A DNA stretch of 64,000 bases from Spirochaetota bacterium. GTDB taxonomy: Bacteria; Spirochaetota; Brachyspiria; Brachyspirales; JACRPF01. This document shows positions 1-64,000 of this stretch, in pieces (positions within the stretch are counted from its first letter, which is position 1; each line of letters begins with the position of its first letter). Below the pieces are notes generated by a model. The model ran no database searches and had not been told where the DNA came from. It saw only the letters and a list, made by a program, of their open reading frames with translations. The stretch spans positions 186,001 through 250,000 of the forward strand of contig JACRPF010000014.1 in the NCBI GenBank assembly GCA_016214035.1, in the 5' to 3' direction. The translations under genes were made by a program, and so were the position numbers.

Positions 1-987
1 GTCGAGAATATAACCAAGCGTAATGACATTCTCATCGCCGGGGCAATCGCCGGCGGCATTCTCGCGCTCGGCGTCATGGTTGACGGTATCCGCAATGAGA
101 CCGTAGTACTTACCATTGTCATCGAGGCGCTCATCGCACTCGGTGTGGGCGCGGTAATGGGAGTCCTTGCAACCGGACTGCTGTCGGCGCTGGAACATTT
201 TCTCGGCAGAGCAACCGTTTTCAGACTGCTGGAACTTTCAGACCTCAATGCACCGGTACTGCGCCGTCTGCAGATGCAGGCCCCGGGGACCTATCACCAT
301 TCATTCATTCTGAGCAGCATGGTTGAAGCCGCATGCGGTCGCATCGGAGCCAATGCGCTCCTCGGACGCGTGGGCGCATACTATCATGATATCGGGAAGA
401 TGGAACATCCGCTCTATTTCATCGAGAATCTCACCGGCAAGGAGAACCGCCACCGTAATATCAAGCCGTCGCTCTCGGCGTCGATAATCAAATCGCATGT
501 CAGGCTCGGCGTTGAGATGGCGGAACGTGAAAATCTGCCGAAAGAGATTATCGCATTCATCGAGGAGCATCACGGAACCACCTGTATCAAATATTTCTAT
601 AATCAGTCGCTGAAGCAGGGCGGCAATATCGACAAAGACGTGTTCGTCTATGCCGGACCGAAGCCGCAGACGCGCGAATCCGCGGTGATGATGCTCGCCG
701 ATTCCGTTGAAGCCGCCTCGCGTACCGTGACAAACCCGACGGGAACAAAGATAGAAGAACTGGTGCGGTCGATTATCAATGAGAAGATGCGGGAGCGGGA
801 ACTGGAAGAAAGCGGTTTGACGCTCAAAGACCTCGCGCTCATTGAAGATACGTTCGTAAACGAGATTATGACTTCATTTCACGGACGGATAACCTATCCG
901 GATGCAAGCGAGATTGCGCAGCGTGAAGGCGATGCGGCCGTTGCGACGGCGAATGCGGCAACCGCTCCCGTAAAACCGGCGGGCTGA
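1..987 (+). CDS. HDIG-domain membrane protein, PgpH (7TMR-HD) type, 5' partial
   Basis: The reading frame is open from base 1, so the gene begins upstream of the window. ATG 76 is internal. What remains is the C-terminal part: about two hydrophobic membrane segments, then a cytoplasmic HD phosphohydrolase domain with H-D-I-G-K (in YYHDIGKMEHP) and a downstream EEHHGT motif. This layout is typical of PgpH, which hydrolyses the second messenger c-di-AMP to pApA. An Ala-rich tail closes the protein. The stop codon abuts the convergent glycosidase gene with no spacer. The family assignment is strong from the HDIG motif and membrane layout. The c-di-AMP substrate is inferred from family knowledge, because the extracellular domain is outside the window. 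Confidence 0.85.
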   Translation, partial: VENITKRNDILIAGAIAGGILALGVMVDGIRNETVVLTIVIEALIALGVGAVMGVLATGLLSALEHFLGRATVFRLLELSDLNAPVLRRLQMQAPGTYHHSFILSSMVEAACGRIGANALLGRVGAYYHDIGKMEHPLYFIENLTGKENRHRNIKPSLSASIIKSHVRLGVEMAERENLPKEIIAFIEEHHGTTCIKYFYNQSLKQGGNIDKDVFVYAGPKPQTRESAVMMLADSVEAASRTVTNPTGTKIEELVRSIINEKMRERELEESGLTLKDLALIEDTFVNEIMTSFHGRITYPDASEIAQREGDAAVATANAATAPVKPAG

Positions 988-3900
988 TTAATTGCCCGAT
1001 TTCCTGAGGACAATAATATAATCATGATCTGATGCGGGCAGCGTGAGTGCGGTATTCCCCGCAACGGTTTCCTCGCGCATGTCGCCGTCAAGGTCATAGA
1101 CCCATCGGGTATACGATGCGTGCGGCAGGTTGAACGACAGAGAAAGTTCTGAAGCCGCGCGTGTACGGGCTATGCCGAATCCCTTTGTCGTATCATTACG
1201 CATGAGCTTCTCCGTGCCCGCGTAATTGCGCGCGTAGATGAGTATGCGTTCATAGTTATTTCCTGCGAGCAGCGCGGCCTGATATCCTTTTCCCACGGCC
1301 GCATACTGTTTCCCCGCCGGAAGATTTTTATCACGGAGCGGCGTGCATCCCGATTTACCGCCGAGGTCGAAGTCGAATTGAGCACCGGCATCGAGCGCGC
1401 GTCGGTTGTGCGCGAGCAATGCGTAATAATCAGCGCGGTTTGACTGGAAGTAATAGTAATCGCCGCCGATGCTGTGTGTCGCATCGACGCAGGCATCGCT
1501 TGCTGAACGCATGAACGTCGGGAGGTCGAGACGCGCCATGATGTTCGCGACAGGCCGATACACGGACGCCTCGGTGCCGCCGAACAGCCAGAAACAGTGC
1601 CCCGGATCGTTGACAAGCGCGAGCCAGACGATATCGCGAAGAAGATACTGCGGTGTCTCACCGGATTTAAAGAAGTTATCGAACCAGCCTGATTCACCGA
1701 GTATCGCCGGCTTATTGCACGCGCGTCCGTAACGGGTAAGCGTGTTGATCCAGTTGCCGAGTTCAAGGTCGTCGTCGGCAAGTCCCGCGGCCAGCGCGTC
1801 GGAGCGCGGCTTTTCTGAAAGCGTTGGGTATTGATGATAGGTATAAAAATCAACCGATGTTCCGCTGGTGAAAAAGTACGGATCCCCGGACAACAATCCG
1901 CCGCCGCCGGTGGACGCTGAAACCGGCGTCTTCGGATCGACGGCCTTGATTAAGGCGGTCATCTCGTTGATCCATGACGCCGGAGCGCCGACCATCTCGT
2001 TCTCAAGTTCGTAGGTAAGGATATTGGGTATATCCATGAGATGCGGTATCAACTCGGCAAGATATTCACGCTTGCAGCGCCGCGCATCCGCATCGACATA
2101 TCTGAATAACACGATATCTTTGTCCACAAAAAAACGTTTTCGATGCGCGGGATAATTGTCGAACGATACGTCCGGGAAGCGGGGAAGGACAATTTTATCG
2201 ATGATATCACGGTTTACATAGGGCGGCTTTTTATAATCCTCAAGTACCACGACGATGAAGTATATTCCGAAGCCGCGCGCGAGTTCCATATACTCCTTCA
2301 CCGCTGCAAGCTGCACTTCGTCAACTTTTCCGATAAGGTCCATGTTGCGGAGCATCAGCCTGAGCGTGTTAACCCCGCAGTTGGAAAGCTGGGAAAACCA
2401 TGCAGTCAGATTCTCGCGTGTGGCGCTGTCAAAGGGAACCGCCGCGGTAAACGGTATCGGATTGCAGGGAAACAGGTCGGTCTTGCCTTTGAAGTCCGGC
2501 GGCTTGAGCGGCCAATTCGCGTAATGCCCGCCGAGCGGCAGGAATACGCGTCCGTCGGCAAATCCGAAGTAGCCGTTCTTGAGTATGCTGATGCCGTTTT
2601 TCTGTTTCACTTTCGGCGACACATGAACGAATACCGGTTCGCTGGTGAGCGCGCCGTATGAAGCGGTCAGTTCTCCCGAATGGAGCGCCTGCACCGATGC
2701 CGATACGAGCCCTTTTTTGAATTCACTGCCGCCGGATATTTTACCGACGTTTTCGGTGTTATTCCACACCGTACCGCCGTCCTGCGACACGGTATTGCCG
2801 AACCGGTCGACGATACGCGCGTGAATCCTGAAGGCATCTTCATCACGTACACATACCACCCATTTTTTGCCGGACGGAAACCAGGTCCCGTGGCCGTTCA
2901 TCGATATCCGCACGCCGGATGCGGCGCCGGGGACAATGGTCATTTTTTTCTCTGCGGCAACAGCGGGGTTGAGCGAGAGTGCTGCGGTGACGAAAAAAAC
3001 ACCGGCTGCCGTATTGGTGATAAGAAGCGATGCGATGCCGTCTTTCTGCGCCAGCACGGAATATCTGGCGGCTTTTTTCCCATCAGCCTGACGAATGGTG
3101 ACGGCAATATCTGCATAGGAGACAGGTTTCCGCTGTGCATCGGTAATCGAAATGCCTATCGTTTGAGTCTCACCGGCGGTGCTCTGTTCGGGGACGGTTA
3201 TCGTAAGCTGCGATGCTTCTGCGGTGTTATATTTAGTCTCCGCGGCAACCGGTATGCCGTCGACAATCGGCACAAGACGAACCCAGTCTATGTCTATGTG
3301 TGCCGGTTTTGTAAGTTTATCGGTTGGATCGATGCGGAATGATCTCAGCATGCCTTTGAAGTTTGCGTCTTTGGCAAGATGTATCCGGATAGTCTGCCAC
3401 TGGCTGCCTTTTACCGGGAACTCATATTTCTGTATGCCTGTTGTGTCTGAGAGACAGAAGAGCTGCCATGATGCTGCGGTTATGCTCTGTCTGACACGCA
3501 TAAGCAGCGTCGTGTAGCGGGTGCTGTCTATGGATTCCTTCGGACCGGTGCCGAACATCTCTCCCCAGGTAATCCATGGGTCACCGACAGCGTCGAATGA
3601 CAATATGCCGTCGGTTACGCTTTTGTTCAGGATGCTTTCTGGCCCATTGCCCCATGCGGTAATGCCGGCAAACCCTCCGTCATCAAAATCCCATGAATGT
3701 CCATACACGGATTTCGCATAGTCAGGCGCCGATGCAATCGTATCCGGCGGTGTGCCGCCTTCCCATGAAGCACCGGTATAGGGATGTCTGGTGAGCGCAT
3801 AATACACATGATACGTCTTCGATGAACCTGAAGGGATTGATGATTGCCAGTAGATATAGCCGCTTTCCATGATTGCCCGAAGTGCGGTTTTCATGTGACC

Positions 3901-4119
3901 GTCGGTATCCGTTTCAAAGACAGATATGGATGCCGGTGCAACGGCACCCTGAATGACGGACGCCAGCGCCGGGAACGGAACCGCGACAAGAGCATCGGGT
4001 CGTTCAAGGTTCGTCTGCGGCACGGTGATGATCAATCGATGCTGACGTTCCTGATCGATCCATGTGCCGCCTGCGAGTACTGCGGACATGCAGAGCATTG
4101 CAGCGATGAAATGACGCAT
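988..4119 (-). CDS. secreted multidomain glycoside hydrolase, clan GH-A (GH5-like)
   Basis: The product is 1043 aa and is probably secreted or attached to the envelope. The ATG at 4119 is chosen because GGAGG lies six bases upstream; an upstream in-frame start has no such site. Residues 1-17 form a signal peptide. About 25-110 is a beta domain resembling DUF2341. About 140-290 is a jelly-roll, carbohydrate-binding-like region. About 300-400 and 400-505 are two Ig/invasin-like domains. About 510-870 is a TIM barrel. The Asn-Glu pair N707-E708 is the expected acid/base and E809 (in ILGESGW) the expected nucleophile of clan GH-A. A C-terminal beta domain follows. It is divergent from an AraC regulator that probably controls it. 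The substrate (a beta-glycan or mannan) cannot be read from the sequence. Confidence 0.8.
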   Translation of the reverse strand: MRHFIAAMLCMSAVLAGGTWIDQERQHRLIITVPQTNLERPDALVAVPFPALASVIQGAVAPASISVFETDTDGHMKTALRAIMESGYIYWQSSIPSGSSKTYHVYYALTRHPYTGASWEGGTPPDTIASAPDYAKSVYGHSWDFDDGGFAGITAWGNGPESILNKSVTDGILSFDAVGDPWITWGEMFGTGPKESIDSTRYTTLLMRVRQSITAASWQLFCLSDTTGIQKYEFPVKGSQWQTIRIHLAKDANFKGMLRSFRIDPTDKLTKPAHIDIDWVRLVPIVDGIPVAAETKYNTAEASQLTITVPEQSTAGETQTIGISITDAQRKPVSYADIAVTIRQADGKKAARYSVLAQKDGIASLLITNTAAGVFFVTAALSLNPAVAAEKKMTIVPGAASGVRISMNGHGTWFPSGKKWVVCVRDEDAFRIHARIVDRFGNTVSQDGGTVWNNTENVGKISGGSEFKKGLVSASVQALHSGELTASYGALTSEPVFVHVSPKVKQKNGISILKNGYFGFADGRVFLPLGGHYANWPLKPPDFKGKTDLFPCNPIPFTAAVPFDSATRENLTAWFSQLSNCGVNTLRLMLRNMDLIGKVDEVQLAAVKEYMELARGFGIYFIVVVLEDYKKPPYVNRDIIDKIVLPRFPDVSFDNYPAHRKRFFVDKDIVLFRYVDADARRCKREYLAELIPHLMDIPNILTYELENEMVGAPASWINEMTALIKAVDPKTPVSASTGGGGLLSGDPYFFTSGTSVDFYTYHQYPTLSEKPRSDALAAGLADDDLELGNWINTLTRYGRACNKPAILGESGWFDNFFKSGETPQYLLRDIVWLALVNDPGHCFWLFGGTEASVYRPVANIMARLDLPTFMRSASDACVDATHSIGGDYYYFQSNRADYYALLAHNRRALDAGAQFDFDLGGKSGCTPLRDKNLPAGKQYAAVGKGYQAALLAGNNYERILIYARNYAGTEKLMRNDTTKGFGIARTRAASELSLSFNLPHASYTRWVYDLDGDMREETVAGNTALTLPASDHDYIIVLRKSGN

Positions 4120-4143
4120 GGGATACCTCCGTGGTTCAAAAAT

Positions 4144-4149
4144 AGTATA
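4144..4149 (-). promoter_or_regulatory. probable -10 box of the glycoside hydrolase gene
   Basis: TATACT on the minus strand, 24 bases upstream of the ATG at 4119, with GGAGG between. The -35 is poor, as expected for an activator-dependent promoter facing a divergent AraC gene. Confidence 0.4.
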
Positions 4150-4223
4150 GCTCAATCACCGCAAAAATGGAATGGATTTTTTGGTGCGGATATGGCATAA
4201 TTGGTACAGGCGGTGCTTAAGCG

Positions 4224-5063
4224 ATGAAAAATACCACAGGCGTCTCGAACGTCATTGCCGGGATTACACAAAAGCGGTTGAGCTATGTAGTCGCGGGGAA
4301 GCGAATGTATACGATCGCGGCGGGCATATACACTCCGTCTGCCGAAGCGCTGGTTGACACGCAATGCCTTGATGATTTTCGTCTGCTATATCTTCTCAGC
4401 GGCCATGGCATTCTTACCGATGCATACGGAGTGTCGCGCAATCTGATACCGGGAAGCATTGTATATCGCAAGCCGGGCATGAGACACACGATAGAACGGA
4501 GCGGTGACGGGACATGGAATGATTTTTTTATCACACTGCCGCTGCCGATATATTCACCGCTCGCTTCGGCTGGCTTTATTCCCGACCTCAGCCACGATAT
4601 GCCGCCCACACCGGAAATCAACGCTGCTATCGGCGCCGTGATGAATGCATTGCATAGTACAGTGCCGTCGGACATGGTGCTCTCACGAATTCTATCGCTG
4701 TTCGCACTGTTCGAAGACGTTCATCACCGGACTGCATCGGTGCTGCTGCGGAAGATCGATGACGCATGCGAGGCGCTCATGGGTGATTTCACCAAAGACA
4801 TAAACATACCTGCGCTTTCAAAGCGTCTTGAACTCGGGTATGAACAGTTTCGCAAGGAGTTCAAACGGGTGACCGGTTATGCGCCGAAAGAATTCCGCAT
4901 CAGGAAAAAGATAGAACATGCGCAGCGCGTGCTCAGCACCGAACCGGTATCGGTGGGCGTTCTGAGCTCACGGCTCGGATACCCCACGCAGTTTGCGTTC
5001 GCAAAACAGTTTAAAAAATATACCGGACTGTCGCCGATGCAGTTCAAACGGTCGGTGTGGTAA
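4224..5063 (+). CDS. AraC-family transcriptional regulator
   Basis: The product is 279 aa. The N-terminal half (about 1-150) is a cupin-like sensing domain typical of AraC regulators of sugar or glycan use. The C-terminal 100 residues hold two helix-turn-helix motifs, including [20 protein letters not shown] and the family signature around [20 protein letters not shown]. The gene is transcribed away from the glycoside hydrolase gene through a gap of about 100 bases, which suggests it controls that gene. The pseudouridine synthase starts one base after its stop, so the two may be co-transcribed. The ligand is unknown. Confidence 0.88.
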
Positions 5064-5064
5064 T

Positions 5065-5784
5065 ATGAACACGCAGCACAGTCTTCCCCGCGCACTATCG
5101 AAAATGGGTTTCTGTTCCCGGTCACAGGCCGAGGTTCTGATTGCCGAAGGGAAGGTCCGCGTAAACGGACGTGTCATCAGAAGCCCGCTCCTCCGGGTGA
5201 CGCCGGGACGCGACACGATAACCGTTGACGGCAGCCGCGTACAGGCCGCAAAGTCGGTCTATATAATGCTGAACAAACCGCGCGGCCTTGTCACCACACG
5301 GCAGGATGAAAAAGGGCGGCCGACGGTCTATGATTGTCTCAAGGGCATCGAGGCCCGGCATCTGTTCCCGGTAGGGCGGCTGGACCAGGCGAGTGAAGGG
5401 CTGCTGCTCTTCACCAACGACACCGCATGGGGTGACGGCATCACCGATCCTGAAAGCGGCGTGACGAAAATTTACCGCGTTCAGGTTGAGGGAAAACCCG
5501 ATGAGGCGATGCTTCAGAAGATGCGTGCCGGTATTGAACACCAGGGTGAAATGCTGTCGGTGCGGTCGGTCGCTGTCGTTCAGGAAGGCGAGAAGAACTG
5601 CTGGCTTGAGATAAAGCTGGATGAAGGCAAAAATCGTCATATACGCCGCATCATGGAAGCATTCGGCATACCTGTGCTCCGGCTTATGCGAATCGCGATA
5701 GGCCCGCTTAAGCTGGGTGATCTTGCCAAAGGTTCATGGCGTGAACTTGTTCCGGATGAAATATCGGCTCTCCGGAGAAAATAG
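5065..5784 (+). CDS. rRNA pseudouridine synthase, RsuA/RluB/E/F type
   Basis: A 239-aa enzyme that converts a specific uridine in ribosomal RNA to pseudouridine. An S4 RNA-binding domain lies at about 5-60 ([20 protein letters not shown]). The catalytic domain has [17 protein letters not shown], where the Asp of RLD is the catalytic residue, and the family's C-terminal [22 protein letters not shown] 5065, one base after the AraC stop, places the S4 domain at the N-terminus. An in-frame upstream start at 4993 would only add residues overlapping the AraC gene. Which uridine is modified cannot be decided. Confidence 0.9.
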
Positions 5785-5795
5785 CTCTGGAACGT

Positions 5796-5824
5796 TTGAC
5801 GAAAGCAGCGGATATGTATATACT
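5796..5824 (+). promoter_or_regulatory. sigma-70 promoter of the MlaC-like gene
   Basis: TTGACG (5796-5801), a 17-base spacer, then TATACT (5819-5824). The ATG follows at 5849 after a GGAG ribosome site. Confidence 0.75.
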
Positions 5825-5848
5825 TCTCCGCAATATGAGGAGTCCCGC

Positions 5849-6535
5849 ATGAGAATTGTGCTTATCATTGCTCTGTGTGCGGGAGTACTGCTTCCTGCTG
5901 TTGACGTGCGGACGAAAAGCAGCCCGTACGTCATCAGTTCTATAGCGAGCAGCAACGTGGTCATCTCGCTGAGCGAATACCTGAAAGCATATAAGACGAA
6001 CGCGTCGACGCCGAAGGACAAAGAGTTCAATCAGGTACAGCGGTTCAGGATCGCGACGATAATTGATTTCGATGCGTGCAGCCGGTCCATGCTCGGGAAA
6101 TTCTGGGATAAATTCACTACCAATGAGCAAAGCTCGTTCACCTCGAAACTGCGCGCCTGCATTGAATCATTCGGCTATGGCCGCGCAAGTGAATTTTTGA
6201 ACGGCATTAAGGACCTTGCCGTAAAAGAGACGGCCGATATCGACGGCAGTGATTATGTCGTTCAACTCGGCACTGCCGCCATCGGCGACAAGGCTTTGAG
6301 CATCACCCTGGTCTATAAGGTCGATCTGGTGAACGGACGGCGTGTCATCACGGATGTCTGGTATGACACTGTTGTTCCAACGGAGCCGTGCAGGATTTTT
6401 GTACAAAGCATTATTTCGTCCCCGAAGTGGCTTGTGCCGCGCTATCGGGACAGAATAGAGAAGATACTCCGCGATAAGAACCGAGAGGATCTTTTTGAAC
6501 GCATGGAACGGATCACCGCACAATACACGAAATAG
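5849..6535 (+). CDS. MlaC/Ttg2D-like periplasmic phospholipid-binding protein
   Basis: A 228-aa exported protein. ATG 5849 is selected because it follows GGAG and opens a signal peptide (MRIVLIIALCAGVLLPA). The mature part resembles the Tol_Tol_Ttg2 family: an N-terminal helix with FRIATIIDFDACSRSMLGKF, a region typical of MlaC, and a later beta-rich half (VYKVDLVNGRRVITDVWYD). MlaC shuttles phospholipids between the two membranes. No other mla gene is adjacent; the ABC-F gene downstream encodes a soluble ATPase, not MlaF. Family membership is likely, and the transport role is inferred. Confidence 0.7.
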   Translation: MRIVLIIALCAGVLLPAVDVRTKSSPYVISSIASSNVVISLSEYLKAYKTNASTPKDKEFNQVQRFRIATIIDFDACSRSMLGKFWDKFTTNEQSSFTSKLRACIESFGYGRASEFLNGIKDLAVKETADIDGSDYVVQLGTAAIGDKALSITLVYKVDLVNGRRVITDVWYDTVVPTEPCRIFVQSIISSPKWLVPRYRDRIEKILRDKNREDLFERMERITAQYTK

Positions 6536-6542
6536 GATCGCT

Positions 6543-8348
6543 TTGAAACGTTTTCTCACTATAGAATCAGTCACCCGGCGCTACGGTGCTTTCGCCGTTC
6601 TTGATAATGCCTCAGCGGTCATCTCGACGGACGACCATGTGGGCATCATCGGACGTAACGGCGCGGGAAAGACAACGCTGTTTCGCATCATCACCGGCGA
6701 AGAAGAGGCTGATGACGGCAAAATAGGGCGGAGCTCCGATCTTAAGCTCGGGTATCTCACGCAGCACGACCCGTACACCATGGACGAGACGGTTATCGGC
6801 TTTCTCACGCGCGAGACAAAACTGCCGCCATGGGAGTGCGCACAGACTGCGGGAAAATTCCATCTGCATAACGATATGCTCGAAACACGCATCGGCGGAC
6901 TATCCGGCGGCTACCGCATGAGGATAAAGCTTGCGGCAATGCTGCTGCAAAAGCCGCATATGCTGCTGCTCGATGAACCGACGAACTACCTGGATCTTTC
7001 AACGCTCATCATCCTTGAACGCGTGCTTGCATCATTCAACGGCGGCACGCTGATAATCTCACACGACCGTGAGTTCCTCAAGCGTACGACAACAAAGACA
7101 TTGGAAGTGGAGAACGGCGGATTGACGCTCTATCCCGGCGGTGTTGAGGAATACATCGAGTTCAAGGACGAGATGCGCGAGCAGGCGGTCGCCTACAACA
7201 AGGGCGTTGAAGAAAAACGAAAACAGCTTCAGGATTTCATCGACCGGTTTCACGCGAAGGCATCGAAGGCGGCTCAGGCACGTTCGAAGATGAAACAGAT
7301 CGAACGGCTGTCGACAATACAGATTGCTCATCAGCTGAAAAGCGTTCGCATCCCGATCCCGCCCGTCGAGGCGAAACGCGGCATAGCATTTGAGACCGAA
7401 TCGCTGTCAATAGGTTATCCGGAGCGGACGGTGGCGTCGAACATACGCTTCACCATCGAGCGCGGCCGCCACGTTGCGCTGCTCGGCAATAATGGCGAGG
7501 GAAAAACAACGATGCTCCGCACCATTGCGGGCGATCTCGCGGCGAAAGACGGTGCCGTTCGTCGCGGGGACAATATTTCTCTCGGCTATTTCGCGCAGCA
7601 TGTGTATGCATCGATTGCCCCGGGCGACACGGTGCTGTCGTATCTCGAACGGATGGCGTCACAGGCCCCGGGAAAGATAACCACAACGCAGACCATACTC
7701 GATCTTGCCGGCGGTTTTCTGTTCAAAGGCGACGCGGTGAAAAAGAGCGTAAGCGTTCTCTCCGGCGGCGAGCGCTCACGGTTATGTCTTGCGGGGCTTC
7801 TTCTCATGAAACATGACGCACTCCTCTTGGACGAACCGACGAATCACCTTGACATCGAGACCGTTGAGGCGCTGGGTGATGCGCTGCGTTCCTACGCGGG
7901 TACAATCATCTTTGTAAGCCATGACCGTACGTTCGTAAATCTTGCGGCGACAGATATCATCGAAATCGGCGGCGGACGCGTACTGATGTATCCGGGCACC
8001 TACGAGGAGTATGTGTGGCATCTGGAACAGCAGGAGGATGAGGAGGAAGCCGCAGTCACCCGTGAGTCCGCGCAGCGTTCACGGCCGAAGGAAAATAGCG
8101 TTGATGAAAAACGCGCCGCCCGGGCCGAGATACGCAAACTCCGCGAACAGATTCAGAATGCAGAACGGGATATGGAACGGTATGATGCTGAGCGGAAGGA
8201 ACTGCTCAAGTATTTCGAATCAAATCCGGCAGATTATTCACCTGAAAAGCATGCGCGGCTTTCCGAACTGGAAAAGCTCATAAAAGAAAGCGAAGCGGTC
8301 TGGTTGACGGCGCAGGAATCGCTGGTCGTTTGCGAGCAGAAACGATAA
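6543..8348 (+). CDS. ABC-F family ATPase (Uup/EttA-like)
   Basis: A 601-aa soluble protein with two ABC domains and no membrane segment. Domain one has Walker A GRNGAGKTT, signature LSGGYRMRIKLA and Walker B LLLDEPTNYLD. Domain two has GNNGEGKTT, LSGGERSRLCLAG and LLLDEPTNHLD. Between them is the charged ABC-F linker (KGVEEKRKQLQDFIDRF) that reaches the ribosomal P-site tRNA in this family. A charged C-terminal coiled coil resembles Uup. Start: TTG at 6543, seven bases after the mlaC-like stop and preceded by AGGA. The alternative ATG 6495 would overlap the previous gene by 41 bases. The role in ribosome function is inferred from the family. Confidence 0.88.
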   Translation: MKRFLTIESVTRRYGAFAVLDNASAVISTDDHVGIIGRNGAGKTTLFRIITGEEEADDGKIGRSSDLKLGYLTQHDPYTMDETVIGFLTRETKLPPWECAQTAGKFHLHNDMLETRIGGLSGGYRMRIKLAAMLLQKPHMLLLDEPTNYLDLSTLIILERVLASFNGGTLIISHDREFLKRTTTKTLEVENGGLTLYPGGVEEYIEFKDEMREQAVAYNKGVEEKRKQLQDFIDRFHAKASKAAQARSKMKQIERLSTIQIAHQLKSVRIPIPPVEAKRGIAFETESLSIGYPERTVASNIRFTIERGRHVALLGNNGEGKTTMLRTIAGDLAAKDGAVRRGDNISLGYFAQHVYASIAPGDTVLSYLERMASQAPGKITTTQTILDLAGGFLFKGDAVKKSVSVLSGGERSRLCLAGLLLMKHDALLLDEPTNHLDIETVEALGDALRSYAGTIIFVSHDRTFVNLAATDIIEIGGGRVLMYPGTYEEYVWHLEQQEDEEEAAVTRESAQRSRPKENSVDEKRAARAEIRKLREQIQNAERDMERYDAERKELLKYFESNPADYSPEKHARLSELEKLIKESEAVWLTAQESLVVCEQKR

Positions 8349-8350
8349 AA

Positions 8351-8379
8351 TTGACAAACACCGTCTGCCGGTGTATAGT
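8351..8379 (+). promoter_or_regulatory. near-consensus promoter giving a leaderless transcript
   Basis: TTGACA (8351-8356), 17 bases, TATAGT (8374-8379). The ATG at 8386 is only six bases past the -10, where transcription itself should begin. No ribosome site can fit between. Confidence 0.75.
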
Positions 8380-8385
8380 ACCCGC

Positions 8386-9528
8386 ATGGTGAGGAATTTT
8401 CATCTTCTGAAACTTGCGGCAAAAAATGTTCTCCATCATTATCCGCAATCGATATACTTCGGCGGTGTCGTCGCCGTTTTTACACTGGCACTGTGTGCCG
8501 TTGTCATCAATCAGGCCCTTGACAGGAATGATGTGACCGAAGCATTATCGCTATTCTCCGGCGATATGTCGATACAGCGCAAGGACGGCGCGATGATAGC
8601 CGGCTGGGAAAAACTCATCGCATCACAGGAACAATACGGCGATGTGCTCCTGTCGCCGCGATTATCATTCACGGCGACGGCATCGTATGTGATGTCGGAA
8701 CGCGCGGTCCGTTGTATCGGTATCGATCCGGAACGGGACCGTTTTGTATGCCGGACGTTATTATCTCTGATACCTTCTTCTGAGCGGACGAGGAGTGATT
8801 TTTTCACTGACTTTACGAATACACGCAGCTGTTTCATCGGCGTGAAGGTCGCAAAATCGCTCGGCGTGCGCATCGGCGATACCGTAACGCTGCGGGCAAA
8901 CACTGGCGGTACCGTTCAGGCCAATGCGTTCACTGTCGCCGGTGTTTTATTCAGTGAAAACAAGATTTTCGATGATAGTGCGATTATCATTACACTTGAA
9001 GATGCCGTTGCGCTCTCCGATGCCATTGATTCGGATGAACATACATTGATAAGCCGCATCGGCGTACGGCCGAAGAAAGGTCACGGCTTTTTTATCATGC
9101 AGAACCTCAACCGTCGGCTGCCGGAAGTCGTGCACGCTGTTGACTCGCATTCGATTGCGGGAAAAGACGCAGGGTTTGTTTTCAGGACAAGAGTGCGGTC
9201 CTTCGCCGCCGTCATGTTATGCATCGCCGCAACCGCCGCTGCAGTGCTTGTACTCGCATGGCAACATCATTCCAATGCGCATGTCAGGCAGGCATATACG
9301 CAGGCGAATATAAATGTCCGTGCTGTCATACTTCTTGAACGCATCATGACAGCCGCAGCAGCCGTCACGGCCGCGCTCATCATCTCGCTTCCCGTAATTA
9401 TCGTATATTCGGCAGTAAGCCTATCCGGCATTTTTCTGCTTTTCGTGTTCGGTATCGGTTCGGCTTCGTTGGCGGATCTGTTGTCCCGCACGTTTACGCA
9501 TCGATCACATCACGGAGTTACCGCATGA
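8386..9528 (+). CDS. FtsX/MacB-like membrane protein without an ATPase partner
   Basis: A 380-aa protein with one N-terminal membrane helix (about 22-42), a large extracytoplasmic domain (about 45-265) resembling the MacB periplasmic core, and about three C-terminal helices (from LCIAATAAAVLVLAWQHH onward). That is the plan of ABC permeases of the FtsX/LolE group. No ABC ATPase is next to it: the upstream ATPase is ABC-F, a non-transport class. ATG 8386 is preferred to GTG 8371 because the latter lies within the promoter spacer and -10 region. It overlaps the next gene by four bases (ATGA), so the two are translationally coupled. Confidence 0.65.
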   Translation: MVRNFHLLKLAAKNVLHHYPQSIYFGGVVAVFTLALCAVVINQALDRNDVTEALSLFSGDMSIQRKDGAMIAGWEKLIASQEQYGDVLLSPRLSFTATASYVMSERAVRCIGIDPERDRFVCRTLLSLIPSSERTRSDFFTDFTNTRSCFIGVKVAKSLGVRIGDTVTLRANTGGTVQANAFTVAGVLFSENKIFDDSAIIITLEDAVALSDAIDSDEHTLISRIGVRPKKGHGFFIMQNLNRRLPEVVHAVDSHSIAGKDAGFVFRTRVRSFAAVMLCIAATAAAVLVLAWQHHSNAHVRQAYTQANINVRAVILLERIMTAAAAVTAALIISLPVIIVYSAVSLSGIFLLFVFGIGSASLADLLSRTFTHRSHHGVTA

Positions 9529-10715
9529 AAAAAGACCTGTTCGATGAGATCATGGAATTGCCGGTATGGGATACGCACACACATCTGGAATCGTCACCGA
9601 CGGTGTGTGCACGCGATATCTGGGATATCATGCATTACTACTGGTTCAAGATAGAGCTTGAGGCGTGCGGTTATCCGCGCGACGCCGAGAAACTGAACGA
9701 GCCTGAACGTTTCGAGGCTCTTGCGAAAGCTATGGAAGTATCGCGGACCACCTATTGGAATCGCCTTGTGCGCATCATGATGAAAGACCTTTTCGGTGCT
9801 ACCATACACGACGCGGCTTCGTATAGAACTGCGAATGAACGAATCCTCGCGACGGCCCGGGAGAAAAAACGGGGCTTGGATATTCTCAAGCGCGTTCATG
9901 TCACCAAGGTGGTAACCGCCGCCATAAGCGATACTGATATTTCAGATATCCGGGAAGTGCTTTATGTCGTACCCGTATTCCGGAATCTCAACGACCGTAT
10001 CATCGATGCGGTGGCGAATTCGCTGAAGCAGCGGACGAAGGCCGATGAGATGGCACAGGAACTCGACCTTGCCGTACAGCAGTTATACGACAGCGGCTGC
10101 AGGACCATACGCCTCGAACCGTATCCGTTCGAGCATATACAGGGCAATATCACAAAGCCGCCGGTACTCGCCGACACCAACAATAGCCGTGACGCGATAG
10201 TGCTGTACCTCGGCCATGCGCTTCTGTCATCACTGCAGCGGCGGTCATTTCATATACAGCTGTTCCTCGGCATCTGGCGCGGCGGACAGCATGTATCGTC
10301 GAATAATCCGTGGCGTATACCGGTGATGAACGATATCTTTGAAAAATATCCCGGCCTCACGTTCGAACTCATCAACGCCGCAGAACTGAGCGCGCTCGAT
10401 ATGGTGCAGTCCGCGCGGGCGCTCAGGAACGTCTATCCCGGCGGATTGTGGTGGCATAATTTCCGCGCAAGCACGTATCGGCTCAACATGCAGTACCGGC
10501 TTGAGGCGCTTCCGGCAACTCGCTCGATACTGCTTGCATCGGATTCTCGGCATATTGAATGGCTGTACGGGAAAACATTGTTCGTCAAACGCCTGCTTGC
10601 AGAATTCCTCAACGACCAGGTGAAGGCCGGATGGCTTGATACCGATGCCGCACTCTATGTTGCGCGTCAGTGGCTGTATGATACGGCGGCGAAGGTGTAC
10701 CGGGCTGCGAGTTAG
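9525..10715 (+). CDS. glucuronate/uronate isomerase-like amidohydrolase-fold protein
   Basis: The product is 396 aa. The N-terminal WDTHTHLE motif supplies the metal-binding HxH of the amidohydrolase superfamily. The overall layout, with an early insertion, a central barrel and a late ASDSRHIEW segment carrying the terminal Asp, matches uronate isomerase (UxaC)-like members. Those enzymes interconvert glucuronate and fructuronate, or act on related sugars. At 396 aa it is shorter than classical UxaC (about 470 aa), so it belongs to a divergent branch and its substrate is uncertain. The start overlaps the FtsX-like stop. Confidence 0.65.
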   Translation: MKKDLFDEIMELPVWDTHTHLESSPTVCARDIWDIMHYYWFKIELEACGYPRDAEKLNEPERFEALAKAMEVSRTTYWNRLVRIMMKDLFGATIHDAASYRTANERILATAREKKRGLDILKRVHVTKVVTAAISDTDISDIREVLYVVPVFRNLNDRIIDAVANSLKQRTKADEMAQELDLAVQQLYDSGCRTIRLEPYPFEHIQGNITKPPVLADTNNSRDAIVLYLGHALLSSLQRRSFHIQLFLGIWRGGQHVSSNNPWRIPVMNDIFEKYPGLTFELINAAELSALDMVQSARALRNVYPGGLWWHNFRASTYRLNMQYRLEALPATRSILLASDSRHIEWLYGKTLFVKRLLAEFLNDQVKAGWLDTDAALYVARQWLYDTAAKVYRAAS

Positions 10716-10763
10716 CGGCAGTTACGTTCGGAATAACTACAACAGGATTAATCAGGAAATAGT

Positions 10764-11564
10764 ATGAAAAAAAGAATCATCGGTTTTATCGGCGGCGGGA
10801 ATATGGCTGCGGCGCTCATCGGCGGACTGCTGAAGAACAAGGTGTCTGCAGAAGGCATTCTGGTAAGCGAGCCTGATGCGGGACGTGCTGAGAAAGTAAA
10901 AAAAGATTTCGGCGTGACCTGTGTTTCCGATAATAGCACGCTGGCGGCAAAGGCGGATGTAATCGTGTTTGCGGTCAAGCCCCAGGTAATCCCGACTGTT
11001 GCGAAAGAGCTTCGGGGTAAGATGGATGATAAGCTTGTCATATCAATAATCGCCGGTAAAAAAATAGCGTGGCTTGCGGGTGAACTTAATGCTGCGCGTG
11101 TTGTCCGCGTTATGCCGAACACACCGGCAATGGCGGGTCAGGGGATGTCTGCGCTTTCATATTCTGATGCGGTACGCGATAATGATAAAACATTCGCACG
11201 CGATATGTTTACGGCTGTCGGACGTGTCATGGAATGTGATGAAAAACATCTAGATACGGTTACCGCGGTATCCGGCAGCGGTCCGGCGTATGCGTTCGCA
11301 TTCATCGAGGCGATGGCCGATGCTGCAAAAGAGCACGGTCTTTCCTACGATGCCGCCGTTATGCTTGCTGCACAGACATTTCTCGGCGCTGCGGTGATGG
11401 TGCAGACATCAGGTCTTACACCGGAGCAATTGCGGAAAAATGTAACATCGCCGAATGGAACCACTGAAGCTGCGCTGAAGGTTTATAACGAGCGCGGCGT
11501 GCATGAAATCATCGGCGCGATGATAGCTGCGGCGAAAAAGCGGAGTGAAGAACTGAGCGCCTGA
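10764..11564 (+). CDS. proC: pyrroline-5-carboxylate reductase
   Basis: A 266-aa cytosolic enzyme for the last step of proline synthesis: NAD(P)H reduction of 1-pyrroline-5-carboxylate. Residues 1-20 form the Rossmann loop (GFIGGGNMAAALIGG). RVMPNTPAMAGQGMSA and VSGSGPAYAFAFIEAMADAA are family signatures, and VTSPNGTTEAALK near the C-terminus belongs to the dimer and active-site region. The length is normal. AGGA lies eight bases before the ATG. Confidence 0.95.
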   Translation: MKKRIIGFIGGGNMAAALIGGLLKNKVSAEGILVSEPDAGRAEKVKKDFGVTCVSDNSTLAAKADVIVFAVKPQVIPTVAKELRGKMDDKLVISIIAGKKIAWLAGELNAARVVRVMPNTPAMAGQGMSALSYSDAVRDNDKTFARDMFTAVGRVMECDEKHLDTVTAVSGSGPAYAFAFIEAMADAAKEHGLSYDAAVMLAAQTFLGAAVMVQTSGLTPEQLRKNVTSPNGTTEAALKVYNERGVHEIIGAMIAAAKKRSEELSA

Positions 11565-11573
11565 CGCCGTCTC

Positions 11574-12233
11574 TTATTTCATGAAATGAACAGAAAGCGC
11601 GATAAGTGTCTGGCCGATATAATACGTTGACAGGATATAATATCCATTTGCCGGTATCGGCTTTTTGAACCGGTCGAATGCGAGCAGCATATCGGATGTA
11701 AAAAACAACAGCGCGCCGATGGCGGTAAGGAGCGCCTGATTGAACGGGACTCCGCCGGTAAGCATGACAATAGCCCGCGACAGCATGAAGCCGATGATGA
11801 GCGTATAAACGAGCACCGGCACTTTCATCGCGGCAAGACCTTTATACAAAACACCGTAGATGACGAGTGCAACCAGCGCTACGGCAACCGTGACGATAAT
11901 GTCCTGCTGTACAAACGGCCGGGTCATATAGAACGCAATGCTGTAGAGAATATGCGCTGTGAGAAATGCGATGAGGCCGATGAGAAACGCCTGCTCTGCT
12001 TTCTGTTTCAGAAGTGCGATATCGCCGATGAGCGACAGGAAAAGACCGCCGGCTATAATCATGATGTAAACGGAATTGCCGCTGTTCGGCAGCGCTGTCA
12101 CGGCGATGAGCAGTATCAGTACGGTAGTCAGCGGCTTGAATATCGCACGCAGAACGCTGTTGTTGCGTACGTCAGCGATAATGGTGATGATTGCGGAAAC
12201 AGTTATCAGTGGCAGAAGTATTATATTATACAT
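11574..12233 (-). CDS. YhhN-family integral membrane protein (lysoplasmalogenase-like)
   Basis: A 219-aa protein that is almost wholly hydrophobic, with about eight membrane helices. Polar residues embedded in helices (SLIGDIALL, LLFFTSDMLLAFDRF) match the YhhN/TMEM86 family. Characterised animal members hydrolyse the vinyl-ether bond of lysoplasmalogens; the bacterial substrate is less certain. The gene is convergent with proC and divergent from hrpB. Its ATG follows the -10 box by six bases, so it appears leaderless. Confidence 0.8.
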   Translation of the reverse strand: MYNIILLPLITVSAIITIIADVRNNSVLRAIFKPLTTVLILLIAVTALPNSGNSVYIMIIAGGLFLSLIGDIALLKQKAEQAFLIGLIAFLTAHILYSIAFYMTRPFVQQDIIVTVAVALVALVIYGVLYKGLAAMKVPVLVYTLIIGFMLSRAIVMLTGGVPFNQALLTAIGALLFFTSDMLLAFDRFKKPIPANGYYILSTYYIGQTLIALSVHFMK

Positions 12234-12239
12234 GGGTTA

Positions 12240-12267
12240 AATATATGACTGATACATTAAATGTCAA
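12240..12267 (-). promoter_or_regulatory. promoter of the YhhN gene, leaderless layout
   Basis: Minus strand: TTGACA (12267-12262), 16 bases, TATATT (12245-12240), then six bases to the ATG at 12233. Confidence 0.7.
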
Positions 12268-12281
12268 GATGAGCGGACACC

Positions 12282-12310
12282 TTTACAAAAGACAATGATT
12301 CTGTTATCGT
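12282..12310 (+). promoter_or_regulatory. promoter of hrpB, leaderless layout
   Basis: TTTACA (12282-12287), 17 bases, TATCGT (12305-12310), then seven bases to ATG 12318. It lies back to back with the YhhN promoter; the two -35 boxes are 14 bases apart. Confidence 0.6.
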
Positions 12311-12317
12311 ATTCCTG

Positions 12318-14801
12318 ATGAATGATGAAATAAAAACGCTGCCGGTCGCATCTATCCGCGATGAACTTTTCGCGCTTCTTAAAAACAATAGCACGCTTGT
12401 TCTGAGCGCACCTACCGGAAGCGGTAAATCAACCATAGTGCCGGTCATGCTCTATGAATCAGGTAACTTTCCTGGAAAGATAATTATCATTGAACCGCGC
12501 GTCATTGCAGCACGCCACCTTGCAGGCCGTGTTGCCGGTCTCATGAATGGAAAACCGGGCGGCATTGTCGGCTACCATACACGATATGAACGGATTGTCG
12601 GGCCTGATACCCGCATCATTTTCATGACCGAAGGGATATTTTTACGTGAAGCGGCAAAGAATCCATTGCTTGACGGTATCAGTGTCGTGGTGCTGGATGA
12701 ATTCCATGAGCGTAATCTCGCATCGGATATTGCGCTCGGATATTGCCTTGAACTGATCCGAATGGCTCGTAGTGGCATTAAAGTGGTATCAATGTCGGCG
12801 ACACTGGATACTGAGAGAATAGCCTCGTTCATGGGCGCGCCGATACTTAAGGCGGAAGGCCGCGCATTTCCCGTGACTGTACACTATGTCCCGCAGTACT
12901 CGGCGCTTCCCGTCTGGGAAACCGCATCACGTGCCGTGCTTGATGCAGTGAAAGCAGGCGGCGAAGGTGATGTTCTTATATTCATGCCGGGGCGGTTTGA
13001 GATAGCGCGAACCATCGAGTCACTTAGAAAATTGTTTGCGCCGAACGACGCGGAGATAATACCGCTGCACGGAGAGCTTGAGGCGCGCGTTCAGGACCGC
13101 GCGTTCATGAAGTCTGATGTGCGGAAGATCATCGTCGCGACCAATGTGGCGGAAACGGCGCTCACCATTCCCGGCGTACGCATCGTCGTTGATTCCGGAC
13201 TCGTGCGTGAAGCGCGATTCAACAGTGAAAAAAATATCGATATTCTAGCCACCGTATCGGCAAGTATGAGTTCTGCCGATCAGCGTGCCGGACGAGCCGG
13301 ACGTACCGCCCCCGGCGTCTGTTACCGGCTCTGGAATGAGCGTGAGAACGCCGTGCGTCCGGCTCATGCAGCTCCCGAAGTACATCGTCTGGACCTGGCT
13401 GATGCCGTACTGACGCTTGCCGGTTTGCATCATGACGCGCGTTCTTTTACATGGCTTGACGCACCCGATGCCGGTAAGCTTGACCACGCTTTCGCCGTGT
13501 TGACAATGCTCAATGCGGTTGAGGACAAAAATGGGACACTGCTCACCGCGAAAGGTGAACGCATGTCGTCATTGCCGCTGCCGCCGCGTATCGCCGCCAT
13601 GGTTGATGACGGCAGAACGCATGCCAACGTTATCCTTTGCGCTGCAATACTTGCCGAGGAGTCGCTGATTAATAATGATTTTGATATCGGCGCATATACG
13701 TATGCCGAAGATATGTCCGACCTTGATGTTCTCGCAGAAATCGTACGGAAGGCATCACAGGATAATTCCTATTCGGTACCGCGCGGAGTAAATAATGCAG
13801 CAGTGCAGCGCGTCTGGCGCAGCTTTACGCATATCTGTGATATCGTCCATGCGGATAAACATCTCTATGAAAACGATGCATCCGCGGTTATTTCGGCGCT
13901 TCTGTCTGCGTTTGCGGATCAGGTGGGTGCGGCGGTGGACGGCGGAGCCGTATATCAGCTTGAGGATAACCGCAAAGCGACACGTTCCCCCAAAAGCATC
14001 GTCAGGGCACCCGTTGTGATAGCGCCGGCATTGCTGAGTTCGGGGACCAAGGCTTCACTTCGCCTAACCGCATACCCGCTGATACCGGTTTCACCGGATG
14101 TTCTGTCGGCATATCGGCCTCAATGGATGACCGAGCGCACACAAATGCGTTACCAGGAACGGGAACGCCGGGTGATGAAAATCAGGGAACGGCTTTGGCG
14201 TACCACTGTACCGGTTGAGCGGACGACGGTTCCTGCAACGGGTGATGCGGGGGCTTCAGCTATGCTTGCCGAGGCATTTCTTGACGGTGCATTCACGCTG
14301 ACGCACTTCAGTGAAGCGGTGCTTCAGTGGATAGAGCGTGTGCGATTTACCGCGCGTACGTTTCCCGAACGGGATATCCTCACATATACCAGGGATGAAC
14401 TTGCGGTGGTGCTGGCCGAGGCTTTTGACGGAACGTCGTCGGTCAGGGAAATTGAACACATCGTGCTCATCGATCATATCAGGAACGCGTTACGATATGA
14501 CGATATCGCCTTTGTGGAACGCATGGCGCCGGTTCATATCGATCTGCCGAACGGACGTCGTCTTCCGATAATCTACCGCGCCGATAAACAGCCGATGGGC
14601 AGCATCAGACTGCAGCATTTATACGATGTGCCGAGAACACCCGTAGTCGCCGGAGGACGGGTTAAGGTGCTGCTCGAGATACTCGCGCCTAGCCGCCGTC
14701 CGGTACAGGTGACCGATGACCTTGAAGGTTTCTGGAGCAACTCCTATATTTCCGTCCGTAAAGAGCTTGCGGGCCGCTATCCGAAACACGAATGGCGATA
14801 A
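12318..14801 (+). CDS. hrpB: ATP-dependent helicase HrpB
   Basis: An 827-aa DEAH-type helicase. The N-terminal RecA domain has Walker A APTGSGKST, motif II LDEFHER and motif III SMSATLD. The second RecA domain has the conserved NVAETALTIPGVRIVVDSGL and QRAGRAGRTAPG. The C-terminal half carries the helicase-associated region and an HrpB-type tail. HrpB is an accessory RNA/DNA helicase of unclear cellular role; the length matches E. coli HrpB (about 810 aa). The start is the first ATG after a promoter only seven bases upstream, with no ribosome-binding site. Confidence 0.92.
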   Translation: MNDEIKTLPVASIRDELFALLKNNSTLVLSAPTGSGKSTIVPVMLYESGNFPGKIIIIEPRVIAARHLAGRVAGLMNGKPGGIVGYHTRYERIVGPDTRIIFMTEGIFLREAAKNPLLDGISVVVLDEFHERNLASDIALGYCLELIRMARSGIKVVSMSATLDTERIASFMGAPILKAEGRAFPVTVHYVPQYSALPVWETASRAVLDAVKAGGEGDVLIFMPGRFEIARTIESLRKLFAPNDAEIIPLHGELEARVQDRAFMKSDVRKIIVATNVAETALTIPGVRIVVDSGLVREARFNSEKNIDILATVSASMSSADQRAGRAGRTAPGVCYRLWNERENAVRPAHAAPEVHRLDLADAVLTLAGLHHDARSFTWLDAPDAGKLDHAFAVLTMLNAVEDKNGTLLTAKGERMSSLPLPPRIAAMVDDGRTHANVILCAAILAEESLINNDFDIGAYTYAEDMSDLDVLAEIVRKASQDNSYSVPRGVNNAAVQRVWRSFTHICDIVHADKHLYENDASAVISALLSAFADQVGAAVDGGAVYQLEDNRKATRSPKSIVRAPVVIAPALLSSGTKASLRLTAYPLIPVSPDVLSAYRPQWMTERTQMRYQERERRVMKIRERLWRTTVPVERTTVPATGDAGASAMLAEAFLDGAFTLTHFSEAVLQWIERVRFTARTFPERDILTYTRDELAVVLAEAFDGTSSVREIEHIVLIDHIRNALRYDDIAFVERMAPVHIDLPNGRRLPIIYRADKQPMGSIRLQHLYDVPRTPVVAGGRVKVLLEILAPSRRPVQVTDDLEGFWSNSYISVRKELAGRYPKHEWR

Positions 14802-14814
14802 TATTTTTTTTTAC

Positions 14815-14842
14815 TTGCGCTCAAGCAACGATGATATATACT
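14815..14842 (+). promoter_or_regulatory. probable promoter of the ComFB-like gene
   Basis: TTGCGC (14815-14820), 16 bases, TATACT (14837-14842). An overlapping TATAAT (14842-14847) offers an alternative -10. Confidence 0.5.
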
Positions 14843-14891
14843 ATAATCCTGTCGATGCGGTGCGCAGGCAGAATTGATATCGAGGATTTGC

Positions 14892-15554
14892 ATGAAATAC
14901 ATCATCAATACTAATGAAAGTGTCGTCGAAAAGTGTGTCGATGATTATCTCGCAGAAAAGGGAGTCAATGTCGACGCAAGCGTGAAATACGACATCATGG
15001 TATACGCGCTTAATAAGCTTCCGCCGCAATATGTGGTGAGCGCCCGCGGCAGACTGCACTCCATGAAAAAGATTGACAATGCTCAGAATGTGGCCGATAT
15101 TTATCACGCCATAAATGAGGGCTTTGCGGTTGTCATGAAGCGGAGAAACACGTCGGTCCGTGAGGCGGTTCCGGTAACCAATGAAGACGGATATTATATC
15201 ATCTACCCCGAAATCATGGGAACCGTTTTCAACGGCAAAAGTTTCATGCGTCTGAATCGCGGATCGGTCTGCGTCTGTGAGGGTGAAAAACTTCTTGAGG
15301 CATACAGCAGCAATTTCCCGAACCCCTATACGATATCTGAAAAAACCAGCGGACGATATATGTTCCGTTTCATGCCGAAAAAAACGGCGGGCGATGCGCT
15401 GTGTATGACGGTGCTTTCACTGCGGGTTGAAAGCATTGGTTTTGAGCCGTATATTTGTTATATCAAACTCCCGCTGCAGCCGGTGCATCTGACAAAAGGT
15501 GAAATGCCCGAATTCCCGGCGCATAACGTCAACGATATTTATCTGACGGAATAG
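14892..15554 (+). CDS. protein with N-terminal ComFB-like domain
   Basis: A 220-aa soluble protein. Residues 1-80 resemble the late-competence ComFB family, including YDIMVYALNKLPPQYVVS and a following helical segment. The remaining 140 residues are beta-rich and I do not recognise them; a PilZ-like fold is possible but no RxxxR motif is visible. ATG 14892 follows GAGG. It is first in an apparent operon with the PyrK-like gene (two-base spacing) and mfd. ComFB-like domains bind cyclic nucleotides in some cyanobacteria; whether that holds here is unknown. Confidence 0.6.
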   Translation: MKYIINTNESVVEKCVDDYLAEKGVNVDASVKYDIMVYALNKLPPQYVVSARGRLHSMKKIDNAQNVADIYHAINEGFAVVMKRRNTSVREAVPVTNEDGYYIIYPEIMGTVFNGKSFMRLNRGSVCVCEGEKLLEAYSSNFPNPYTISEKTSGRYMFRFMPKKTAGDALCMTVLSLRVESIGFEPYICYIKLPLQPVHLTKGEMPEFPAHNVNDIYLTE

Positions 15555-15556
15555 AC

Positions 15557-16333
15557 ATGCAGGTAAAGAAACGGGTTTTTCCCGCAGTCATAACAAAAAT
15601 AACCGATCTCGGTTCATGCCGCATCTTCTCATTCAGAGACAAGCAGTGTGCGTCACAGGCGCGAGCTGGCATGTTCCTGTCCGTAGATTGCGGTGAAACG
15701 GTCATGCTGCGCCGTCCCTTTGCCGTCATGGAAGTGAACGGCGATGATGTGAGTTTCCTTTTCAAGATCGTCGGAAAAGGCACTGCGGCGCTTGCCGCAC
15801 GGAAAGAGGGCGATGTGATCTCCATCACCGGACCGCTCGGCATGCGGTTCCCGGACCCGGTGAACCGGAACCAGCGTGCGGTACTGGTCGCCGGCGGGGT
15901 CGGTACGCCTCCTATCTATTTCCTTGCCAAAGAGCTCATCGCCGCCGGCCATGAGGTTTACATCTTTCTCGGCGCCTCGAAGAAAGACGATCTGCTGCTC
16001 GTGAACGAATGCAAGCGCCTCACGAAAAACGTATTCATCGCCACCGATGACGGAAGCTACGGCGAACACGGCACCGTCCTGAACGTGCTGTCGAAGAATT
16101 TCGGACTGCCGCTGATGAGTTCCGCAGTCTATGCATGCGGACCGGTGCCGATGCTGAAAGCGCTCGGTGAATTTACCGCGCTCAACAAACTTACCGCTCA
16201 TTTTTCGCTCGAGGCGGTGATGGGGTGCGGCTACGGCGTGTGTCTCGGATGCGCGGTCCAGACACGAGCCGGATATAAACTCTGCTGTTCTGACGGTCCG
16301 GTGTTCAGGGCGGATGATGTCGTTTTCGCATAG
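15557..16333 (+). CDS. PyrK-like FAD/[2Fe-2S] electron-transfer flavoprotein
   Basis: A 258-aa member of the ferredoxin-reductase superfamily. An FAD domain (about 1-100) contains LRRPFAVMEV. An NAD(P) domain contains VAGGVGTPPIYFLAKEL and YACGPVPMLKAL. The C-terminus holds the cysteine-rich [2Fe-2S] segment with CGYGVCLGCAVQ and LCCSDGPVF. This is the build of dihydroorotate dehydrogenase electron-transfer subunit PyrK, which passes electrons from PyrD to NAD+. No pyrD is adjacent, so it may serve another partner. NfnA/SudB-type subunits look similar. Confidence 0.75.
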   Translation: MQVKKRVFPAVITKITDLGSCRIFSFRDKQCASQARAGMFLSVDCGETVMLRRPFAVMEVNGDDVSFLFKIVGKGTAALAARKEGDVISITGPLGMRFPDPVNRNQRAVLVAGGVGTPPIYFLAKELIAAGHEVYIFLGASKKDDLLLVNECKRLTKNVFIATDDGSYGEHGTVLNVLSKNFGLPLMSSAVYACGPVPMLKALGEFTALNKLTAHFSLEAVMGCGYGVCLGCAVQTRAGYKLCCSDGPVFRADDVVFA

Positions 16334-16415
16334 CCATGAAAACCGGACACCTTTCCCGTCTCATCACACAGTTTTCTGAACTCCCGCCGTTTACAAAAAT
16401 AGACCCGTTCGAGAC

Positions 16416-19400
16416 ATGGGAAAGAAACATATCATAAAAGCAACCGAAGACGAGGCGGATGAACTCTTCGAGGCGCTGCAGTATTTCACGGATGCGCGCG
16501 TTCTCAGATTTCCGGCGTATGATGTTCTGCCGTTCACGGAGTCGTCACCGACACGTGAAACGATGAATGAACGTATCCGCGTTCTCCATGAAGCGCTGTC
16601 AGCAAGCCCGATGGTGATAGTAACCTCAGTTAAAGCACTGCTGAAAACTACCATTACACCTGCGATTCTGAAATCACATACACGGGAAATTACCAGCGGC
16701 GGCACCCTTGATCGGGACGCGTTCAGAAAAGAGCTTCGTGAACTCGGTTATATTGAAACGAGCGGTATTGAAGAGGAAGGCGAGTGCTCATTTCGCGGCG
16801 GCATCATCGACGTGTTTCCGCCGTCATATGACAATCCGGTACGCATCGAGCTTTTTGACGATCGCATTGAAAGCATACGTTTTTTTTCAACCGAGGATCA
16901 GCGTTCCATTGCTTCGGCATCAACGGTACATATCATACCGGCCCGTGAAGTCCCCTATACCGATGATGTTCTCGCCAAAGGACAGGCCCTGGCGCCGGAT
17001 ATAACGGAACGATTTCTGCGCGATGCATATTTTCCGGGAAGCGAAAACTATGCTCCTTTTTTTCACGAAATGACGACGCCGCTCGCGTATTTTTCGGCCG
17101 CACGCGTGTACTGGTCAAACGATGCATTGATTGCAGATGAAGCAAAACGATTTGCCGCAGAAAATGCAGTACTTGCGGAACGTTCCGGGATTCAGGATAC
17201 CCGGGCATACGCTGCAGCGGAAACGGTGCTGGACAATATAAAACACGGCGTCACCGTGTCGGCATTCGCCAAAGGGACATCTTCCGAGGTAGTCTTTCAG
17301 GCGAAACACGGCGAGAATTTCAAGGCTAAAATTAAAGAGTTCATGGATTATCTCTTGGCGAGGATAGGCGAGGGATACCGTATCAATCTCGCCACAAACT
17401 ATGACGAGCAGGCGAAACGATTCGCCGATCTGCTCGCTCCGCTCAACGCGCCGATAGTGCCGGCCGGAACCGACAGCGACAGCCCGCTGATAATAACCGT
17501 CGGAAACATCACCGAGGGGTTTGTGTCGCCGGAGATGAAATACATTCTCCTTGCCGACCGCGAGGTTTTCGGCCGCACCAAGAAAAAGCACAAAAAAGTA
17601 CCGCGGGTTAAACAGAGCATCATAGAAAGTTTTGTAGATCTGAACATCAATGATTTTGTGGTTCATATCAATCACGGTATCGGCATATACCGGGGGCTCA
17701 TCCGGCTTCAGGCTGCGGGCACGGAAAAGGATTATCTGAACATCGAGTATGCGAAGGGCGATAAGCTCTACATACCCGTCGAGCAGGTGAACTTCATTCA
17801 GAAATATCTGTCGGCATCGACGAAAACGACACCGAAGCTCGATGTACTCGGCGGCAAGGCATGGGACAAGATAAAGGCTCGCGCACGTAAAAGCGCCGAG
17901 AAGATAGCCGGCGAGCTCATCAAGATTTATACGGTTCGCCATGCCTTAAGCGGGTATTCATTCCCGCGCGACACGACATGGCAGGAAGATTTCGAGGCAT
18001 CGTTCAAATATCAGGAAACGCCCGATCAGCTGCGCGCCATTGAAGAAATAAAGCACGATATGGAAGCGGCAAAAGTCATGGACCGGCTCGTGTGCGGAGA
18101 CGTCGGTTTCGGCAAGACAGAGGTGGCTCTCCGGGCGGCATTCAAAGCGGTGATGGCAGGCAAACAGGTGGCGCTCTTGTGTCCTACAACCGTATTGTCG
18201 CAGCAGCATTTCAAGACGGCATATGAGCGGTTCAAAAATTTTCCGGTCTCACTCGGCCTCATCAACCGTTTCAGGACATCGGCGGAGCAGAAAGAAACGC
18301 TCGCGCGGCTCAAGGAAGGGAAAATCGATATTCTCATCGGTACACACGGCATACTCGCCAAAGATGTTGCCTTCAAGGATCTCGGCCTTATCATCATCGA
18401 CGAAGAACAGCGTTTCGGCGTGAAGCAGAAAGAGGCGTTAAAACGCTATAAAGTACTTGTCGATGTACTCACGCTTACCGCAACACCTATACCGCGCACG
18501 CTCAATCTCGCGCTCACGCAGATACGCGATGTGAGCATCATCGCCACACCGCCGCTCAATCGTGTTCCGATTCAGACATCGGTCATCGAGTTCAATGAAA
18601 AAGTGATGATAGACGCGATACGGCGGGAACTGCTGCGCGGCGGGCAGGTGTTCGTCGTGTACAACCGCGTCGAGACGATACTCGAATTCGCATCCATGAT
18701 ATCCCGTCTGATGCCTGAAGCCGTCATCGCTACCGCTCATGGTCAGATGGAAGGCCATGAGCTCGAACGCATCATGGTTGATTTTATCGATGAAAAATAT
18801 AACGTACTGGTGACCACCGCCATCATCGAGAACGGCATCGATATCCCGAACTGCAATACGATAATCATTTATCGCGCCGACCGTTTCGGCCTGGCCGACC
18901 TTTATCAACTCCGCGGACGTGTCGGCAGAAGCGACCGTGCGGCATACGCATATTTCTTCCATCCGAAAGAGACATCCATCACCGAGGATGCATATCATCG
19001 TCTTACCGCCATCGCTGAACACACCGACCTCGGCAGCGGATTCAAGATCGCCATGCGCGACCTTGAGATACGCGGGGCGGGCGACATACTCGGGCGGGAG
19101 CAGTCCGGCAATATTCATGCGGTCGGTTATGAACTCTATACGCAGCTCCTCGAAGAAAGCGTGTCGAAGATGAAAGGCGAGATGCGCGAGATCGTCTTTG
19201 ATACGGTCATCGATGTGCGGCACAATCTGTTCATCCCCGATACCTATGTAAGCGATACAAAGCAGAAAATTGAGTTATACAAGAACATACTGCGCGTTGA
19301 GAATGAAGCTGATATCGATCCGGTACGCGAGGCATGTAAAGACCGTTACGGCCCGCTTCCGCCTGAGATCGAGAATCTTTTCGCAATTGCCCGGCTCAAG

Positions 19401-19640
19401 GCATATCTGAAAAAGCATAAGGTTATTTCCGTGATTGAAGGCGATTATAACCTCTATATCACACTGAACGAATTCTCAAAGGTGCGTCCGGAAAGAATAA
19501 AGAACCTTGTCGGAACAAAGGGCAGCGGCGTTTACCACGACACGGTCAATCTCAACCGCCTTGTCATGCCGGTACGTGAGGATACGATCGAGTGGAAACT
19601 CAATGCGGTGCGGTCGTTTATCGAGCGCATTAAGAAGTAA
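16416..19640 (+). CDS. mfd: transcription-repair coupling factor Mfd, N-terminus short
   Basis: A 1074-aa SF2 translocase that removes stalled RNA polymerase at DNA lesions and recruits UvrA. Seen: the UvrB-like N-terminal domain, a CarD-like RNA-polymerase-interacting domain (INDFVVHINHGIGIYRGLI), helicase motifs (CGDVGFGKTEVA, IIDEEQRFGVKQ, TATPIPRTL), ATAHGQM, QLRGRVGRSDRAAYAYFF, and the C-terminal TRCF domain. It is shorter than usual (about 1150 aa). ATG 16416 is the only ATG before the conserved region and lacks a clear ribosome site. A better-placed ATG at 16336, two bases after the PyrK-like stop, opens a different frame that stops after 33 codons. See findings. Confidence 0.9.
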   Translation: MGKKHIIKATEDEADELFEALQYFTDARVLRFPAYDVLPFTESSPTRETMNERIRVLHEALSASPMVIVTSVKALLKTTITPAILKSHTREITSGGTLDRDAFRKELRELGYIETSGIEEEGECSFRGGIIDVFPPSYDNPVRIELFDDRIESIRFFSTEDQRSIASASTVHIIPAREVPYTDDVLAKGQALAPDITERFLRDAYFPGSENYAPFFHEMTTPLAYFSAARVYWSNDALIADEAKRFAAENAVLAERSGIQDTRAYAAAETVLDNIKHGVTVSAFAKGTSSEVVFQAKHGENFKAKIKEFMDYLLARIGEGYRINLATNYDEQAKRFADLLAPLNAPIVPAGTDSDSPLIITVGNITEGFVSPEMKYILLADREVFGRTKKKHKKVPRVKQSIIESFVDLNINDFVVHINHGIGIYRGLIRLQAAGTEKDYLNIEYAKGDKLYIPVEQVNFIQKYLSASTKTTPKLDVLGGKAWDKIKARARKSAEKIAGELIKIYTVRHALSGYSFPRDTTWQEDFEASFKYQETPDQLRAIEEIKHDMEAAKVMDRLVCGDVGFGKTEVALRAAFKAVMAGKQVALLCPTTVLSQQHFKTAYERFKNFPVSLGLINRFRTSAEQKETLARLKEGKIDILIGTHGILAKDVAFKDLGLIIIDEEQRFGVKQKEALKRYKVLVDVLTLTATPIPRTLNLALTQIRDVSIIATPPLNRVPIQTSVIEFNEKVMIDAIRRELLRGGQVFVVYNRVETILEFASMISRLMPEAVIATAHGQMEGHELERIMVDFIDEKYNVLVTTAIIENGIDIPNCNTIIIYRADRFGLADLYQLRGRVGRSDRAAYAYFFHPKETSITEDAYHRLTAIAEHTDLGSGFKIAMRDLEIRGAGDILGREQSGNIHAVGYELYTQLLEESVSKMKGEMREIVFDTVIDVRHNLFIPDTYVSDTKQKIELYKNILRVENEADIDPVREACKDRYGPLPPEIENLFAIARLKAYLKKHKVISVIEGDYNLYITLNEFSKVRPERIKNLVGTKGSGVYHDTVNLNRLVMPVREDTIEWKLNAVRSFIERIKK

Positions 19641-19654
19641 AAAGCCGCCGTTCC

Positions 19655-19683
19655 TTGACTTTTTTCAATGCTCACGGTACACT
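19655..19683 (+). promoter_or_regulatory. sigma-70 promoter of the MoxR gene
   Basis: TTGACT (19655-19660), 17 bases, TACACT (19678-19683). ATG 19722 follows AAGGAG. Confidence 0.7.
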
Positions 19684-19721
19684 TCAGAACATACAACACA
19701 TGTTGCTCGTAAGGAGATTTC

Positions 19722-20711
19722 ATGCAGGCGAACGTTGATATAAAAGAAATTACCGAAGAAGTAAAAGAAGCAAGCCAATTCGTTAAAAAGCTCATGAATG
19801 AAATGTCCAAAGTCATCGTCGGACAGCAGGACATGCTTTTCAAGATCATCATGGGCATGCTGTGTGACGGGCACATACTGCTGGAAGGCGTGCCGGGTCT
19901 GGCAAAAACGCTCACCATCCGTTCATTCGCCGATGCCATTGAAGCATCGTTCAAACGCATACAGTTCACACCGGACCTGCTTCCGGCGGATATCGTCGGT
20001 ACCGATATTTACAGTCAGAAAACGGGCGAGTTCACCACAAAAAAAGGGCCTATTTTCGCGAACATCATCCTTGCGGACGAAATAAACCGGTCTCCGGCAA
20101 AAGTGCAGTCGGCGCTTCTCGAGGCGATGCAGGAACATCAGGTGACGATTGGCGAGGAAACGTTTCCGCTTGAGGAACCGTTCATGGTGCTTGCAACTGA
20201 AAATCCCATCGAGCAGGAGGGAACCTATCCGCTCCCCGAAGCGCAGGTTGACCGTTTCATGATGAAGATTATGGTCGGGTATCCGTCAAAGGATGAGGAA
20301 AAGCGCATCGTTGAGCGCATGAGCACCGGCAAAGCGCCGAAATGCAAAAGCGTCGTCACCACCAAGGATATTATAAAAGCGCGTCAGACGGTGGAGCGCA
20401 TCTACATCGAAGACAAGATCATCGATTATATCATGGATATCATCTTCGCAACGCGTAAACCCAAGGAATACGGTCTTGAAGAAGGCTTCATCGATTTCGG
20501 CGCATCGCCGCGTGCGAGTATTTATCTCACCAAACTTGCCAAAGCGCATGCCTTCGTCCGCGGTCGTGCGTTCGTCACACCGGAAGACGTCCGCGTGGTC
20601 GGCTATGACGTGCTCCGCCACCGCATCATGCTGAGCTATGAAGCGGAAGCCGAGAATGTGAGCGCCGATGCGGTAATTGCCAAGATTTTCGACCTCATCG
20701 AAGTGCCGTAG
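19722..20711 (+). CDS. MoxR-family AAA+ ATPase
   Basis: A 329-aa AAA+ protein. Walker A is EGVPGLAKTL, Walker B is ILADEINRSPAKVQSALLEA, and sensor 1 is in LATENPIEQEGTYPLPEAQ. MoxR ATPases act as chaperones, usually with DUF58 and von Willebrand factor A proteins encoded just downstream. Here the next gene encodes a YihY/BrkB membrane protein, so the usual partners are absent from the neighbourhood. A strong promoter and AAGGAG site precede the start. Confidence 0.92.
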   Translation: MQANVDIKEITEEVKEASQFVKKLMNEMSKVIVGQQDMLFKIIMGMLCDGHILLEGVPGLAKTLTIRSFADAIEASFKRIQFTPDLLPADIVGTDIYSQKTGEFTTKKGPIFANIILADEINRSPAKVQSALLEAMQEHQVTIGEETFPLEEPFMVLATENPIEQEGTYPLPEAQVDRFMMKIMVGYPSKDEEKRIVERMSTGKAPKCKSVVTTKDIIKARQTVERIYIEDKIIDYIMDIIFATRKPKEYGLEEGFIDFGASPRASIYLTKLAKAHAFVRGRAFVTPEDVRVVGYDVLRHRIMLSYEAEAENVSADAVIAKIFDLIEVP

Positions 20712-20717
20712 AACCAT

Positions 20718-21983
20718 ATGCCCTCGCGCGGTCTGGAAAAAATCCGTTCGCTTGCGGCCGATTTCCTGTATCTGACACGGGCGTTCTTTTCGAAATTCTA
20801 TCGCGATCGCGGTCTCGGTTATTCGTCGATACTCGCCTATCAGCTCATCGTCATTTTTGTACCGCTCACGATAACCCTGCTCGTCATCGGTACGCGATAT
20901 ATCAACGGTGAAAAAGAGATCGATACGATCATGCGCTTTTTCTTTCCCAATTTTCTACCGGCCACCGGTGAAAAGATCCACGAATACTTTCGACAGCTCA
21001 TCATCTCACGGAAGACCGTGATCACCGCATTCAGCGTCGGCCTTGTGCTGTTCACTACGGGAACGCTCCTGAACACGCTGCAGAACGCATTCGATACGGT
21101 CTGGGGCAAGGACAGTAACGCGCATTTTTTTCGCCGCTATTTCATTCTGGTGGGCATACTCTTTGTGTTCGTACCCGCGCTGGTTGCCATTACCGGCATC
21201 AGCAAGATGTTTATCGTCAATGTTCCGATGATACGGGTGTTTATGACAAACACCTCGGCTGTGCTCACGTTCATCGTCATTCTGATGGCGCTCTTCTTTC
21301 TGTACTCTGCGGTGCCGCATGTCCATGTGCCCAAAATGAATGCACTCCTCGGCGCGTTATTTGCCACAATTACCTGGCATATCGTAAAAACCGGTTTTTT
21401 CGTCTATGTCCGTCATTTTGCATCCTACGACAGTCTGTACGGATCGCTCAGCGTCATACCTGTCTTCTTTCTCTGGGTATATCTCACCTGGCTGATTGTA
21501 CTTGCCGGTTGCCAATGTACGTATTTTATTACGCATACCCGGACATTACTGCATGCCCGCGATATCGGCAAACGTCAGACGCGCTTTGAGCATTTCTATC
21601 TGCTCAAAGCGCTTGCACTGATCGATACTGATTTCAGGGAACAGCGATCTCCGACGTCGATACACAGGATCGTCGACTTCCTTGAATATCCGTATATTCA
21701 CACGGCGGCGATCATGCGTAAACTCGTTCGCCGCGGCTACGTATCCCTTGAGCATAAACATTATTTCACGCCACGCAGGGATCTTTCCACACTGCCGCTC
21801 GATGAACTGCTTGCGATTATACCCAGCGCCCGCTATGATATCCCGCCGAATGCTACCGGCATATTCGACACGAAGGTTTGCGCACTGTTCAAGCAGATGA
21901 TGCAGTCCCGGCGCAACGTATTTACCAGCATCAATCTGCGTGCGCTGACCTCAGGCGGCGGACATGCGAAACGACCGAAGTAA
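20718..21983 (+). CDS. YihY/BrkB-family membrane protein with C-terminal winged-helix-like extension
   Basis: The product is 421 aa. The first 285 residues have about six membrane helices and family motifs (YSSILAYQLIVIFVPL, ASYDSLYGSLSVIPVFFLWV). The family was once called ribonuclease BN, wrongly; its function is unsettled. The last 125 residues are cytosolic: helical text (HRIVDFLEYPYIHTAAIMRKL) followed by RRGYVSLEHKHYFTP reads like a winged helix. It starts six bases after the moxR stop and overlaps the next gene by 20 bases, so it is part of one operon. Confidence 0.88.
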   Translation: MPSRGLEKIRSLAADFLYLTRAFFSKFYRDRGLGYSSILAYQLIVIFVPLTITLLVIGTRYINGEKEIDTIMRFFFPNFLPATGEKIHEYFRQLIISRKTVITAFSVGLVLFTTGTLLNTLQNAFDTVWGKDSNAHFFRRYFILVGILFVFVPALVAITGISKMFIVNVPMIRVFMTNTSAVLTFIVILMALFFLYSAVPHVHVPKMNALLGALFATITWHIVKTGFFVYVRHFASYDSLYGSLSVIPVFFLWVYLTWLIVLAGCQCTYFITHTRTLLHARDIGKRQTRFEHFYLLKALALIDTDFREQRSPTSIHRIVDFLEYPYIHTAAIMRKLVRRGYVSLEHKHYFTPRRDLSTLPLDELLAIIPSARYDIPPNATGIFDTKVCALFKQMMQSRRNVFTSINLRALTSGGGHAKRPK

Positions 21984-22317
21984 CCGATATCGTGCCGTCT
22001 ATGATATGGTACGGCGAATACCGGCGGGCAGCGTCACCACCTACGGCGCCGTGGCGGCGATGCTTGGCATGGTCCGTGCGGCGCGGGCTGTCGGACGGGC
22101 GATGATGCTAACGCCGGATACGGAACGGATACCGTGGCAGCGTGTGGTTAATGCCAAAGGCATGATCAGCATCGGCGGAAATCCCGAACGGCCCGGTCTT
22201 CAGCGTAAGCTGCTTGAGCGTGAAGGTATACGGTTCGATGCTGCGGGCCGAATAGATATGAAGAAATATTTCTGGACAGCAGACAGAAGAGGCGGGGGAA
22301 ATGGGGCTCACCGATAA
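21964..22317 (+). CDS. alkyltransferase-like (Atl) DNA repair protein
   Basis: A 117-aa protein with the DNA-binding domain of O6-alkylguanine methyltransferases (RRIPAGSVTTYGAVAAMLG, ARAVGRAM). The alkyl-acceptor cysteine of the PCHR motif is replaced by tryptophan (IPWQRVV). That replacement defines Atl proteins, which bind O6-alkylguanine without transferring the alkyl group and hand the lesion to nucleotide excision repair. It lies about 2.3 kb downstream of mfd, a partner pathway. It overlaps both neighbours (20 and 17 bases). Confidence 0.88.
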   Translation: MRNDRSNRYRAVYDMVRRIPAGSVTTYGAVAAMLGMVRAARAVGRAMMLTPDTERIPWQRVVNAKGMISIGGNPERPGLQRKLLEREGIRFDAAGRIDMKKYFWTADRRGGGNGAHR

Positions 22318-23155
22318 AAAAGCGCTTACCGATGAAGAACTGAAAGCGGTGCTTACCAAACTCAGGGATGCATACGCAAAGAACGCTCTGGAACACGGGC
22401 CGTCGTTGTTCAATCTCGACGCATTCAACGTCCGCTATCTTGAAGCACTCAGAAAACGCATCGACCTGAAAGTGTTTTTCGCGGCTGAAATAAAGGCGCT
22501 TGAGGATATCAAGGGGCGCATCGCGAAGAAACGCGAGGACGCCGAGCGTGAAACAGCGGAAGCTATCCGCAAGGACGAGGAATCGTTCTCCCGGAAAGCA
22601 GACGCCATGCTTGATCGCTTCGAAAAGATGATTGAAAAATATCCCGACGTGAAACTTACCGACACATCGTCACTTGAGATGAACCGGTTGTACGGAGGGC
22701 TGAAAGAGCTGTTCAGCTGCTACAGCATCGTAAAAAATATATTTGCCGGATACGGCGATCACGCGCTGGAGATGGCCACCAAAAGCATGGACGCGATGTT
22801 CGCCCGGTATGCGCTCGATATGGGCGGCCGTCACCCGGAGATGTTCCAGGATTACATCATCGCATTTTCACGGGAAAACAAAGAACGGGAGACCGAGCGC
22901 ATGGCCCAGATCGTTTTAAAAGAAAGCGGGCTTTTCCTGCATACGCTTATCGACCACCTTACCGAGCTGCTTGTAAAAATAGACGGGATACATCCCGGTG
23001 ACAAAGTGGAACTGGACGAGCTCTTTGAGCGTGACTCGCCGCGTGTGTTCCGATCGTTCTCGGGTAAAACGAAAGAAGAAGTGGTCCGGGGAACGCTTGC
23101 CTATGCGCAGGCGATGATTCGTGATTTCCGTCTGCAGAGTTTCAAAAAACAGTAG
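22301..23155 (+). CDS. uncharacterised helical protein
   Basis: A 284-aa soluble protein that I do not recognise. It is strongly helical and charged. Residues about 50-95 form a likely coiled coil (KRIDLKVFFAAEIKALEDI and onward). There is no signal peptide and no cysteine-rich motif apart from one Cys in LFSCYS. It overlaps the atl stop by 17 bases and appears to be the last gene of the moxR-yihY-atl operon. Conserved coupling to these genes in relatives would help define it. Confidence 0.75.
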   Translation: MGLTDKKALTDEELKAVLTKLRDAYAKNALEHGPSLFNLDAFNVRYLEALRKRIDLKVFFAAEIKALEDIKGRIAKKREDAERETAEAIRKDEESFSRKADAMLDRFEKMIEKYPDVKLTDTSSLEMNRLYGGLKELFSCYSIVKNIFAGYGDHALEMATKSMDAMFARYALDMGGRHPEMFQDYIIAFSRENKERETERMAQIVLKESGLFLHTLIDHLTELLVKIDGIHPGDKVELDELFERDSPRVFRSFSGKTKEEVVRGTLAYAQAMIRDFRLQSFKKQ

Positions 23156-23186
23156 TCGGCGTCCTCTGGCTCGAATTTAATTGAAC

Positions 23187-23843
23187 TTATATCTGTAACA
23201 GCTTACGCACATCAGACAGCGTCGCCGCATGCGTTGATGCATCGGACAATCGTGTGAGCGGAAAGCTTGTGGTAAGTGCAATGCAGTATAAACCAGCTGA
23301 AACTGCAGCGGCAACACCGCTCACCGAATCTTCAATGGCGATGCATCGGTCGGGGCTGTGGCCGATCAGTTCGCATGTTTTTTGATACATATCCGGATAC
23401 GGTTTTTTTCTTGCAACATCATCGGCACATACAAAATGCCGGATATAACCGGTCATTCCGAACGTGCCGGCAATACCGAGTACATGCTTTCTGCCGCTGT
23501 TCGATGCCACCGCCGTCGGGATATTCAGTTCTTTCAGGCTTTGCAGCAGCGCTAATGTATCGGGATAGGGCGCAATCCTGCTTGCATACCGGTCATGAAA
23601 TACCGCCTTATATCGTTCCTGTAATACTGCGGCGCTTAGCGGAAGCTGATACCGGGCAATGACCGTTGCGGCTACTTTCGCATCATCAACGCCGATAAAT
23701 TCATTGAAATCCGGCGGTTCTGTAATTCCGACGATACGGGCAGTTTCTTCCCATGCGCGCGCATACCAGGGCTCTGAATCGACAAGCGTACCGTCAAAGT
23801 CAAATACAACTGCTTCAAACTTGTCCAATAATAAAGTTGACAA
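23187..23843 (-). CDS. HAD-superfamily phosphatase (beta-phosphoglucomutase/Gph-like)
   Basis: About 218 aa. Motif I is VVFDFDGTLVDSEPW near the N-terminus, motif II lies around AVASNSGRKH, and motif IV is CIAIEDSVSGVAAAVSAG. The cap helices after motif I place it in subfamily I with beta-phosphoglucomutase-like and phosphoglycolate-like phosphatases. The substrate is unknown. Start choice: TTG 23843 follows AAAGGA by six bases. The longest frame would begin inside tRNA-Val and is rejected; an ATG at 23885 is the other option. The 5' end overlaps the divergent tRNA promoter. Confidence 0.85.
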   Translation of the reverse strand: MSTLLLDKFEAVVFDFDGTLVDSEPWYARAWEETARIVGITEPPDFNEFIGVDDAKVAATVIARYQLPLSAAVLQERYKAVFHDRYASRIAPYPDTLALLQSLKELNIPTAVASNSGRKHVLGIAGTFGMTGYIRHFVCADDVARKKPYPDMYQKTCELIGHSPDRCIAIEDSVSGVAAAVSAGLYCIALTTSFPLTRLSDASTHAATLSDVRKLLQI

Positions 23844-23865
23844 AACATGTCCTTTATGATATAGT
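23837..23865 (+). promoter_or_regulatory. consensus promoter of tRNA-Val
   Basis: TTGACA (23837-23842), 17 bases, TATAGT (23860-23865), 35 bases before the mature tRNA. It overlaps the start of the divergent HAD gene. Confidence 0.85.
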
Positions 23866-23900
23866 TCATCTCGCTCTGAAGACATAGCGATTCTCATTAC

Positions 23901-23973
23901 GGGCAATTAGCTCAGCTGGGAGAGTACCTGCTTGACGTGCAGGGTGTCAGAGGTTCGAGTCCTCTATTGCCCA
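23901..23973 (+). tRNA. tRNA-Val (anticodon GAC)
   Basis: A 73-base cloverleaf. The acceptor stem GGGCAAT pairs with ATTGCCC (23966-23972), with discriminator A. The D arm is AGCTCAGCTGGGAGAGT, the anticodon stem-loop CCTGC-TTGACGT-GCAGG, and the T arm contains GGTTCGAGTCC. The CCA end is not encoded. Confidence 0.97.
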
Positions 23974-24050
23974 CAGCGAACGGATATATGCTTAGACTAT
24001 CACTTCTCATAGTAAGCTGACTCTGCGCAAAATAGTACAACTACCGTGTT

Positions 24051-24138
24051 GTCGCTTTCGCGGTGCATCCAGCACCGCTTGCGCTCGGCAATAGCGCGGG
24101 CGTCGGACATTACTCCGCACATCCATGTGCGTGCTTTT
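24051..24138. repeat. dispersed three-hairpin intergenic element, copy A
   Basis: Shares gtcgctttcgcg and caccgcttgcgctcggc with copy B (61561-61670) and its first bases with the truncated copy C (63982-64000). Three inverted repeats follow one another: GCGGTGC/GCACCGC (24060-24078), GCGCT/AGCGC (24081-24097) and CGCACAT/ATGTGCG (24116-24131), ending in a TTTT run. On the + strand the last hairpin could terminate the tRNA-Val transcript. Confidence 0.7.
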
Positions 24139-24187
24139 GTCGGTATACCATTTTTCAAGCTATTCGGGTTACAGGAAATATCCCGCG

Positions 24188-24601
24188 CTAAGAAACGATC
24201 TGCAGCAATATTTCTCTTGTCCTTGCACGCATGTCACATTCTATGAAAACTATCTGCTGCCATTTACCGAGAATAGGCACACCGTCAATTACGGGAAAGC
24301 TGAAACTCGGTTTGATAAGTGCCGAGAGCAGGTGGCTTGCGCCGTTATCGTCATTGGCGATGATATTATGCGCATAATCTTCGGCATGCGGGAACAACCG
24401 GTCGAAATATTTCTTGATATCCCGTTTCAGGCCGGGCTCAAATTCGATGGATGTTATCACCGCAGTCGAGCCGGCGCAGAATAAGAGCGCGTTGCCGTCA
24501 CGCACGTCCAGCCCTTTCACCTCGTTCATGACCATCGGGGTGATGTTGGTGACGTCAAGATAACCGTCCGTTTTGATGATGATCTTGCTTTTCTGAATCA
24601 T
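24188..24601 (-). CDS. yjbQ: YjbQ family protein (UPF0047)
   Basis: A small 137-aa protein. Conserved text includes LLFCAGSTAVITSIEFEPGLKRDI, the central HNIIANDDNGASHLLSALI, and LGKWQQIVFIECDMRARTR. E. coli YjbQ shows weak thiamine-phosphate synthase activity, which fits the thiL gene immediately upstream. GGAGG lies eight bases before the ATG. The physiological role of the family is not settled. Confidence 0.93.
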   Translation of the reverse strand: MIQKSKIIIKTDGYLDVTNITPMVMNEVKGLDVRDGNALLFCAGSTAVITSIEFEPGLKRDIKKYFDRLFPHAEDYAHNIIANDDNGASHLLSALIKPSFSFPVIDGVPILGKWQQIVFIECDMRARTREILLQIVS

Positions 24602-24618
24602 ACAACCTGCCTCCGTTA

Positions 24619-25575
24619 TTAGAAATGAACATACCCGCGATGATCAAGCTCGCGTATGTCGCCGTTCTCCCTGAGCATTATCCGCGGTCGTCCGTTGACG
24701 ATGCGCCCCGCCGCGAGAATACCGCTTTCAGATATCGTTTCCGGCGATGTAAATACCAGTGCGTAATCCTCGCCGCCGCGCCAGAGTAATTCCCGTGCGG
24801 TTTCAGACGTTATCTTACCCGTTTGGGCGAGTGCGGGAAGCGAACTTACGGCGGACCAGCTGACATCAGCGTTTATCTCGGCTGATGTACCGCTCATCTC
24901 AAGAATATGAAAAAGATCTCCCAGAAACCCATCGCTCACATCGATTGCAGATGTTATTGTATAGCGGCTTCGTATTTTTTGCCATAGTTCCGGATAGAGC
25001 GGCGGACGCAGATGAGCCGTAACGAACGGGTCTTTCCTGTCATGTGCATGGTCTTCGGAGAGCAGCTTCAGGCCATACGCGCTTTCTCCAAGACGACCGA
25101 GTACATAAATGATATCCCCTGCATGTGCGGTGCTGCGCAGAAGCGCATGTCCGTGTTTCACGCGTCCCGTAGCCGTAACTGATATGAACAGGTCGGACTT
25201 TGATGCTGTCGTGTCACCGCCGAGTACCGTGACGCCGAACGGTCCGGCGCATTCGGAAAAGCCGCGGTAGAATTCAAGTATGTCGCTATCGCTCACCTGT
25301 TTCGGGATTGCGATAGATACGAAAAAACCGGTCACCTCACCGCCCATGGCAAGAATGTCACTGGCATTGACGGCGCATGCTTTATAACCGACATCATACA
25401 TTGTATAGTATGACAGCAGAAAATGTACTTTCTCGGCAAGTATATCGGTCGTTATGAGCGTGTCATATTCAATTCCCGGGATGACGGCGCAATCGTCCCC
25501 GATGCCGATGTTATCTCCTGCCGGGGGAAGGCGCTCGCGGATCGCGGCGATCAGTTCAAATTCGCCTTTTCCCAT
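24619..25575 (-). CDS. thiL: thiamine-monophosphate kinase
   Basis: A 318-aa cytosolic enzyme that phosphorylates thiamine monophosphate to thiamine diphosphate, the cofactor of the E1 component encoded at 57.7-60.2 kb. Family features: GIGDDCAVI near residue 21, NASDILAMGGEV, VLGGDTTAS, IDVSDGFLGDL and WRGGEDYAL. The length is normal. It lies between the small membrane protein (nine bases upstream) and yjbQ (17 bases downstream) and is probably co-transcribed with both. No TPP riboswitch is visible upstream. Confidence 0.95.
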   Translation of the reverse strand: MGKGEFELIAAIRERLPPAGDNIGIGDDCAVIPGIEYDTLITTDILAEKVHFLLSYYTMYDVGYKACAVNASDILAMGGEVTGFFVSIAIPKQVSDSDILEFYRGFSECAGPFGVTVLGGDTTASKSDLFISVTATGRVKHGHALLRSTAHAGDIIYVLGRLGESAYGLKLLSEDHAHDRKDPFVTAHLRPPLYPELWQKIRSRYTITSAIDVSDGFLGDLFHILEMSGTSAEINADVSWSAVSSLPALAQTGKITSETARELLWRGGEDYALVFTSPETISESGILAAGRIVNGRPRIMLRENGDIRELDHRGYVHF

Positions 25576-25584
25576 AGAACGGGT

Positions 25585-25797
25585 TCAGGCGGAAAAAACA
25601 CGTTTACGGATGATGCAGGTGACCGCGGAGCAGCAGATGAGTATGAGCGTACTTATCGGCGTGAAGGAACAGTGCGCCATGTAACCCGCGCGGCACACCT
25701 TGCTCGCATGCATCGGTATGACGGTGATTATGGCAAGCAGCGTGAATACGATCGTAAGCCCGAGTAAAAATTTGTACATCGGTCGTTTCTTTCCCAC
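25585..25797 (-). CDS. small membrane protein, 70 aa
   Basis: Two predicted membrane helices (KFLLGLTIVFTLLAIITVI and ISTLILICCSAVTCIIRK) separated by a short loop with Cys and His residues. It starts with GTG at 25797, six bases after AAGGAG. I do not recognise a named family. It sits between pta and thiL on the same strand and is likely part of that transcript. The clear ribosome site and fit between neighbours support a real gene. Confidence 0.7.
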   Translation of the reverse strand: MGKKRPMYKFLLGLTIVFTLLAIITVIPMHASKVCRAGYMAHCSFTPISTLILICCSAVTCIIRKRVFSA

Positions 25798-25813
25798 GAG
25801 ATTCTCCTTATAA

Positions 25814-26812
25814 TCAGACTTGAAGTGCCGTGATAAGCGTGATTTCCGCGATGTCCTGCGCGCTGCAGCCGCGTGAAAGATCGTTCATCGGTTTCGCTCC
25901 GCCCTGAAGTATGGGGCCGAGTGCGGCGCATTTCGCCAGGCGTTCTGTCGCCTTGTAGCAGATATTGCCGGCGTTGAGATCCGGGAAAATGAAGATGTTT
26001 GCCTTGCCTTCGATAGGGGAGCCCGGGGATTTGCGCTTCGCGATGTCAGGCATCATGGCAGCATCGAATTGAAGTTCGCCGTCATACGGGAAATTTGGTT
26101 TGCGTGTATCGAGAAGTTTCTTGGCTTCGATGACTTTATCAACGATAGGATCCGTCGCGCTGCCTTTGGTTGAGAACGAGAGAAGCGCGACACGAGGGTC
26201 ATCGGCAACGAGCGAGCGGTAAGAACCCGCGGTCGCTTCGGCGATATCGGCAAGCTGTTCGGCGGTGGGGTTCGGTACCACGCCGCAGTCAGCATACATG
26301 AATACGCCGTCATTGAAGAACGAACGGTCGGGGTGTATCATGATGAAAAAACTTGATATGGTCTTGTTACCGGGCTTTAATCCAACGAGGAACAGTGTCG
26401 AACGAATCATGTCGGCGGTCGGATGAATGCATCCGCCCACCATGCCGTCAACACGGTCTTTTGCCACGAGTGCTGCGCCGAAAAACATCACCTTGTTCTC
26501 GATGATATCGCGTGCCTGATCTTTCGTCATGCCTTTTTCTTTCCGGCGATTGAACAGATATTCTATATAATCCTCGCGTTCAGGCGCTGTTTTCGGATCG
26601 ATTATTGTCGCGCCGTCGATGGACACGCTGTTTTGTTTCGCGAGCGCGCGGACCGCATCGGGATCTCCGACGATAACCACTTCCTTCACCGTTCCGTCTT
26701 TTATGAGAATTTCGGCGGCTTTGAGCGGCCGTATATCGGTGCCTTCCGGCAGCACGATGCGGCGCTGCAGTTTTTTCGCTTTAGCTTTGATTGTTTCAAT
26801 ATACGCAGACAT
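25814..26812 (-). CDS. pta: phosphate acetyltransferase
   Basis: A 332-aa short-form enzyme that interconverts acetyl-CoA and acetyl phosphate. Motifs: RRIVLPEGTDIRPLKAAEIL at the N-terminus, the long central PTA domain with VGGCIHPTADMIRS, and the C-terminal NIFIFPDLNAGNICYKATER and GPILQGGAKPMNDLSRG typical of Pta. No acetate kinase is next to it. It could turn the acetyl-CoA made by the 2-oxoacid dehydrogenase of this window into acetyl phosphate for ATP. GGAG is seven bases before the ATG. Confidence 0.95.
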   Translation of the reverse strand: MSAYIETIKAKAKKLQRRIVLPEGTDIRPLKAAEILIKDGTVKEVVIVGDPDAVRALAKQNSVSIDGATIIDPKTAPEREDYIEYLFNRRKEKGMTKDQARDIIENKVMFFGAALVAKDRVDGMVGGCIHPTADMIRSTLFLVGLKPGNKTISSFFIMIHPDRSFFNDGVFMYADCGVVPNPTAEQLADIAEATAGSYRSLVADDPRVALLSFSTKGSATDPIVDKVIEAKKLLDTRKPNFPYDGELQFDAAMMPDIAKRKSPGSPIEGKANIFIFPDLNAGNICYKATERLAKCAALGPILQGGAKPMNDLSRGCSAQDIAEITLITALQV

Positions 26813-26912
26813 GGGGGGGCTCCATAGAGTTTAGTTATACGTATTGTACAGTAACCGGCACGGATTTCAACGGGCAGGAGCCGCAAAAACAATCGCTGTG
26901 ATACACCGGCGC

Positions 26913-27422
26913 TTACTTATGCGGACCGGACGAGGGGCGTCCCCCCGGACGCGGACCGCGGCGTCCGATGAATTTATTGCTGAATATTCCGCGCTGCTTT
27001 TCATCAAGTACCGACAGTATCGCATTATCGGTATTGCTGAATGTCGATTCCATATTTTTGAAAAAGGTATCGCGTATGGCCTCCATTTCTGATCTGTTTG
27101 CCTTGAATAGTGCGTCTATGGATTCCTGCTGCGATTTGCTGAGCGACATCGCGTCGGTAAAATCCTTCATCATCCGGTCGCGATGCTCTTTCTCGCGTGC
27201 AGCGCGTTCTGTTGTATTCGTCATAGAACCCGGCGGCGGCATCATCGGACCCGGGTGCAGCCGTCCGTCGGCGTGCCTTCCGAACCGCTCAAAACCGCCT
27301 TTTGCGATGAACGCGTGTATGTTTTTAGAGATATAGAATCGATCGGCAATCGCGCCGATACCTGCACCCAGTATCAGCGTTCCGACAATGACCGCAGCGG
27401 CAATTGGTTTTGTGATATTCAT
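26913..27422 (-). CDS. Spy/CpxP-like periplasmic protein
   Basis: A 169-aa exported protein. ATG 27422 follows AAGGAG; the longer frame is rejected. An N-terminal hydrophobic helix anchors or exports it. A Gly/Pro/His-rich stretch precedes the helical LTXXQ-like domain (MSLSKSQQESIDALFKANRS and LSVLDEKQRGIF). The C-terminus is rich in Arg, Pro and Gly. CpxP/Spy-type proteins buffer misfolded proteins or metals in the periplasm. It is the last gene after the ECF sigma factor and anti-sigma genes, so it is probably a regulated stress protein or part of the sensing loop. Confidence 0.72.
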   Translation of the reverse strand: MNITKPIAAAVIVGTLILGAGIGAIADRFYISKNIHAFIAKGGFERFGRHADGRLHPGPMMPPPGSMTNTTERAAREKEHRDRMMKDFTDAMSLSKSQQESIDALFKANRSEMEAIRDTFFKNMESTFSNTDNAILSVLDEKQRGIFSNKFIGRRGPRPGGRPSSGPHK

Positions 27423-27438
27423 GCAAAGCTCCTTGATA

Positions 27439-27855
27439 TTATTTATACGCGGCCGTATACGTGCTTCCGGCAATGGAAATCAGTTCATGCTCGGTCAATG
27501 ATGAGGTAAGGTACCGCTCGGTAGGCGACATCGACGGCAGTTTCAGCGTAGCGGCGATGATGACGCCTGCGGCCAGTGCGGCGGCAAGCGATGCCACAGC
27601 GGCAATCCGCATGACCATCGGGTGATGATTCGCCCGTGCATGATCGATGCGCCGCATGAGCCTTTCGTAAAAGTCCGCGCTTGCCGGCATCGGCGGTTCA
27701 GCCTTGATTCTGAAACGCAGTACCCGCAATTCACCATACGCACGGGCGCAGGATACGCATCCGGCTAAATGTACATTAATTGAGGCGGTTACGTCAACTG
27801 AAAGCTCCCCGTCACAATATGCGCTCAGCAACTTTTCTGCTTGGTTACAGGTCAT
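27439..27855 (-). CDS. membrane anti-sigma factor with zinc-binding motif
   Basis: The product is 138 aa. The N-terminus (CNQAEKLLSAYCDGELS, then HLAGCVSCARAYGEL) carries the H-x3-C-x2-C motif of ZAS-type anti-sigma domains. A membrane helix at about 83-105 is followed by a short outer domain. Its start overlaps the sigma factor stop by four bases, the usual arrangement for a cognate pair that must be made in balance. Confidence 0.9.
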   Translation of the reverse strand: MTCNQAEKLLSAYCDGELSVDVTASINVHLAGCVSCARAYGELRVLRFRIKAEPPMPASADFYERLMRRIDHARANHHPMVMRIAAVASLAAALAAGVIIAATLKLPSMSPTERYLTSSLTEHELISIAGSTYTAAYK

Positions 27856-28433
27856 AACGTCACCTCTTGTTCGGACAATAATCTACGGAGCATATCACGC
27901 GCGCGGCTCAGCCGTGATGAAACTGAACCGATGCTGCAGGCGAGAATTTCGGCAATTTCGCGATAGTCTTTATGTTCATATTCCCGAAGCACCACGATAC
28001 TTCGATAATCCGTCGGCAGTTTTGCTATTGCCGTATGGATTCGATGTTCGGTTTCCACTGCATCTATCGCCTTGTCATGTGATGCTATCTCAACGTCATC
28101 TGAATTCACATGTTGCATACGACGGCTGCGTGAACGTAATGCGTTCAGGCAGGTATTGATTGCAATCCGGTATATCCACGTGGAAAGTTTTGCCTTTTTC
28201 TTGAAGCCGCCGATATGCCGGTATATTTTCAGAAACACTTCCTGAGCGGCATCATCGGCGTCGGTGCGGTTTCCCATATATGAATAACACAGGTTAAAAA
28301 CGGACTGCGTATACCGTTTGACCAGCAGCGTAAAACCGTGTTCCGCATCGCAATCGATCTGAGCAAGCAGAACAGCATCGTCATATACGCCGACGGCAGA
28401 ATCTGCTGATCCCGTTTTGTTCGATAGTGCCAT
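27852..28433 (-). CDS. ECF-type RNA polymerase sigma factor
   Basis: A 193-aa sigma-70 factor with region 2 (YSYMGNRTDADDAAQEVFLKI and TWIYRIAINTCLNALR) and region 4 (LPTDYRSIVVLREYEHKDY and the helix-turn-helix ending in SRLSRARDMLRRLL). It directs RNA polymerase to stress promoters when the anti-sigma releases it. ATG 28433 has TATACT six bases upstream, the leaderless pattern seen elsewhere in this window. An alternative start at 28559 would add 42 residues atypical of the family. Confidence 0.92.
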   Translation of the reverse strand: MALSNKTGSADSAVGVYDDAVLLAQIDCDAEHGFTLLVKRYTQSVFNLCYSYMGNRTDADDAAQEVFLKIYRHIGGFKKKAKLSTWIYRIAINTCLNALRSRSRRMQHVNSDDVEIASHDKAIDAVETEHRIHTAIAKLPTDYRSIVVLREYEHKDYREIAEILACSIGSVSSRLSRARDMLRRLLSEQEVTL

Positions 28434-28439
28434 ATGCCG

Positions 28440-28468
28440 AGTATATTCCTTTTCAACGCTTTTTGCAC
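28440..28468 (-). promoter_or_regulatory. possible leaderless promoter of the sigma factor gene
   Basis: Minus strand: weak -35 GTGCAA (28468-28463), 17 bases, TATACT (28445-28440), then six bases to ATG 28433. Confidence 0.45.
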
Positions 28469-28564
28469 ATCCTGTCCCGTTGCCGTTCTCCGGTTGGCTG
28501 CGGAAAACGTCAACAGGTTTTGGAAGTGTCATGACGATCTGCCTGATTGTTCGTAACATGCATA

Positions 28565-28592
28565 TTAGACACGGCTCTGCGACTTTTGTTCC
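28565..28592 (-). promoter_or_regulatory. possible ECF-type autoregulatory promoter
   Basis: Minus strand: GGAAC (28592-28588), 16 bases, TGTCTAA (28571-28565). This resembles the GGAAC...GTC pattern of ECF-dependent promoters and lies upstream of the ECF gene, as expected for autoregulation. Confidence 0.5.
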
Positions 28593-28647
28593 AAAATTAT
28601 GCGATGCGATACCATCTTGGCCCAGTTCCGGGATATATGCATATTTG

Positions 28648-28675
28648 TTGAATTATTTCGAATATCGTATATAGT
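28648..28675 (+). promoter_or_regulatory. promoter of the exported-protein gene, near-leaderless
   Basis: TTGAAT (28648-28653), 16 bases, TATAGT (28670-28675), then eight bases to ATG 28684. Confidence 0.6.
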
Positions 28676-28683
28676 ACCTTATT

Positions 28684-29244
28684 ATGAAAACTTTCTTCCG
28701 GTTGTCCCGCAGCGTATTGGCATTCATCGCCTGTATCGGTGTATTGAGCGCCGGTGAAACCAATGGGTTTTTCTTTGAACTCGGCCAGTCGAGCGCGATT
28801 GTAAGCAATGTACTCGCGTCGCGGGGTATTATGCCGAAATCGTCGTTAAAAACGCCGTCAAGCACCATGCTGAATTATGAAAATATTCCTGTAACCGATG
28901 GCCTGCTCAAACTGTTCTTCACATTCAAGAAAGATCAGCTTACCCGATATACGCTGACATACACCTATTCAAACCAGCCGGGCGCTTACTATCTGAAACA
29001 ATTCGAGGCGCAGAACTCCGGCATGCTTTCCATGGGGTATGCCAAGAAAAGCGAGATAGACTATGCGGATGCATCTGCAGATACCAATACGCTCAATCGG
29101 CAGATAATATTTTTCCGCGGCAGTGAAATCGGCATTTCAATCGTTGAGTATGCCGATCAGCGGAAAAACCTCTATCTGGTTGTAGAGTCAAAGCTCAAAT
29201 CTGTATCGCCGGAAAAGCCGAATCCGCCGCGGGCCGACAAATAG
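28684..29244 (+). CDS. uncharacterised exported protein
   Basis: A 186-aa protein with a signal peptide (LSRSVLAFIACIGVLSAGE). The mature part is beta-rich with many aromatic and polar residues (LTRYTLTYTYSNQPGAYYL). I see no family I can name. It may be a periplasmic or outer-membrane-associated protein. The xseA ATG lies three bases after its stop, so the two genes form an operon. Confidence 0.75.
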   Translation: MKTFFRLSRSVLAFIACIGVLSAGETNGFFFELGQSSAIVSNVLASRGIMPKSSLKTPSSTMLNYENIPVTDGLLKLFFTFKKDQLTRYTLTYTYSNQPGAYYLKQFEAQNSGMLSMGYAKKSEIDYADASADTNTLNRQIIFFRGSEIGISIVEYADQRKNLYLVVESKLKSVSPEKPNPPRADK

Positions 29245-29247
29245 CCG

Positions 29248-30459
29248 ATGGCTCAATCTTCCTCGGGTGATAAAGAGTATATTTTTACCGTTGCCGCGCT
29301 GGTCCGTGAAGTAAAAGAAACACTCGAGGGCCGGTATAATTCCATCGCCGTTGTCGGTGAAATATCCCGCATCGTCATCGGACAGAGCGGGCACGCGTAC
29401 TTTGATCTGAAAGACGAACACGCGGTTGTATCCTGCGTGATGTTCGCATCCTCCTTGCGGCGGCTGCAGTTCAGGCCGGAAGAGGGTATACGTGTTGTGG
29501 TATACGGCCGCGCGACGATGTATGACAAACGCGGACAGTTTCAGCTGAATCTCACCGACATGCGTCCCGAAGGCGCCGGTGCGCTTGCAATAGCATTTGA
29601 ACAGCTCAAGAAAAAGCTTATGGGTATGGGATATTTTGACGCCGCCCGAAAGCGGGTACTGCCGAAATATCCTCGTGCCGTCGGTATCGTAACCTCTCCT
29701 GATGCAGCTGCACTTCATGATATGCTCAAAGTGAGCAGGCGGCGCGCGCCATCCATAGATATCATTATCTATCCAACATTGGTTCAGGGACGTACCGCGG
29801 CTGATAACATCGCCGGCATGCTGAAACTCGCCAACGAACGGCGTGAAGTTGATGTCATCATAACCGGCAGGGGAGGCGGCTCAATCGAGGACCTCTGGGC
29901 GTTCAATGAAGAGGTTGTCGCCGAGGCGATATTCATGAGCGATATTCCTGTTGTTTCTGCGGTGGGGCATGAAACCGATGTCACTATCGCCGATTTTGTG
30001 GCTGATGTCCGGGCTGCAACGCCGTCGCAGGCCGCCGAACTCGTCTTTCCCGACCTCGCATCAGCAGCGCAGCTTGTGCTCTCCGCGCATAAACGAATGC
30101 TTATCTCAATCGAGAACAGGATAGGCATGCTCAGGGAGCGTTTTCTGCGTGCAGATAAACAGCAGCTCAAAAAAATATTCAAACGCCGTATTGATGAGGC
30201 TCATGTCGAGCTTGATCACCTTTCAACCGCGCTTTCGCGTGGCATGGAGCGGGCTATAGTGCGTGCGCGGGAACACCGATCTATGCTTGTCGGCAAGCTT
30301 GAGCTTCTCAATCCGCTCGGTGTATTGAAACGCGGCTATGCAATCGCTTCTCAGAACGGCACCATACTAAAAAGCGTTGCCGATGTCGATCGAAACACCA
30401 GCGTCGATATCCGTCTCCATGACGGAACGATACGGACAACACCATCAGAGAAAGCATAA
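29248..30459 (+). CDS. xseA: exodeoxyribonuclease VII large subunit
   Basis: A 403-aa nuclease subunit that degrades single-stranded DNA. An N-terminal OB fold (VVGEISRIVIGQSGHAYFDL, SCVMFAS) is followed by the catalytic domain with VGIVTSPDAAALHD, IITGRGGGSIEDLWAFNEE, SAVGHETDVTIADFVAD and RAATPSQAAEL. A helical coiled region and the C-terminal LNPLGVLKRGYAIA follow. The small subunit gene xseB is not adjacent. It lacks its own ribosome site and is probably coupled to the upstream gene. Confidence 0.96.
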   Translation: MAQSSSGDKEYIFTVAALVREVKETLEGRYNSIAVVGEISRIVIGQSGHAYFDLKDEHAVVSCVMFASSLRRLQFRPEEGIRVVVYGRATMYDKRGQFQLNLTDMRPEGAGALAIAFEQLKKKLMGMGYFDAARKRVLPKYPRAVGIVTSPDAAALHDMLKVSRRRAPSIDIIIYPTLVQGRTAADNIAGMLKLANERREVDVIITGRGGGSIEDLWAFNEEVVAEAIFMSDIPVVSAVGHETDVTIADFVADVRAATPSQAAELVFPDLASAAQLVLSAHKRMLISIENRIGMLRERFLRADKQQLKKIFKRRIDEAHVELDHLSTALSRGMERAIVRAREHRSMLVGKLELLNPLGVLKRGYAIASQNGTILKSVADVDRNTSVDIRLHDGTIRTTPSEKA

Positions 30460-30462
30460 ACC

Positions 30463-30491
30463 TTGCGCCGGGTATAAAAGTATGATAATAT
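30463..30491 (+). promoter_or_regulatory. promoter of the LamG gene
   Basis: TTGCGC (30463-30468), 17 bases, TAATAT (30486-30491), starting four bases after the xseA stop. ATG 30518 follows AAGGAG. Confidence 0.55.
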
Positions 30492-30517
30492 CTTATCATA
30501 CAATGCAAGGAGTCACT

Positions 30518-31210
30518 ATGAAACACATCATCTTTCTTTCCCTTTTCGCCAGCATCGCAATCCAGGCATTCTCGCAGGCCGCAAACCCTGTTGCGGTATT
30601 CAAATTCGACGAAGGCACAGGAACAGCTGTTAAAGACACCGCAGGTGTTTTTAAGGGTGAAATAAAGAATGCGCAATGGGCCGACGGAAAAAGCGGAAAA
30701 GCGCTTGCATTTTCAGGTTCGAATTCATATGCGGCCATAAAATTCACGAATCTTGACGGCGGTTTCACATTCATCGCATGGACAAAACCGAATGCGATAC
30801 CGGCTGATCTTCCGTTTGGCGAAACATCGATTGTCGCGCGCCCCGGATTTCACAGCTCAATCGCATATACAACGGCGAAGAAATTCTTCTTCAATTACTG
30901 GACAACGAATAACCGCAATGTCGTCGCAATGTCATCGGATGAAAGCCCTTCCGACGCATGGTATCATGTCGCCGGCGTTTATGACAAAACAGCCGGAAAA
31001 ACGTTCATCTACGTGAACGGCGAATTGAAAGGCACTGCCGTTTCACCTGAAGGCACAGAAATCCGGAAATATGATGCGGTGCTTTATATCGGCTGCGGCA
31101 CGACAGGCGGAAAATATGCCGGATGGTATACCGGTGCTGTCGATGACGTGAAGGTTTTCAGCCGCGCGCTTACCGCGGATGAAGTCCGTTCGGAATTTGC
31201 GGCACAGTAA
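30518..31210 (+). CDS. secreted single LamG/concanavalin-like domain protein
   Basis: A 230-aa exported protein: signal peptide MKHIIFLSLFASIAIQAFSQ, then essentially one LamG (laminin G-like jelly roll) domain. Marks are VAVFKFDEGTGTAVKDTAG, GKALAFSGSNSYAAI, WYHVAGVYD, IYVNGEL and the closing GAVDDVKVFSRALTADEV. Such domains bind glycans or mediate surface contacts. It carries no catalytic domain, so it may be a lectin or a surface protein. ATG 30518 follows AAGGAG. Confidence 0.88.
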   Translation: MKHIIFLSLFASIAIQAFSQAANPVAVFKFDEGTGTAVKDTAGVFKGEIKNAQWADGKSGKALAFSGSNSYAAIKFTNLDGGFTFIAWTKPNAIPADLPFGETSIVARPGFHSSIAYTTAKKFFFNYWTTNNRNVVAMSSDESPSDAWYHVAGVYDKTAGKTFIYVNGELKGTAVSPEGTEIRKYDAVLYIGCGTTGGKYAGWYTGAVDDVKVFSRALTADEVRSEFAAQ

Positions 31211-31226
31211 CGATTCCGGATACGGT

Positions 31227-32243
31227 TCAGATAAGCGAACGAATCACCGGCTCGATGATGTCCGCCATCCGCATGAATCCAAGATCGCTTGGATGCGATG
31301 TGTCTAGCGATGCCTCGCAGTCGGTCCCGAACAATGCGCGGCCTTCGATGTAATGCATGTATCCGCCATCGGCGCGGACATTATCATAGATACGTCTGAA
31401 CTCACGCCATTTTGCTTCCTGTGATATTATCGTCGCCGGACGCAGCCACCAGTTGGTGAGCGGCCTGTCCTCGATGTACACGGCAGGTATGTGCGGCCGT
31501 AGTTTGTGCAATGTCCGCATAAAAACATCCGCACGTTCCTGTACCAGCGCCATATCCATATTCGGCAGCGCATCGATGACATACACGGATGCGTCTATTT
31601 CTGCGATGAGTTCGGCGAGTGCGCGCTCCATTTTGGCATTGCCTGAAAATCCGAGGTTGATTACCGGCGTATGTAATCGCCGGCCGATTATCGACGGATG
31701 TATCATCCCCGAATGGGAGGCATACGCGCCATGAACGATGGATGTGCCGTAAAAGACCACAGGTTTCGATTTCCGCGGCGGAACCGGTGTGAATCGGGAG
31801 CCTTTGGGAATGCCGATCGCGGCACTTTCAAGCGGATTTCGTATCGGAAGATAGATGCAGTAACGGCGGTTGTTGCCCGCCATACCGCTGATAAGGCATT
31901 GCTCCGGTCGCTGGTCCTTAACCAGATGGCCCGCCCCAGCCCAGCGCAAACTGCCGTTGTCGTCCGCGTAAAGGTCGAGGCCGCTGAAACCGGCCGCAGG
32001 GAAATTCATCTCGTTAATCTGCGGAGAGCCGAGTACCCATTTCGCATGTATCTCGCTCGCATCCGTTTCAAACCACGCACACATGCCTGTGGCCGTACGG
32101 CTCAGATCCCATACTACTTTCGGGACCATCGACTCCGCTTTCGGGGGAAGTCTGTCATAATAACGCAGCGTATCGTCATAGCCTTTTCCTTCAACGCCCC
32201 AATCACGGATATCATACCAGTCAAGTACAGTAGGTTCAGCCAT
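31227..32243 (-). CDS. SGNH/GDSL-type esterase with N-terminal beta domain
   Basis: A 338-aa protein without a signal peptide. The N-terminal beta domain (about 1-165) resembles the SGNH_hydro_N region. The esterase part carries FYGTSIVHGAYAS (nucleophile Ser), NLGFSGNAKM (Gly/Asn of blocks II-III) and DTSHPSDLG (catalytic Asp and His). These enzymes often deacetylate sugars. Of two adjacent ATGs, 32243 is better spaced from AGGAG. It converges on the LamG gene. Confidence 0.83.
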   Translation of the reverse strand: MAEPTVLDWYDIRDWGVEGKGYDDTLRYYDRLPPKAESMVPKVVWDLSRTATGMCAWFETDASEIHAKWVLGSPQINEMNFPAAGFSGLDLYADDNGSLRWAGAGHLVKDQRPEQCLISGMAGNNRRYCIYLPIRNPLESAAIGIPKGSRFTPVPPRKSKPVVFYGTSIVHGAYASHSGMIHPSIIGRRLHTPVINLGFSGNAKMERALAELIAEIDASVYVIDALPNMDMALVQERADVFMRTLHKLRPHIPAVYIEDRPLTNWWLRPATIISQEAKWREFRRIYDNVRADGGYMHYIEGRALFGTDCEASLDTSHPSDLGFMRMADIIEPVIRSLI

Positions 32244-32263
32244 CATATGCTCCTGCGGTTATG

Positions 32264-32629
32264 TTATGAATTCGTGATCTTTTTGATTACAGCGTCAATC
32301 TCCCGGCCGCTGACCGGCTTTATGAAAAACGCCGAGGCGCCCTGCACCATAGCCTGGGTGATGACTGCATCATCGCCGTCGCCGGTGATGAAGAGGACAA
32401 TGATGCCCGGATGTTCCTTCTTTACCAAACGCAGCAAATCGATACCGTTCATGCCGGGCATTTTGAAATCGACGAGCATGAAATCCACATGTTCTTTTGC
32501 AAGAATGGAAAGCGCTTTTTCGTGTCCCTCAGCGGCGAATGTTGCATAGCCAAGATACGCCAGAAATTCGGCAAGTTCACTGCGTATCATCTCTTCATCA
32601 TCAACGATGAGTATTGTTTTTTTATCCAT
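32264..32629 (-). CDS. single-domain response regulator (CheY-like receiver)
   Basis: A 121-aa stand-alone receiver domain: acidic pocket in TILIVDDEEM, phosphoacceptor Asp in MLVDFKMPGMNG, Thr in LFITGDGDD and the switch Lys in FFIKPVSG. It has no output domain. No histidine kinase is nearby, so it must be served by a kinase elsewhere. The esterase starts 21 bases downstream on the same strand. An upstream in-frame ATG at 32647 is possible but lies on the ribosome site. Confidence 0.93.
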   Translation of the reverse strand: MDKKTILIVDDEEMIRSELAEFLAYLGYATFAAEGHEKALSILAKEHVDFMLVDFKMPGMNGIDLLRLVKKEHPGIIVLFITGDGDDAVITQAMVQGASAFFIKPVSGREIDAVIKKITNS

Positions 32630-32697
32630 ATACTGACCATGCTCCAATGTAAAATATCAGCGATGCCTCTGAAGAAATCAAGCAGTACTGTAAAAAG

Positions 32698-32724
32698 ATT
32701 ATATGATGTTTGTTAATATGTCAA
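32698..32724 (-). promoter_or_regulatory. possible promoter of the receiver gene
   Basis: Minus strand: TTGACA (32724-32719), 15 bases, TATAAT (32703-32698). Both boxes are consensus but the spacer is short. Confidence 0.5.
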
Positions 32725-32826
32725 ATATAATTAATCTTCCCATACTATGCAGAACGTTCCGTTGTGCTGAGGATACACCGCGGCAAAACACAGTGTTTTA
32801 TGCGGATGTAAGCGTATTGCTTGATG

Positions 32827-32899
<73 letters not shown>

Positions 32900-32902
32900 G
32901 AT

Positions 32903-33862
32903 CTAAATTCGAGAGCGGATATTATCATGCTTGGCGGGAAATTGCAAATCCTGTGAACGTTTCTGCCCATCTGCCGTCTCCGTACGCACCGCATTTGCCT
33001 GGCGGAATTTCTTCGGCGGGCAGCCGGCGGCACGATGGAACGTGCGTTCAAAATTTGACAGGTCATGGAAACCGGATTCAAAACAGATATCGGTAACCGT
33101 GAGCGTGGAAAACGAGAGCAGTTTCTTCGCATAATCAATGCGCGTTTCGGTCAGATATTCAACGAATGTCTTCCCGGTAATCCGCTTGAAGAGTACGCAG
33201 AAATATTCCTTCGTCATCGTCCCGTGGCGTTTTATTATCTCTTCAAGCGTAATGCGTTCCCGAAAGTGCCGGTTCACATAGGCGATACTGTCGAAAACGA
33301 CACGCGATTTTTTCGACATGCGCTGCGACAATGCTGCGGCTGCGTCCTTATGCGCATCGTAAAAACGTACCAGTGTTATCAGAAGATCGGTGAGCTTTGC
33401 TTTCAGTGCAATTTCAAATCCGGCGGGCCGTTTTTCATACTCTTCGAGCATCTCATGAAGCAACCCGCGCACTTTGACGTCAGCCATGCCGTCAAGATGC
33501 AGTTTTGCATAGCCCTCGCGCTGGAATGGACGCATATGAATGAATTCGACAAAACGGTCAACCTTTTTCGCGAGCGCAAAATGCGATTCAAGGAATGACT
33601 GTGTAAAAATGCAGGTGATAATTTCTACAGCGTTCGACCCAATCTGCGAAAATGCATGTTCATGGTCGGGATTCATCACATAGAGGTCACCCTTATTCAG
33701 CACGGATACTTTTCCGTTCAGATGATGCTGACCCGTACCGCCGTTCACGTAGAAAAATTCAAGGAATTCATGACGATGCGGGGGGAAATCCGTATGCGAA
33801 TACTTTTTTATCATAAAGGGGAATTCCTGCTCCAGGAATTCCTCTTTTGTCAGTACTTTCAT
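32903..33862 (-). CDS. AraC-family transcriptional regulator with cupin sensor
   Basis: The product is 319 aa. A cupin domain at about 10-120 (HTDFPPHRHEFLEFFYVNGG, GDLYVMNPDHEHAF) is followed by a linker and a double helix-turn-helix domain with the AraC signature near DICFESGFHDLSNFERTFHRAAG and CPPKKFRQ. About 28 extra residues, polar and basic, follow the usual end of the fold and overlap the tRNA-Thr promoter. It is the last gene of the tlpA-csgG/barrel-lipoprotein operon; its start lies nine bases after the lipoprotein stop. Confidence 0.92.
   Translation of the reverse strand: MKVLTKEEFLEQEFPFMIKKYSHTDFPPHRHEFLEFFYVNGGTGQHHLNGKVSVLNKGDLYVMNPDHEHAFSQIGSNAVEIITCIFTQSFLESHFALAKKVDRFVEFIHMRPFQREGYAKLHLDGMADVKVRGLLHEMLEEYEKRPAGFEIALKAKLTDLLITLVRFYDAHKDAAAALSQRMSKKSRVVFDSIAYVNRHFRERITLEEIIKRHGTMTKEYFCVLFKRITGKTFVEYLTETRIDYAKKLLSFSTLTVTDICFESGFHDLSNFERTFHRAAGCPPKKFRQANAVRTETADGQKRSQDLQFPAKHDNIRSRI
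32919..32947 (-). promoter_or_regulatory. tRNA-Thr promoter inside the end of the araC gene
   Basis: Minus strand: TTGCAA (32947-32942), 17 bases, TAATAT (32924-32919), 20 bases before the mature tRNA. It is encoded within the last codons of the AraC gene. Confidence 0.55.
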
Positions 33863-33871
33863 CGCCGCGGA

Positions 33872-34012
33872 TCAGCGGTTGGTGAATATAAGCTGATTGG
33901 TCTGCGCGGTAAGCTCGAACGGCGAGTTGTATGCCGGATAATCCGGACTGCAGCTGAGCATAAGCATTCCGGCAAGCAATGCGGTTATTACGAATGATAC
34001 TGCTAGTTTCAT
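33872..34012 (-). CDS. 46-aa lipoprotein
   Basis: A short gene that is easy to miss. ATG 34012 follows AGGA by eight bases. The product has a Lys, a hydrophobic stretch (LAVSFVITALLAGMLMLS) and then Cys, a relaxed lipobox (LMLSC), leaving about 26 mature residues. It would be lipidated and anchored in a membrane. It lies between the CsgG/barrel gene (15 bases) and araC (nine bases), so it may be an accessory of the envelope protein. No family is known to me. Confidence 0.7.
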   Translation of the reverse strand: MKLAVSFVITALLAGMLMLSCSPDYPAYNSPFELTAQTNQLIFTNR

Positions 34013-34027
34013 GGTCATCATCCTCGC

Positions 34028-35572
34028 TTAATCGAATAGTACCGCGGCGCCGATACTGATGGTCACGCCGTCGGGATCGTAATATACGGTGCTGCCGTTT
34101 TTATCAAGGCCTTCGCCCATATTGAAGATCGGTATCGGGAGAATAGAGCCGTATTTCGCCTCGGCATATACAAGCAATTCCTTGTCGAGTGCATATCCGA
34201 GACCGGCACCCGCTTCCCATCCAAGCCCCATATACCAGTTGCCGAGATCATCGGCATACGGCTTGCTGAACAGTTTTACCGTTTCATGCATCGTATACAC
34301 TTTGACGCCGCCGAAGCCGTACAAATTGATACTCCAGAGGTTAATGTTCATCCGCATACCGCCCGCATAATTCCCCATGAATATCGTGCTTTTGGCGATA
34401 TTTGTCCCCATGACGCGGAATTCCGGATGACTTGCATAATCAATACGCTCGGTTGTTGTGAGATCGGAACGATCAACCGTATTGTTGAAAAGGAATGTCA
34501 TATCGAAATAATACGAAAAGAGCGTCGTGCCGAACCATGCAAAATTGAACTGAAAATTGGCGGGAAACAGCTTCCCGAAATAGTCCACATCACTTGGCAC
34601 AAAGATGCCGAGTCCGAAGCGGAAGCCGTTGTCTTCCATGTACGACCCTGAAGAGCGATATGACGATGAACCGCTGGACTGTCGTCTTCGTTCCTCGTCC
34701 TGACGTTTTCGCTCCTCGTCTTCGCGTTTGCGGTCCTGCTCTTTCCGTTTTTCCTCATCAACGCGCCGCATATCCTCTTCCATCTTTTTTTTCATATCGG
34801 CAATCTTTTTATCGATATTCTCGACGAGGAGGATGACATCGTTCTGCTGCACCTGGTCGGCACCGTCAACGATCTCGCATTTTGACGCCGTCTCTTCCGG
34901 CTGCAGCACCTTGAGTTTTCCAATGCGCGTTTTCTCGTTAAACGTGCGGCCGCCTGAGAGTTTGATGACTTTAATCCGGTATACCTCGAACTGGCTGTCA
35001 CGTTCGATTTTATTTTTCGAACCGAGATTGATATAAGCGGATTTACCGTCCTTATATTCAATAAGCCCCTGAACCCGTATCTTGGCGATCATTTCGATGA
35101 CGCTCAATTTTGCCGCGAGCATGAGCCCGTCCTCGGTAGCCTCCTGCTGCGCAGTATCAATGATAGTGCCGCGCTCGCCCTCGCGCATTGACAAAATGTT
35201 CAGCGATATGGTATAGCGGCTGCCGATGCGTGTCAGCGTTCCGTAGAACAGATAGGTGATCTGCAATGCGCCCGCCATTTCCTGAAGACACGACAGATTA
35301 TTACATCCCTCAGAGCCGTATTCCATTTTTTTCTGTGTGGCTTTTTCCATATTGGCAAGCTCGGATTCAATCGTCTCCCGATCTTTAACCTTGAACTTGC
35401 CGGCGGATATCAATACCGCCTGAATCGCTTCCGTCAAAGTGCCCGCCAACGCATCGCTTGCGCCGCCCTTAACGGTTAATTTCCGGACAGTAGTGGTGAG
35501 CTCTTCCGACTCCTGAGCAAACAGCGTAACGCTGAAAGCAGCCAGTAGGAGCAGTGCAAGTAGACGTTTCAT
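34028..35572 (-). CDS. CsgG-like protein fused to an outer-membrane beta-barrel-like domain
   Basis: The product is 514 aa. A signal peptide (1-20) is followed by a CsgG/TolB-like N-terminal domain (about 25-165) with a Cys pair (C90, C95) in GCNNLSCLQEM. About 165-250 is a small beta domain like the FlgT C-terminal domain. About 250-300 is a highly charged Glu/Lys/Arg segment, probably a helix or coiled coil, followed by a Ser-rich linker. About 315-514 has alternating aromatic beta strands ending in AAVLFD, consistent with an eight-strand-type barrel. The parts are familiar but the combination is unusual. It is likely an envelope or outer-membrane assembly factor. Confidence 0.68.
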   Translation of the reverse strand: MKRLLALLLLAAFSVTLFAQESEELTTTVRKLTVKGGASDALAGTLTEAIQAVLISAGKFKVKDRETIESELANMEKATQKKMEYGSEGCNNLSCLQEMAGALQITYLFYGTLTRIGSRYTISLNILSMREGERGTIIDTAQQEATEDGLMLAAKLSVIEMIAKIRVQGLIEYKDGKSAYINLGSKNKIERDSQFEVYRIKVIKLSGGRTFNEKTRIGKLKVLQPEETASKCEIVDGADQVQQNDVILLVENIDKKIADMKKKMEEDMRRVDEEKRKEQDRKREDEERKRQDEERRRQSSGSSSYRSSGSYMEDNGFRFGLGIFVPSDVDYFGKLFPANFQFNFAWFGTTLFSYYFDMTFLFNNTVDRSDLTTTERIDYASHPEFRVMGTNIAKSTIFMGNYAGGMRMNINLWSINLYGFGGVKVYTMHETVKLFSKPYADDLGNWYMGLGWEAGAGLGYALDKELLVYAEAKYGSILPIPIFNMGEGLDKNGSTVYYDPDGVTISIGAAVLFD

Positions 35573-35598
35573 AATATCACATCCTCCACGAACAGGAA

Positions 35599-36204
35599 TT
35601 ATTTGATGCTTTCTAATGCAGATACGAGCGCATGTTCGATTTCTTTTTTGCCTGTATCATCCCTATCGAACCAGCCGGCATGATCATACACATTGTTTCC
35701 GTTCGCATCTATGATGACCAGATGCGGTGTTGCTACGACACGTTTTGCTTTAAAGTCGGTAGCGAACTTATGATATACGTACGGACTCTTTTCAAGAATG
35801 TTCCAGTCAAGATAATAGGCAGCCTTTTTCCAATCAACACTGTCTTTCACGTCGGCAAACATCGCTTCAATTTTTTTTGATGAGAATTTCATGCCGAATT
35901 TATAATCGCTGCCGAGTGAGCCGAGCCCTTCGATGCCGACATGAAGAAAGACAAGCTCCATGCCTTTTTCACGGTATTTCTCATACAGCGATGCAAGAAT
36001 CGGCATTTCTTTCATACAGTTTTTGCAGTCCCAGGTAAAAAAGCTCAGTACCGCAACCTTGCCTGAAAAACCGGAAAGCGATAATTTTTTCCCGGTTGAT
36101 GCGTTACCGTAGGGCACCATGAATGACGGTGCCTTTACGGGTTCAGCGGCAGATAACATTGTAAACGTTAGCACAAGAATCGAAAAGGATACGAATAATT
36201 TCAT
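35599..36204 (-). CDS. TlpA/ResA-like thioredoxin-fold exported protein
   Basis: A 201-aa protein with a signal peptide (FVSFSILVLTFTMLSAAE) and a thioredoxin fold. The redox motif is W-D-C-K-N-C in FFTWDCKNCMKEMP, and the cis-Pro region is VVATPHLVIIDANG. TlpA-type proteins act outside the cytoplasm as thiol reductants. The next gene encodes a protein with a close Cys pair, a plausible client. ATG 36204 follows GGAAG. It is first in a four-gene operon ending in araC. Confidence 0.87.
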   Translation of the reverse strand: MKLFVSFSILVLTFTMLSAAEPVKAPSFMVPYGNASTGKKLSLSGFSGKVAVLSFFTWDCKNCMKEMPILASLYEKYREKGMELVFLHVGIEGLGSLGSDYKFGMKFSSKKIEAMFADVKDSVDWKKAAYYLDWNILEKSPYVYHKFATDFKAKRVVATPHLVIIDANGNNVYDHAGWFDRDDTGKKEIEHALVSALESIK

Positions 36205-36241
36205 GAAGACTTCCAATAATCTTTAACATCAAGGAACAATA

Positions 36242-36269
36242 ATTATAGCAAATCAAGGTAAAAAAGCAA
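36242..36269 (-). promoter_or_regulatory. promoter of the tlpA-like operon
   Basis: Minus strand: TTGCTT (36269-36264), 16 bases, TATAAT (36247-36242). Confidence 0.6.
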
Positions 36270-36466
36270 GCATTTTCAGGTAACGGCGGCGCGGATAATG
36301 ACACTATATTTACTGCGGCTTGTTGTACTAGTACGACTATTGCATCAAACCGCTGTTTGACGCATATGATATACATTTGTTTATTACTATAGGGGTTACA
36401 TGAACTGAAAATATGTATACCTGCTGTCGATAATGATCATATCGTGCGCTATTTCCAAGGAGCATT

Positions 36467-37666
36467 ATGTTAAACACAATTGAAGAAGCAATCGAAGATA
36501 TTAAAGCCGGCAAGCTTATTATCATCGTTGACAATGAAGACCGTGAAAATGAGGGCGATCTGGTCATGGCTGCCGAGAAAGTGACGCCCGAGGCCATTAA
36601 TTTCATGGCAAAAAACGGGCGCGGTCTCATCTGTGTTCCGCTTGCCTCAGAACGGGTTCATGCCCTGTCCATACCCGATATGGTTGCCAATAATACCGAC
36701 ATCCACAAAACAGCGTTTACGGTATCTGTTGACGGAAGGAAAACCACAACGGGTATCAGCGCTCATGAGCGTGCGCAGACGATACGCGAACTCATCGACC
36801 CGGCAACACAGCCGAGTGACTTGAAACGTCCGGGACATATTTTTCCGCTCAAGTATGCGAAAGGCGGGGTACTCCGGCGTGCCGGACATACGGAAGCGGC
36901 GGTCGACATGGCGCTTCTGGCGGGTTTATATCCCGCAGGCATCATCTGTGAAATCATGAAAGACGACGGCGAGATGGCGCGCCTTGAAGACCTGAAACAC
37001 TATGCGAAAAAATATTCATTGAAAATCGTATCGATAGAGGACCTTATACAATACCGACGTCGTACAGAAAAACTGATACGCATGGTTTCAGAAGCGCGAT
37101 TGCCGACACGATACGGCGAGTTCACCATCAGGATCTATGAGAACGATATCGATGATTTTCAGCATGTTGCCATCATTAAAGGAGATGTTGCCGGAAAAGA
37201 GAACGTACTCGTGCGTGTTCATTCGGAATGTTTTACCGGCGATATTCTCGGATCGATGAGATGCGACTGTCAATCACAGCTTCATTTTGCGCTCAATGCG
37301 ATTGAAAAAGAAGGTCTCGGACTGGTGCTGTATCTGCGTCAGGAAGGGCGCGGCATCGGTCTTGCGCATAAAATCAGCGCATACAGGCTTCAGGACCAGG
37401 GGCTTGATACGGTGGAAGCCAATTTGCAGCTCGGATTGCCCGCCGATATGCGCGATTACGGCATCGGCGCGCAGATACTGGCCGATCTCGGCCTGAAAAC
37501 AATTCGCCTTTTAACGAACAATCCGCAGAAGATAATCGGCCTTGAAGGATATGGCTTAAGGATTGTCGGCCGTATGCCGATAATCATAGAGCCAACAGGC
37601 GAGAGCAAGAAATATCTTGCTACAAAAAAAGAAAAAATGGGGCATATGCTTCATGAAATCAAATGA
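36467..37666 (+). CDS. ribBA: bifunctional DHBP synthase / GTP cyclohydrolase II
   Basis: A 399-aa riboflavin-synthesis enzyme. The N-terminal RibB half (about 1-205) makes 3,4-dihydroxy-2-butanone 4-phosphate: [16 protein letters not shown] and [27 protein letters not shown] (split here only by length) are its metal and substrate sites. The RibA half (about 206-399) opens [23 protein letters not shown] carries the zinc cysteines and LRQEGRGIG the catalytic region. AAGGAG precedes the ATG. No FMN riboswitch is seen upstream. It overlaps the recombinase gene by 14 bases. Confidence 0.96.
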
Positions 37667-38555
37667 CGAGCACTATCTTTCCCTGTATCTCGACTATGTA
37701 CGTGTCGAGAAAGGGCTCTCTGAAAACAGTCTTGAGTCGTATCGCCGCGACCTTGATATGTACATCTTGTATACGAACGATACACGCGGCAAAAGCATAC
37801 TTGAGGCGGACCAGCAGGATATAGAGAACTTTCTTGAGCACAGGGCTAAAAACGCAAAAATGCGTACGGTTGCCCGCAATAAAGTGTCAATAACGAACTT
37901 TTATAAGTTCATGATATCGGAAAATGTCATTGCGAAAAACCCCACGGAGAACCTCGAGGTCATCCGCCTTGAACGCACGATACCCGATTACCTTACCGTG
38001 AAAGAGGTTGATCGTCTGTTGGCGGTACCCGATATACACAAAGTGAAGGGTATTCGCGACAAGATCATTTTTGAGATGATGTATTCCTGCGGTATGCGTG
38101 TAAGCGAGGTATGTAATCTTAAGGTCAGCGACATATCGTTCAAAGGCAGTTTTATCCGGCTGCACGGCAAAGGCAACAAAGAGCGCATCACGCCGTTCGG
38201 CGCCGACGCCCGGCGTCTGTTGAAGAAATATCTCGCCACGATACGCCCGCGCATTCTTCGCGGCAAAAAAGGCGTGAATGAAATATTCCTCAACCTCCGC
38301 GGCGACCGCATCTCGCGTGTCGGCATCTGGAAGATCGTCAAGGAAACGATGCGCGACAGCGGTATAAAAAAGAATGTGTTCCCTCACACGCTGCGCCATT
38401 CATTCGCCACGCATCTTCTGCAGCGCGGCGCTGACCTCAGAAGCGTTCAGGAAATGCTCGGACACTCGGATATCAGCACAACGGAAATATATACGCATGT
38501 GAACAAACCGTATCTGCGTTCACAGGTAAGCCATCACCCGCTTTCCCGCCGTTAA
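37653..38555 (+). CDS. XerD-type tyrosine recombinase
   Basis: A 300-aa site-specific recombinase. The N-terminal SAM-like core-binding domain ([19 protein letters not shown]) is followed by a catalytic domain with Arg in [11 protein letters not shown], HxLRH in [14 protein letters not shown], and the nucleophile Tyr in [15 protein letters not shown]. Length and motifs match XerC/XerD, which resolve chromosome dimers at dif. It sits between ribBA and recO with no att sites or phage genes, so a housekeeping Xer is more likely than an integrase. C versus D is not resolved. Confidence 0.9.
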
Positions 38556-39325
38556 TCATCTCGGGGAAGATCACGCTCTCCAGTCTCAAGTACCGCCGCA
38601 CTTGCCGGACGTTTGCCGAAAAATTGGAATAATGTCGGCTGTATTATCAACTTCATTCTGTCTGCCATGATCTGTGTCAACGGATTTTTTATTGATGCGG
38701 CCAGCGGTTCATGTACAAGCCTCACCAGCGCCTGCATAAGTTCTGCGGGCAGACGCAGTATGCGTTCATTCGGCTGAGCGCAGCGTGTACACACATACCC
38801 TCCGCGCAGAGACACATAAAATCCGCCATGGTATGCACATCCGCAGGATACGCAGCGTTCGAATACCGGCAATATGCCGCATACATACAGCATTTTAATT
38901 TCATATGCGCGCGTCAAGGTGACTATGTCCCTGAATCGATCCGCGGCAGTGTTCATCGCTTCCAATCCGGCGGTTAGAAATGCGAACATCCGGCTGTCGC
39001 TGTCCCCGCGCGGCGATGCATGTTTGATCAGATCGAATAAATATGCAGCAGCAAGTGCTTTATGCGCTGAGGAATGTATTGAGGGAAAATCTCTGACAAG
39101 CGACGCGTTTTTCAGCGTAAAAAGATCACCGCTGCCGTGCAACACCATTTCGATGATTGCGATACGATTGAGCATAGCACCGGCGGGAGATGACGGTTTC
39201 CTGGCATTCGAACTGATTACGCTCACCGCGCCGAGTTCTTCGGTGTAAATCACCGCCAGAACACCGCTGCTGCGGTAGGGGCCTGCTTCAAGCACCACGC
39301 CCGGTGTTTTAACCGTTTGTTTCAT
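38552..39325 (-). CDS. recO: DNA repair protein RecO
   Basis: A 257-aa recombination mediator that works with RecF/RecR to load RecA. An N-terminal OB fold (about 1-80) and a helical domain carry the zinc motif C-x2-C...C-x2-C (RCVSCGCAYHGGF and YVCTRCAQ). Its 3' end overlaps the convergent recombinase gene by four bases, and its start overlaps the DHH gene stop (ATGA). Confidence 0.92.
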   Translation of the reverse strand: MKQTVKTPGVVLEAGPYRSSGVLAVIYTEELGAVSVISSNARKPSSPAGAMLNRIAIIEMVLHGSGDLFTLKNASLVRDFPSIHSSAHKALAAAYLFDLIKHASPRGDSDSRMFAFLTAGLEAMNTAADRFRDIVTLTRAYEIKMLYVCGILPVFERCVSCGCAYHGGFYVSLRGGYVCTRCAQPNERILRLPAELMQALVRLVHEPLAASIKNPLTQIMADRMKLIIQPTLFQFFGKRPASAAVLETGERDLPRDD

Positions 39326-40365
39326 ACCGTGCGGTTCGAGGCGGTATCGATGAAAAGATCACCGACAATGATCCTTCCGTGAAGACGTTTGAGCAGTTTT
39401 GCCACCAGCTCATGCTCGATCTTTTCAAGTTCGGCCTCGGTAAGACCTGCCGTCGGTATTTTTCCCGCAGCAGAATTTGAATGTCCGCCGCCGCTGCCCT
39501 GTTTGCCGACAAGCGCCTTGATGACATCGCCGGCATTTTCCCTGGCGCGTGTGCATCTGAGCGAGAATATCACCGCATCGGCAAGACGTCCGGTGACAAA
39601 AACCCAATGCACATCCTCCGCACGAAGGAAGAAATCGGCGATGAGCGAAGCGTAGTCGGGCGACGGTAACGCATGCAGATGCACGGTTATGATAGACCCG
39701 TATCGTACCGCGGTGGTAAGACCTTTGTGTATCTGGCGATAATAATCAACCGGAAGCTCCGGATATTCGATGCGCGAAAGCATTTTGTCGTCGATATGTT
39801 CGGCTAACGAATGACACACGGCAATATCATGTCCGGTTGATCTGCTCCAGTTCGCGGTGTCTGTCTTAATGCCGTAATAAAGCGCCGTCGCCACCGCACG
39901 GGAGAACGGTATGCCGAACTGTTTAAAATATTCCACCAATATCTCGGCGGTTGCGCCGTATCGTGGACGTATATCATAAAAGGGGAGGGTGTATGTCGGC
40001 GCACGCAGCGGATGATGGTCGATTACTATCTCAGGCCGCACGCTCCTTCTGAACGGATAATTCGAATTCACGTGCTGCGCATCAAGCAGGATGAGACAGT
40101 CATCGGATGTTACCGTTACTGTCGATGCATCAACGCTTTTTATTCCGCATTCGCTGATTAATGCTTTATTCTCAGCCCTGCCGATAACACCGCTCTGGAT
40201 GATGACCGATTTCCGCCGCAGCGCTTTTTTCAGCAGATACTGCATTCCGAATGCGCATGCGATAGCGTCAGGATCGGGGTTGATATGTGTGGTTATATAG
40301 ATGTTGCGTGAACGCTCTATTGTCGACAGAAAACGGCCGCGCCCGAGTTCGTTAGCAATGGTCAT
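39322..40365 (-). CDS. DHH/DHHA1 phosphoesterase, NrnA-like
   Basis: The product is 347 aa. The DHH domain holds THINPDPDAIACAFGM, LLDAQHV and the DHH-type VIDHHPLRA. DHHA1 at the C-terminus ends with the GSGGGHSNSAAG motif. Related NrnA proteins degrade short RNAs and pAp or linear dinucleotides such as pApA, the product of the HDIG enzyme at the start of this window. It directly abuts the upstream exported-protein gene and overlaps recO by four bases. Confidence 0.9.
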   Translation of the reverse strand: MTIANELGRGRFLSTIERSRNIYITTHINPDPDAIACAFGMQYLLKKALRRKSVIIQSGVIGRAENKALISECGIKSVDASTVTVTSDDCLILLDAQHVNSNYPFRRSVRPEIVIDHHPLRAPTYTLPFYDIRPRYGATAEILVEYFKQFGIPFSRAVATALYYGIKTDTANWSRSTGHDIAVCHSLAEHIDDKMLSRIEYPELPVDYYRQIHKGLTTAVRYGSIITVHLHALPSPDYASLIADFFLRAEDVHWVFVTGRLADAVIFSLRCTRARENAGDVIKALVGKQGSGGGHSNSAAGKIPTAGLTEAELEKIEHELVAKLLKRLHGRIIVGDLFIDTASNRTV

Positions 40366-40902
40366 TCAGAATATGAATCCGATAATACGATAGCTGTTCT
40401 TGTAGGGTATTATTTCAACTTCAGCGCGTTTTGTCTTTTTTACGGTATTTTCACTGCCTTTGACCGATTCGGTGAATATGAGCGATGCCTGCATGAAATA
40501 CACTGCAGTAAACGAGCCGTCTTTGAGCTCAATCTCATCGACATTAATCTCATCCGTCAGCTTATATTCCAGGAGTGCGTATGTTCTCTGCTCATTATCC
40601 CGTGTAAAAAAAGAAATGTTGTTTCCGGTGGTTTTCATGATGTATTCCACCGCGGTTATTTTCGCTACCAGCAGATCGTCGATTGTTTTTTTCAGATCCT
40701 GCTGAGTAACCGAGCGGACTTGCACGCCGGGATAGAGCAGGGGGGCTATCTCGGGTACGGCATTTTTTTTAATCGCGGTGAGAAATGATTCCGCGGTTCC
40801 GCTTATCTTTTTTTGATCCGCCGCCGGCAGCTCATTTTTTGCCTGCCCGAATGCGAACGTAACCGACAGTGCGGCAATTGCGATGGTAAGAATCATCCTC
40901 AT
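40366..40902 (-). CDS. uncharacterised exported protein
   Basis: A 178-aa protein with a signal peptide (ILTIAIAALSVTFAFGQ). The mature part has a helical start followed by an alpha/beta layout like NTF2-type or DUF4440-like folds (LLYPGVQVRSVTQQDLKKT), but I cannot name a family. ATG 40902 lies seven bases from the -10 TACTAT, so translation probably starts on a leaderless RNA. Its stop directly abuts the DHH gene ATG. Confidence 0.75.
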   Translation of the reverse strand: MRMILTIAIAALSVTFAFGQAKNELPAADQKKISGTAESFLTAIKKNAVPEIAPLLYPGVQVRSVTQQDLKKTIDDLLVAKITAVEYIMKTTGNNISFFTRDNEQRTYALLEYKLTDEINVDEIELKDGSFTAVYFMQASLIFTESVKGSENTVKKTKRAEVEIIPYKNSYRIIGFIF

Positions 40903-40909
40903 GGAATCT

Positions 40910-40938
40910 ATAGTAACACTTTTTTTCATGAATTGCAA
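40910..40938 (-). promoter_or_regulatory. promoter of the exported-protein/nrnA/recO operon, leaderless layout
   Basis: Minus strand: TTGCAA (40938-40933), 17 bases, TACTAT (40915-40910), then seven bases to ATG 40902. Confidence 0.6.
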
Positions 40939-40966
40939 GTATAGCGCCGTAAACACCATGTTCACG

Positions 40967-42037
40967 CTATATACCCCCCGGTACTATGAAGTCACGGATA
41001 TATCGTTCCCGTATTTTTTGGACAATATACTGATTATGCTGGCGGGCAACAGCGTCCATCTCTTTTATACCGGTGGTGTGCTTCAGACATACGAACGGAC
41101 TCAGTTCAGTCTCGGGTGCCCGCACCGCTTCTATCACGGGTGTTACGAAGCGCTTTATGCCGTAGGCGCCTGCACAAGCTATCGACGCGTGAAGCAGCAG
41201 TGACCAGCCGAAGAACAGCAGCACGAGTATCTGAAGTGATGCGTTATAGCGCTTCCCCGGGATAAGCACATCGAATGCCTGTACGGTCACCAGGCGTGTT
41301 TCGCAGGCAAGATGTGTGGTCCGGAAGATATCCATTGCGGGGTTCTCATAGATCGGCTGCTTGTTTTTATATACGGCGACCGCGGCGTATTTTTTTGCGA
41401 ATTCGATAAGTTGATATTCATTACTGCCGATATCAGCCTGGGATGCCAGATCATAGGTGATCAGCGGCGCCAACTCGCGGAATGCTGTTCCCGTCATTAC
41501 CTTAGGCGCTGCAAGCGCGAACACCGTAAGAAACATAGCGAACCCTGCTGCTGACGCTGCCGCCATGCAGCGTGCGAGCAGAACGCGGGTGAGATCATTC
41601 GAGAACAGGTCGGCTGCAGCGGCAGAAAGCTTCAATGCGCGCAGCAGATAAAGCACCGTCCCGAGCGGCAGCAGCAGCGTGAACGTAACAACGGCATGGG
41701 GCTCATGATGTATGAGATTGTCGGGTGTAACAAGTCCGAATGCCGTCAAGAGATTCATGACAGAAAGAACGAACAGCGGCACCGAATGCACCAGATCGAT
41801 GATGCCGGTATATGAACGCAAATAGCGTAAAAATGATTTCAGCGACGCCTGCCGGAATGCCGATGAAAAATATTCGGCACAGAAGTAGAAGTCGAACAAA
41901 AACGCCAGGACAAGCAATACCCGTACGATATCATTTCCGCGTGATGTCATGAGCGCGTACTGGAGGATCGCTATCACCGTGAGCGATCCGGCAAGTGCGA
42001 TTGCGGTGATTGTTTGACGCGACAGCGGGATTTTCAT
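40967..42037 (-). CDS. integral membrane protein with HAMP-like C-terminus
   Basis: A 356-aa protein with about five or six membrane helices in the first 180 residues, an extracytoplasmic loop of about 95 residues (after VFALAAPKV), a last helix (LQILVLLFFGWSLLLHASIA), then a HAMP-like stretch (FVTPVIEAVRAPE, TGIKEMDAVARQHNQYI). It ends about 20 residues later without any output domain. This looks like a sensor that signals through a separate protein. Its start overlaps the stop of the degenerate HD-GYP-like gene by four bases. Confidence 0.65.
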   Translation of the reverse strand: MKIPLSRQTITAIALAGSLTVIAILQYALMTSRGNDIVRVLLVLAFLFDFYFCAEYFSSAFRQASLKSFLRYLRSYTGIIDLVHSVPLFVLSVMNLLTAFGLVTPDNLIHHEPHAVVTFTLLLPLGTVLYLLRALKLSAAAADLFSNDLTRVLLARCMAAASAAGFAMFLTVFALAAPKVMTGTAFRELAPLITYDLASQADIGSNEYQLIEFAKKYAAVAVYKNKQPIYENPAMDIFRTTHLACETRLVTVQAFDVLIPGKRYNASLQILVLLFFGWSLLLHASIACAGAYGIKRFVTPVIEAVRAPETELSPFVCLKHTTGIKEMDAVARQHNQYIVQKIRERYIRDFIVPGGI

Positions 42038-42753
42038 GCATGCTCCGCATCGGCCAGCTCATTGATAATCGCCCGGTCCAGGCCGAAGAACGCACTGTTT
42101 GCCTGGAGTATGTGAAGTGCGCCGGTATATGCCGGCATTACCGCCGGTGAAGATTGAGTATCAAAATACGAGCGTATTTTCGCCAGGCGATCAAAAATCG
42201 CTACAATCTTCGAACTTACCGATACACGTTCATCCCCCTCGGTGTGCGGAATAATGCTTTTGAATATCAGAGAAAGGAATATTTCACTCACCGACGGCAG
42301 CAGTTTTCCGCAAAGCTGCAGTGTTTCATCAATGAAATAACCGGCTTTTATTTCAAAGTCGGCACATGCGGTATATCCGGTATACACAGCGGGACCTTTC
42401 GTATATACGAGATCATGGATTATAAGTGCTGCGCTCATGAATTGAATGAAGCTGTCACGCTCAAAGTTAAACCGGTCTTCCTTGTGAATACGCTCAAACA
42501 GATTCTGTTTTCTGTCGAATATCGACTGAATACTGCGGCTGTAAAACCCGTTTTTTATGAACGCGAGCGTATGCGCGTTGCATCTCCGGTATGGTGCGTT
42601 GGCGCACAGTGTTTGTATGAACGCCAGTATTTCCTCGCGCTGTTCTGGTACCGATGCATGTCCGCCGGGAATATTTTCAAGAAATGAAAAGGTTACAGCA
42701 TTATCAAGATAATCGCGTATCAGCAGAAAATGTCCGTCCGAGTTCTCGTCCAT
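42034..42753 (-). CDS. probable degenerate HD-GYP-like protein
   Basis: A 239-aa soluble protein. The second half follows the C-terminal outline of HD-GYP domains: an HD in ALIIHDLVYTKGP, and later VSVSSKIVAIFDRLAKIRSYF in place of the usual IPLxxRIlaiaDxfdAL segment, then ALHILQANSAFFGLDRAIINEL. The HHExxDGxGYP block is missing, so c-di-GMP hydrolysis is unlikely. It may be a regulatory or binding protein working with the membrane protein it overlaps. The family call is inference from pattern only. Confidence 0.5.
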   Translation of the reverse strand: MDENSDGHFLLIRDYLDNAVTFSFLENIPGGHASVPEQREEILAFIQTLCANAPYRRCNAHTLAFIKNGFYSRSIQSIFDRKQNLFERIHKEDRFNFERDSFIQFMSAALIIHDLVYTKGPAVYTGYTACADFEIKAGYFIDETLQLCGKLLPSVSEIFLSLIFKSIIPHTEGDERVSVSSKIVAIFDRLAKIRSYFDTQSSPAVMPAYTGALHILQANSAFFGLDRAIINELADAEHA

Positions 42754-42832
42754 TGGTCGTACATCCGGGTAAAAAGAAAAGCATTACCTTTATTTTCGGT
42801 ATTTATTGAAAAACCTTGAGAATATCGCTAAT

Positions 42833-44110
42833 TCAGCTGATATTGAATGTACGGTTAATCGCGGCAATGTCATGTTCGGCGATATGCTTAACCCCGCCGA
42901 CAAGACCCGCATTCACGATAGCCTGCGCACTGTATTCGGCAACTTCCAGCCGATCGAACGCCTCAAGTATGTTTTTCCCGGTAACAATAACGCAGTCATT
43001 TTCGCAAATGACAACAGGTGTTTTCGACGAGATGAGTCCGGCAGTCTTTTCCCGGTCGATGAACTGCGAGCCGAACGGTAAAAGCGGAATATTTCTGAGC
43101 ATGATATAGGTTTCAGGTATCGTTTTCGTGTCATAGGGAATGCCTGTTACGCCGAACGCGAGTACGCATGGCGGATGTGCCATGATAATTGCATTGATAT
43201 CGCTGTGGCGTTCATATATCATCCTGTGCAGCAAGACCGAATGACTCGGATTTTTGCCGCGTTCCCTGGTGCCGTCCTTGATACACACAAGGTCGTTTTC
43301 ACCCATCATCGCGCGGTCAACACCGTACGGCGTTATCAGAAAACTGTTTTCATCCAGCCGTGCTGAAAATGTGCCTTCTGTGCTTGTGGCCAGCTGACGT
43401 GTGCAGCTTCTGTGGATAAACACGCACATATCGCGTCGCAGTGACCGCTCTTTCGCGTCGATAGTGCTGTGATCAAATTCGGGTAGTTCGCCCGTTTGAT
43501 TCTGACGCGCATTATCAATCTGCTGATCGGTCAATAATCGTACGTTACCGAGCTGATTGCCGCGTATCGTCAGGCGGGCGCAGAAATCAAGTGTTTCCAT
43601 GCGTTCAAATGCTTCCTGTACGGTATGACCGGCTGATACGATGCCGTGGTTTTCCATCAACACGAGATTATAACCTTCGGCAAATCTGCGTCCGATATTG
43701 TCGGCAAGCGCGGTACTTCCCGGAATGGCATACGCGGAATAACCCACCGGTCCGCAGATGTCGCGGGCTTTCGGCATGATGCGTGTGTCGGGTATAGTTC
43801 GCGAAATGCTGAACGCAACAAGCGCCGGAGGATGCGCGTGTACGACAGCGCGGATTTCGGGTCGTGCCGCATACACCGCAAGATGGAACGGATATTCACT
43901 GGACGGGCGATGCAGTCCCTGCGTGCTTCCGTCGGTATTGATGAGAACGATATCTTCCGGGCGTAAAGTGCCTTTGTCAACACCGGACGGCGTTATCCAT
44001 GTGGAGCCGTCATCGTTACGTATTGAAATGTTACCGCCGGACAGCGTTGTCATTCCATTATTGTAAATACGCTGCATCACCGCAGTTATCTGCTCCTGAG
44101 TTGTCGGCAT
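42833..44110 (-). CDS. tandem class II aldolase/adducin-domain protein
   Basis: A 425-aa protein of two class II aldolase domains (about 1-205 and 218-425). The first keeps the active-site set: E72, H91 and H93 in VVHAHPP, and H155 in MENHGI. In the second, the equivalents are S291, M310, H312 and D372, so most zinc ligands and the catalytic Glu are lost. Single-domain relatives cleave fuculose- or rhamnulose-phosphate or epimerise pentulose phosphates. The second half probably serves assembly or binding. AAGGAG precedes the ATG. Confidence 0.82.
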   Translation of the reverse strand: MPTTQEQITAVMQRIYNNGMTTLSGGNISIRNDDGSTWITPSGVDKGTLRPEDIVLINTDGSTQGLHRPSSEYPFHLAVYAARPEIRAVVHAHPPALVAFSISRTIPDTRIMPKARDICGPVGYSAYAIPGSTALADNIGRRFAEGYNLVLMENHGIVSAGHTVQEAFERMETLDFCARLTIRGNQLGNVRLLTDQQIDNARQNQTGELPEFDHSTIDAKERSLRRDMCVFIHRSCTRQLATSTEGTFSARLDENSFLITPYGVDRAMMGENDLVCIKDGTRERGKNPSHSVLLHRMIYERHSDINAIIMAHPPCVLAFGVTGIPYDTKTIPETYIMLRNIPLLPFGSQFIDREKTAGLISSKTPVVICENDCVIVTGKNILEAFDRLEVAEYSAQAIVNAGLVGGVKHIAEHDIAAINRTFNIS

Positions 44111-44139
44111 GGAAGAGCTCCTTATTGAATTGGAGATTT

Positions 44140-45498
44140 TCAGTTTCTGGCGAGTACGGCAACAGTTTCAATATGAAATGTGTGCGGAAACATATCAAAG
44201 GGGACTATCTGCTCAACATGAAATCCGCCGGTGACGATAGCGTCAATGTCGCGCGATTGCGTATAGGGGTCGCACGCCACATAAATGATGCGTTGAAAGG
44301 GGAGGGATCGCAAAAAATCACGCATCTCGTTGGAAAGTCCCGCCCGGGGCGGATCGAGTAAGAGGACAGTCTTTGCGATTGCATCAGCGCCCGCCTTATC
44401 GGCCCACTTCGCAAGCTCTTCATGGTCGCTTCCGCAGCGCACATGATAATTTCTGATGCGGTTGTTCAGCGCATTTTCTTTTGCATACCGGGTAGACTCA
44501 CGGTTCGTCTCAATTGCTATCACCTGACCGCATTTCGCAGCCAGCGGAAGCGATAATGTCCCGACACCGGCGTGTGCATCTACGAGCGTATCACATGTTC
44601 CTATTATATCTGCGATGAATGAGATCATTGCCGCGGCCTGGCCGGCATTCACCTGAAAAAACGTAAGCGGCGAAATTGAGAAACGTATCCCGGCAATTTC
44701 ATCATCAATGATGTCCCCATATACCTTGGTAAGCGGTGAGTGCCTTGAACCGCTCGGCATCTGTCCGCCGCCTTTGAATACGTATTCGGTGTCATACGGG
44801 TTGTAAAATGAATAAAAGCCGGCAAGCATGCTGTGCCGCTTGAACAGAATCTTTGATATTTTCGTGAGGTCGAAACGCTCGGCGAAAAGCACCAGGGTGA
44901 GAAGCATTTGCTTTGATTTCGTACTTTCGCGTATGACGATATCCCGTACAACACCGCGCTTTTCCTTTGTGTCAAAAGCGGGAACGCGGAATTCATTCAA
45001 GAGCCGGACAACATCCTGCGCGAGCGCATTTGCCGCATCGGAATGAAGCGGACAGTTTCGTATCTCGATGATATCCCGCGTGGCACGCTTGTAGAACCCT
45101 GCGATGAGCTTTTTACGCTGCGGCGCGCATTGGAGCTGCATCTTATTACGATATCCGAACTGCATGGCAGACGGCCGTACCGGAGCCACCGGAACGCCTT
45201 TGGCGACCGTATGGCGGTATATCTCTTCAAGCAGCACGTGTTTATGATGGCATTGCTTCTCGTACGCGATATTCTGATGCGCACAGCCGCCGCAGGAACC
45301 GAAATACCGGCAACGCGGCGCAATTCTGTCCGGCGACGGTGTTTTTATCTCATGGATGACAGCCCGGGCATAACTTTTTTTATCGGCGAGAATATCAACA
45401 ACTACATCATCTCCGGGTACGCCGAACGGAACGAATATCGTTTTACCGTCAAGGTGGCCGATGCCGACACCTTCGCCGCCGAGTTTCTCAATTATCAC
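44140..45498 (-). CDS. 23S rRNA m5U methyltransferase, RlmD/RlmCD family
   Basis: A 452-aa RNA (uracil-C5) methyltransferase. A TRAM-like RNA-binding region at 1-55 is followed by four iron-sulfur cysteines (RCRYFGSCGGCAHQ plus EIRNCPLHSD). The SAM-binding domain has LVDAHAGVGTLSLPLA and LLDPPRAGL, and the catalytic Cys is in IIYVACDPYTQSRDI. The start is GTG 45498, the only usable in-frame start after an upstream stop; the ribosome site is weak. Which uridine (1939 or 747) is methylated is not decided. Confidence 0.93.
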   Translation of the reverse strand: MIIEKLGGEGVGIGHLDGKTIFVPFGVPGDDVVVDILADKKSYARAVIHEIKTPSPDRIAPRCRYFGSCGGCAHQNIAYEKQCHHKHVLLEEIYRHTVAKGVPVAPVRPSAMQFGYRNKMQLQCAPQRKKLIAGFYKRATRDIIEIRNCPLHSDAANALAQDVVRLLNEFRVPAFDTKEKRGVVRDIVIRESTKSKQMLLTLVLFAERFDLTKISKILFKRHSMLAGFYSFYNPYDTEYVFKGGGQMPSGSRHSPLTKVYGDIIDDEIAGIRFSISPLTFFQVNAGQAAAMISFIADIIGTCDTLVDAHAGVGTLSLPLAAKCGQVIAIETNRESTRYAKENALNNRIRNYHVRCGSDHEELAKWADKAGADAIAKTVLLLDPPRAGLSNEMRDFLRSLPFQRIIYVACDPYTQSRDIDAIVTGGFHVEQIVPFDMFPHTFHIETVAVLARN

Positions 45499-45598
45499 GC
45501 AGGTAGTGTCCGGAACAAAGCTTTAACGGAATTTTCAGAATTTATGCAAGTTAACATAATGTGTATTATCGGAAGTTGCCGGAAGGGGATATCGGCAC

Positions 45599-45925
45599 TT
45601 ATGCGACCTCATCACGATTCGGGTATACCGTGAAAAACTTCGCAAGATCGGAAAGCTTCAGCAGCCGTTTTGCCTGTTCCTGCGGACAGCAGAGCGAAAA
45701 CTGCTGATTATTTTTTAAAAGTGTTTTATGAATGGTGATAAATACGCCCATGCCGGTAGAATCGATAAAATCAACCGCAGACAGGTCCGCGCACAGATGC
45801 GTCATGGAACGGTTTTGCTTAATATATTCGGTAAGATCGGCCTTGATCTCAGGTGCACTGATGACATCAATCCGTCCGATTATAGCCGCAAAATGAATGC
45901 TTCCGCGTGAATCAAAGGTGATCAT
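45599..45925 (-). CDS. STAS-domain anti-anti-sigma factor
   Basis: A 108-aa single STAS domain of the SpoIIAA/RsbV type. The phosphorylatable serine lies in DFIDSTGMGVFITIHK. Such proteins release a partner from an anti-sigma or switch kinase when dephosphorylated. No kinase or phosphatase partner is adjacent. No clear ribosome site precedes the ATG. Confidence 0.92.
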   Translation of the reverse strand: MITFDSRGSIHFAAIIGRIDVISAPEIKADLTEYIKQNRSMTHLCADLSAVDFIDSTGMGVFITIHKTLLKNNQQFSLCCPQEQAKRLLKLSDLAKFFTVYPNRDEVA

Positions 45926-45988
45926 AATGTTTTAGTTCCGTTTTTTGATACGTAATCGTATACGAAAGTACAGAAATTTCAAGGTCGT

Positions 45989-46017
45989 TTGACAATATGC
46001 ATATTATGCGATATAGT
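45989..46017 (+). promoter_or_regulatory. consensus promoter of lspA
   Basis: TTGACA (45989-45994), 17 bases, TATAGT (46012-46017). ATG 46046 follows AAAAGG. Confidence 0.8.
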
Positions 46018-46045
46018 TCAGCACAGTAACAATAAAAGGTATTTT

Positions 46046-46588
46046 ATGCGTTCACTAGCGGCTGTTATAAAAAGCAAATGGATTTTTTTTGGCCTTTCGG
46101 TCATATATTTTGTGCTTGATGTCGTCAGCAAAATTCTCGTTGTAAAATATCTGCCGATTGGTGTAACCAAAGCGGTTCTTTCACCGTTTCTGCTCTTTAT
46201 ACATATCAAAAACCCCGGTATTGCGTACGGGATGTTCAAAAACCCGCCGGCCGGGCTGAAAACATTCTTCTTTGTGTTAATCATACTTGTAATGATCGCC
46301 GCAAGCATTTTTCTTGTGTATCTGATTGCCACATCGCATGTAAAGCTGCGTGCAAGCCTCATCAGTTTCTCGCTGATCCTCGGCGGAGCACTTGGAAATC
46401 TCGCCGATCGTATCGTCGACCGTGAAGTGACCGATTTCATCAGCATCGGCCTTACGAATACACTGCGTTTCAATTATATATTCAATCTCGCTGATATGTG
46501 GATAACGTTCGGTTTTTCGCTGCTCATCATCGCGACATTCATACTCAAGGAAGATGCAGCCACGAAGGAAACGCAGCGCGTCAGCTGA
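46046..46588 (+). CDS. lspA: signal peptidase II (lipoprotein)
   Basis: A 180-aa inner-membrane aspartic protease that cleaves prolipoprotein signal peptides. Four membrane helices are predicted. The catalytic Asp residues lie in GGALGNLADRIVDREVTDFI and FNLADMWI, and the early KNPGIAYGMF is conserved. ATG 46046 is used because an upstream alternative overlaps the promoter. It would process the short lipoproteins of this window. rluD starts three bases after its stop. Confidence 0.94.
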   Translation: MRSLAAVIKSKWIFFGLSVIYFVLDVVSKILVVKYLPIGVTKAVLSPFLLFIHIKNPGIAYGMFKNPPAGLKTFFFVLIILVMIAASIFLVYLIATSHVKLRASLISFSLILGGALGNLADRIVDREVTDFISIGLTNTLRFNYIFNLADMWITFGFSLLIIATFILKEDAATKETQRVS

Positions 46589-46591
46589 CCG

Positions 46592-47488
46592 ATGCAGTAT
46601 TCATTTACGGTTGATTCACTGAATGCCGGCAAACGGCTAGATATATGCCTGCGCGATGTGCTTTCCCTATCGCGATCACAGATTCTTAAAAACATAGAAC
46701 ATGTCCGGGTGAACGGCGAAGGCAGCAAGCCGTCATACGTCGTCAAGGAAGGCGATTCGGTGGTGCTGTCGCTCACGCCGCCAGCCGCGGGTGATATCAA
46801 ACCGGAACATATCCCGCTCAGTATTATTTATGAAGACGAAGCCATCATCGTTATCGATAAACCGGCGGGCATGTCATCGCACGCAAGCGACCATGAACAG
46901 ACCGGTACGCTGGTGAATGCGCTTCTGGGTTATGCCAACGATTTCACTTTTTTCGGTGCCCGCGCCCGGGCCGGCATCGTGCATCGTCTTGATAAAGATA
47001 CAAGCGGCGTCATCATCGTCGGGAAATCGGCGCCAATTGTGGAAAAGCTGCAGCTTCAGTTCGCCGCCCGCACCGTTGAAAAGGTGTATTATGCAATTGT
47101 AAACGGTACTGTTGAACATGAGCACGGCATCATCGATAAACCCATAGGCCGGCACGCGGTATATCGTAAAAAAATGACCGTCCGCTCTGACGGCAAGCGC
47201 GCGGTCACGGTGTATGAGATTGCGGAGCGGCTGAAAGGGCACACGCTTGTCAAGCTGATTCCGAAGACAGGACGCACGCATCAGATACGTGTGCATCTGG
47301 CATCGCTTCGATATCCGATTATCGGCGACAGGATCTATTCAAAGAATTTTTCCGCATACAATATGACCGGCCTGGCACTGTCCGCCAAACGACTTACGAT
47401 AGAACATCCGATCAGCGGAAACCGCATGACATTTGAGGCGGATTACTCCGCGGAATTCAAATACTGGCTTGAGAAACTTCGTCAGTAG
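46592..47488 (+). CDS. RluD-family pseudouridine synthase
   Basis: A 298-aa enzyme. An S4 domain at the N-terminus (GKRLDICLRDVLSLSRSQIL) is followed by the catalytic domain with VHRLDKDTSGVIIVGKS, where Asp is catalytic, and KTGRTHQIRVHLASL. The arrangement lspA-rluD is common in bacteria. RluD modifies helix 69 of 23S rRNA; RluC/A are alternatives. Its 3' end overlaps the convergent lepB gene by seven bases. Confidence 0.93.
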   Translation: MQYSFTVDSLNAGKRLDICLRDVLSLSRSQILKNIEHVRVNGEGSKPSYVVKEGDSVVLSLTPPAAGDIKPEHIPLSIIYEDEAIIVIDKPAGMSSHASDHEQTGTLVNALLGYANDFTFFGARARAGIVHRLDKDTSGVIIVGKSAPIVEKLQLQFAARTVEKVYYAIVNGTVEHEHGIIDKPIGRHAVYRKKMTVRSDGKRAVTVYEIAERLKGHTLVKLIPKTGRTHQIRVHLASLRYPIIGDRIYSKNFSAYNMTGLALSAKRLTIEHPISGNRMTFEADYSAEFKYWLEKLRQ

Positions 47489-48525
47489 ATCCAGATATAC
47501 CGCTGCAGTATCGCGCGTTCCAACGGCCAGTACATGAGATTCGGCTGGCCTTTGATATACGGAAAATGCACCAAACCCCAATATCGTGAATCGCATGATT
47601 CATTTCTATTATCACCCATGGCGAAATAGAACGGTTCGGTCACTTTATACGTATACTCGGCGGCGCCTTTCGCAAAACGCTCATAGTGATTCACCCAGAA
47701 CCATTTTTTCACGTCATAATGCGCTTCTTTGCCGTTTACCGTAACGCTGTACGTTGTTGTATCAAAGATTGAGACCTGCGGTGCAAGACGTTTGAATACG
47801 ATAGATTCGCCGACTTTCGGCACATAGATTGGGCCGAAATTATCCCGCGGTTCGCTTTCAGGCACCGGCCGCTGAATGACATTCTCACGATCGGCGTAAC
47901 TGTTGTTACCCCACTTGTCGTTGAGGGGCTCACCGTTGATATACACTTTTTTCCGTATGACCTCTATTGTTTCTCCGCCGACGGCGAGCACGCGTTTTAC
48001 ATATTCTTTTTTTGGATCCCAGTCAGACGTACGTAATCCCAAAAGCCCCATCATCGCGGTCATCCGTTCTCCGGTTATTTTTTCGCCGATATAATTTGCG
48101 ATAAGGATACGCGGGTCCGATGCAAACGGTGAAAGGCAGAGAATTGATACTATTTCTTTAACACATTGTATCGCCGGTGACGGCGGATACAACGACTTGG
48201 TGCCCTCACAGCGGTAATTTGCCGACGGGGGCGCACGGAAAATAATGATGTCTCCCCTGTTCGGATATTTGATTTTCGGAAGACGGTACCCTTCAAAGCC
48301 GTCGGTGAAGGGGATCTTGGTCCCGTATAAAAAACGGTTGGCGAACAGTCTGTCGCCGGGCATGAGCTTCGGTTTCATCGAACCGGTTGGTATCATGTAA
48401 TTCTGAATGAGCGTAAGGCTTAATAATATAACGATTACCGCGGCCTCGAACAATGAGCGGATGTTGCCGCGCCAGTCTTTGCATTCGCCGATAAACCAGT
48501 CGATCATTTTTTTAAGTTCAAGCAT
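47482..48525 (-). CDS. lepB: signal peptidase I
   Basis: A 347-aa membrane protease that removes signal peptides from exported proteins. One N-terminal membrane helix (IRSLFEAAVIVILLSLTLI) is followed by the catalytic Ser in MIPTGSMKPKL, the general-base Lys in EYVKRVLAVGGE, and box E GDNRNESCDSRYWG. A long insertion between Ser and Lys (about 90-165) makes it larger than most. AGGAGAGG precedes the ATG. Confidence 0.95.
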   Translation of the reverse strand: MLELKKMIDWFIGECKDWRGNIRSLFEAAVIVILLSLTLIQNYMIPTGSMKPKLMPGDRLFANRFLYGTKIPFTDGFEGYRLPKIKYPNRGDIIIFRAPPSANYRCEGTKSLYPPSPAIQCVKEIVSILCLSPFASDPRILIANYIGEKITGERMTAMMGLLGLRTSDWDPKKEYVKRVLAVGGETIEVIRKKVYINGEPLNDKWGNNSYADRENVIQRPVPESEPRDNFGPIYVPKVGESIVFKRLAPQVSIFDTTTYSVTVNGKEAHYDVKKWFWVNHYERFAKGAAEYTYKVTEPFYFAMGDNRNESCDSRYWGLVHFPYIKGQPNLMYWPLERAILQRYIWIY

Positions 48526-48548
48526 ATCCTCTCCTCTCTGCCTTGGTG

Positions 48549-49172
48549 TCAGTTCGATTTTATGTCGATCTTTAATTCGATGACGATCTCGCAGCGATTA
48601 CCCTCGTAGCGCTCCTCTACTACCGATGCAAGCGATACCAGCCGGTCGACAGCGCCCGTACCATCGGGGTATCGTCTCTGTAAAAGCATTTTCATTTTTG
48701 CTTTCGCCGTCATCAGTGCCGCTTCGCGGGCGCGATATTTTGCGCCGGTACCGCTCCCCTCGCCCACCCCTGATGCACGCAGTGTGTTCTCATCAGTGAA
48801 TCCGTCACGTGTAAGTCCGTGTGTATATGAGTTTATTTTTCTGCCGAGCGCCTCGTCCCTGATGAATATGGTTACTCGTGTTTTGTCTTTTCCCGCAGTT
48901 GATTTTATGTGTTCCGGTTTGATGATAATCACGTTGCTCGCATGCAGATACTGTACTATCGATTCGGTATCATGCCGCACCGCTTTTAACGCGATAGACT
49001 TTGCGATGCCCGTATACAGCGCGTTGGATGCCTCGATGCATGCAGCTTCATAATTTGCGCCTTCGCCGGTTGCGGTGAAAACACCGCGGCTGATGTCGGT
49101 TTTGGGCTTTGCACACGATACTATTATAATGGCGAACACAAGAGCTGCTGACAGAACCGATGCTATTTTCAT
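48549..49172 (-). CDS. LPP20-like lipoprotein
   Basis: A 207-aa protein. A signal sequence ends in a lipobox (IIVSC). The mature part has two related segments, GEGANYEAACIEASNALYTG and GEGSGTGAKYRAREAALMTA, the kind of Gly/Ala-rich repeat seen in LPP20-type envelope lipoproteins. The C-terminal strand ends in ELKIDIKSN. AAGG precedes the ATG. It lies 23 bases upstream of lepB on the same strand. Confidence 0.72.
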   Translation of the reverse strand: MKIASVLSAALVFAIIIVSCAKPKTDISRGVFTATGEGANYEAACIEASNALYTGIAKSIALKAVRHDTESIVQYLHASNVIIIKPEHIKSTAGKDKTRVTIFIRDEALGRKINSYTHGLTRDGFTDENTLRASGVGEGSGTGAKYRAREAALMTAKAKMKMLLQRRYPDGTGAVDRLVSLASVVEERYEGNRCEIVIELKIDIKSN

Positions 49173-49311
49173 AAGTGACCTTGTAATTTATACATTTCTT
49201 TTGATACCATTCATTTACGATGCCGCATGATTGTATCAAATTACATGAATATGTAAAGCAGATTTATTCCAGCAGCATCGTTGCGCTCGTACGTAACAGA
49301 ATATCGGCCGC

Positions 49312-49339
49312 TTGACGTTTGTAATGTATGCAATAGACT
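49312..49339 (+). promoter_or_regulatory. promoter of the GNAT gene, short or no leader
   Basis: TTGACG (49312-49317), 16 bases, TAGACT (49334-49339), then nine bases to ATG 49349. Confidence 0.55.
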
Positions 49340-49348
49340 GCTTACACG

Positions 49349-49780
49349 ATGATAATCCGCGCAATGACACATGCTGATAGTGACAGCGTCAGCTCCATGC
49401 TTGCTGACGTGGATACTGCCGTACACGTCACAAGGGAGGACCTGGCGGCGTTTTTATCACGCGACGACTATATCATACTCATCGCTGAAGATGACCGGAT
49501 AGCCGGATACCTTTGCTTCATGCTTATACCGCCGGAAGCGGAGCTGCTCGATATAGCCGTTGACCGTTCATTCAGACGCAAAGGCGTTGCCCGGACGCTC
49601 TTGAACGAAGGCATACGGTTATTACGCACACGCGGCATAACAAAACTGTTCCTTGAAGTCGCCGTTACGAATACCGCCGCACGCACGTTTTACGGCACAC
49701 ATGATTTTACAGAGAACGGCCTGAGAAAAAACTATTACGGGAATACCATCGATGCGGTACTCATGTCCCGCATCATTTGA
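49349..49780 (+). CDS. GNAT acetyltransferase, RimI-like
   Basis: A 143-aa acetyltransferase. The acetyl-CoA loop is RSFRRKGVARTLLNEGI and the C-terminal part LEVAVTNTAARTFYGTHDFT is typical of RimI (ribosomal protein S18 N-acetyltransferase) and close relatives. The usual tsaB/tsaD neighbours are absent, so the exact substrate is uncertain. It has no ribosome site and a promoter nine bases upstream. Confidence 0.85.
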   Translation: MIIRAMTHADSDSVSSMLADVDTAVHVTREDLAAFLSRDDYIILIAEDDRIAGYLCFMLIPPEAELLDIAVDRSFRRKGVARTLLNEGIRLLRTRGITKLFLEVAVTNTAARTFYGTHDFTENGLRKNYYGNTIDAVLMSRII

Positions 49781-49790
49781 ATATCACACG

Positions 49791-50255
49791 TTACTTTGAC
49801 GGCACGCCGATATACGCATTTCCAAGATCAATGATCAGGTGCAGTATGCGCGATTCAATTTTCGCATATTCGATATGCATGACCATCTGCAGGAGTAATG
49901 CGGCGAAATAGATGACAAAACAGCCGAGTACGAACATGAACACGGCGCCGAGCACATGATTCAGCCAGCCCATGACGAGTGCATTAAGTACTGCTTCTGC
50001 AAAATGACTTATGATCTGAAGCACTATGTTGATCACTACCAGCAGGATCAGAAAAAGAACGATCTTCCACAAAATCGTATTCGTATAGAATGAAAACTGT
50101 TTTAACGCCACGGGATGCAGCACCGGTACAAGCAGGAACGCGGTTATCACCGCAAGCGCGATTGTCAGGAAATGCAGCAATCCCTTCATGCCGCCGTAAA
50201 TGAGTGCAATGGCAAGCGCAATTATAAGGCCGTAGTCAAGCGTTGAAAATTGCAT
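49791..50255 (-). CDS. CvpA-family membrane protein
   Basis: A 154-aa protein with four membrane helices; the N-terminus DYGLIIALAIALIYGGMKGL matches the CvpA start (usually D-hydrophobic-xxGxxxG). The GAVFMFVLGCFVIYF helix is also conserved. CvpA family members affect colicin V export, biofilm or envelope stress; the biochemical role is unknown. Confidence 0.85.
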   Translation of the reverse strand: MQFSTLDYGLIIALAIALIYGGMKGLLHFLTIALAVITAFLLVPVLHPVALKQFSFYTNTILWKIVLFLILLVVINIVLQIISHFAEAVLNALVMGWLNHVLGAVFMFVLGCFVIYFAALLLQMVMHIEYAKIESRILHLIIDLGNAYIGVPSK

Positions 50256-50284
50256 AGTAACACCGTTATAATAATTTGCTGAAT

Positions 50285-50311
50285 ACTATAATACCATTCC
50301 CGGTTTGTCAA
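50285..50311 (-). promoter_or_regulatory. probable promoter of the cvpA-like gene
   Basis: Minus strand: TTGACA (50311-50306), then TATAGT (50290-50285) at 15 bases or TAGTAT at 17. It lies just downstream of the lipA stop and marks the end of the long operon. Confidence 0.55.
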
Positions 50312-50323
50312 CCAAAATGAGGA

Positions 50324-51202
50324 TTAGCGGGGTGATGTTGTCGCTGAATACACCGTATGTGCTTTATATGAACTTCTGACCAATGGTCCCGATGCGACAC
50401 CGGAGAAGCCTATCGACAATGCGAATGTCCGGTAGGCATCAAATGCTTCGGGCGTTACATAGGAAACAACAGGTGCATGCTTAACCGACGGCGCAAGATA
50501 TTGGCCGATGGTGACACAATCACATCCTGTTGAACGGATATCACGGAGTGTTTCATGTACTTCCGCTTCTGTCTCGCCGAGCCCCACCATGATACCAGAC
50601 TTCGTGACCAGCGCGGGGCTGTACCGCTTCACCAGTGCGAGCAGTTCGAGTGAACGCTGATAGTCCGCCTGGGGACGTATCGCCGGATACAACCGGGATA
50701 TCGTTTCAATATTGTGATTAAGTACGGCAGGATGCACATCGGCTACAGCTATTATCGATGATATGTTGCCGCCGAAATCAGGAATGAGAACTTCTACGGG
50801 AATGGTTTCGTCAAACGCACGGATTGCCTTAAGGACGCTGACATAATGTGACGCCCCGCCGTCGGGAATATCGTCACGGGTAACCGATGTGATGACCACA
50901 TACCTGAGCTTGAATGCAGCAATTGCCTTCACCACATCATCCGCTTCCGATGCGTTCACCGAATCGGGAACTGATTTATCAACCGCGCAGAACCTGCAGG
51001 TGCGTGTGCAGTGACTGCCGAGAATCATGAATGTAGCGGTGCCTTTGCCGAAACACTCCACCATATTCGGACAGTTCGCTTCCTCGCACACCGTATGCAG
51101 GGAAAGGCTCCTGAGCGTTGCAGCAATCGTTTCGCGTTTTTCGCTGTCGGCGGCGTTTACACGCACGGAAAGCCACGGCGGTTTTTTAACGGTATTATTC
51201 AT
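50324..51202 (-). CDS. lipA: lipoyl synthase
   Basis: A 292-aa radical-SAM enzyme that inserts two sulfurs into the octanoyl group on lipoyl domains. Both clusters are visible: the auxiliary set CEEANCPNMVEC and the radical-SAM CTRTCRFC. VTSVTRDDIPDGGASHYV, MVGLGETEAEV and the C-terminal SGPLVRSSY are family motifs; Arg-Ser-Ser closes the active site. ATG 51202 overlaps the lipB stop by eight bases. It is the last gene of the operon that encodes the lipoyl-bearing E2. Confidence 0.97.
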   Translation of the reverse strand: MNNTVKKPPWLSVRVNAADSEKRETIAATLRSLSLHTVCEEANCPNMVECFGKGTATFMILGSHCTRTCRFCAVDKSVPDSVNASEADDVVKAIAAFKLRYVVITSVTRDDIPDGGASHYVSVLKAIRAFDETIPVEVLIPDFGGNISSIIAVADVHPAVLNHNIETISRLYPAIRPQADYQRSLELLALVKRYSPALVTKSGIMVGLGETEAEVHETLRDIRSTGCDCVTIGQYLAPSVKHAPVVSYVTPEAFDAYRTFALSIGFSGVASGPLVRSSYKAHTVYSATTSPR

Positions 51203-51839
51203 AAACGAATACTTCCTTAATCGCAGCGGCAAGCGATGAAAATACGTCGGTCATCACCGCCGGTGCGCCGCGGACCTCACGCAGCGAGGTAACGCCGCGA
51301 TCGGGGATGCCGCAGGGAACGATATAACTGAACGGCGTCATGTCAACGTTCACGTTGAGCGCAATCCCATGCATGCTGACGCCGTGTTTGAACGCAACTC
51401 CGACAGCGGCAATTTTTTTATCATCGATCCAGACACCGCGATGCTCCGGGGCCCGGCCGCTTTGCAGATCATAATCGCGTGACAGTACCCGGATAACAGC
51501 CTCTTCAAGATTCCAGATGAACTGGCGCACGTCATGGTTCACAACAGCCATGTCGGCGATGAGGTAACACACCGCCTGTCCCGGCCCGTGATAGGTGGCC
51601 TCTCCTCCCCGCTCAGTCGTATGCAGCGCAACACCTTTTGACGCGAGATATTCTTTCGTCGTGAGCAGATGTGACGCATCCGTACGCCGCCCAACGGTTA
51701 TCACCGGATTGTGTTCGACAAGCATGAGCGTATCGGTAATCATACCGCGCTGTCGTTGTTCTACAAGTGCACACTGATCAGCATATGCGGACGCATAATC
51801 CACGCTACCGCATGACAATACCGATAACAGCCCGGACAA
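51195..51839 (-). CDS. lipB: lipoyl(octanoyl) transferase
   Basis: A 214-aa transferase that moves octanoate from acyl carrier protein to lipoyl domains. Motifs: LVEHNPVITVGRRTD, ERGGEATYHGPGQAVCYLI, and the C-terminal MHGIALNVNVDMTPFSYIVP with PCGI carrying the active Cys. Start: TTG 51839, five bases after GGAGG. A longer frame would overlap the upstream dehydrogenase gene. Coupled to lipA downstream. Confidence 0.95.
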   Translation of the reverse strand: MSGLLSVLSCGSVDYASAYADQCALVEQRQRGMITDTLMLVEHNPVITVGRRTDASHLLTTKEYLASKGVALHTTERGGEATYHGPGQAVCYLIADMAVVNHDVRQFIWNLEEAVIRVLSRDYDLQSGRAPEHRGVWIDDKKIAAVGVAFKHGVSMHGIALNVNVDMTPFSYIVPCGIPDRGVTSLREVRGAPAVMTDVFSSLAAAIKEVFVYE

Positions 51840-51855
51840 TGGGGCCTCCGTACGC

Positions 51856-53130
51856 TTACAGCTTTTTCGCGTTTGCAAGAAGATAGCGTTCCGACTCAGA
51901 AGACCAGAGGCCATTCGTTTTCGATACTATTGCGGCAAGCTCTTTGAATAGCGGATCGCTTGCTCCTTTGGATGCAAAGTCGTTTATCGCGACAAGCGGC
52001 ATATCTATGTTTGTGTAGATGAGTTTCTTGCCGCCGGGGATTTCCGGCAGATGCAGCGTGGTCTCAACGACGGCGGTCATCCCGCCCACATGCGTAACCA
52101 TGGTCGCAGGGTCGATCTTGTTGCGTCCCATCATATCAAGCGATTCAATCATGTCGTTCGTGTTGCCGCCGCTCGTGCCGACGATATGTGTCGATGCGTA
52201 ATGCACGTTGTAGAAGTTGAACGGCGCGCTGAAATTGGCGTCGGTGGGACCGGCGAAGAAGTCGAGACAGCCGTCGTGCGCGAGTATCTTGTCGCCCTGT
52301 TCAACGAGCGGAGCAACCGGCGCGAATACGAAAACATCATTGAAGCCGTTGCCGTTGGTGAGCGAGCGAAGATGCGCCACCGGATCGGCTACGCTTTTCG
52401 TGTTTACATAGCGAAGGTCAACACCGTTCTTTTTCGCCTCGGCAACAGTGTATATGGAAGCGGCACGTGCGAGACGCGCGTCGTCGATATCGGTGACTAC
52501 CAGAAGCGCCGGCTTTCGATCGCAATGAATCGCATAATCGATGGCGCCAAGACCCATGGGGCCGACACCGGCGAGTATCGCCATGGAACCGCCTTTGACG
52601 ATACCCATGGCGTGTTCATAGCTGCCGGGCGTGGTGTGATAATTTGCATGGAAAGCGCCGACGATGCATGACATGGGTTCCGCAAGCGAGCCCTTGAAGA
52701 ACGCATCGCCCTTGAACTCGAGCAGGCAGTTATGCGTCATCACTTCTTCAGGTATTATAATATAGGTTGCATCACCGCCGATATGCTGATACGAATATCC
52801 CGGCGCGGAAAGCACTCCCACCGGTCCCTGTTCATAATTGATGGCCGGCTGTATCGAGAACTTCTGTCCGTCTTTGAACTGCTTCTTCCACTTTTTGCCC
52901 ACCTCGACAATTTCGCCGCAGAACTCATGGCCGATGATGGTCGGGTTCTTATCGATATCTTTCGGCACGCGTTTGTGGTCGGTCCCCTGCGCCGCCGCCT
53001 TGTAGCTCGACATGCAGATACTGTCCGAGATGATATGCGCGAGTATCTCGCCGTCTTTGATCGCGGGTAATTCGAACTCTTCAAGTCTTAGGTCTTTCTT
53101 GCCGTAAAGTCGTACTGCTTTGGTTTTCAT
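51856..53130 (-). CDS. zinc-type polyol dehydrogenase, L-sorbose-1-phosphate reductase-like
   Basis: A 424-aa medium-chain dehydrogenase. A GroES-like N-terminal domain carries IIGHEFCGEIVEVGKKW and SICMSSYKAA, with Cys and His-Glu as zinc ligands. The Rossmann part has ILAGVGPMGLGAIDYAI. It is longer than typical alcohol dehydrogenases (about 350 aa), as are SorE-type sorbose-1-phosphate reductases and related sugar-phosphate dehydrogenases, which it resembles. Its place in the operon after the aldolase fusion suggests oxidation or reduction of a polyol or ketose phosphate. It starts 71 bases after the previous gene. Confidence 0.8.
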   Translation of the reverse strand: MKTKAVRLYGKKDLRLEEFELPAIKDGEILAHIISDSICMSSYKAAAQGTDHKRVPKDIDKNPTIIGHEFCGEIVEVGKKWKKQFKDGQKFSIQPAINYEQGPVGVLSAPGYSYQHIGGDATYIIIPEEVMTHNCLLEFKGDAFFKGSLAEPMSCIVGAFHANYHTTPGSYEHAMGIVKGGSMAILAGVGPMGLGAIDYAIHCDRKPALLVVTDIDDARLARAASIYTVAEAKKNGVDLRYVNTKSVADPVAHLRSLTNGNGFNDVFVFAPVAPLVEQGDKILAHDGCLDFFAGPTDANFSAPFNFYNVHYASTHIVGTSGGNTNDMIESLDMMGRNKIDPATMVTHVGGMTAVVETTLHLPEIPGGKKLIYTNIDMPLVAINDFASKGASDPLFKELAAIVSKTNGLWSSESERYLLANAKKL

Positions 53131-53156
53131 GGTTTGCTGCTCCTGTTATTTTTAGG

Positions 53157-53176
53157 CAAGGGGCTTAAGCTCCTTG
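53157..53176. other. 20-base imperfect palindrome between operon genes
   Basis: CAAGGGGCTTAAGCTCCTTG on the + strand can fold into a stem around GCTTAAGC. It lies in the only sizeable spacer (71 bases) between the aldolase fusion and the zinc dehydrogenase. It lacks a U run, so RNA processing or stability is more likely than termination. Confidence 0.4.
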
Positions 53177-53201
53177 TTTTCCGAGATGTCGTCTGCTCTC
53201 T

Positions 53202-55166
53202 TTACTTCAACATCACCTGGCCGCCGGTCACGGGTACGGCCTGCCCCGTCTCATATTCCTGCTCCATTATATAGAACAGCGCCTTCATCACATCCGGCAC
53301 CGTGCAGCCGCGTTTTGCGGGCACTTTGCTTTCATAGAATAGTTTGACGTCGGCAACTGTTTTGGCTCCGGGTACTTTTTTCGCTTTCAGATACTGCACG
53401 AAAAGACCGTTCACCGGATCGCTCCAAAGCGGACCGTCAAAGAAGTTGCCCGGGCAGATTGAGTTTACCTTGATGTTATGCGGCATGAGCTCAAGCGCAA
53501 ACGACTGTGTCAGTCCTATGCCGCCGAACTTTCCGCCCGCATAGGCAAAGTTCTTGTTGCTGCCTTCAAGCCCCGACTTTGAATTGATCTGAATGATGTC
53601 GGTGAAGTGGCTCGCGCGATGTGCATGCTGGGTTTTCATCACCGCGGATGCGTACTTGGCGCAGACGAAATATCCGGAGTAATTGATCCGTGTCATGAAA
53701 TCGAATGTCTTGGCGTCCATCTGGTCAAGTCCGCCGGCACGGAGCACTCCGGCATTGCTCACGAACACATCGAGTCCGCCGAAAGCCTTTACGGTTTCAG
53801 CGGTCATATGCGATACCGACTCCTCAGATGATACATCGGTTTTCACGAAGAGCGCGCGGTTCTGTTTCTGAAGCGCATTGAGTTTGTCGGCAAGCCCCCT
53901 GCCTTTCTCCTCGTTAAGGTCGGCGATGACCACATTCGCGCCATTATCGAACAGCGACTGTGCTATGCCTTCGCCGAACCCCTGTGCCGCACCGGTGACA
54001 ACGGCTATTTTGTTCATAGCACGTCCGAAGGCGCCCGATTTCGCCACCGCACGGCGATAGTTCTCTACTTCCCAATTATCGATGAATGCCACCGCTTTTT
54101 TCGTCATCGGATTCGGTCCGCCGAAGCTCGCCGCACCGGCGGCTATCTTCATCACGTCTTCGAAAACGGCGAGTACGGTCTCGGCGCCGCGCGCACTGTC
54201 ATCCGCTCCGATAATGCCGAAATCCTTGATGATGATCACCTTCGGCATATATCCGTTTTTCTTTTTGAACAGCGGTATGCTTTTGGCGATATCTGCAATT
54301 ATCGCATCGGGTGTTCCGCCCGCCGAATACAGCACATGCGATTTGCAGTACACGATATTGTCGGGCGTATACGGTTCTGCTATGGTGTTGAACGCGGAGA
54401 TAGTCTTTGCGAACTTCTGCACGAGTCCGCTGTTATGCGCCGCAGCTATTTTTACCGATGACTCGGAGAGAAGCATGCGTACGGCGGGAAGTATCTTAAG
54501 TGCGGCGGCATCGTCTATCGGCAGTGGTTCATGAACGGGAAGCTTTTTTATCTTCTTACGAAGAACCGAAACAATACTTTCATAGATCTTCTTTATCTCG
54601 GCTGTCGTATCCGCACCGACAAAGATACCATGATTTTCCAGAAAGATAACATGCGGATGTTTGTGATGTTTCGCGCGATACGCGCCGAGCGCGAACTCCA
54701 CTTTTTTTGAAAGCGTGTATCCCGGATCCGTATAGGTGATGAACAGCGCGTCGGGAAACAGCGTCAGCGCCGACGAGGCTTTCTCTGAACACATGAGCGC
54801 GTTCACGAGCGTCGGATGCGTATGAACGACGTAGCGGTAACTGATAAGGTCGTGCAGTGACGCTTCTACCGAGGGCCGCAGCGTGCTCTCGGGATTGGCG
54901 CGTGCCGCGGCGAGGTCGTTCTTGATCTCCGTTTCACGTTTTATTGGGTCATCGCTGTAATGCTTGTGCATGATCTCCGCAAGCTGCTTGCGGTTGAGCA
55001 CGGCATATCCGTCTTCGTTTATCGCCGCAAGCGAAACGCCGCTTGCTTTCACGTATAAAAGCACATCATCCTTATACGACGTATTGCCCCCGCCGGCAAT
55101 AACATAGTCGGGGTTCGCCCCGTAATATCGCGAAATCGAAACGAGGTCCTGCAATGCTGTTGACAT
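53202..55166 (-). CDS. bifunctional class II aldolase / short-chain dehydrogenase
   Basis: The product is 654 aa. Residues 1-215 form a class II aldolase with catalytic E101 and zinc ligands H115, H117 (VVHTHPT) and H179 (LENHGIF). About 215-380 is a linker domain that includes SHVLYSAGGTPDAIIADIA. About 385-654 is a short-chain dehydrogenase with VVTGAAQGFGEG, SNAGVL and the Y-x3-K pair in YAGGKFGG. The plan is that of RhaEW/YuxG, which cleaves rhamnulose-1-phosphate and oxidises the lactaldehyde, and of sorbitol-6-phosphate-dehydrogenase-like fusions. ATG 55166 follows AAGGAG and lies two bases after the previous stop. Confidence 0.88.
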   Translation of the reverse strand: MSTALQDLVSISRYYGANPDYVIAGGGNTSYKDDVLLYVKASGVSLAAINEDGYAVLNRKQLAEIMHKHYSDDPIKRETEIKNDLAAARANPESTLRPSVEASLHDLISYRYVVHTHPTLVNALMCSEKASSALTLFPDALFITYTDPGYTLSKKVEFALGAYRAKHHKHPHVIFLENHGIFVGADTTAEIKKIYESIVSVLRKKIKKLPVHEPLPIDDAAALKILPAVRMLLSESSVKIAAAHNSGLVQKFAKTISAFNTIAEPYTPDNIVYCKSHVLYSAGGTPDAIIADIAKSIPLFKKKNGYMPKVIIIKDFGIIGADDSARGAETVLAVFEDVMKIAAGAASFGGPNPMTKKAVAFIDNWEVENYRRAVAKSGAFGRAMNKIAVVTGAAQGFGEGIAQSLFDNGANVVIADLNEEKGRGLADKLNALQKQNRALFVKTDVSSEESVSHMTAETVKAFGGLDVFVSNAGVLRAGGLDQMDAKTFDFMTRINYSGYFVCAKYASAVMKTQHAHRASHFTDIIQINSKSGLEGSNKNFAYAGGKFGGIGLTQSFALELMPHNIKVNSICPGNFFDGPLWSDPVNGLFVQYLKAKKVPGAKTVADVKLFYESKVPAKRGCTVPDVMKALFYIMEQEYETGQAVPVTGGQVMLK

Positions 55167-55168
55167 GG

Positions 55169-57691
55169 TCACTCCTTGCCGCTGCTTGTCGATGATATAG
55201 ATTTTATGATGGATCGTACGTTATAGGGATCGTTCGGATTGATACTGCGGCCGGCTTCAGCATACCGGCGAATGCGATCGACGAGTGCGGCACGTGCCAG
55301 CGGATTTTCCGGATGAAATAATGCGAAACGTTCATCCACACTCGCCAGTTTTTCATGTGCGATGAGCGCCCACGTGGCCGTAATCAGATGCGTGAACGAC
55401 GGTTCAAGGATTATCGGGCAGTTGAATGACTGACGCGAGCTGTTGATATCAACACCGCTGATCTCCATGAAGCCGTGTTTGGCCGCAAGCGCCTGCAGCC
55501 GGGCTATCTGTTCTCGCGTATTGCGGGGCGGCATATACGTTATGCCTTTGAAGCCGATGCGCTTGATCTCATCCATGAGTTCATCGAGATAGGCGTCCTC
55601 GAAGTGTTCGGCCTTCTTGTCACCGGTCGGCGATTCGCCCACATCACCGAGGTACGCATACACGGGTATCGCGTTGATGCTGTTGCCGAATGCCACCGCA
55701 TCGAATACCGATATGCATTCTTTTTCATTCGGCTGTATGAATATCTTGTCAAGGAATGAGCTTTTCAGAACCCCGAGCAGGTCATACATATAATGCGGGT
55801 TCTTCGGATCGCAGAGATATGCTTCTATTTTTTTCGGCAGGAGTATTTCCATCACACATTCCACGAATGATACCAGCGCCGGCCCCTTCCCGTTCTTGGC
55901 GATAAGCGTACGCGCGAGCGCCGCGAGTATATGCCGCTCGGTGATTGCGCCGCCGTGTTTCGCCTCGGAGGCGTTGAAAACATCACGTTCATAATCTACC
56001 GGTGCGAGGCCATACCGTTCGATGAGCCGGTTCATCGCCTTCACCTGAGCGCGGTTACGCTCATTGCGCGCGGCCTGTATCGGCTTGAGGAACTTTGCTG
56101 CTTTTTTTATGTGCTTCCGCGGAATGCCGTGAATCGCGATATAACCGATATTTTTCGAATCGGGATTGTTAATCTTCCGTCCTTCAATAGCCGTCTTTGA
56201 AAAGTTGACGCGCAGTTCGAATCCGCAGGTGGACGCAATGCCGAAAGACGATGCCGCGGCTATCATCTCTTCGCAGCCGCCCACCGAGTCGTGATCCATG
56301 ATGCCTACCGCCTGCAGACCCGCACGCTGCGCCGCATATGCGGCCATCGTCGGATGATACGGGCTGAACGAATAACTCGTATGAACGTGATTGTTCACTT
56401 CTTCGGTACGTGTTACGGAAACTTTGTTCTGTCGGATACATTTCCCGAACACCGCGGCGTTTTTTAGACGTTCATTTTTTTTCGCGCTGTTCAGCTTTTC
56501 CACGACACTGTCTATCTCATTTTCTGGCGAATTCATAATGCGCTGGATAACCCTGCCTTCATAGATTTGCGTATAACATAACCCGCACACATCGGTGAGC
56601 ACCGCCCGTGTTCCCCGGGTACGGAACTCACTATGAAACAATGCATCTGCCGGAAAAAGAGCGCCGTGTTCATCAGCTGCGCGGAACGAGAGCGCGGCAA
56701 AGAACACGTCCATAATCGTACGGTACTTCAATCCATGTTTTTCCGCAAGAATCATCGCGCCGACAATGCGGTCGTCTTTTTTCAGCTTCCGCATGAGATC
56801 GCGGCCGACACGGAATACCGTATCGCCGAGCGACCTGTTGCGAAAACGGCTGATGAGGTCGTCTATATGAGCGGTGAGTTCCTGCATTGTCAGCGTCTCA
56901 GAATATTCTTTTACAAGCGCATTCGATGCTTCGAGCATGCATTCGCGTACCCGTCGGGTTACCGATTCATCCTTTAAAACATCGGCAATCAACACGGCTT
57001 TTTTGTCAGCCTGAAAACCGAAATACGCTGCGGCGGCATGACCGAGATTATGTACGAACAGTTTCCGGTCGACATACGCGTCGATATTTTCAACCGGCTT
57101 CAGGTCGGGCACATCGGGTATTTTATTGAGAAACCCTTTTGCATCGACGATAAGTGTGTTATACGGTTCGGCAAAAACCCAGAGCGGGTCTGTCTTCACG
57201 TCCTCATCTTTCATGATAGGGACCATTTTGCCGATACTCGTAGCAACCAGGCCTACCCGTTTTGTCGTGTCACCGAGGACTTTCTCCAGCATCTCGCGGC
57301 AGAGCGTCACCGCATTACGGGCATTTTCGGCAAGGATAACATCAAGCGCCTTGTCGCTGCGTCGCTTTATGCCTTCCGCCAGATTTGGAATGATATACTT
57401 GAGCGCATCTTTTCCAACCGCGGTTGCGGCTATCGATGCATCGGCAAGCTCATCCGCCACACGCTGCGTATCGTTCCCGTCAACGGCACGGACATTTTTG
57501 ACCACGATTGTCTCATCATGTCCATCCGGATGTTTGACAATAACACGATATTCATGCTTTGCATTCAATGCCGCGACAAGTGGTTTATTCACATCAACAA
57601 AAACGGTTTCATATCCGGCGCGGGAGAACACCGCGGCTATGAACGACCGGCCTATGTTGCCGGCGCCGAATAAAACCAGTTTCTTGCTCAT
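55169..57691 (-). CDS. mannitol-1-phosphate dehydrogenase-like / PHP-domain fusion
   Basis: The product is 840 aa. Residues 1-385 match MtlD: Rossmann loop LFGAGNIGRSF, EPYNTLIVD and the polyol long-chain dehydrogenase signature K210-x4-N215-x2-H218 in RKLFVHNLGH. About 430-760 is a PHP phosphoesterase-like domain: H435 and H437 in NHVHTSYS, D466-H467-D468 in GIMDHDSV, E492, H521 and D748 in SGVDINSS. The last PHP motif normally reads DxH; here the His is Asn750. MtlD alone is about 380 aa. The fused protein could oxidise a polyol phosphate and hydrolyse a phosphate ester, but only the first activity has a close precedent. Confidence 0.85.
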   Translation of the reverse strand: MSKKLVLFGAGNIGRSFIAAVFSRAGYETVFVDVNKPLVAALNAKHEYRVIVKHPDGHDETIVVKNVRAVDGNDTQRVADELADASIAATAVGKDALKYIIPNLAEGIKRRSDKALDVILAENARNAVTLCREMLEKVLGDTTKRVGLVATSIGKMVPIMKDEDVKTDPLWVFAEPYNTLIVDAKGFLNKIPDVPDLKPVENIDAYVDRKLFVHNLGHAAAAYFGFQADKKAVLIADVLKDESVTRRVRECMLEASNALVKEYSETLTMQELTAHIDDLISRFRNRSLGDTVFRVGRDLMRKLKKDDRIVGAMILAEKHGLKYRTIMDVFFAALSFRAADEHGALFPADALFHSEFRTRGTRAVLTDVCGLCYTQIYEGRVIQRIMNSPENEIDSVVEKLNSAKKNERLKNAAVFGKCIRQNKVSVTRTEEVNNHVHTSYSFSPYHPTMAAYAAQRAGLQAVGIMDHDSVGGCEEMIAAASSFGIASTCGFELRVNFSKTAIEGRKINNPDSKNIGYIAIHGIPRKHIKKAAKFLKPIQAARNERNRAQVKAMNRLIERYGLAPVDYERDVFNASEAKHGGAITERHILAALARTLIAKNGKGPALVSFVECVMEILLPKKIEAYLCDPKNPHYMYDLLGVLKSSFLDKIFIQPNEKECISVFDAVAFGNSINAIPVYAYLGDVGESPTGDKKAEHFEDAYLDELMDEIKRIGFKGITYMPPRNTREQIARLQALAAKHGFMEISGVDINSSRQSFNCPIILEPSFTHLITATWALIAHEKLASVDERFALFHPENPLARAALVDRIRRYAEAGRSINPNDPYNVRSIIKSISSTSSGKE

Positions 57692-57711
57692 GGTATTAAA
57701 TATGTCCCTGA

Positions 57712-60168
57712 TTACACGCCGAGTCTGTTTCTGCGTATCATCTCGCCTGTGGTGCGGTTCGTCGTGACCGCGTGTCCTTTCAGCGGGATGATGCGTTCGT
57801 GTATCGTGTCAAGGAACCATTCCTTCTGCGGGAAGAAGCATGTCTCCATCTCTGCCGCCGGTGTTATCCAGTTGCGCGAACCGACGATTGCCGGAGGCGC
57901 ATCGAGATAATCGAAACACATCTGCGTGATATTCGATGCGACCTCGGCCATGAACGACGAGCGTTCGCAGGCGTCGGTAGCCAGTAGCACGCGGCCTGTC
58001 TTTTTCACCGATGCTATGATAGGTTCATAATTAAGCGGATTCACGAAACGAAGGTCGATGACCTCGGCGTTCATGCCGTACTTTGCCGCAAGTTCATCGG
58101 CAGTTTCTATCGCCTTATACAGAACAGGTCCGAGTGTGATGATGGTGATGTCGCTTCCGGTTCGCCGTACCGCAGGTTCACCGAGCGGAACTTCGTAATA
58201 ACCTTCCGGCACGCCGCCCTTTTCGAACATCTCGCCGATATCATATATCTTCTGACTTTCAAAGAACATGACCGGATCAAGCCCGCGAAGTGCAAGGTTA
58301 AGCATGCCTTTCGCGTCATATGGCGTCACCGGGTAGAACACTTTGAGGCCGGGGATATGTGCACAGATGGACGTCCAGTCCTGCGAATGCTGAGCGCCGT
58401 ACTTTGCGCCCACCGACACACGCACGGTAAGCGGCATCGTGAGTATGCCCGCCGACATTGACTGCCATTTGGCAACCTGATTGAATATCTCGTCACCGGC
58501 GCGGCCCATGAAGTCGCAGTACATGAGTTCCACGACAGCGCGGCCGCCGGACAATGCGTAACCAACGCCTGAGCCGACAATAGCGCCTTCCGAAATCGGC
58601 GAATTGAAAAGCCGGTGATAGGGAATCGCTTCCGTCAGACCGCGGTACACGGCGAACGCTCCGCCCCAGTCGCGGTTCTCTTCACCGTACGCAACCATGG
58701 TGGGGTCTTCATAGAAACGATGTATCATCGCCTCAAATAATCCGTCACGGAGTGCATATATCTTGTTCTTGGAAAGCGGCTTGCCTTTTTCGTCAAGGCC
58801 ATAGCGGGCTTTCGTCTTGAGCTGCTTCACGCGCGGGTTGTCCTCTTTCGCCATGAGCACATCGGGCTTTCTGTCGTCGAGTTTGTCGGCATAGCGGTTG
58901 GAGAACATCACCTGTTCGATGAACTGCGGCGCAACACGCGGCGATTTTTCCATGGATATCGCAAGCTTTGTGATGTCGGTGAGTTTTTTGACGACGCTTT
59001 CCTTCATTGCGGCGGCATCGTTCGCGCTGATGACATTGTTGCTTTTCAAATATGAAGTAAATTCCTTTATGCAGTCGCCTTCTTCCCAGAGCGCGATCTC
59101 TTCTTTCGTGCGGTACGATGACGCATCCGACGGCGAGTGCCCCGACAGACGATACGTTATCGTATCCATGAGGACCGGTCCTTTCCCGGCGAGAAGAATT
59201 TCCTTCTTGCGTTCAACCGCATCGGCAACCGCGAGCGGATTATAGCCGTCAACGCGTTCCGCATGCATGCTGTCCGGGTTCACACCGGCGCCTACGCGGG
59301 CAAGAATATTGTAGCCCATCGTCTCGCCCATGGTCTGGCCGCCCATGCCGTAGAAATTGTTGAAGAAATTGATCATGATCGGGGGCGCACCGCCGATCTC
59401 TTTGTTCCAGAGCGTCGTGTACTGGTCCATGGCGGCGAACATCATGCCTTCCCACACCGGACCGCAGCCCATCGACGCGTCGCCGATGTTGCCGATGACG
59501 ATGCCGGGCTTGCGGTTGACGCGTTTGAAGAGTGCCGCACCCACGGAGATATCGCCCGAACCGCCGACGATGGCGTTATTGGGCATGCTGCCGAACGGCG
59601 GGAAGAACGCGTGCATCGAACCGCCGAGACCTTTGTTGAAACCGGTCTCTTTCGCGAATACTTCGGCAAGCGTTCCGTAGATGACGAAATTCTCGGCGAG
59701 TTCTTTGACGCTGCCCTTATGGCCTTCTTCGACAACATTCAGACATCTGCCGTCGAGAAAGCCCTTCATGATGGACATGAGTTTCGCATCATCAACTTTT
59801 GATACGGCCGAGAGACACTTCGACAATATTTCTCCGTGACTCCGGTGTGAACCGAAAATGAAATCCTCGATGGTAAGATGCACCGACTGCCCCACTGACG
59901 CGGACTCCTGCCCCATAGAAAGGTGTGCGGGTCCCATGTGATTGTATTCAATGCCCTGGTACGAGCCGGTGGTCTTTATCAGATTGAGCATCGTCTCGAA
60001 TTCGCGGATGATGAGCATGTCATAAAGCATCTTGACAAGGCGTTCCTTGCCGTATTTCGCAAGCTCTTTTTTGATATCCGGTTTGTATTGATTTATCGGT
60101 ATATCTTTGAACTTCAGTACATCGGACTTTCTGACTTTCTTCGGATCGACGAGGATTGACTGCGGCAT
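57712..60168 (-). CDS. 2-oxoacid dehydrogenase E1, alpha and beta subunits fused
   Basis: An 818-aa thiamine-diphosphate enzyme that decarboxylates a 2-oxoacid and passes the acyl group to E2. The alpha part (1 to about 450) contains [34 protein letters not shown] with the Mg/ThDP motif and [10 protein letters not shown], then [11 protein letters not shown]. The beta part (about 480-818) contains [46 protein letters not shown] and [15 protein letters not shown]. Pyruvate, branched-chain or acetoin specificity cannot be read. It is followed by the MtlD/PHP fusion 20 bases later. Confidence 0.92.
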
Positions 60169-60183
60169 GATGATTCTCCTTTT

Positions 60184-61521
60184 TTAGTGCAGCGAAATGG
60201 CTGTGTCTTTTATTATTTCGGAAATGGACGGATGCGGAAATATTATCTCGGAAATATCTTTTACACGAAGTTCCGACTCTATCATCGCGGCGGCTCCGTA
60301 TATCATCTCTGAGCATGCGCCGCCGAGCATATGCACGCCGAGCAGCACGCTCGTTTTTTCATGCACGAGCACTTTGCAGACACCAGCGTCTTCGCCGTTT
60401 TCGGCAAGAAAACGCCCGTTGACACGCAGCGGCATGGAGGCGGTACGATACGGTACGTTCGCTTTTTTCAATTCAGCTTCCGTGAGACCTGCGCCGGCCG
60501 CCTCCGGTATTCCATACACAGCCCACGGCATCGCGTGATAGCGCATCATATCACGAACGCCCGCGATGTTGTTCACGGCTACTTCCGCCATACGTGATGC
60601 GGCGTGCGCCAGAAGATATTTTCCCGTCACGTCGCCGATGGCATATACGCCGGGCACATTGGTCTGCATCTTATCGTTTACGCGGACGCCTTTGTTGTCG
60701 AAATCAAGACCAATCGATTCAAACCCCATTCCCTTGGTATTTGGTCTTCGTCCGACGGCCATAAGTATGATGTCGGCGGTCACCGATTCCTGTTTGCCGT
60801 CTTTGGTATATTTCACCGTGTTGCCGCTGATTGATTCCACTTTTGCGTTCAGCTGGAAATCAACCGACGACATGGCTTTTCGAAGCATCGGTGCAAGCTC
60901 CGCGTCCATGAACGGTATTATCTCCGGCATCATTTCGATGACGGTTGTTTTTACACCAAGCGTGCTGAAAAACGATGCAAACTCAATGCCGATGACACCG
61001 CCGCCGATGACGGCAAGCGACTTGGGCATCGTTGACAGCGACAGTATCTCGGTGCTTGTGAGAACGCTTTTTGAATCCGCTCCCGGTATGGGCGGAACGA
61101 ACGTCGATGAACCGGTGGCGATGATGATGTTTGTGCCTTCATAAACTGTTCCATTCACCATCACTTTACCCTGGCCGGTTATCATCCCGTTGCCGTTGAC
61201 AACGGTAACCTTGTATTTCTTCATGAGATACGCAATGCCGCCGCGAAGTTTTTCCATTACTTCGTTTTTCCACGCCATCGCTTTGGCGAGATCGAAACGG
61301 GGATTGTCGAACGTCACGCCGAAACGTCCCGCATGAATGCCGTGCGCATAGAGCTTTGCGGAATTGAGGAGCGTTTTGGTTGGAATGCAGCCTTCATTCA
61401 AGCATACACCGCCGAGATTCGCTTTCTCTACCAGCAGTACTGATTTACCCTGTGCACCGGCACGTTCTGCAGCGATGTATCCGCCCGGTCCGCCGCCGAT
61501 GATGATTATATCGTATGTCAT
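60184..61521 (-). CDS. lpd: dihydrolipoamide dehydrogenase (E3)
   Basis: A 445-aa flavoprotein that reoxidises the dihydrolipoyl arm with NAD+. The FAD motif IIIGGGPGGYIAAERA is at the N-terminus, the redox disulfide in GGVCLNEGCIPTKTLL, the NAD motif in VIGGGVIGIEFASFF, and the active His-Glu in FPHPSISEI at the end. ATG 61521 follows GGAG. A longer frame runs into the dispersed repeat and is rejected. Confidence 0.96.
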   Translation of the reverse strand: MTYDIIIIGGGPGGYIAAERAGAQGKSVLLVEKANLGGVCLNEGCIPTKTLLNSAKLYAHGIHAGRFGVTFDNPRFDLAKAMAWKNEVMEKLRGGIAYLMKKYKVTVVNGNGMITGQGKVMVNGTVYEGTNIIIATGSSTFVPPIPGADSKSVLTSTEILSLSTMPKSLAVIGGGVIGIEFASFFSTLGVKTTVIEMMPEIIPFMDAELAPMLRKAMSSVDFQLNAKVESISGNTVKYTKDGKQESVTADIILMAVGRRPNTKGMGFESIGLDFDNKGVRVNDKMQTNVPGVYAIGDVTGKYLLAHAASRMAEVAVNNIAGVRDMMRYHAMPWAVYGIPEAAGAGLTEAELKKANVPYRTASMPLRVNGRFLAENGEDAGVCKVLVHEKTSVLLGVHMLGGACSEMIYGAAAMIESELRVKDISEIIFPHPSISEIIKDTAISLH

Positions 61522-61560
61522 ATATTCGTTCTCCAAGAATGATGTTCCATACAAATTAAC

Positions 61561-61670
61561 GTCGCTTTCGCGCGGTCGCCAAGTTCGGCTCCGCAACGGC
61601 ATCCGGCACCGCTTGCGCTCGGCGTTAGCGCGGATGTTCCCAGTAAATCGCACATCCTGTGCTGGCTTTT
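61561..61670. repeat. dispersed three-hairpin intergenic element, copy B
   Basis: Same element as copy A (24051-24138), with a 22-base expansion in hairpin 1. GCGGT/ACCGC (61572-61612) encloses an additional GCC/GGC pairing. Hairpin 2 is GCGCT/AGCGC (61615-61631) with the same stem and a changed loop. Hairpin 3 is GCACA/TGTGC (61650-61662), followed by TTTTT. It fills the 198-base spacer between the E2 and E3 genes, antisense to transcription. Confidence 0.7.
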
Positions 61671-61719
61671 TATTGAGTATCGTCTTATTTTCATTTATGT
61701 TTTCCTGAGTAGTTCCGCG

Positions 61720-63072
61720 CTATGCTTCCAGCATCATAAGTACATCAAAGTTCGCCAGATTGTCCGATATCGCCTTGAGGAAACGTGCCGCAGGCGCACC
61801 GTCAACCGGTTGATGATTGTACGTGAGCGACAATCCCATATGCGGCACGAATGCTGTTGCACCGTCTTTCATAACCGGCCGCAATGAAACGGCACAGACG
61901 CCGAGAATGGCGACTTCCGGCGGATTCAATACCGGCGTGAAACTCTCAATACCGAGCGCACCGAGATTACTGATGGTGAACGTTGCGCCGGAAAGCTCAT
62001 CCGGTTTCGCGACACCATCCACACATGCCTTGCCGAGACGTTTTGCTTCTGCAGAGATCTGCCGGAGCGACATGGCCTGAGCGTTACGTATCACCGGCAC
62101 CATGAGGCCTTTCGGTGTGTCAACAGCGAAACCGATATGCACGGCGTCGAATTCGCGCATCACATCGCCCAGAAAATGAGCGTTCATGTATTTGAACTGC
62201 GGCAGTGTGCGCGATACCGTATAGAGCACGAAGTCATTGAGCGTTATTTTGTTAAGCCCAAGTGCATCATCGGTTTTCTTGATGCGTTCGCGATAGTTCA
62301 TCATGACCGACGCATCGGCTGACGACGAGAGCGTAAGCTGCGCTGTGGTAGTGAGCGACGCAAGCATGCGCTGCGAAATGACCTTGCGAATACCTTTTAC
62401 CGGTATGTCGGTACTTGCGCCGGGGAACGGCAGTGCTTTCGCATCGACACGAGCTTTTTTTGCGGTAAGGTCAACGGCAAGTATACGGCCGCCGATACCG
62501 CTGCCGCTTGCCGGTATGCTCAGGCCGGATTCACGCGCATGCGCTGCCGCCGCGGGAGATATTCCGTTTGCGATAGCGTTTCTTACATCGCGTTCGATTA
62601 CACGGCCGCCGGGCCCGCTGCCCGGAAGCGATGATGCATCAACGCCTTTATCATTTGCGAGATTACGCGCGCGCGGTGAAACGCCGACATGTTCACCGGA
62701 TACGGCGACTGGAGCAGCCGGTGACGCTGAAACTGCGTCGGTTGATACAGCGGGTGCTGGTGATGCTGTTGCTGGAGCGGCGGGCGTTTCAGATTTTACT
62801 GCCGATGACGGAGTCATTGCGCTCACATCTTCACCGGGCTTTCCAACCGCGGCGATGACGGTCATCACGGGAACATCCTCCCCCGCCGGGAAAAATATCT
62901 TCAGAAGCGTTCCCGCCTCGGGGGCTTCAATCTGGAATGTGGCCTTGTCGGTCTCAACGTCGCAGATCACTTCACCGGCGGCAACACTGTCGCCTTCCTT
63001 TTTTTTCCATTCGAGGATGATGCACGATTCAACGGTATTTCCCTGTTTGGGCAAGAGCACTTCTTTCGCCAT
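61720..63072 (-). CDS. dihydrolipoyl acyltransferase (E2)
   Basis: A 450-aa core subunit of the 2-oxoacid dehydrogenase complex. The lipoyl domain is at 1-78 with the lipoyl-lysine in DVETDKATF. An Ala/Pro-rich swinging linker follows (about 85-125). A peripheral-subunit-binding domain is at about 130-170 (VSPRARNLANDKGVD, GPGGRVIERDV), and a second similar motif follows at about 175-205 (HARESGLSIPASGSGIGGRI). The acyltransferase domain ends with the active site H-x3-D-G in NHQPVDGAPAARFL. It is the first enzyme gene after deoR (22-base spacing). Confidence 0.93.
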   Translation of the reverse strand: MAKEVLLPKQGNTVESCIILEWKKKEGDSVAAGEVICDVETDKATFQIEAPEAGTLLKIFFPAGEDVPVMTVIAAVGKPGEDVSAMTPSSAVKSETPAAPATASPAPAVSTDAVSASPAAPVAVSGEHVGVSPRARNLANDKGVDASSLPGSGPGGRVIERDVRNAIANGISPAAAAHARESGLSIPASGSGIGGRILAVDLTAKKARVDAKALPFPGASTDIPVKGIRKVISQRMLASLTTTAQLTLSSSADASVMMNYRERIKKTDDALGLNKITLNDFVLYTVSRTLPQFKYMNAHFLGDVMREFDAVHIGFAVDTPKGLMVPVIRNAQAMSLRQISAEAKRLGKACVDGVAKPDELSGATFTISNLGALGIESFTPVLNPPEVAILGVCAVSLRPVMKDGATAFVPHMGLSLTYNHQPVDGAPAARFLKAISDNLANFDVLMMLEA

Positions 63073-63094
63073 GACGATAATCTCCTATGATTAA

Positions 63095-63841
63095 TCAAAC
63101 CCGTGAAACGGTAACGCCGGTCTTCTCAACCGCGGCAACCGCTTCATCGGTCATTGTCGTATCGGTAATGAGCGTATCAACTGCATTGATCGGAAGCACC
63201 TGAACGAAACCCTTTTTTCCGAATTTCTGTGCATCGGCGATAAGCACAACCTTATCCGCTTTTTCCGCAATCTTTTTGGCGACTTCCGCACTTTCAATGA
63301 GGTGCGTGGTAAGCCCGTGTTCTATCGAAAATCCGTCCGTGCCGATGAAAGCGAGCGATACATGAAACTGCTCAAGCTCACGAAGCGTCATGGGGCCTAC
63401 GAACGATTCGGTGGCGGGACGGAATTCTCCGCCGATAAGCGTGAGATGCATCGCCGGATTGATGCGCGCATACGGAAATATGAGTGATGAATTACTGACG
63501 ATATGAATATCACGTTTTCCGAGAAGATATTTTGCAATGAGCGCCGTCGTTGTTCCCGCATCCACCATTATCGTATCACCGTTCTGAACCATCTCAGCGG
63601 CCGCTTTTGCGATGCGCTTTTTTGAATCGTTCATGTTCTTTAAGCGTTCCATAATGCTCGGATGGAACGCAGGCAACGCCCCGCCTTTGCTGCGTATGAT
63701 AAGACCCTTTTCTTCAAGTGAACTCAAACATGTCCTTACGGTTACCGCGGACACGTTAAGCTGTTTGCTGAGCTCATTAACGCTGATACTGCTGTCTTCA
63801 GCCAATATCGCTATTATTTTACTTTCGTAATCACTGCTCAT
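63095..63841 (-). CDS. DeoR-family transcriptional repressor
   Basis: The product is 248 aa. The winged helix-turn-helix (SSISVNELSKQLNVSAVTVR) differs from the classical SxxTIRRDL but is in the same place. The C-terminal sensor domain carries DAGTTTALIAKYL, VSNSSL, GGEF and FIGTDGFS, the sugar-phosphate-binding motifs of this family. It is the first gene of the long catabolic operon and probably controls its own promoter. The inducer is likely a phosphorylated sugar or polyol made by the operon. Confidence 0.93.
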   Translation of the reverse strand: MSSDYESKIIAILAEDSSISVNELSKQLNVSAVTVRTCLSSLEEKGLIIRSKGGALPAFHPSIMERLKNMNDSKKRIAKAAAEMVQNGDTIMVDAGTTTALIAKYLLGKRDIHIVSNSSLIFPYARINPAMHLTLIGGEFRPATESFVGPMTLRELEQFHVSLAFIGTDGFSIEHGLTTHLIESAEVAKKIAEKADKVVLIADAQKFGKKGFVQVLPINAVDTLITDTTMTDEAVAAVEKTGVTVSRV

Positions 63842-63865
63842 TTATATTCTTTTATAGCACTTTAT

Positions 63866-63892
63866 CTTTCGTTATGCTTTTCTTTTGCTTTC
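63866..63892. promoter_or_regulatory. probable DeoR-type operator, 11-base phased repeat
   Basis: On the + strand CTTTC (63866-63870), CTTTT (63877-63881) and CTTTC (63888-63892) are spaced exactly 11 bases apart, with an extra CTTTT at 63882. TTTC-type direct repeats in helical phase are typical of DeoR/AgaR-family operators. The repeat lies just downstream of the predicted deoR transcription start, where binding would block elongation or promoter escape. Confidence 0.55.
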
Positions 63893-63899
63893 ATATCGC

Positions 63900-63929
63900 A
63901 TAATATAATCAATATATTGAATTTGTCAA
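63900..63929 (-). promoter_or_regulatory. promoter of the deoR-led operon
   Basis: Minus strand: TTGACA (63929-63924), then TATATT (63907-63902) at 16 bases or TATTAT (63905-63900) at 18. Strongly AT-rich. It is the only good promoter found upstream of deoR. Confidence 0.65.
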
Positions 63930-63981
63930 GCATTTTTTGAATAAAAAGACATTCGTACAGTATTTGATTTTCCAAAATAAT

Positions 63982-64000
63982 GTCGCTCTCGCGATGCATC
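63982..64000. repeat. dispersed intergenic element, copy C, cut by window end
   Basis: gtcgctctcgcgatgcatc matches the first bases of copy A with two substitutions (gtcgctttcgcggtgcatc). Only the 5' arm of hairpin 1 is inside the window. Confidence 0.5.

Follow-up and report, generated by a model that had tools for sequence, protein, structure and literature searches.

We note that the window, by which we mean the whole 64,000-nucleotide stretch analysed here (from contig JACRPF010000014.1 of the Spirochaetota assembly GCA_016214035.1, our G000), carries on its minus strand four genes, co-directional in the open reading frame calls and separated by short gaps, that encode in order a redoxin/TlpA-like protein, a CsgG-like protein, a tiny lipoprotein and an AraC-type regulator. 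The gaps measure 26, 6 (15 if the lipoprotein is taken to start as a 46-aa protein) and 9 bases, which bears out the gene order and close spacing described in the initial annotation; the AraC gene lies outside the interval 33872-36204 quoted there. It had also been proposed that a failure of these genes to co-occur in relatives would count against a common envelope machine, and the same order was found at locus L039 of G001, which represents a related genus and is the one further genome sampled in the family. The G001 orthologs of the redoxin, the CsgG-like protein (over its full length) and the AraC protein are 55%, 59% and 51% identical, the lipoproteins share 15 of 26 mature residues, and synonymous change between the two genomes far exceeds non-synonymous change in all four genes. 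Because the order is intact in G001 and synonymous sites have changed so much more, the linkage of the four genes appears to go beyond chance. The gene calls came from a simple longest-ORF script, in which antisense ORFs hid the redoxin and lipoprotein genes of G001, and a search of the genome contigs with back-translated patterns returned no relatives.

The first gene (35599..36204, minus strand, ATG at 36204) encodes a predicted periplasmic thiol protein of 201 aa with a signal peptide, matching the Pfam families AhpC-TSA (2.1e-11) and Redoxin (6.8e-11); the NCBIfam ResA and TlpA models also match, under their own cut-offs. A CKNC motif (C60-C63, 36016..36027, minus strand) lies within WDCKNC and is invariant in the G001 ortholog, and the thioredoxin-fold match together with this CxxC places the protein among the TlpA/ResA-like redoxins; a TPH stands at aa 159-161. 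The last gene (32903..33862, minus strand) encodes a 319-aa regulator with a cupin domain, found in the same place in G001, whose HTH_18 match (6.7e-20, over the cut-off) assigns it to the AraC/XylS family.

The CsgG-like protein and its regions

The second gene (34028..35572, minus strand) encodes a 514-aa protein in which a CsgG-like head, a FlgT_C-like segment, a charged helix and a putative barrel follow one another. It has a signal peptide and lacks the lipobox Cys of a CsgG-type lipoprotein anchor. The head (about aa 25-166; 35075..35500, minus strand) is recognised through its paralogs: the protein has no Pfam match above cut-off and is absent from the 43 matches to PF03783 in its genome, and its relation to CsgG is drawn because its paralogs (best E 7.5e-12) match that family. 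All nine paralogs scanned matched CsgG, passing its cut-off, and eight, five and three of them also matched LpoB, TolB_N and FlgO, respectively (E up to 0.1).

The initial annotation describes CsgG-type domains as formers of outer-membrane secretion pores or lipoprotein assemblies, and a true oligomeric pore of this kind might be argued for from the distant CsgG relation and the small operonic partner, the more so as the N-terminal loop of CsgF, which carries RNPNF, lines the CsgG lumen (PMC7304575). Most of the paralog matches, however, end at about position 104 of a CsgG model that is 210 positions long, and the window head shows insertions of just 3 and 8 residues against about 27 extra residues between two weakly aligned segments of E. 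coli CsgG, a comparison in which the E. coli alignment was weak, the hairpin positions were assumed and the window protein was itself part of the HMM. Because the head shows no extended insertion at the place of the CsgG pore hairpins, we dropped the pore reading, which strikes us as very improbable.

Behind the head lies a weak FlgT_C-like segment (aa 176-247; 34832..35047, minus strand), with E-values of 0.0059 in the window protein and 0.0014 in the ortholog; at 17.5 and 19.4 bits against a cut-off of 27 these fall short of FlgT membership. This segment had been overlooked in the initial annotation. Outside the family, a search of the phylum with aa 160-375 yielded nothing beyond weak matches, many of which fell in the FlgT_C-like region. 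The charged linker that follows (34676..34819, minus strand) has 36 residues of the type E, K, R, D or Q among the 40 from aa 259, and is modelled as a helix over aa 253-299 (block pLDDT up to 88). When the ortholog pair was searched against PDB sequences, the 13 matches obtained up to E 10 lay on this helix and its flanks, and none was convincing.

The C-terminal region (aa 314-514; 34031..34633, minus strand), which ends in AAVLFD, is plausibly an outer-membrane beta-barrel, judging from its alternation pattern: 11 alternating segments were counted against a shuffle mean of 5.3, and 9 against 5.6 in the G001 ortholog. The match to OMP_b-brl was not significant (E 0.69), and two single-sequence structure models gave mean pLDDT values of 37 and 31.

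A Cys pair and its redoxin neighbours

The head carries a Cys pair, C90/C95 (GCNNLSCL; 35288..35305, minus strand), which appears to be the counterpart of the GCTxxxCAV motif of a wider subfamily; a strict pattern for that motif misses the window protein, and the G001 ortholog keeps both Cys residues and loses the Gly. Judged by its sequence, the window protein is a divergent member of this Cys-pair (GCTxxxCA) CsgG/LpoB/TolB-N-like subfamily, which a DNA pattern located in 28 of 392 genomes of the phylum and which is expanded in the window's own genome.

The idea that the redoxin serves this Cys pair gains in part. In two other families, a redoxin-like gene is the direct neighbour of a Cys-pair CsgG-like gene at four loci (two in G057, one each in G069 and G127), AhpC-TSA being confirmed in both of the neighbours scanned, and these loci modestly back a Cys-pair/redoxin connection. 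The pair is not specific to this operon, since 25 sites in the window's genome encode GCT[DE]xxCAV, and the window gene is the only CsgG-like gene of that genome with a redoxin-like immediate neighbour. Such neighbours occur at only 5 of 165 CsgG-like genes.

The same observations could be read as a redox sensing device, in which redoxin and Cys pair would detect oxidative stress of the envelope and the AraC regulator would respond. The shared, conserved operon of redoxin and AraC fits this reading, as do the redoxin neighbours at other Cys-pair loci, yet no AraC gene was seen among the immediate neighbours shown at the other four redoxin loci, the genome holds at least 150 AraC-type regulator genes, and the two upstream regions share no word longer than 10 bases. 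We regard a sensing device as improbable. Given so many such regulators, AraC as part of a wider theme was dropped.

The tiny lipoprotein and the tagged partners of the subfamily

The third gene (33872..34021, minus strand) encodes, from its first ATG, a lipoprotein of 49 aa with the mature sequence CSPDYPAYNSPFELTAQTNQLIFTNR; a third ATG at 34012, with a better-spaced GAGG, would give 46 aa. The predicted lipobox has a conserved Cys (LMLSC and VAVGC), and in view of the values found for the mature part against G001 (pN 0.283 versus pS 0.820) a chance ORF was rejected. Near its N-terminus stands NSPFE (33914..33928, minus strand), which we compare with the R-[DN]-N-P-[FLYN]-D-P tag of other partners; it matches a relaxed tag pattern only, and not the strict NP[LFVIM]DP. 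From its sequence the window lipoprotein looks like something close to a bare tag, a stripped-down form of the "NPFDP" tag of these partners, which are secreted proteins or lipoproteins.

With a relaxed pattern composed after NSPFE had been seen, the tag was found in the next gene downstream of a Cys-pair gene in 16/24 cases in the window's genome, 4/8 in G001 and 13/46 in other genomes, as compared to 3/18, 0/6 and 0/40 lipoproteins elsewhere. The Fisher p-values (0.0015 in the window's genome and 1.2e-4 in the other genomes) are optimistic, since related genes do not count as independent; in the neighbour counts CsgG proteins were merged only where identical, which left in three pairs of Cys-pair genes that are 87-91% identical. 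Among the 46 Cys-pair genes of other genomes, 33 miss the pattern, in some cases through crude gene calls or variants, and of the 50 pattern-positive partners at least the one behind L232 seems to be a false match. The CsgG-like genes sampled lean to the Cys-pair type because the heads of 29 Cys-pair paralogs from G000, the window's included, went into the HMM. The strict tag is rarer (7/31 versus 3/479). At the DNA level, 10 of the 12 NP[LF]DP sites of G000 are lipoprotein N-termini, nine of these ten sharing an operon with a CsgG-like gene, and the reversed pattern gave none. The bodies behind the tag are diverse, 48 of them falling into 21 BLAST clusters, and tiny lipoproteins with NP motifs also follow Cys-pair genes in G049 (51 aa) and G165 (57 aa).

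The C-terminal modules of the CsgG-like proteins go with the tag as well. An aromatic C-terminal residue (F, W or Y) ends 85 of 103 Cys-pair proteins versus 90 of 819 others; the window protein ends F-D and thus lacks it. At two loci, head-less proteins homologous to these modules directly precede tagged partners. A 167-aa gene between CsgG-like gene and tagged lipoprotein at L099 was tried as a third such case and left uncounted for want of module similarity. The two homology classes of module defined through the two head-less proteins separate, one having lipidated tagged partners (10/10) and the other non-lipidated ones (11/11), and the window's own module belongs to neither; this co-segregation could also have arisen from gene pairs duplicated together. 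A cross-table of tag class against the presence of transmembrane helices was uninformative, only the homology classes being separated.

The paralog scores against LpoB (8/9), TolB_N (5/9) and FlgO (3/9), with the FlgT_C-like segment, might instead point to a periplasmic scaffold like LpoB, FlgO/FlgT or TolB-N, whose head would bind an envelope enzyme and whose lipoprotein would stabilise or regulate it, with no export. Such a scaffold would leave unexplained both the recurrent tagged partners of many bodies and the head-less modules before them, and we judge it quite unlikely.

Alternatively, the NPxDP-type motif might be a general N-terminal element, for sorting or as a spacer, of the outer-membrane lipoproteins of the phylum, met beside CsgG-like genes because their operons happen to contain such lipoproteins, and the window lipoprotein would be an ordinary small one. 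This rival remains live because some tagged lipoproteins, one in G000 (L135) and three in G001 (L255-L257), had no CsgG-like neighbour within the stretch that was read, and KNNPNDP lipoproteins were found in three of the four f2 genomes opened, all lacking the Cys-pair pattern. A general element would sit poorly, however, with the scarcity of the tag on lipoproteins not downstream of CsgG-like genes, with its persistence on partners that have no lipid Cys, with the match of tag class to module class, and with the result outside f2, where none of the seven sites opened in genomes without the Cys-pair pattern was a lipoprotein N-terminus. We consider it unlikely, if to be taken seriously.

A tentative model and its nearest counterparts

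This leads us to speculate, at a probability of roughly 0.45, that the operon encodes an outer-membrane adaptor that docks the tagged N-terminus of its own lipoprotein, with a redoxin tending the adaptor's disulfide. The C-terminal region, probably a small barrel, would sit in the outer membrane with the head facing the periplasm, and the adaptor, mainly through this membrane module, would dock the NPxDP-type tag near the lipid anchor and so position, and perhaps export, its cognate partner. The redoxin would make or repair a C90-C95 disulfide, and the AraC protein may tune the operon. The initial annotation took the lipoprotein for a possible cargo or plug, an idea that gains because the lipoprotein bears a version of a widespread partner tag; as it has little beyond the tag, it would more likely serve as an accessory or plug peptide than be a cargo with its own activity.

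A bolder extension, which we put forward as possible but doubtful, is a route across the phylum dedicated to secreted proteins and lipoproteins, in which each Cys-pair CsgG-like outer-membrane protein would be the private receptor or exporter of a partner bearing an NPxDP-type peptide at its mature N-terminus. The membrane module would be the essential half of this receptor, because it stands head-less before tagged partners and because module class matches tag class; the window operon would be a reduced form whose partner is the recognition peptide only and whose redoxin services the receptor.

How lipoproteins arrive at the cell surface and are retained there is an open question for diderm bacteria. 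If the docking model is right, an N-terminal peptide that is portable and has its outer-membrane receptor encoded next door would amount to a sorting code that can be tested, and a lipoprotein that is naturally little but tag would be a ready minimal ligand for binding and structural work. Even a merely general lipoprotein element would provide a sequence handle on a large unannotated group of secreted proteins.

Literature searches on NPFDP/NPLDP found nothing related by title, and none was found joining CsgG with TolB, LpoB or FlgT, or with HfaB and lipoprotein, in both cases with poor coverage of subscription papers; among the best 15 of 1,615 and the best 12 of 1,226 matches for CsgG and spirochaetes, judged by title and start of abstract, none dealt with pairs of CsgG-like proteins and tagged partners. 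The lipoprotein export signal (LES) of Bacteroidota, K-(D/E)2 or Q-A-(D/E)2 (PMC5080379), is likewise a short N-terminal motif common to different lipoproteins; the motif here differs in being NPxDP, in being tied to a neighbouring gene and in that surface export is only inferred.

With the LpoB, TolB-N and FlgO-FlgT adaptors the subfamily shares the paralog scores against LpoB, TolB_N and FlgO and the weak FlgT_C-like segment; unlike them, it has a tagged partner, a Cys pair and a C-terminal membrane module that in most cases ends in an aromatic residue. HfaB of the Caulobacter holdfast anchor is a CsgG relative with operonic surface partners. The curli pair CsgG-CsgF of E. coli resembles the window pair in the CsgG-related fold of the head and in a small operonic partner with an Asn-Pro motif at its mature N-terminus. 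Unlike CsgG, the window protein shows no sign of pore hairpins, has no lipobox and carries FlgT_C-like and membrane modules, and the window lipoprotein has the lipobox Cys that CsgF lacks.

A four-gene unit of the family

The initial annotation described co-directional redoxin, CsgG-like, lipoprotein and AraC genes with short gaps, and this order holds: on the minus strand the redoxin gene (35599-36204) is followed by the CsgG-like gene (34028-35572), the small lipoprotein gene (33872-34021) and the AraC gene (32903-33862), at gaps of 26, 6 and 9 bases. The 46 aa given for the lipoprotein likewise match a start at the third in-frame ATG, whose GAGG is better spaced. A tRNA gene (32827-32899) comes after the AraC gene, and the ribBA-type gene upstream of the operon, with both enzyme domains detected, points away from it. 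We note a LamG-like secreted protein, recognized by eye, at 30518-31210 (plus strand; NCBIfam TafC 2.9e-8, far under its cut-off).

The genes were also expected to co-occur in relatives, and G001, the sole other genome of the window's family in a sample of 60 relatives, does have the redoxin, CsgG-like, 49-aa lipoprotein and AraC genes in the window's order and direction (55%, 59%, 39% and 51% identity, respectively). It alone among the 60 carries a full-length ortholog of the 514-aa CsgG-like protein (59% over aa 6-514); no further ortholog was found in 392 phylum genomes searched with aa 160-375 or in two pattern scans of genome contigs. The mature lipoproteins are identical at 15 of 26 residues and both end in FTNR, and in all four genes synonymous change is far above non-synonymous. 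By ORF reading the genes flanking the operon on either side differ between the two genomes, so that, as far as seen, the four genes form a conserved unit.

Five of the nine redoxin-like ORFs in the loci surveyed lie directly beside CsgG-like genes (5/198 immediate neighbours vs 4/1165 elsewhere, p 0.005), namely in the window, at two G057 loci, and once each in G069 and G127; both of the two scanned matched as redoxins in Pfam. AraC-type HTH_18 genes number at least 150 in each of the two family genomes (225 candidates before scoring in the window's genome, 257 in G001).

A divergent Cys-pair CsgG-like protein

The 514-aa protein fits best as a divergent member of a Cys-pair CsgG-like subfamily. 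Its signal peptide lacks a lipobox, and its head shows kinship with CsgG-like paralogs (best E 7.5e-12); next come a weakly matching FlgT_C-like segment and a charged segment with E, K, R, D or Q at 36 of 40 residues, a helix in the predicted model. Neither attempt at predicting the structure of the protein gave a usable model. It qualified neither as a CsgG channel nor as FlgT in membership tests, and the CsgG-type secretion pore suggested at the outset was not borne out, there being no sign of a CsgG-like pore in the window protein.

An outer-membrane barrel in the C-terminal region is plausible. The last 200 residues are without a clear transmembrane helix, and the region holds 11 alternating hydrophobic segments against 5.3 in shuffles (3 of 1000 reach 11); the ortholog has a weak excess (9 against 5.6, reached by 63 of 1000). 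An aromatic C-terminal residue is expected for outer-membrane insertion, and F, W or Y ends 85 of 103 Cys-pair proteins (101 found by regular expression, the 514-aa protein and its G001 ortholog making up the rest) vs 90 of 819 other ORFs above 150 aa. In the window protein and its ortholog the last two residues are F-D.

The window's genome has 43 PF03783 (CsgG) matches and, among 198 phylum genomes scanned, the most first-look CsgG-like candidates (55, the next having 32; these are counts before scoring, and up to 14 were scored per genome). With matches accepted at E up to 0.1, nine paralogs gave CsgG in 9/9 (mostly the model's first half), LpoB in 8/9, TolB_N in 5/9 and FlgO in 3/9, and the motif GCTxxxCAV is common to them. 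Searched for as a DNA pattern, GCT[DE]xxCAV turned up in 28 of the 392 phylum genomes and at 25 places in the window's genome, and its reversed control matched in none of the 392. C90/C95 of the window protein is a variant of this pair, and is therefore a subfamily trait and not a mark of this operon.

Some CsgG-like proteins carry further regions by eye. Two (L072:2370-6026 and L081:2088-5270) are fusions with an N-terminal caspase-like region, their genes coming immediately after a sigma-factor-like gene and a short, anti-sigma-like one; two others (L070:4579-6468 and L113:3474-5534, from the window's genome and G001) have Kelch-like repeats, and a cobalamin adenosyltransferase-like gene follows them in both genomes, a conserved odd pair.

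Tagged partners and membrane modules

Among the neighbours listed, the gene directly after a Cys-pair gene often encodes a signal peptide and then an RDNPLDPG, NNPFDP or NPADKK-like motif. A relaxed regular expression for this tag, composed with the window's NSPFE already known, fits 19/31 downstream genes vs 18/479 other genes; strict NP[LFVIM]DP fits 7/31 vs 3/479. In other genomes, to which the relaxed form was applied afterwards, the tag was found after 13/46 Cys-pair and 1/26 other CsgG-like genes, in 0/40 lipoproteins elsewhere (Fisher p 1.2e-4 against the Cys-pair class) and in 21/650 other ORFs. The corresponding figures are 16/24, 4/7 (the class in which the window lipoprotein gene is counted), 3/18 and 14/393 for the window's own genome, and 4/8, 0/3, 0/6 and 6/139 for G001. 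The lipoprotein of one G057 locus with the window's order of redoxin, CsgG-like and lipoprotein genes (L158) reads SSANPVYVLNG and does not fit the expression. Genome-wide, a DNA pattern for NP[LF]DP has 12 sites in the window's genome (reversed pattern, 0), of which ten are lipoprotein N-termini and two are not; nine of the ten lipoproteins share their operon with a CsgG-like gene, in two cases with one gene in between, and one is without such a gene in the stretch read.

The bodies behind the tag vary, 48 tagged partners forming 21 BLAST clusters; of six partners domain-scanned, half gave Kelch, FG-GAP or NHL repeats and the other three nothing over cut-off. Some partners retain the tag without the lipid Cys. 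In G049 (51 aa, SNPYPED) and G165 (57 aa, VNPEPAR), too, a Cys-pair gene is followed by one for a short lipoprotein with an NP motif, so a near-bare tag is not unique to the window. At these loci (L249:2165-3219 and L163:372-2015), which come from two families of genomes, the exported proteins encoded after the lipoproteins have an N-terminal region in common (46% over 81 aa).

Alternatively, the tag may be a general lipoprotein sorting element. This is favoured by tagged lipoproteins that have no CsgG-like gene beside them in the sequence inspected (L135 in the window's genome, L255-L257 in G001), by three more in genomes of group f2 that lack the Cys-pair pattern, and by the looser DNA pattern [ND]NPxDP, present in 242 of 392 genomes, far above the 28 with the Cys pair. 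Among 11 such sites inspected in genomes without the pair, lipoprotein N-termini account for 3/4 in f2 and 0/7 elsewhere; the eight sites in G001 divide into two beside CsgG-like genes, one that follows a head-less module, three in lipoproteins that lack such a neighbour and two outside lipoproteins. The tag is thus enriched beside CsgG-like genes yet not exclusive to them, which keeps the sorting element in contention. The lipoproteins at L135, L256 and L257 have Kelch-like repeats by eye, and those of the f2 genomes (L261-L263) carry KNNPNDP just past the Cys.

The membrane module is the C-terminal part of the CsgG-like proteins. At L259 (window's genome) and L253 (G001), the gene immediately before that of a tagged partner encodes a short protein in which no CsgG-like head could be detected. 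The L253 protein is homologous to the C-terminal parts of 10 CsgG-like proteins (best 4.2e-19) and the L259 protein to those of 12 others (best 1.6e-23), with zero overlap. All ten partners of L253-class modules are of the lipidated type with NPxDP-like tags; the L259 class has the non-lipidated kind (ASLFxxK...NPxDxK) in all 11 of 12 with a partner listed, one having a Cys in a poor lipobox. Each head-less protein agrees with its own class. Module kind thus tracks the kind of tagged N-terminus, which suggests that the module is the tag's companion; joint duplication of gene pairs would produce this co-segregation as well. The window's module belongs to neither class. A 153-aa protein without a CsgG-like head (L077:1031-1492) matches the L253 module (4.6e-7) and is a possible stand-alone module.

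A possible adaptor and known systems

Our preferred reading is that the 514-aa protein would act as an outer-membrane adaptor that docks the N-terminus of its lipoprotein. Our literature searches found no published description of tagged operonic partners of the Cys-pair subfamily. The parallel with CsgF and CsgG lies in a small partner's N-terminus on a CsgG-related protein: the CsgF N-terminus (mature sequence GTMTFQFRNPNF) lines the CsgG lumen (PMC7304575). The window protein, in contrast, has no sign of the pore that CsgF lines, and the parallel is therefore an analogy only. A short N-terminal signal for the surface is already known from Bacteroidota, the LES (PMC5080379), although its motif differs from the tag described here.

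Follow-up and report, generated by a model that had tools for sequence, protein, structure and literature searches.

An apparent linker-less fusion of an MtlD-type dehydrogenase and a variant PHP domain in a spirochaete operon, with a possible role in 6-deoxyhexose catabolism

Several described enzymes resemble parts of the locus reported here. MtlD (mannitol-1-phosphate 5-dehydrogenase) oxidises a hexitol phosphate next to its terminal carbon, which is the same type of step as that catalysed by SorD, and in L-sorbose catabolism SorE and SorD together move the carbonyl from one end of the hexulose phosphate to the other. There is also a precedent for the covalent joining of an MtlD-type dehydrogenase to a phosphoesterase-type fold, as seen in our window, namely the bifunctional MtlD of Acinetobacter, in which the partner is a HAD phosphatase (structures 7ocn to 7ocu, model NF046057; PMC6291793). 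RhaD-ADH (TIGR02632) is a bifunctional rhamnulose-1-phosphate aldolase/short-chain dehydrogenase. Finally, the PHP barrel is found in the group that includes TrpH, RNase AM and 3',5'-nucleoside bisphosphate phosphatase (2yb1, 3o0f, 9etk), and active PHP domains carry nine ligands in the order H, H, D/H, H, E, H, C/H, D/N, H (PMC3666897). Here, we describe an open reading frame (ORF) of 840 amino acids, found in a 64,000-nucleotide stretch of DNA from a Spirochaetota bacterium (the window), in which an MtlD-type dehydrogenase is followed directly by a PHP part.

The preliminary description of this DNA had read the ORF as one continuous frame with an MtlD-like and a PHP-like domain. This is confirmed by the ORF itself, which runs uninterrupted from 57691 to 55169 over 840 codons with no internal stops, as well as by Pfam matches and AlphaFold2 superpositions. 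The claim that no protein of this layout has been characterised has also held up, since none was found with the tools used. In the Acinetobacter enzyme the phosphatase is of the HAD type and N-terminal, whereas the window protein carries a variant PHP at its C-terminus, and the operons differ. Indeed, the bifunctional MtlD model NF046057 scored only 53 of 800 bits, matching residues 197-328 and leaving the window protein outside that family, and a Pfam search found no HAD domain in the fused ORF. The literature, searched among open-licence papers for an MtlD-PHP fusion, for this gene cluster or for a deoxysugar route of the kind proposed below, yielded nothing relevant, which is weak evidence of absence.

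Table 1. Features of the apparent operon and of the fused protein (window coordinates).
Feature	Coordinates	Strand	Remarks
DeoR-family regulator (AgaR/SrlR-like)	63095..63841	-	first gene of the run
E2, lipoyl-bearing acyltransferase	61720..63072	-	
E3, dihydrolipoyl dehydrogenase	60184..61521	-	over NCBIfam cut-off; start set at the Met before the FAD motif
Lipoyl-dependent dehydrogenase E1	57712..60168	-	alpha and beta in one chain, 818 aa
Fused MtlD::PHP ORF	55169..57691	-	840 aa, stop codon within coordinates
MtlD-type polyol-phosphate dehydrogenase domain	56525..57691	-	residues 1-389; catalytic K210, N215, H218
Variant PHP domain with native N-terminal helices	55169..56524	-	residues 390-840; Met390 corresponds to the start of unfused relatives
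Class II (RhaD-type) aldolase fused to SorD/SrlD-like short-chain dehydrogenase (SDR)	53202..55172	-	656 aa
Zinc dehydrogenase, full-length SorE relative	51856..53130	-	48-50% identical to annotated SorE, L-sorbose-1-phosphate reductase
lipB, lipoyl(octanoyl) transferase	51195..51914	-	
lipA, lipoyl synthase	50324..51232	-	

The fused gene forms part of an apparent operon in the order deoR-E2-E3-E1-[MtlD::PHP]-[aldolase::SDR]-SorE-like-lipB-lipA (Table 1), and the start of aldolase::SDR overlaps the stop of MtlD::PHP. Three consecutive genes on the minus strand (53202-60168) are fused, namely E1 alpha::beta, MtlD::PHP and aldolase::SDR. The last of these fusions is common to the window and to a sister genome (G001), and in most relatives aldolase and SDR are separate. 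Although it has the layout of RhaD-ADH, it scored 213 of the 568 bits of TIGR02632, below the cut-off, and its SDR half is nearer to sorbitol-6-phosphate dehydrogenase, which was the nearest enzyme found. The SDR is related to SrlD/SorD and the zinc dehydrogenase to SorE, as in L-sorbose catabolism, but modules of the window's type sit in a rhamnose/fucose cluster with E1-E2-E3 and PHP. The SorE-like protein (51856-53130) shares 55% identity with E. coli YggP, which may belong to similar chemistry. Elsewhere in the window, a 425-aa ORF on the minus strand (42833-44110) contains tandem class II aldolase domains, both over the Pfam cut-off.

The dehydrogenase half contains both Pfam domains of the family, Mannitol_dh at residues 4-193 (3.8e-29) and Mannitol_dh_C at residues 202-351 (6e-24), and matches solved MtlD structures in sequence at 2e-47. 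The catalytic signature K210/N215/H218 noted earlier was borne out, as the three residues are invariant in 24 MtlD-type sequences. In the AlphaFold2 model (alignment of 29 sequences; mean pLDDT 91.2, pTM 0.76), residues 3-394 superpose by VIA-align on MtlD 3h2z with a Z score of 44.1; with 3h2z and 5jnm taken together, the common fold covers residues 1-394 (Z 41-44, 27-32% identity) and includes the K/N/H set. The NCBIfam model for mannitol-1-phosphate 5-dehydrogenase matched residues 5-384 (1.1e-71) with 241.9 bits against the curated equivalog cut-off of 356, and the domain thus falls short of that assignment. In addition, where classical MtlD has the stretch VDRIVP, the window and most spirochaete relatives have IGKMVP, a hint that the substrate of this domain may differ from that of classical MtlD. 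Other spirochaete families (G033, G045, G056, G066, G073, G079) have an MtlD-type gene right behind a second E1 of 34-36% identity, and this recurrent link supports a role for MtlD in producing or removing a substrate or product of E1. A 756-aa fused E1 with an MtlD-type gene immediately downstream was seen in several spirochaete genera (L118, L119, L120, L122, L105, L109), with a divergent DeoR-type gene in L119.

For the second half, an HMM search against PHP families, which the preliminary description had proposed as a check, gave a Pfam PHP match over the gathering score (residues 435-500, 2e-6), and a profile built from 47 relatives of this half matched the phosphoesterase 3e0f at 2e-7. 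Residues 429-825 of the model superpose on the PHP proteins 3o0f (residues 429-786; Z 25.1, rmsd 2.9 over 272), 2yb1 (Z 23.2) and RNase AM 9etk (Z 22.9), so that structure superposition and Pfam both identify a PHP barrel. This barrel is shared with the TrpH/RNase AM group (Z 23-25), as are the HxH, DH and E motifs, and the TERH of the window aligns with GRPH; unlike that group, the window protein has ~100 additional residues between motifs III and IV. Nucleotide phosphatase (NF041577) was rejected as an assignment, with 37.6 bits against the 400 required and with ligands missing. The PHP half represents a conserved family of ~440 aa, 43-60% identical to the window protein in the aligned set, which has no name and is covered by no model in NCBIfam. 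A second, diverged PHP group of ~430 aa is present in other spirochaetes (L121 7262-9467; L158, L159, L160, L161; the G056 copy is 36% identical), and in G056 its gene lies directly upstream of a class II fructose/tagatose-bisphosphate aldolase-like gene.

Mapping of the ligands by HHalign, with TrpH-type proteins from the same phylum as the reference (positions 6 and 7 by profile alignment only), assigned positions 1 to 9 to H435, H437, F442, H467, E492, a lost ligand where the residue is not His, Y680, D748 and N750. Five of the nine canonical ligands (H435, H437, H467, E492, D748) are therefore kept, positions 3, 6, 7 and 9 are replaced, and the full nine-ligand, three-metal PHP site is absent. 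The list of metal motifs given at the outset stands for H435, H437, E492 and D748; in its D466-D468 motif the ligand position is H467, and H521 drops out, since position 521 is not conserved (34 H and 13 Q among 47). The replacements are uniform over the 47 relatives, with F in 46 of them and Y and N invariant. More than 60 columns are invariant in these 47 diverse sequences, many of them charged or polar; beyond the ligands they include R494, R542, R545, T584-E585-R586-H587, D637, K643, E658, Y678, D683, T689, D691, K692, E698, D699, R723, N724, R731, R753 and H779. Only one complete metal site is left, formed by positions 1, 2, 5 and 8, which in sites of the YcdX type bind one metal.

Since the ligand changes are uniform and so many other polar residues are invariant, the PHP half looks like a re-purposed active site and not like decay. 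It could instead have lost catalysis and serve as a scaffold or for regulation, comparable to the PHP domain of E. coli DNA polymerase III, as might be expected from the loss of positions 3, 6, 7 and 9 with respect to the published comparison table (PMC3666897). However, a full site at positions 1, 2, 5 and 8 together with the invariant columns fits a specialised active site, and we consider a dead domain improbable. Phosphoesterase activity of the re-purposed site is possible, but with a variant centre that holds one complete site phosphomonoesterase activity should not be assumed, and the PHP half may be something other than a simple phosphatase.

The domain limits first proposed (1-385 and ~430-760) were right as to two domains, and the ends of homologues now place the boundary more sharply, at ~389/Met390. 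Unfused MtlD-type relatives (L002, L059) end at the equivalent of residue ~389 and unfused PHP relatives start at the equivalent of Met390, so that two genes are joined here with no linker at all, the dehydrogenase domain (1-389) abutting the PHP part (390-840) and the fused frame being the native one for both halves. An end-to-end match to the query was found in its own genome only, that is, in one of 393 Spirochaetota genomes, the remaining matches covering one half only. Relatives of the PHP half number ~80, all of them unfused, in Spirochaetota, Atribacterota and Kiritimatiellota/Verrucomicrobiota. A pattern scan of an 84,980-species collection returned 49 loci, nearly all matched from residue ~394 onward, and in the other phyla that this species-wide scan covered only unfused PHP was seen. 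No relatives of the PHP half were found in a search of plasmids. In the sister genome G001 the order is E2-E3-E1-PHP, then aldolase::SDR and ZADH, with no MtlD in front of PHP; the PHP gene is interrupted by contig ends and an MtlD-type gene (53-54% identical) lies on a separate contig. From this arrangement and the rarity in the scans it follows that the fusion either originated in the lineage of the window or survived there alone.

A fusion seen in a single genome and lacking any linker could also be an artefact of sequencing or assembly, in which two adjacent genes appear as one because an error or frameshift near codons 383-390 removed the stop between them. Read in the +1 frame, the sequence has a TGA that overlaps the codon-390 ATG, a common arrangement of coupled genes, and a one-base error close to the end of the dehydrogenase domain could in principle mimic a fusion. 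On the other hand, a start codon followed by A often yields a +1 stop by chance, and the MtlD part, read in the fused frame, aligns with homologues over its whole C-terminus as far as the junction. The operon holds two further fusions, of which aldolase::SDR recurs in the sister genome, and an artefact seems to us unlikely.

The genomic surroundings of the PHP family point to deoxysugars. Many Spirochaetota carry the E1-PHP-SDR-SorE module, unfused, within their L-rhamnose/L-fucose cluster, and Atribacterota and Kiritimatiellota/Verrucomicrobiota have the module too. E1 is directly upstream of PHP at 36 of the 46 loci with room for it, an SDR lies at most 1 kb downstream at 33 of 41, and a SorE-like gene follows at 29 of 37. 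Rhamnulokinase-like FGGY genes were found at 25 loci, L-rhamnose mutarotase at 10 (the representative being over the cut-off) and FucU at 4; FucI adjoins the module in L052. Complete genomes such as G357, G280 and G386 carry RhaA, a RhaD-type aldolase of ~370 aa, FucI, deoR, E2, E3, E1, PHP, SDR, the SorE-like gene and an FGGY kinase within ~30 kb, along with ABC sugar transporters and usually FucU; in these clusters RhaA and FucI were called by model matches, and several transporters from N-terminal sequence only. RhaA and/or FucI is present in all 32 PHP-positive spirochaete genomes and in 61 of the 361 others (Fisher p 8e-23, uncorrected for shared ancestry). The genome of the window and its sister both have, next to RhaA, a long ORF whose N-terminal sequence resembles alpha-L-rhamnosidase (L146 9732-14122, L147 6814-13854), and from this pairing both organisms probably live on rhamnose-containing glycans. 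A pair of genes for an iron-dependent alcohol dehydrogenase and a LarA-type racemase lies near PHP in some Spirochaetota (L025 1325-3999, L128 1959-4610).

This context bears on the earlier proposal that the fused protein is a polyol-phosphatase device that sets the direction of a pathway. The MtlD fold with its intact K/N/H set, and the precedent of the MtlD-HAD fusion, are what a role in mannitol metabolism with a phosphatase half would predict. The PHP half, however, is conserved across phyla without MtlD and with other partners, four of its nine metal ligands are replaced, and the operon offers E1-E2-E3, an aldolase and SorE but no osmolyte or mannitol transport set. PHP alone is far commoner than the fusion, and among its 48 loci in the species-wide collection none shows an MtlD-type gene nearby in the stretch. 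Its constant partners are the lipoyl-dependent E1, the SorD/SrlD-like SDR and the SorE-like reductase, in genomes with rhamnose/fucose isomerases. Its metal centre is a variant with one complete site. The proposal is not upheld, and the mannitol/phosphatase reading, which is one among several and has better supported rivals, is in our opinion quite improbable. Mannitol osmolyte synthesis was set aside on gene context.

A role for the lipoyl-dependent complex in general metabolism can also be questioned. Pyruvate:flavodoxin oxidoreductase was matched in all 20 PHP-positive genomes tested (19 over the cut-off), and a second, PDH-like E1 (35-40% identity) is present in at least 11 of them. Given these enzymes, the 818-aa E1, which is kept at 60% identity or more in the same 20 genomes and scores best with pyruvate/branched-chain E1 models, is probably not the enzyme that handles pyruvate in housekeeping metabolism.

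We think that MtlD::PHP serves 6-deoxyhexose catabolism, with the dehydrogenase half oxidising or reducing a (deoxy)hexitol phosphate, and we infer the following chemistry. A kinase would form a 6-deoxyketose-1-phosphate, the SorE-like enzyme would reduce it at C2, and the SorD-like SDR or the MtlD-type domain would oxidise C5, shifting the carbonyl to the methyl end and giving a 1-deoxyketose-6-phosphate. On rhamnulose-1-phosphate or fuculose-1-phosphate, the logic of SorE and SorD would lead to CH3-CO-CHOH-R, the type of substrate used by acetoin dehydrogenase, and E1-E2-E3 would split it in a similar way to acetyl-CoA and a tetrose phosphate. Since rhamnose and fucose differ only at C4, the later aldehyde carbon, one module could serve both sugars. 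The PHP half, with its one intact metal site, would act on a phosphorylated intermediate, either by hydrolysis or by metal-assisted isomerisation/epimerisation, and fusion would keep the dehydrogenase and PHP steps close together and in a fixed stoichiometry.

In support of this pathway we count the completeness of the domains, the E1, SDR and SorE neighbours, the co-occurrence with RhaA/FucI, the kinship with SorE and SrlD and the link between E1 and MtlD. Against it, RhaA of the window's genome is on another contig (C12), with no close rhamnulokinase found in that genome (best match 3e-24). Aldolases are also present in these genomes, which thus possess the classical route, and the module could work downstream of it with lactaldehyde or pyruvate as substrate. 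Rhamnulose-1-phosphate or fuculose-1-phosphate would then be cleaved to DHAP and L-lactaldehyde, the SDR and SorE-like enzyme would turn lactaldehyde into lactate, propanediol or similar, E1-E2-E3 would oxidise a derived 2-oxo acid, and MtlD/PHP would handle side products. Lactaldehyde is common to both sugars, the RhaD-type aldolase lies beside RhaA in most complete genomes and is fused to the SDR in the window, and the E1 scores described above would be accounted for. However, the relatives SorE and SrlD use hexulose/hexitol phosphates instead of C3 aldehydes, these genomes already have pyruvate oxidoreductase and PDH-like enzymes, and the PHP half is left without a role; we regard such a downstream module as rather unlikely. 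As for direct cleavage, an undescribed 6-deoxyhexose pathway with MtlD::PHP as a two-step catalyst, and with a variant PHP chemistry new for the superfamily, is a doubtful possibility. Taken as a whole, the explanation that this is a genuine, lineage-specific and linker-less fusion of two enzymes of one 6-deoxyhexose pathway is one that we hold tentatively, with somewhat less than even confidence, the occurrence of the fusion in one genome counting against it.

Among the new facts, the variant metal site and the association between the PHP family and deoxyhexose use stand out as the strongest. An unnamed conserved family, a variant PHP with one intact metal site, is tied to the use of rhamnose and fucose in several phyla, and a lipoyl-dependent complex is found in an unexpected place, inside a sugar gene cluster. 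The fusion provides a natural Rosetta stone that connects the dehydrogenase step with the PHP step. If the proposed pathway is true, the deoxysugars that abound in algal and plant polysaccharides would be split directly to acetyl-CoA, by-passing lactaldehyde and propanediol.
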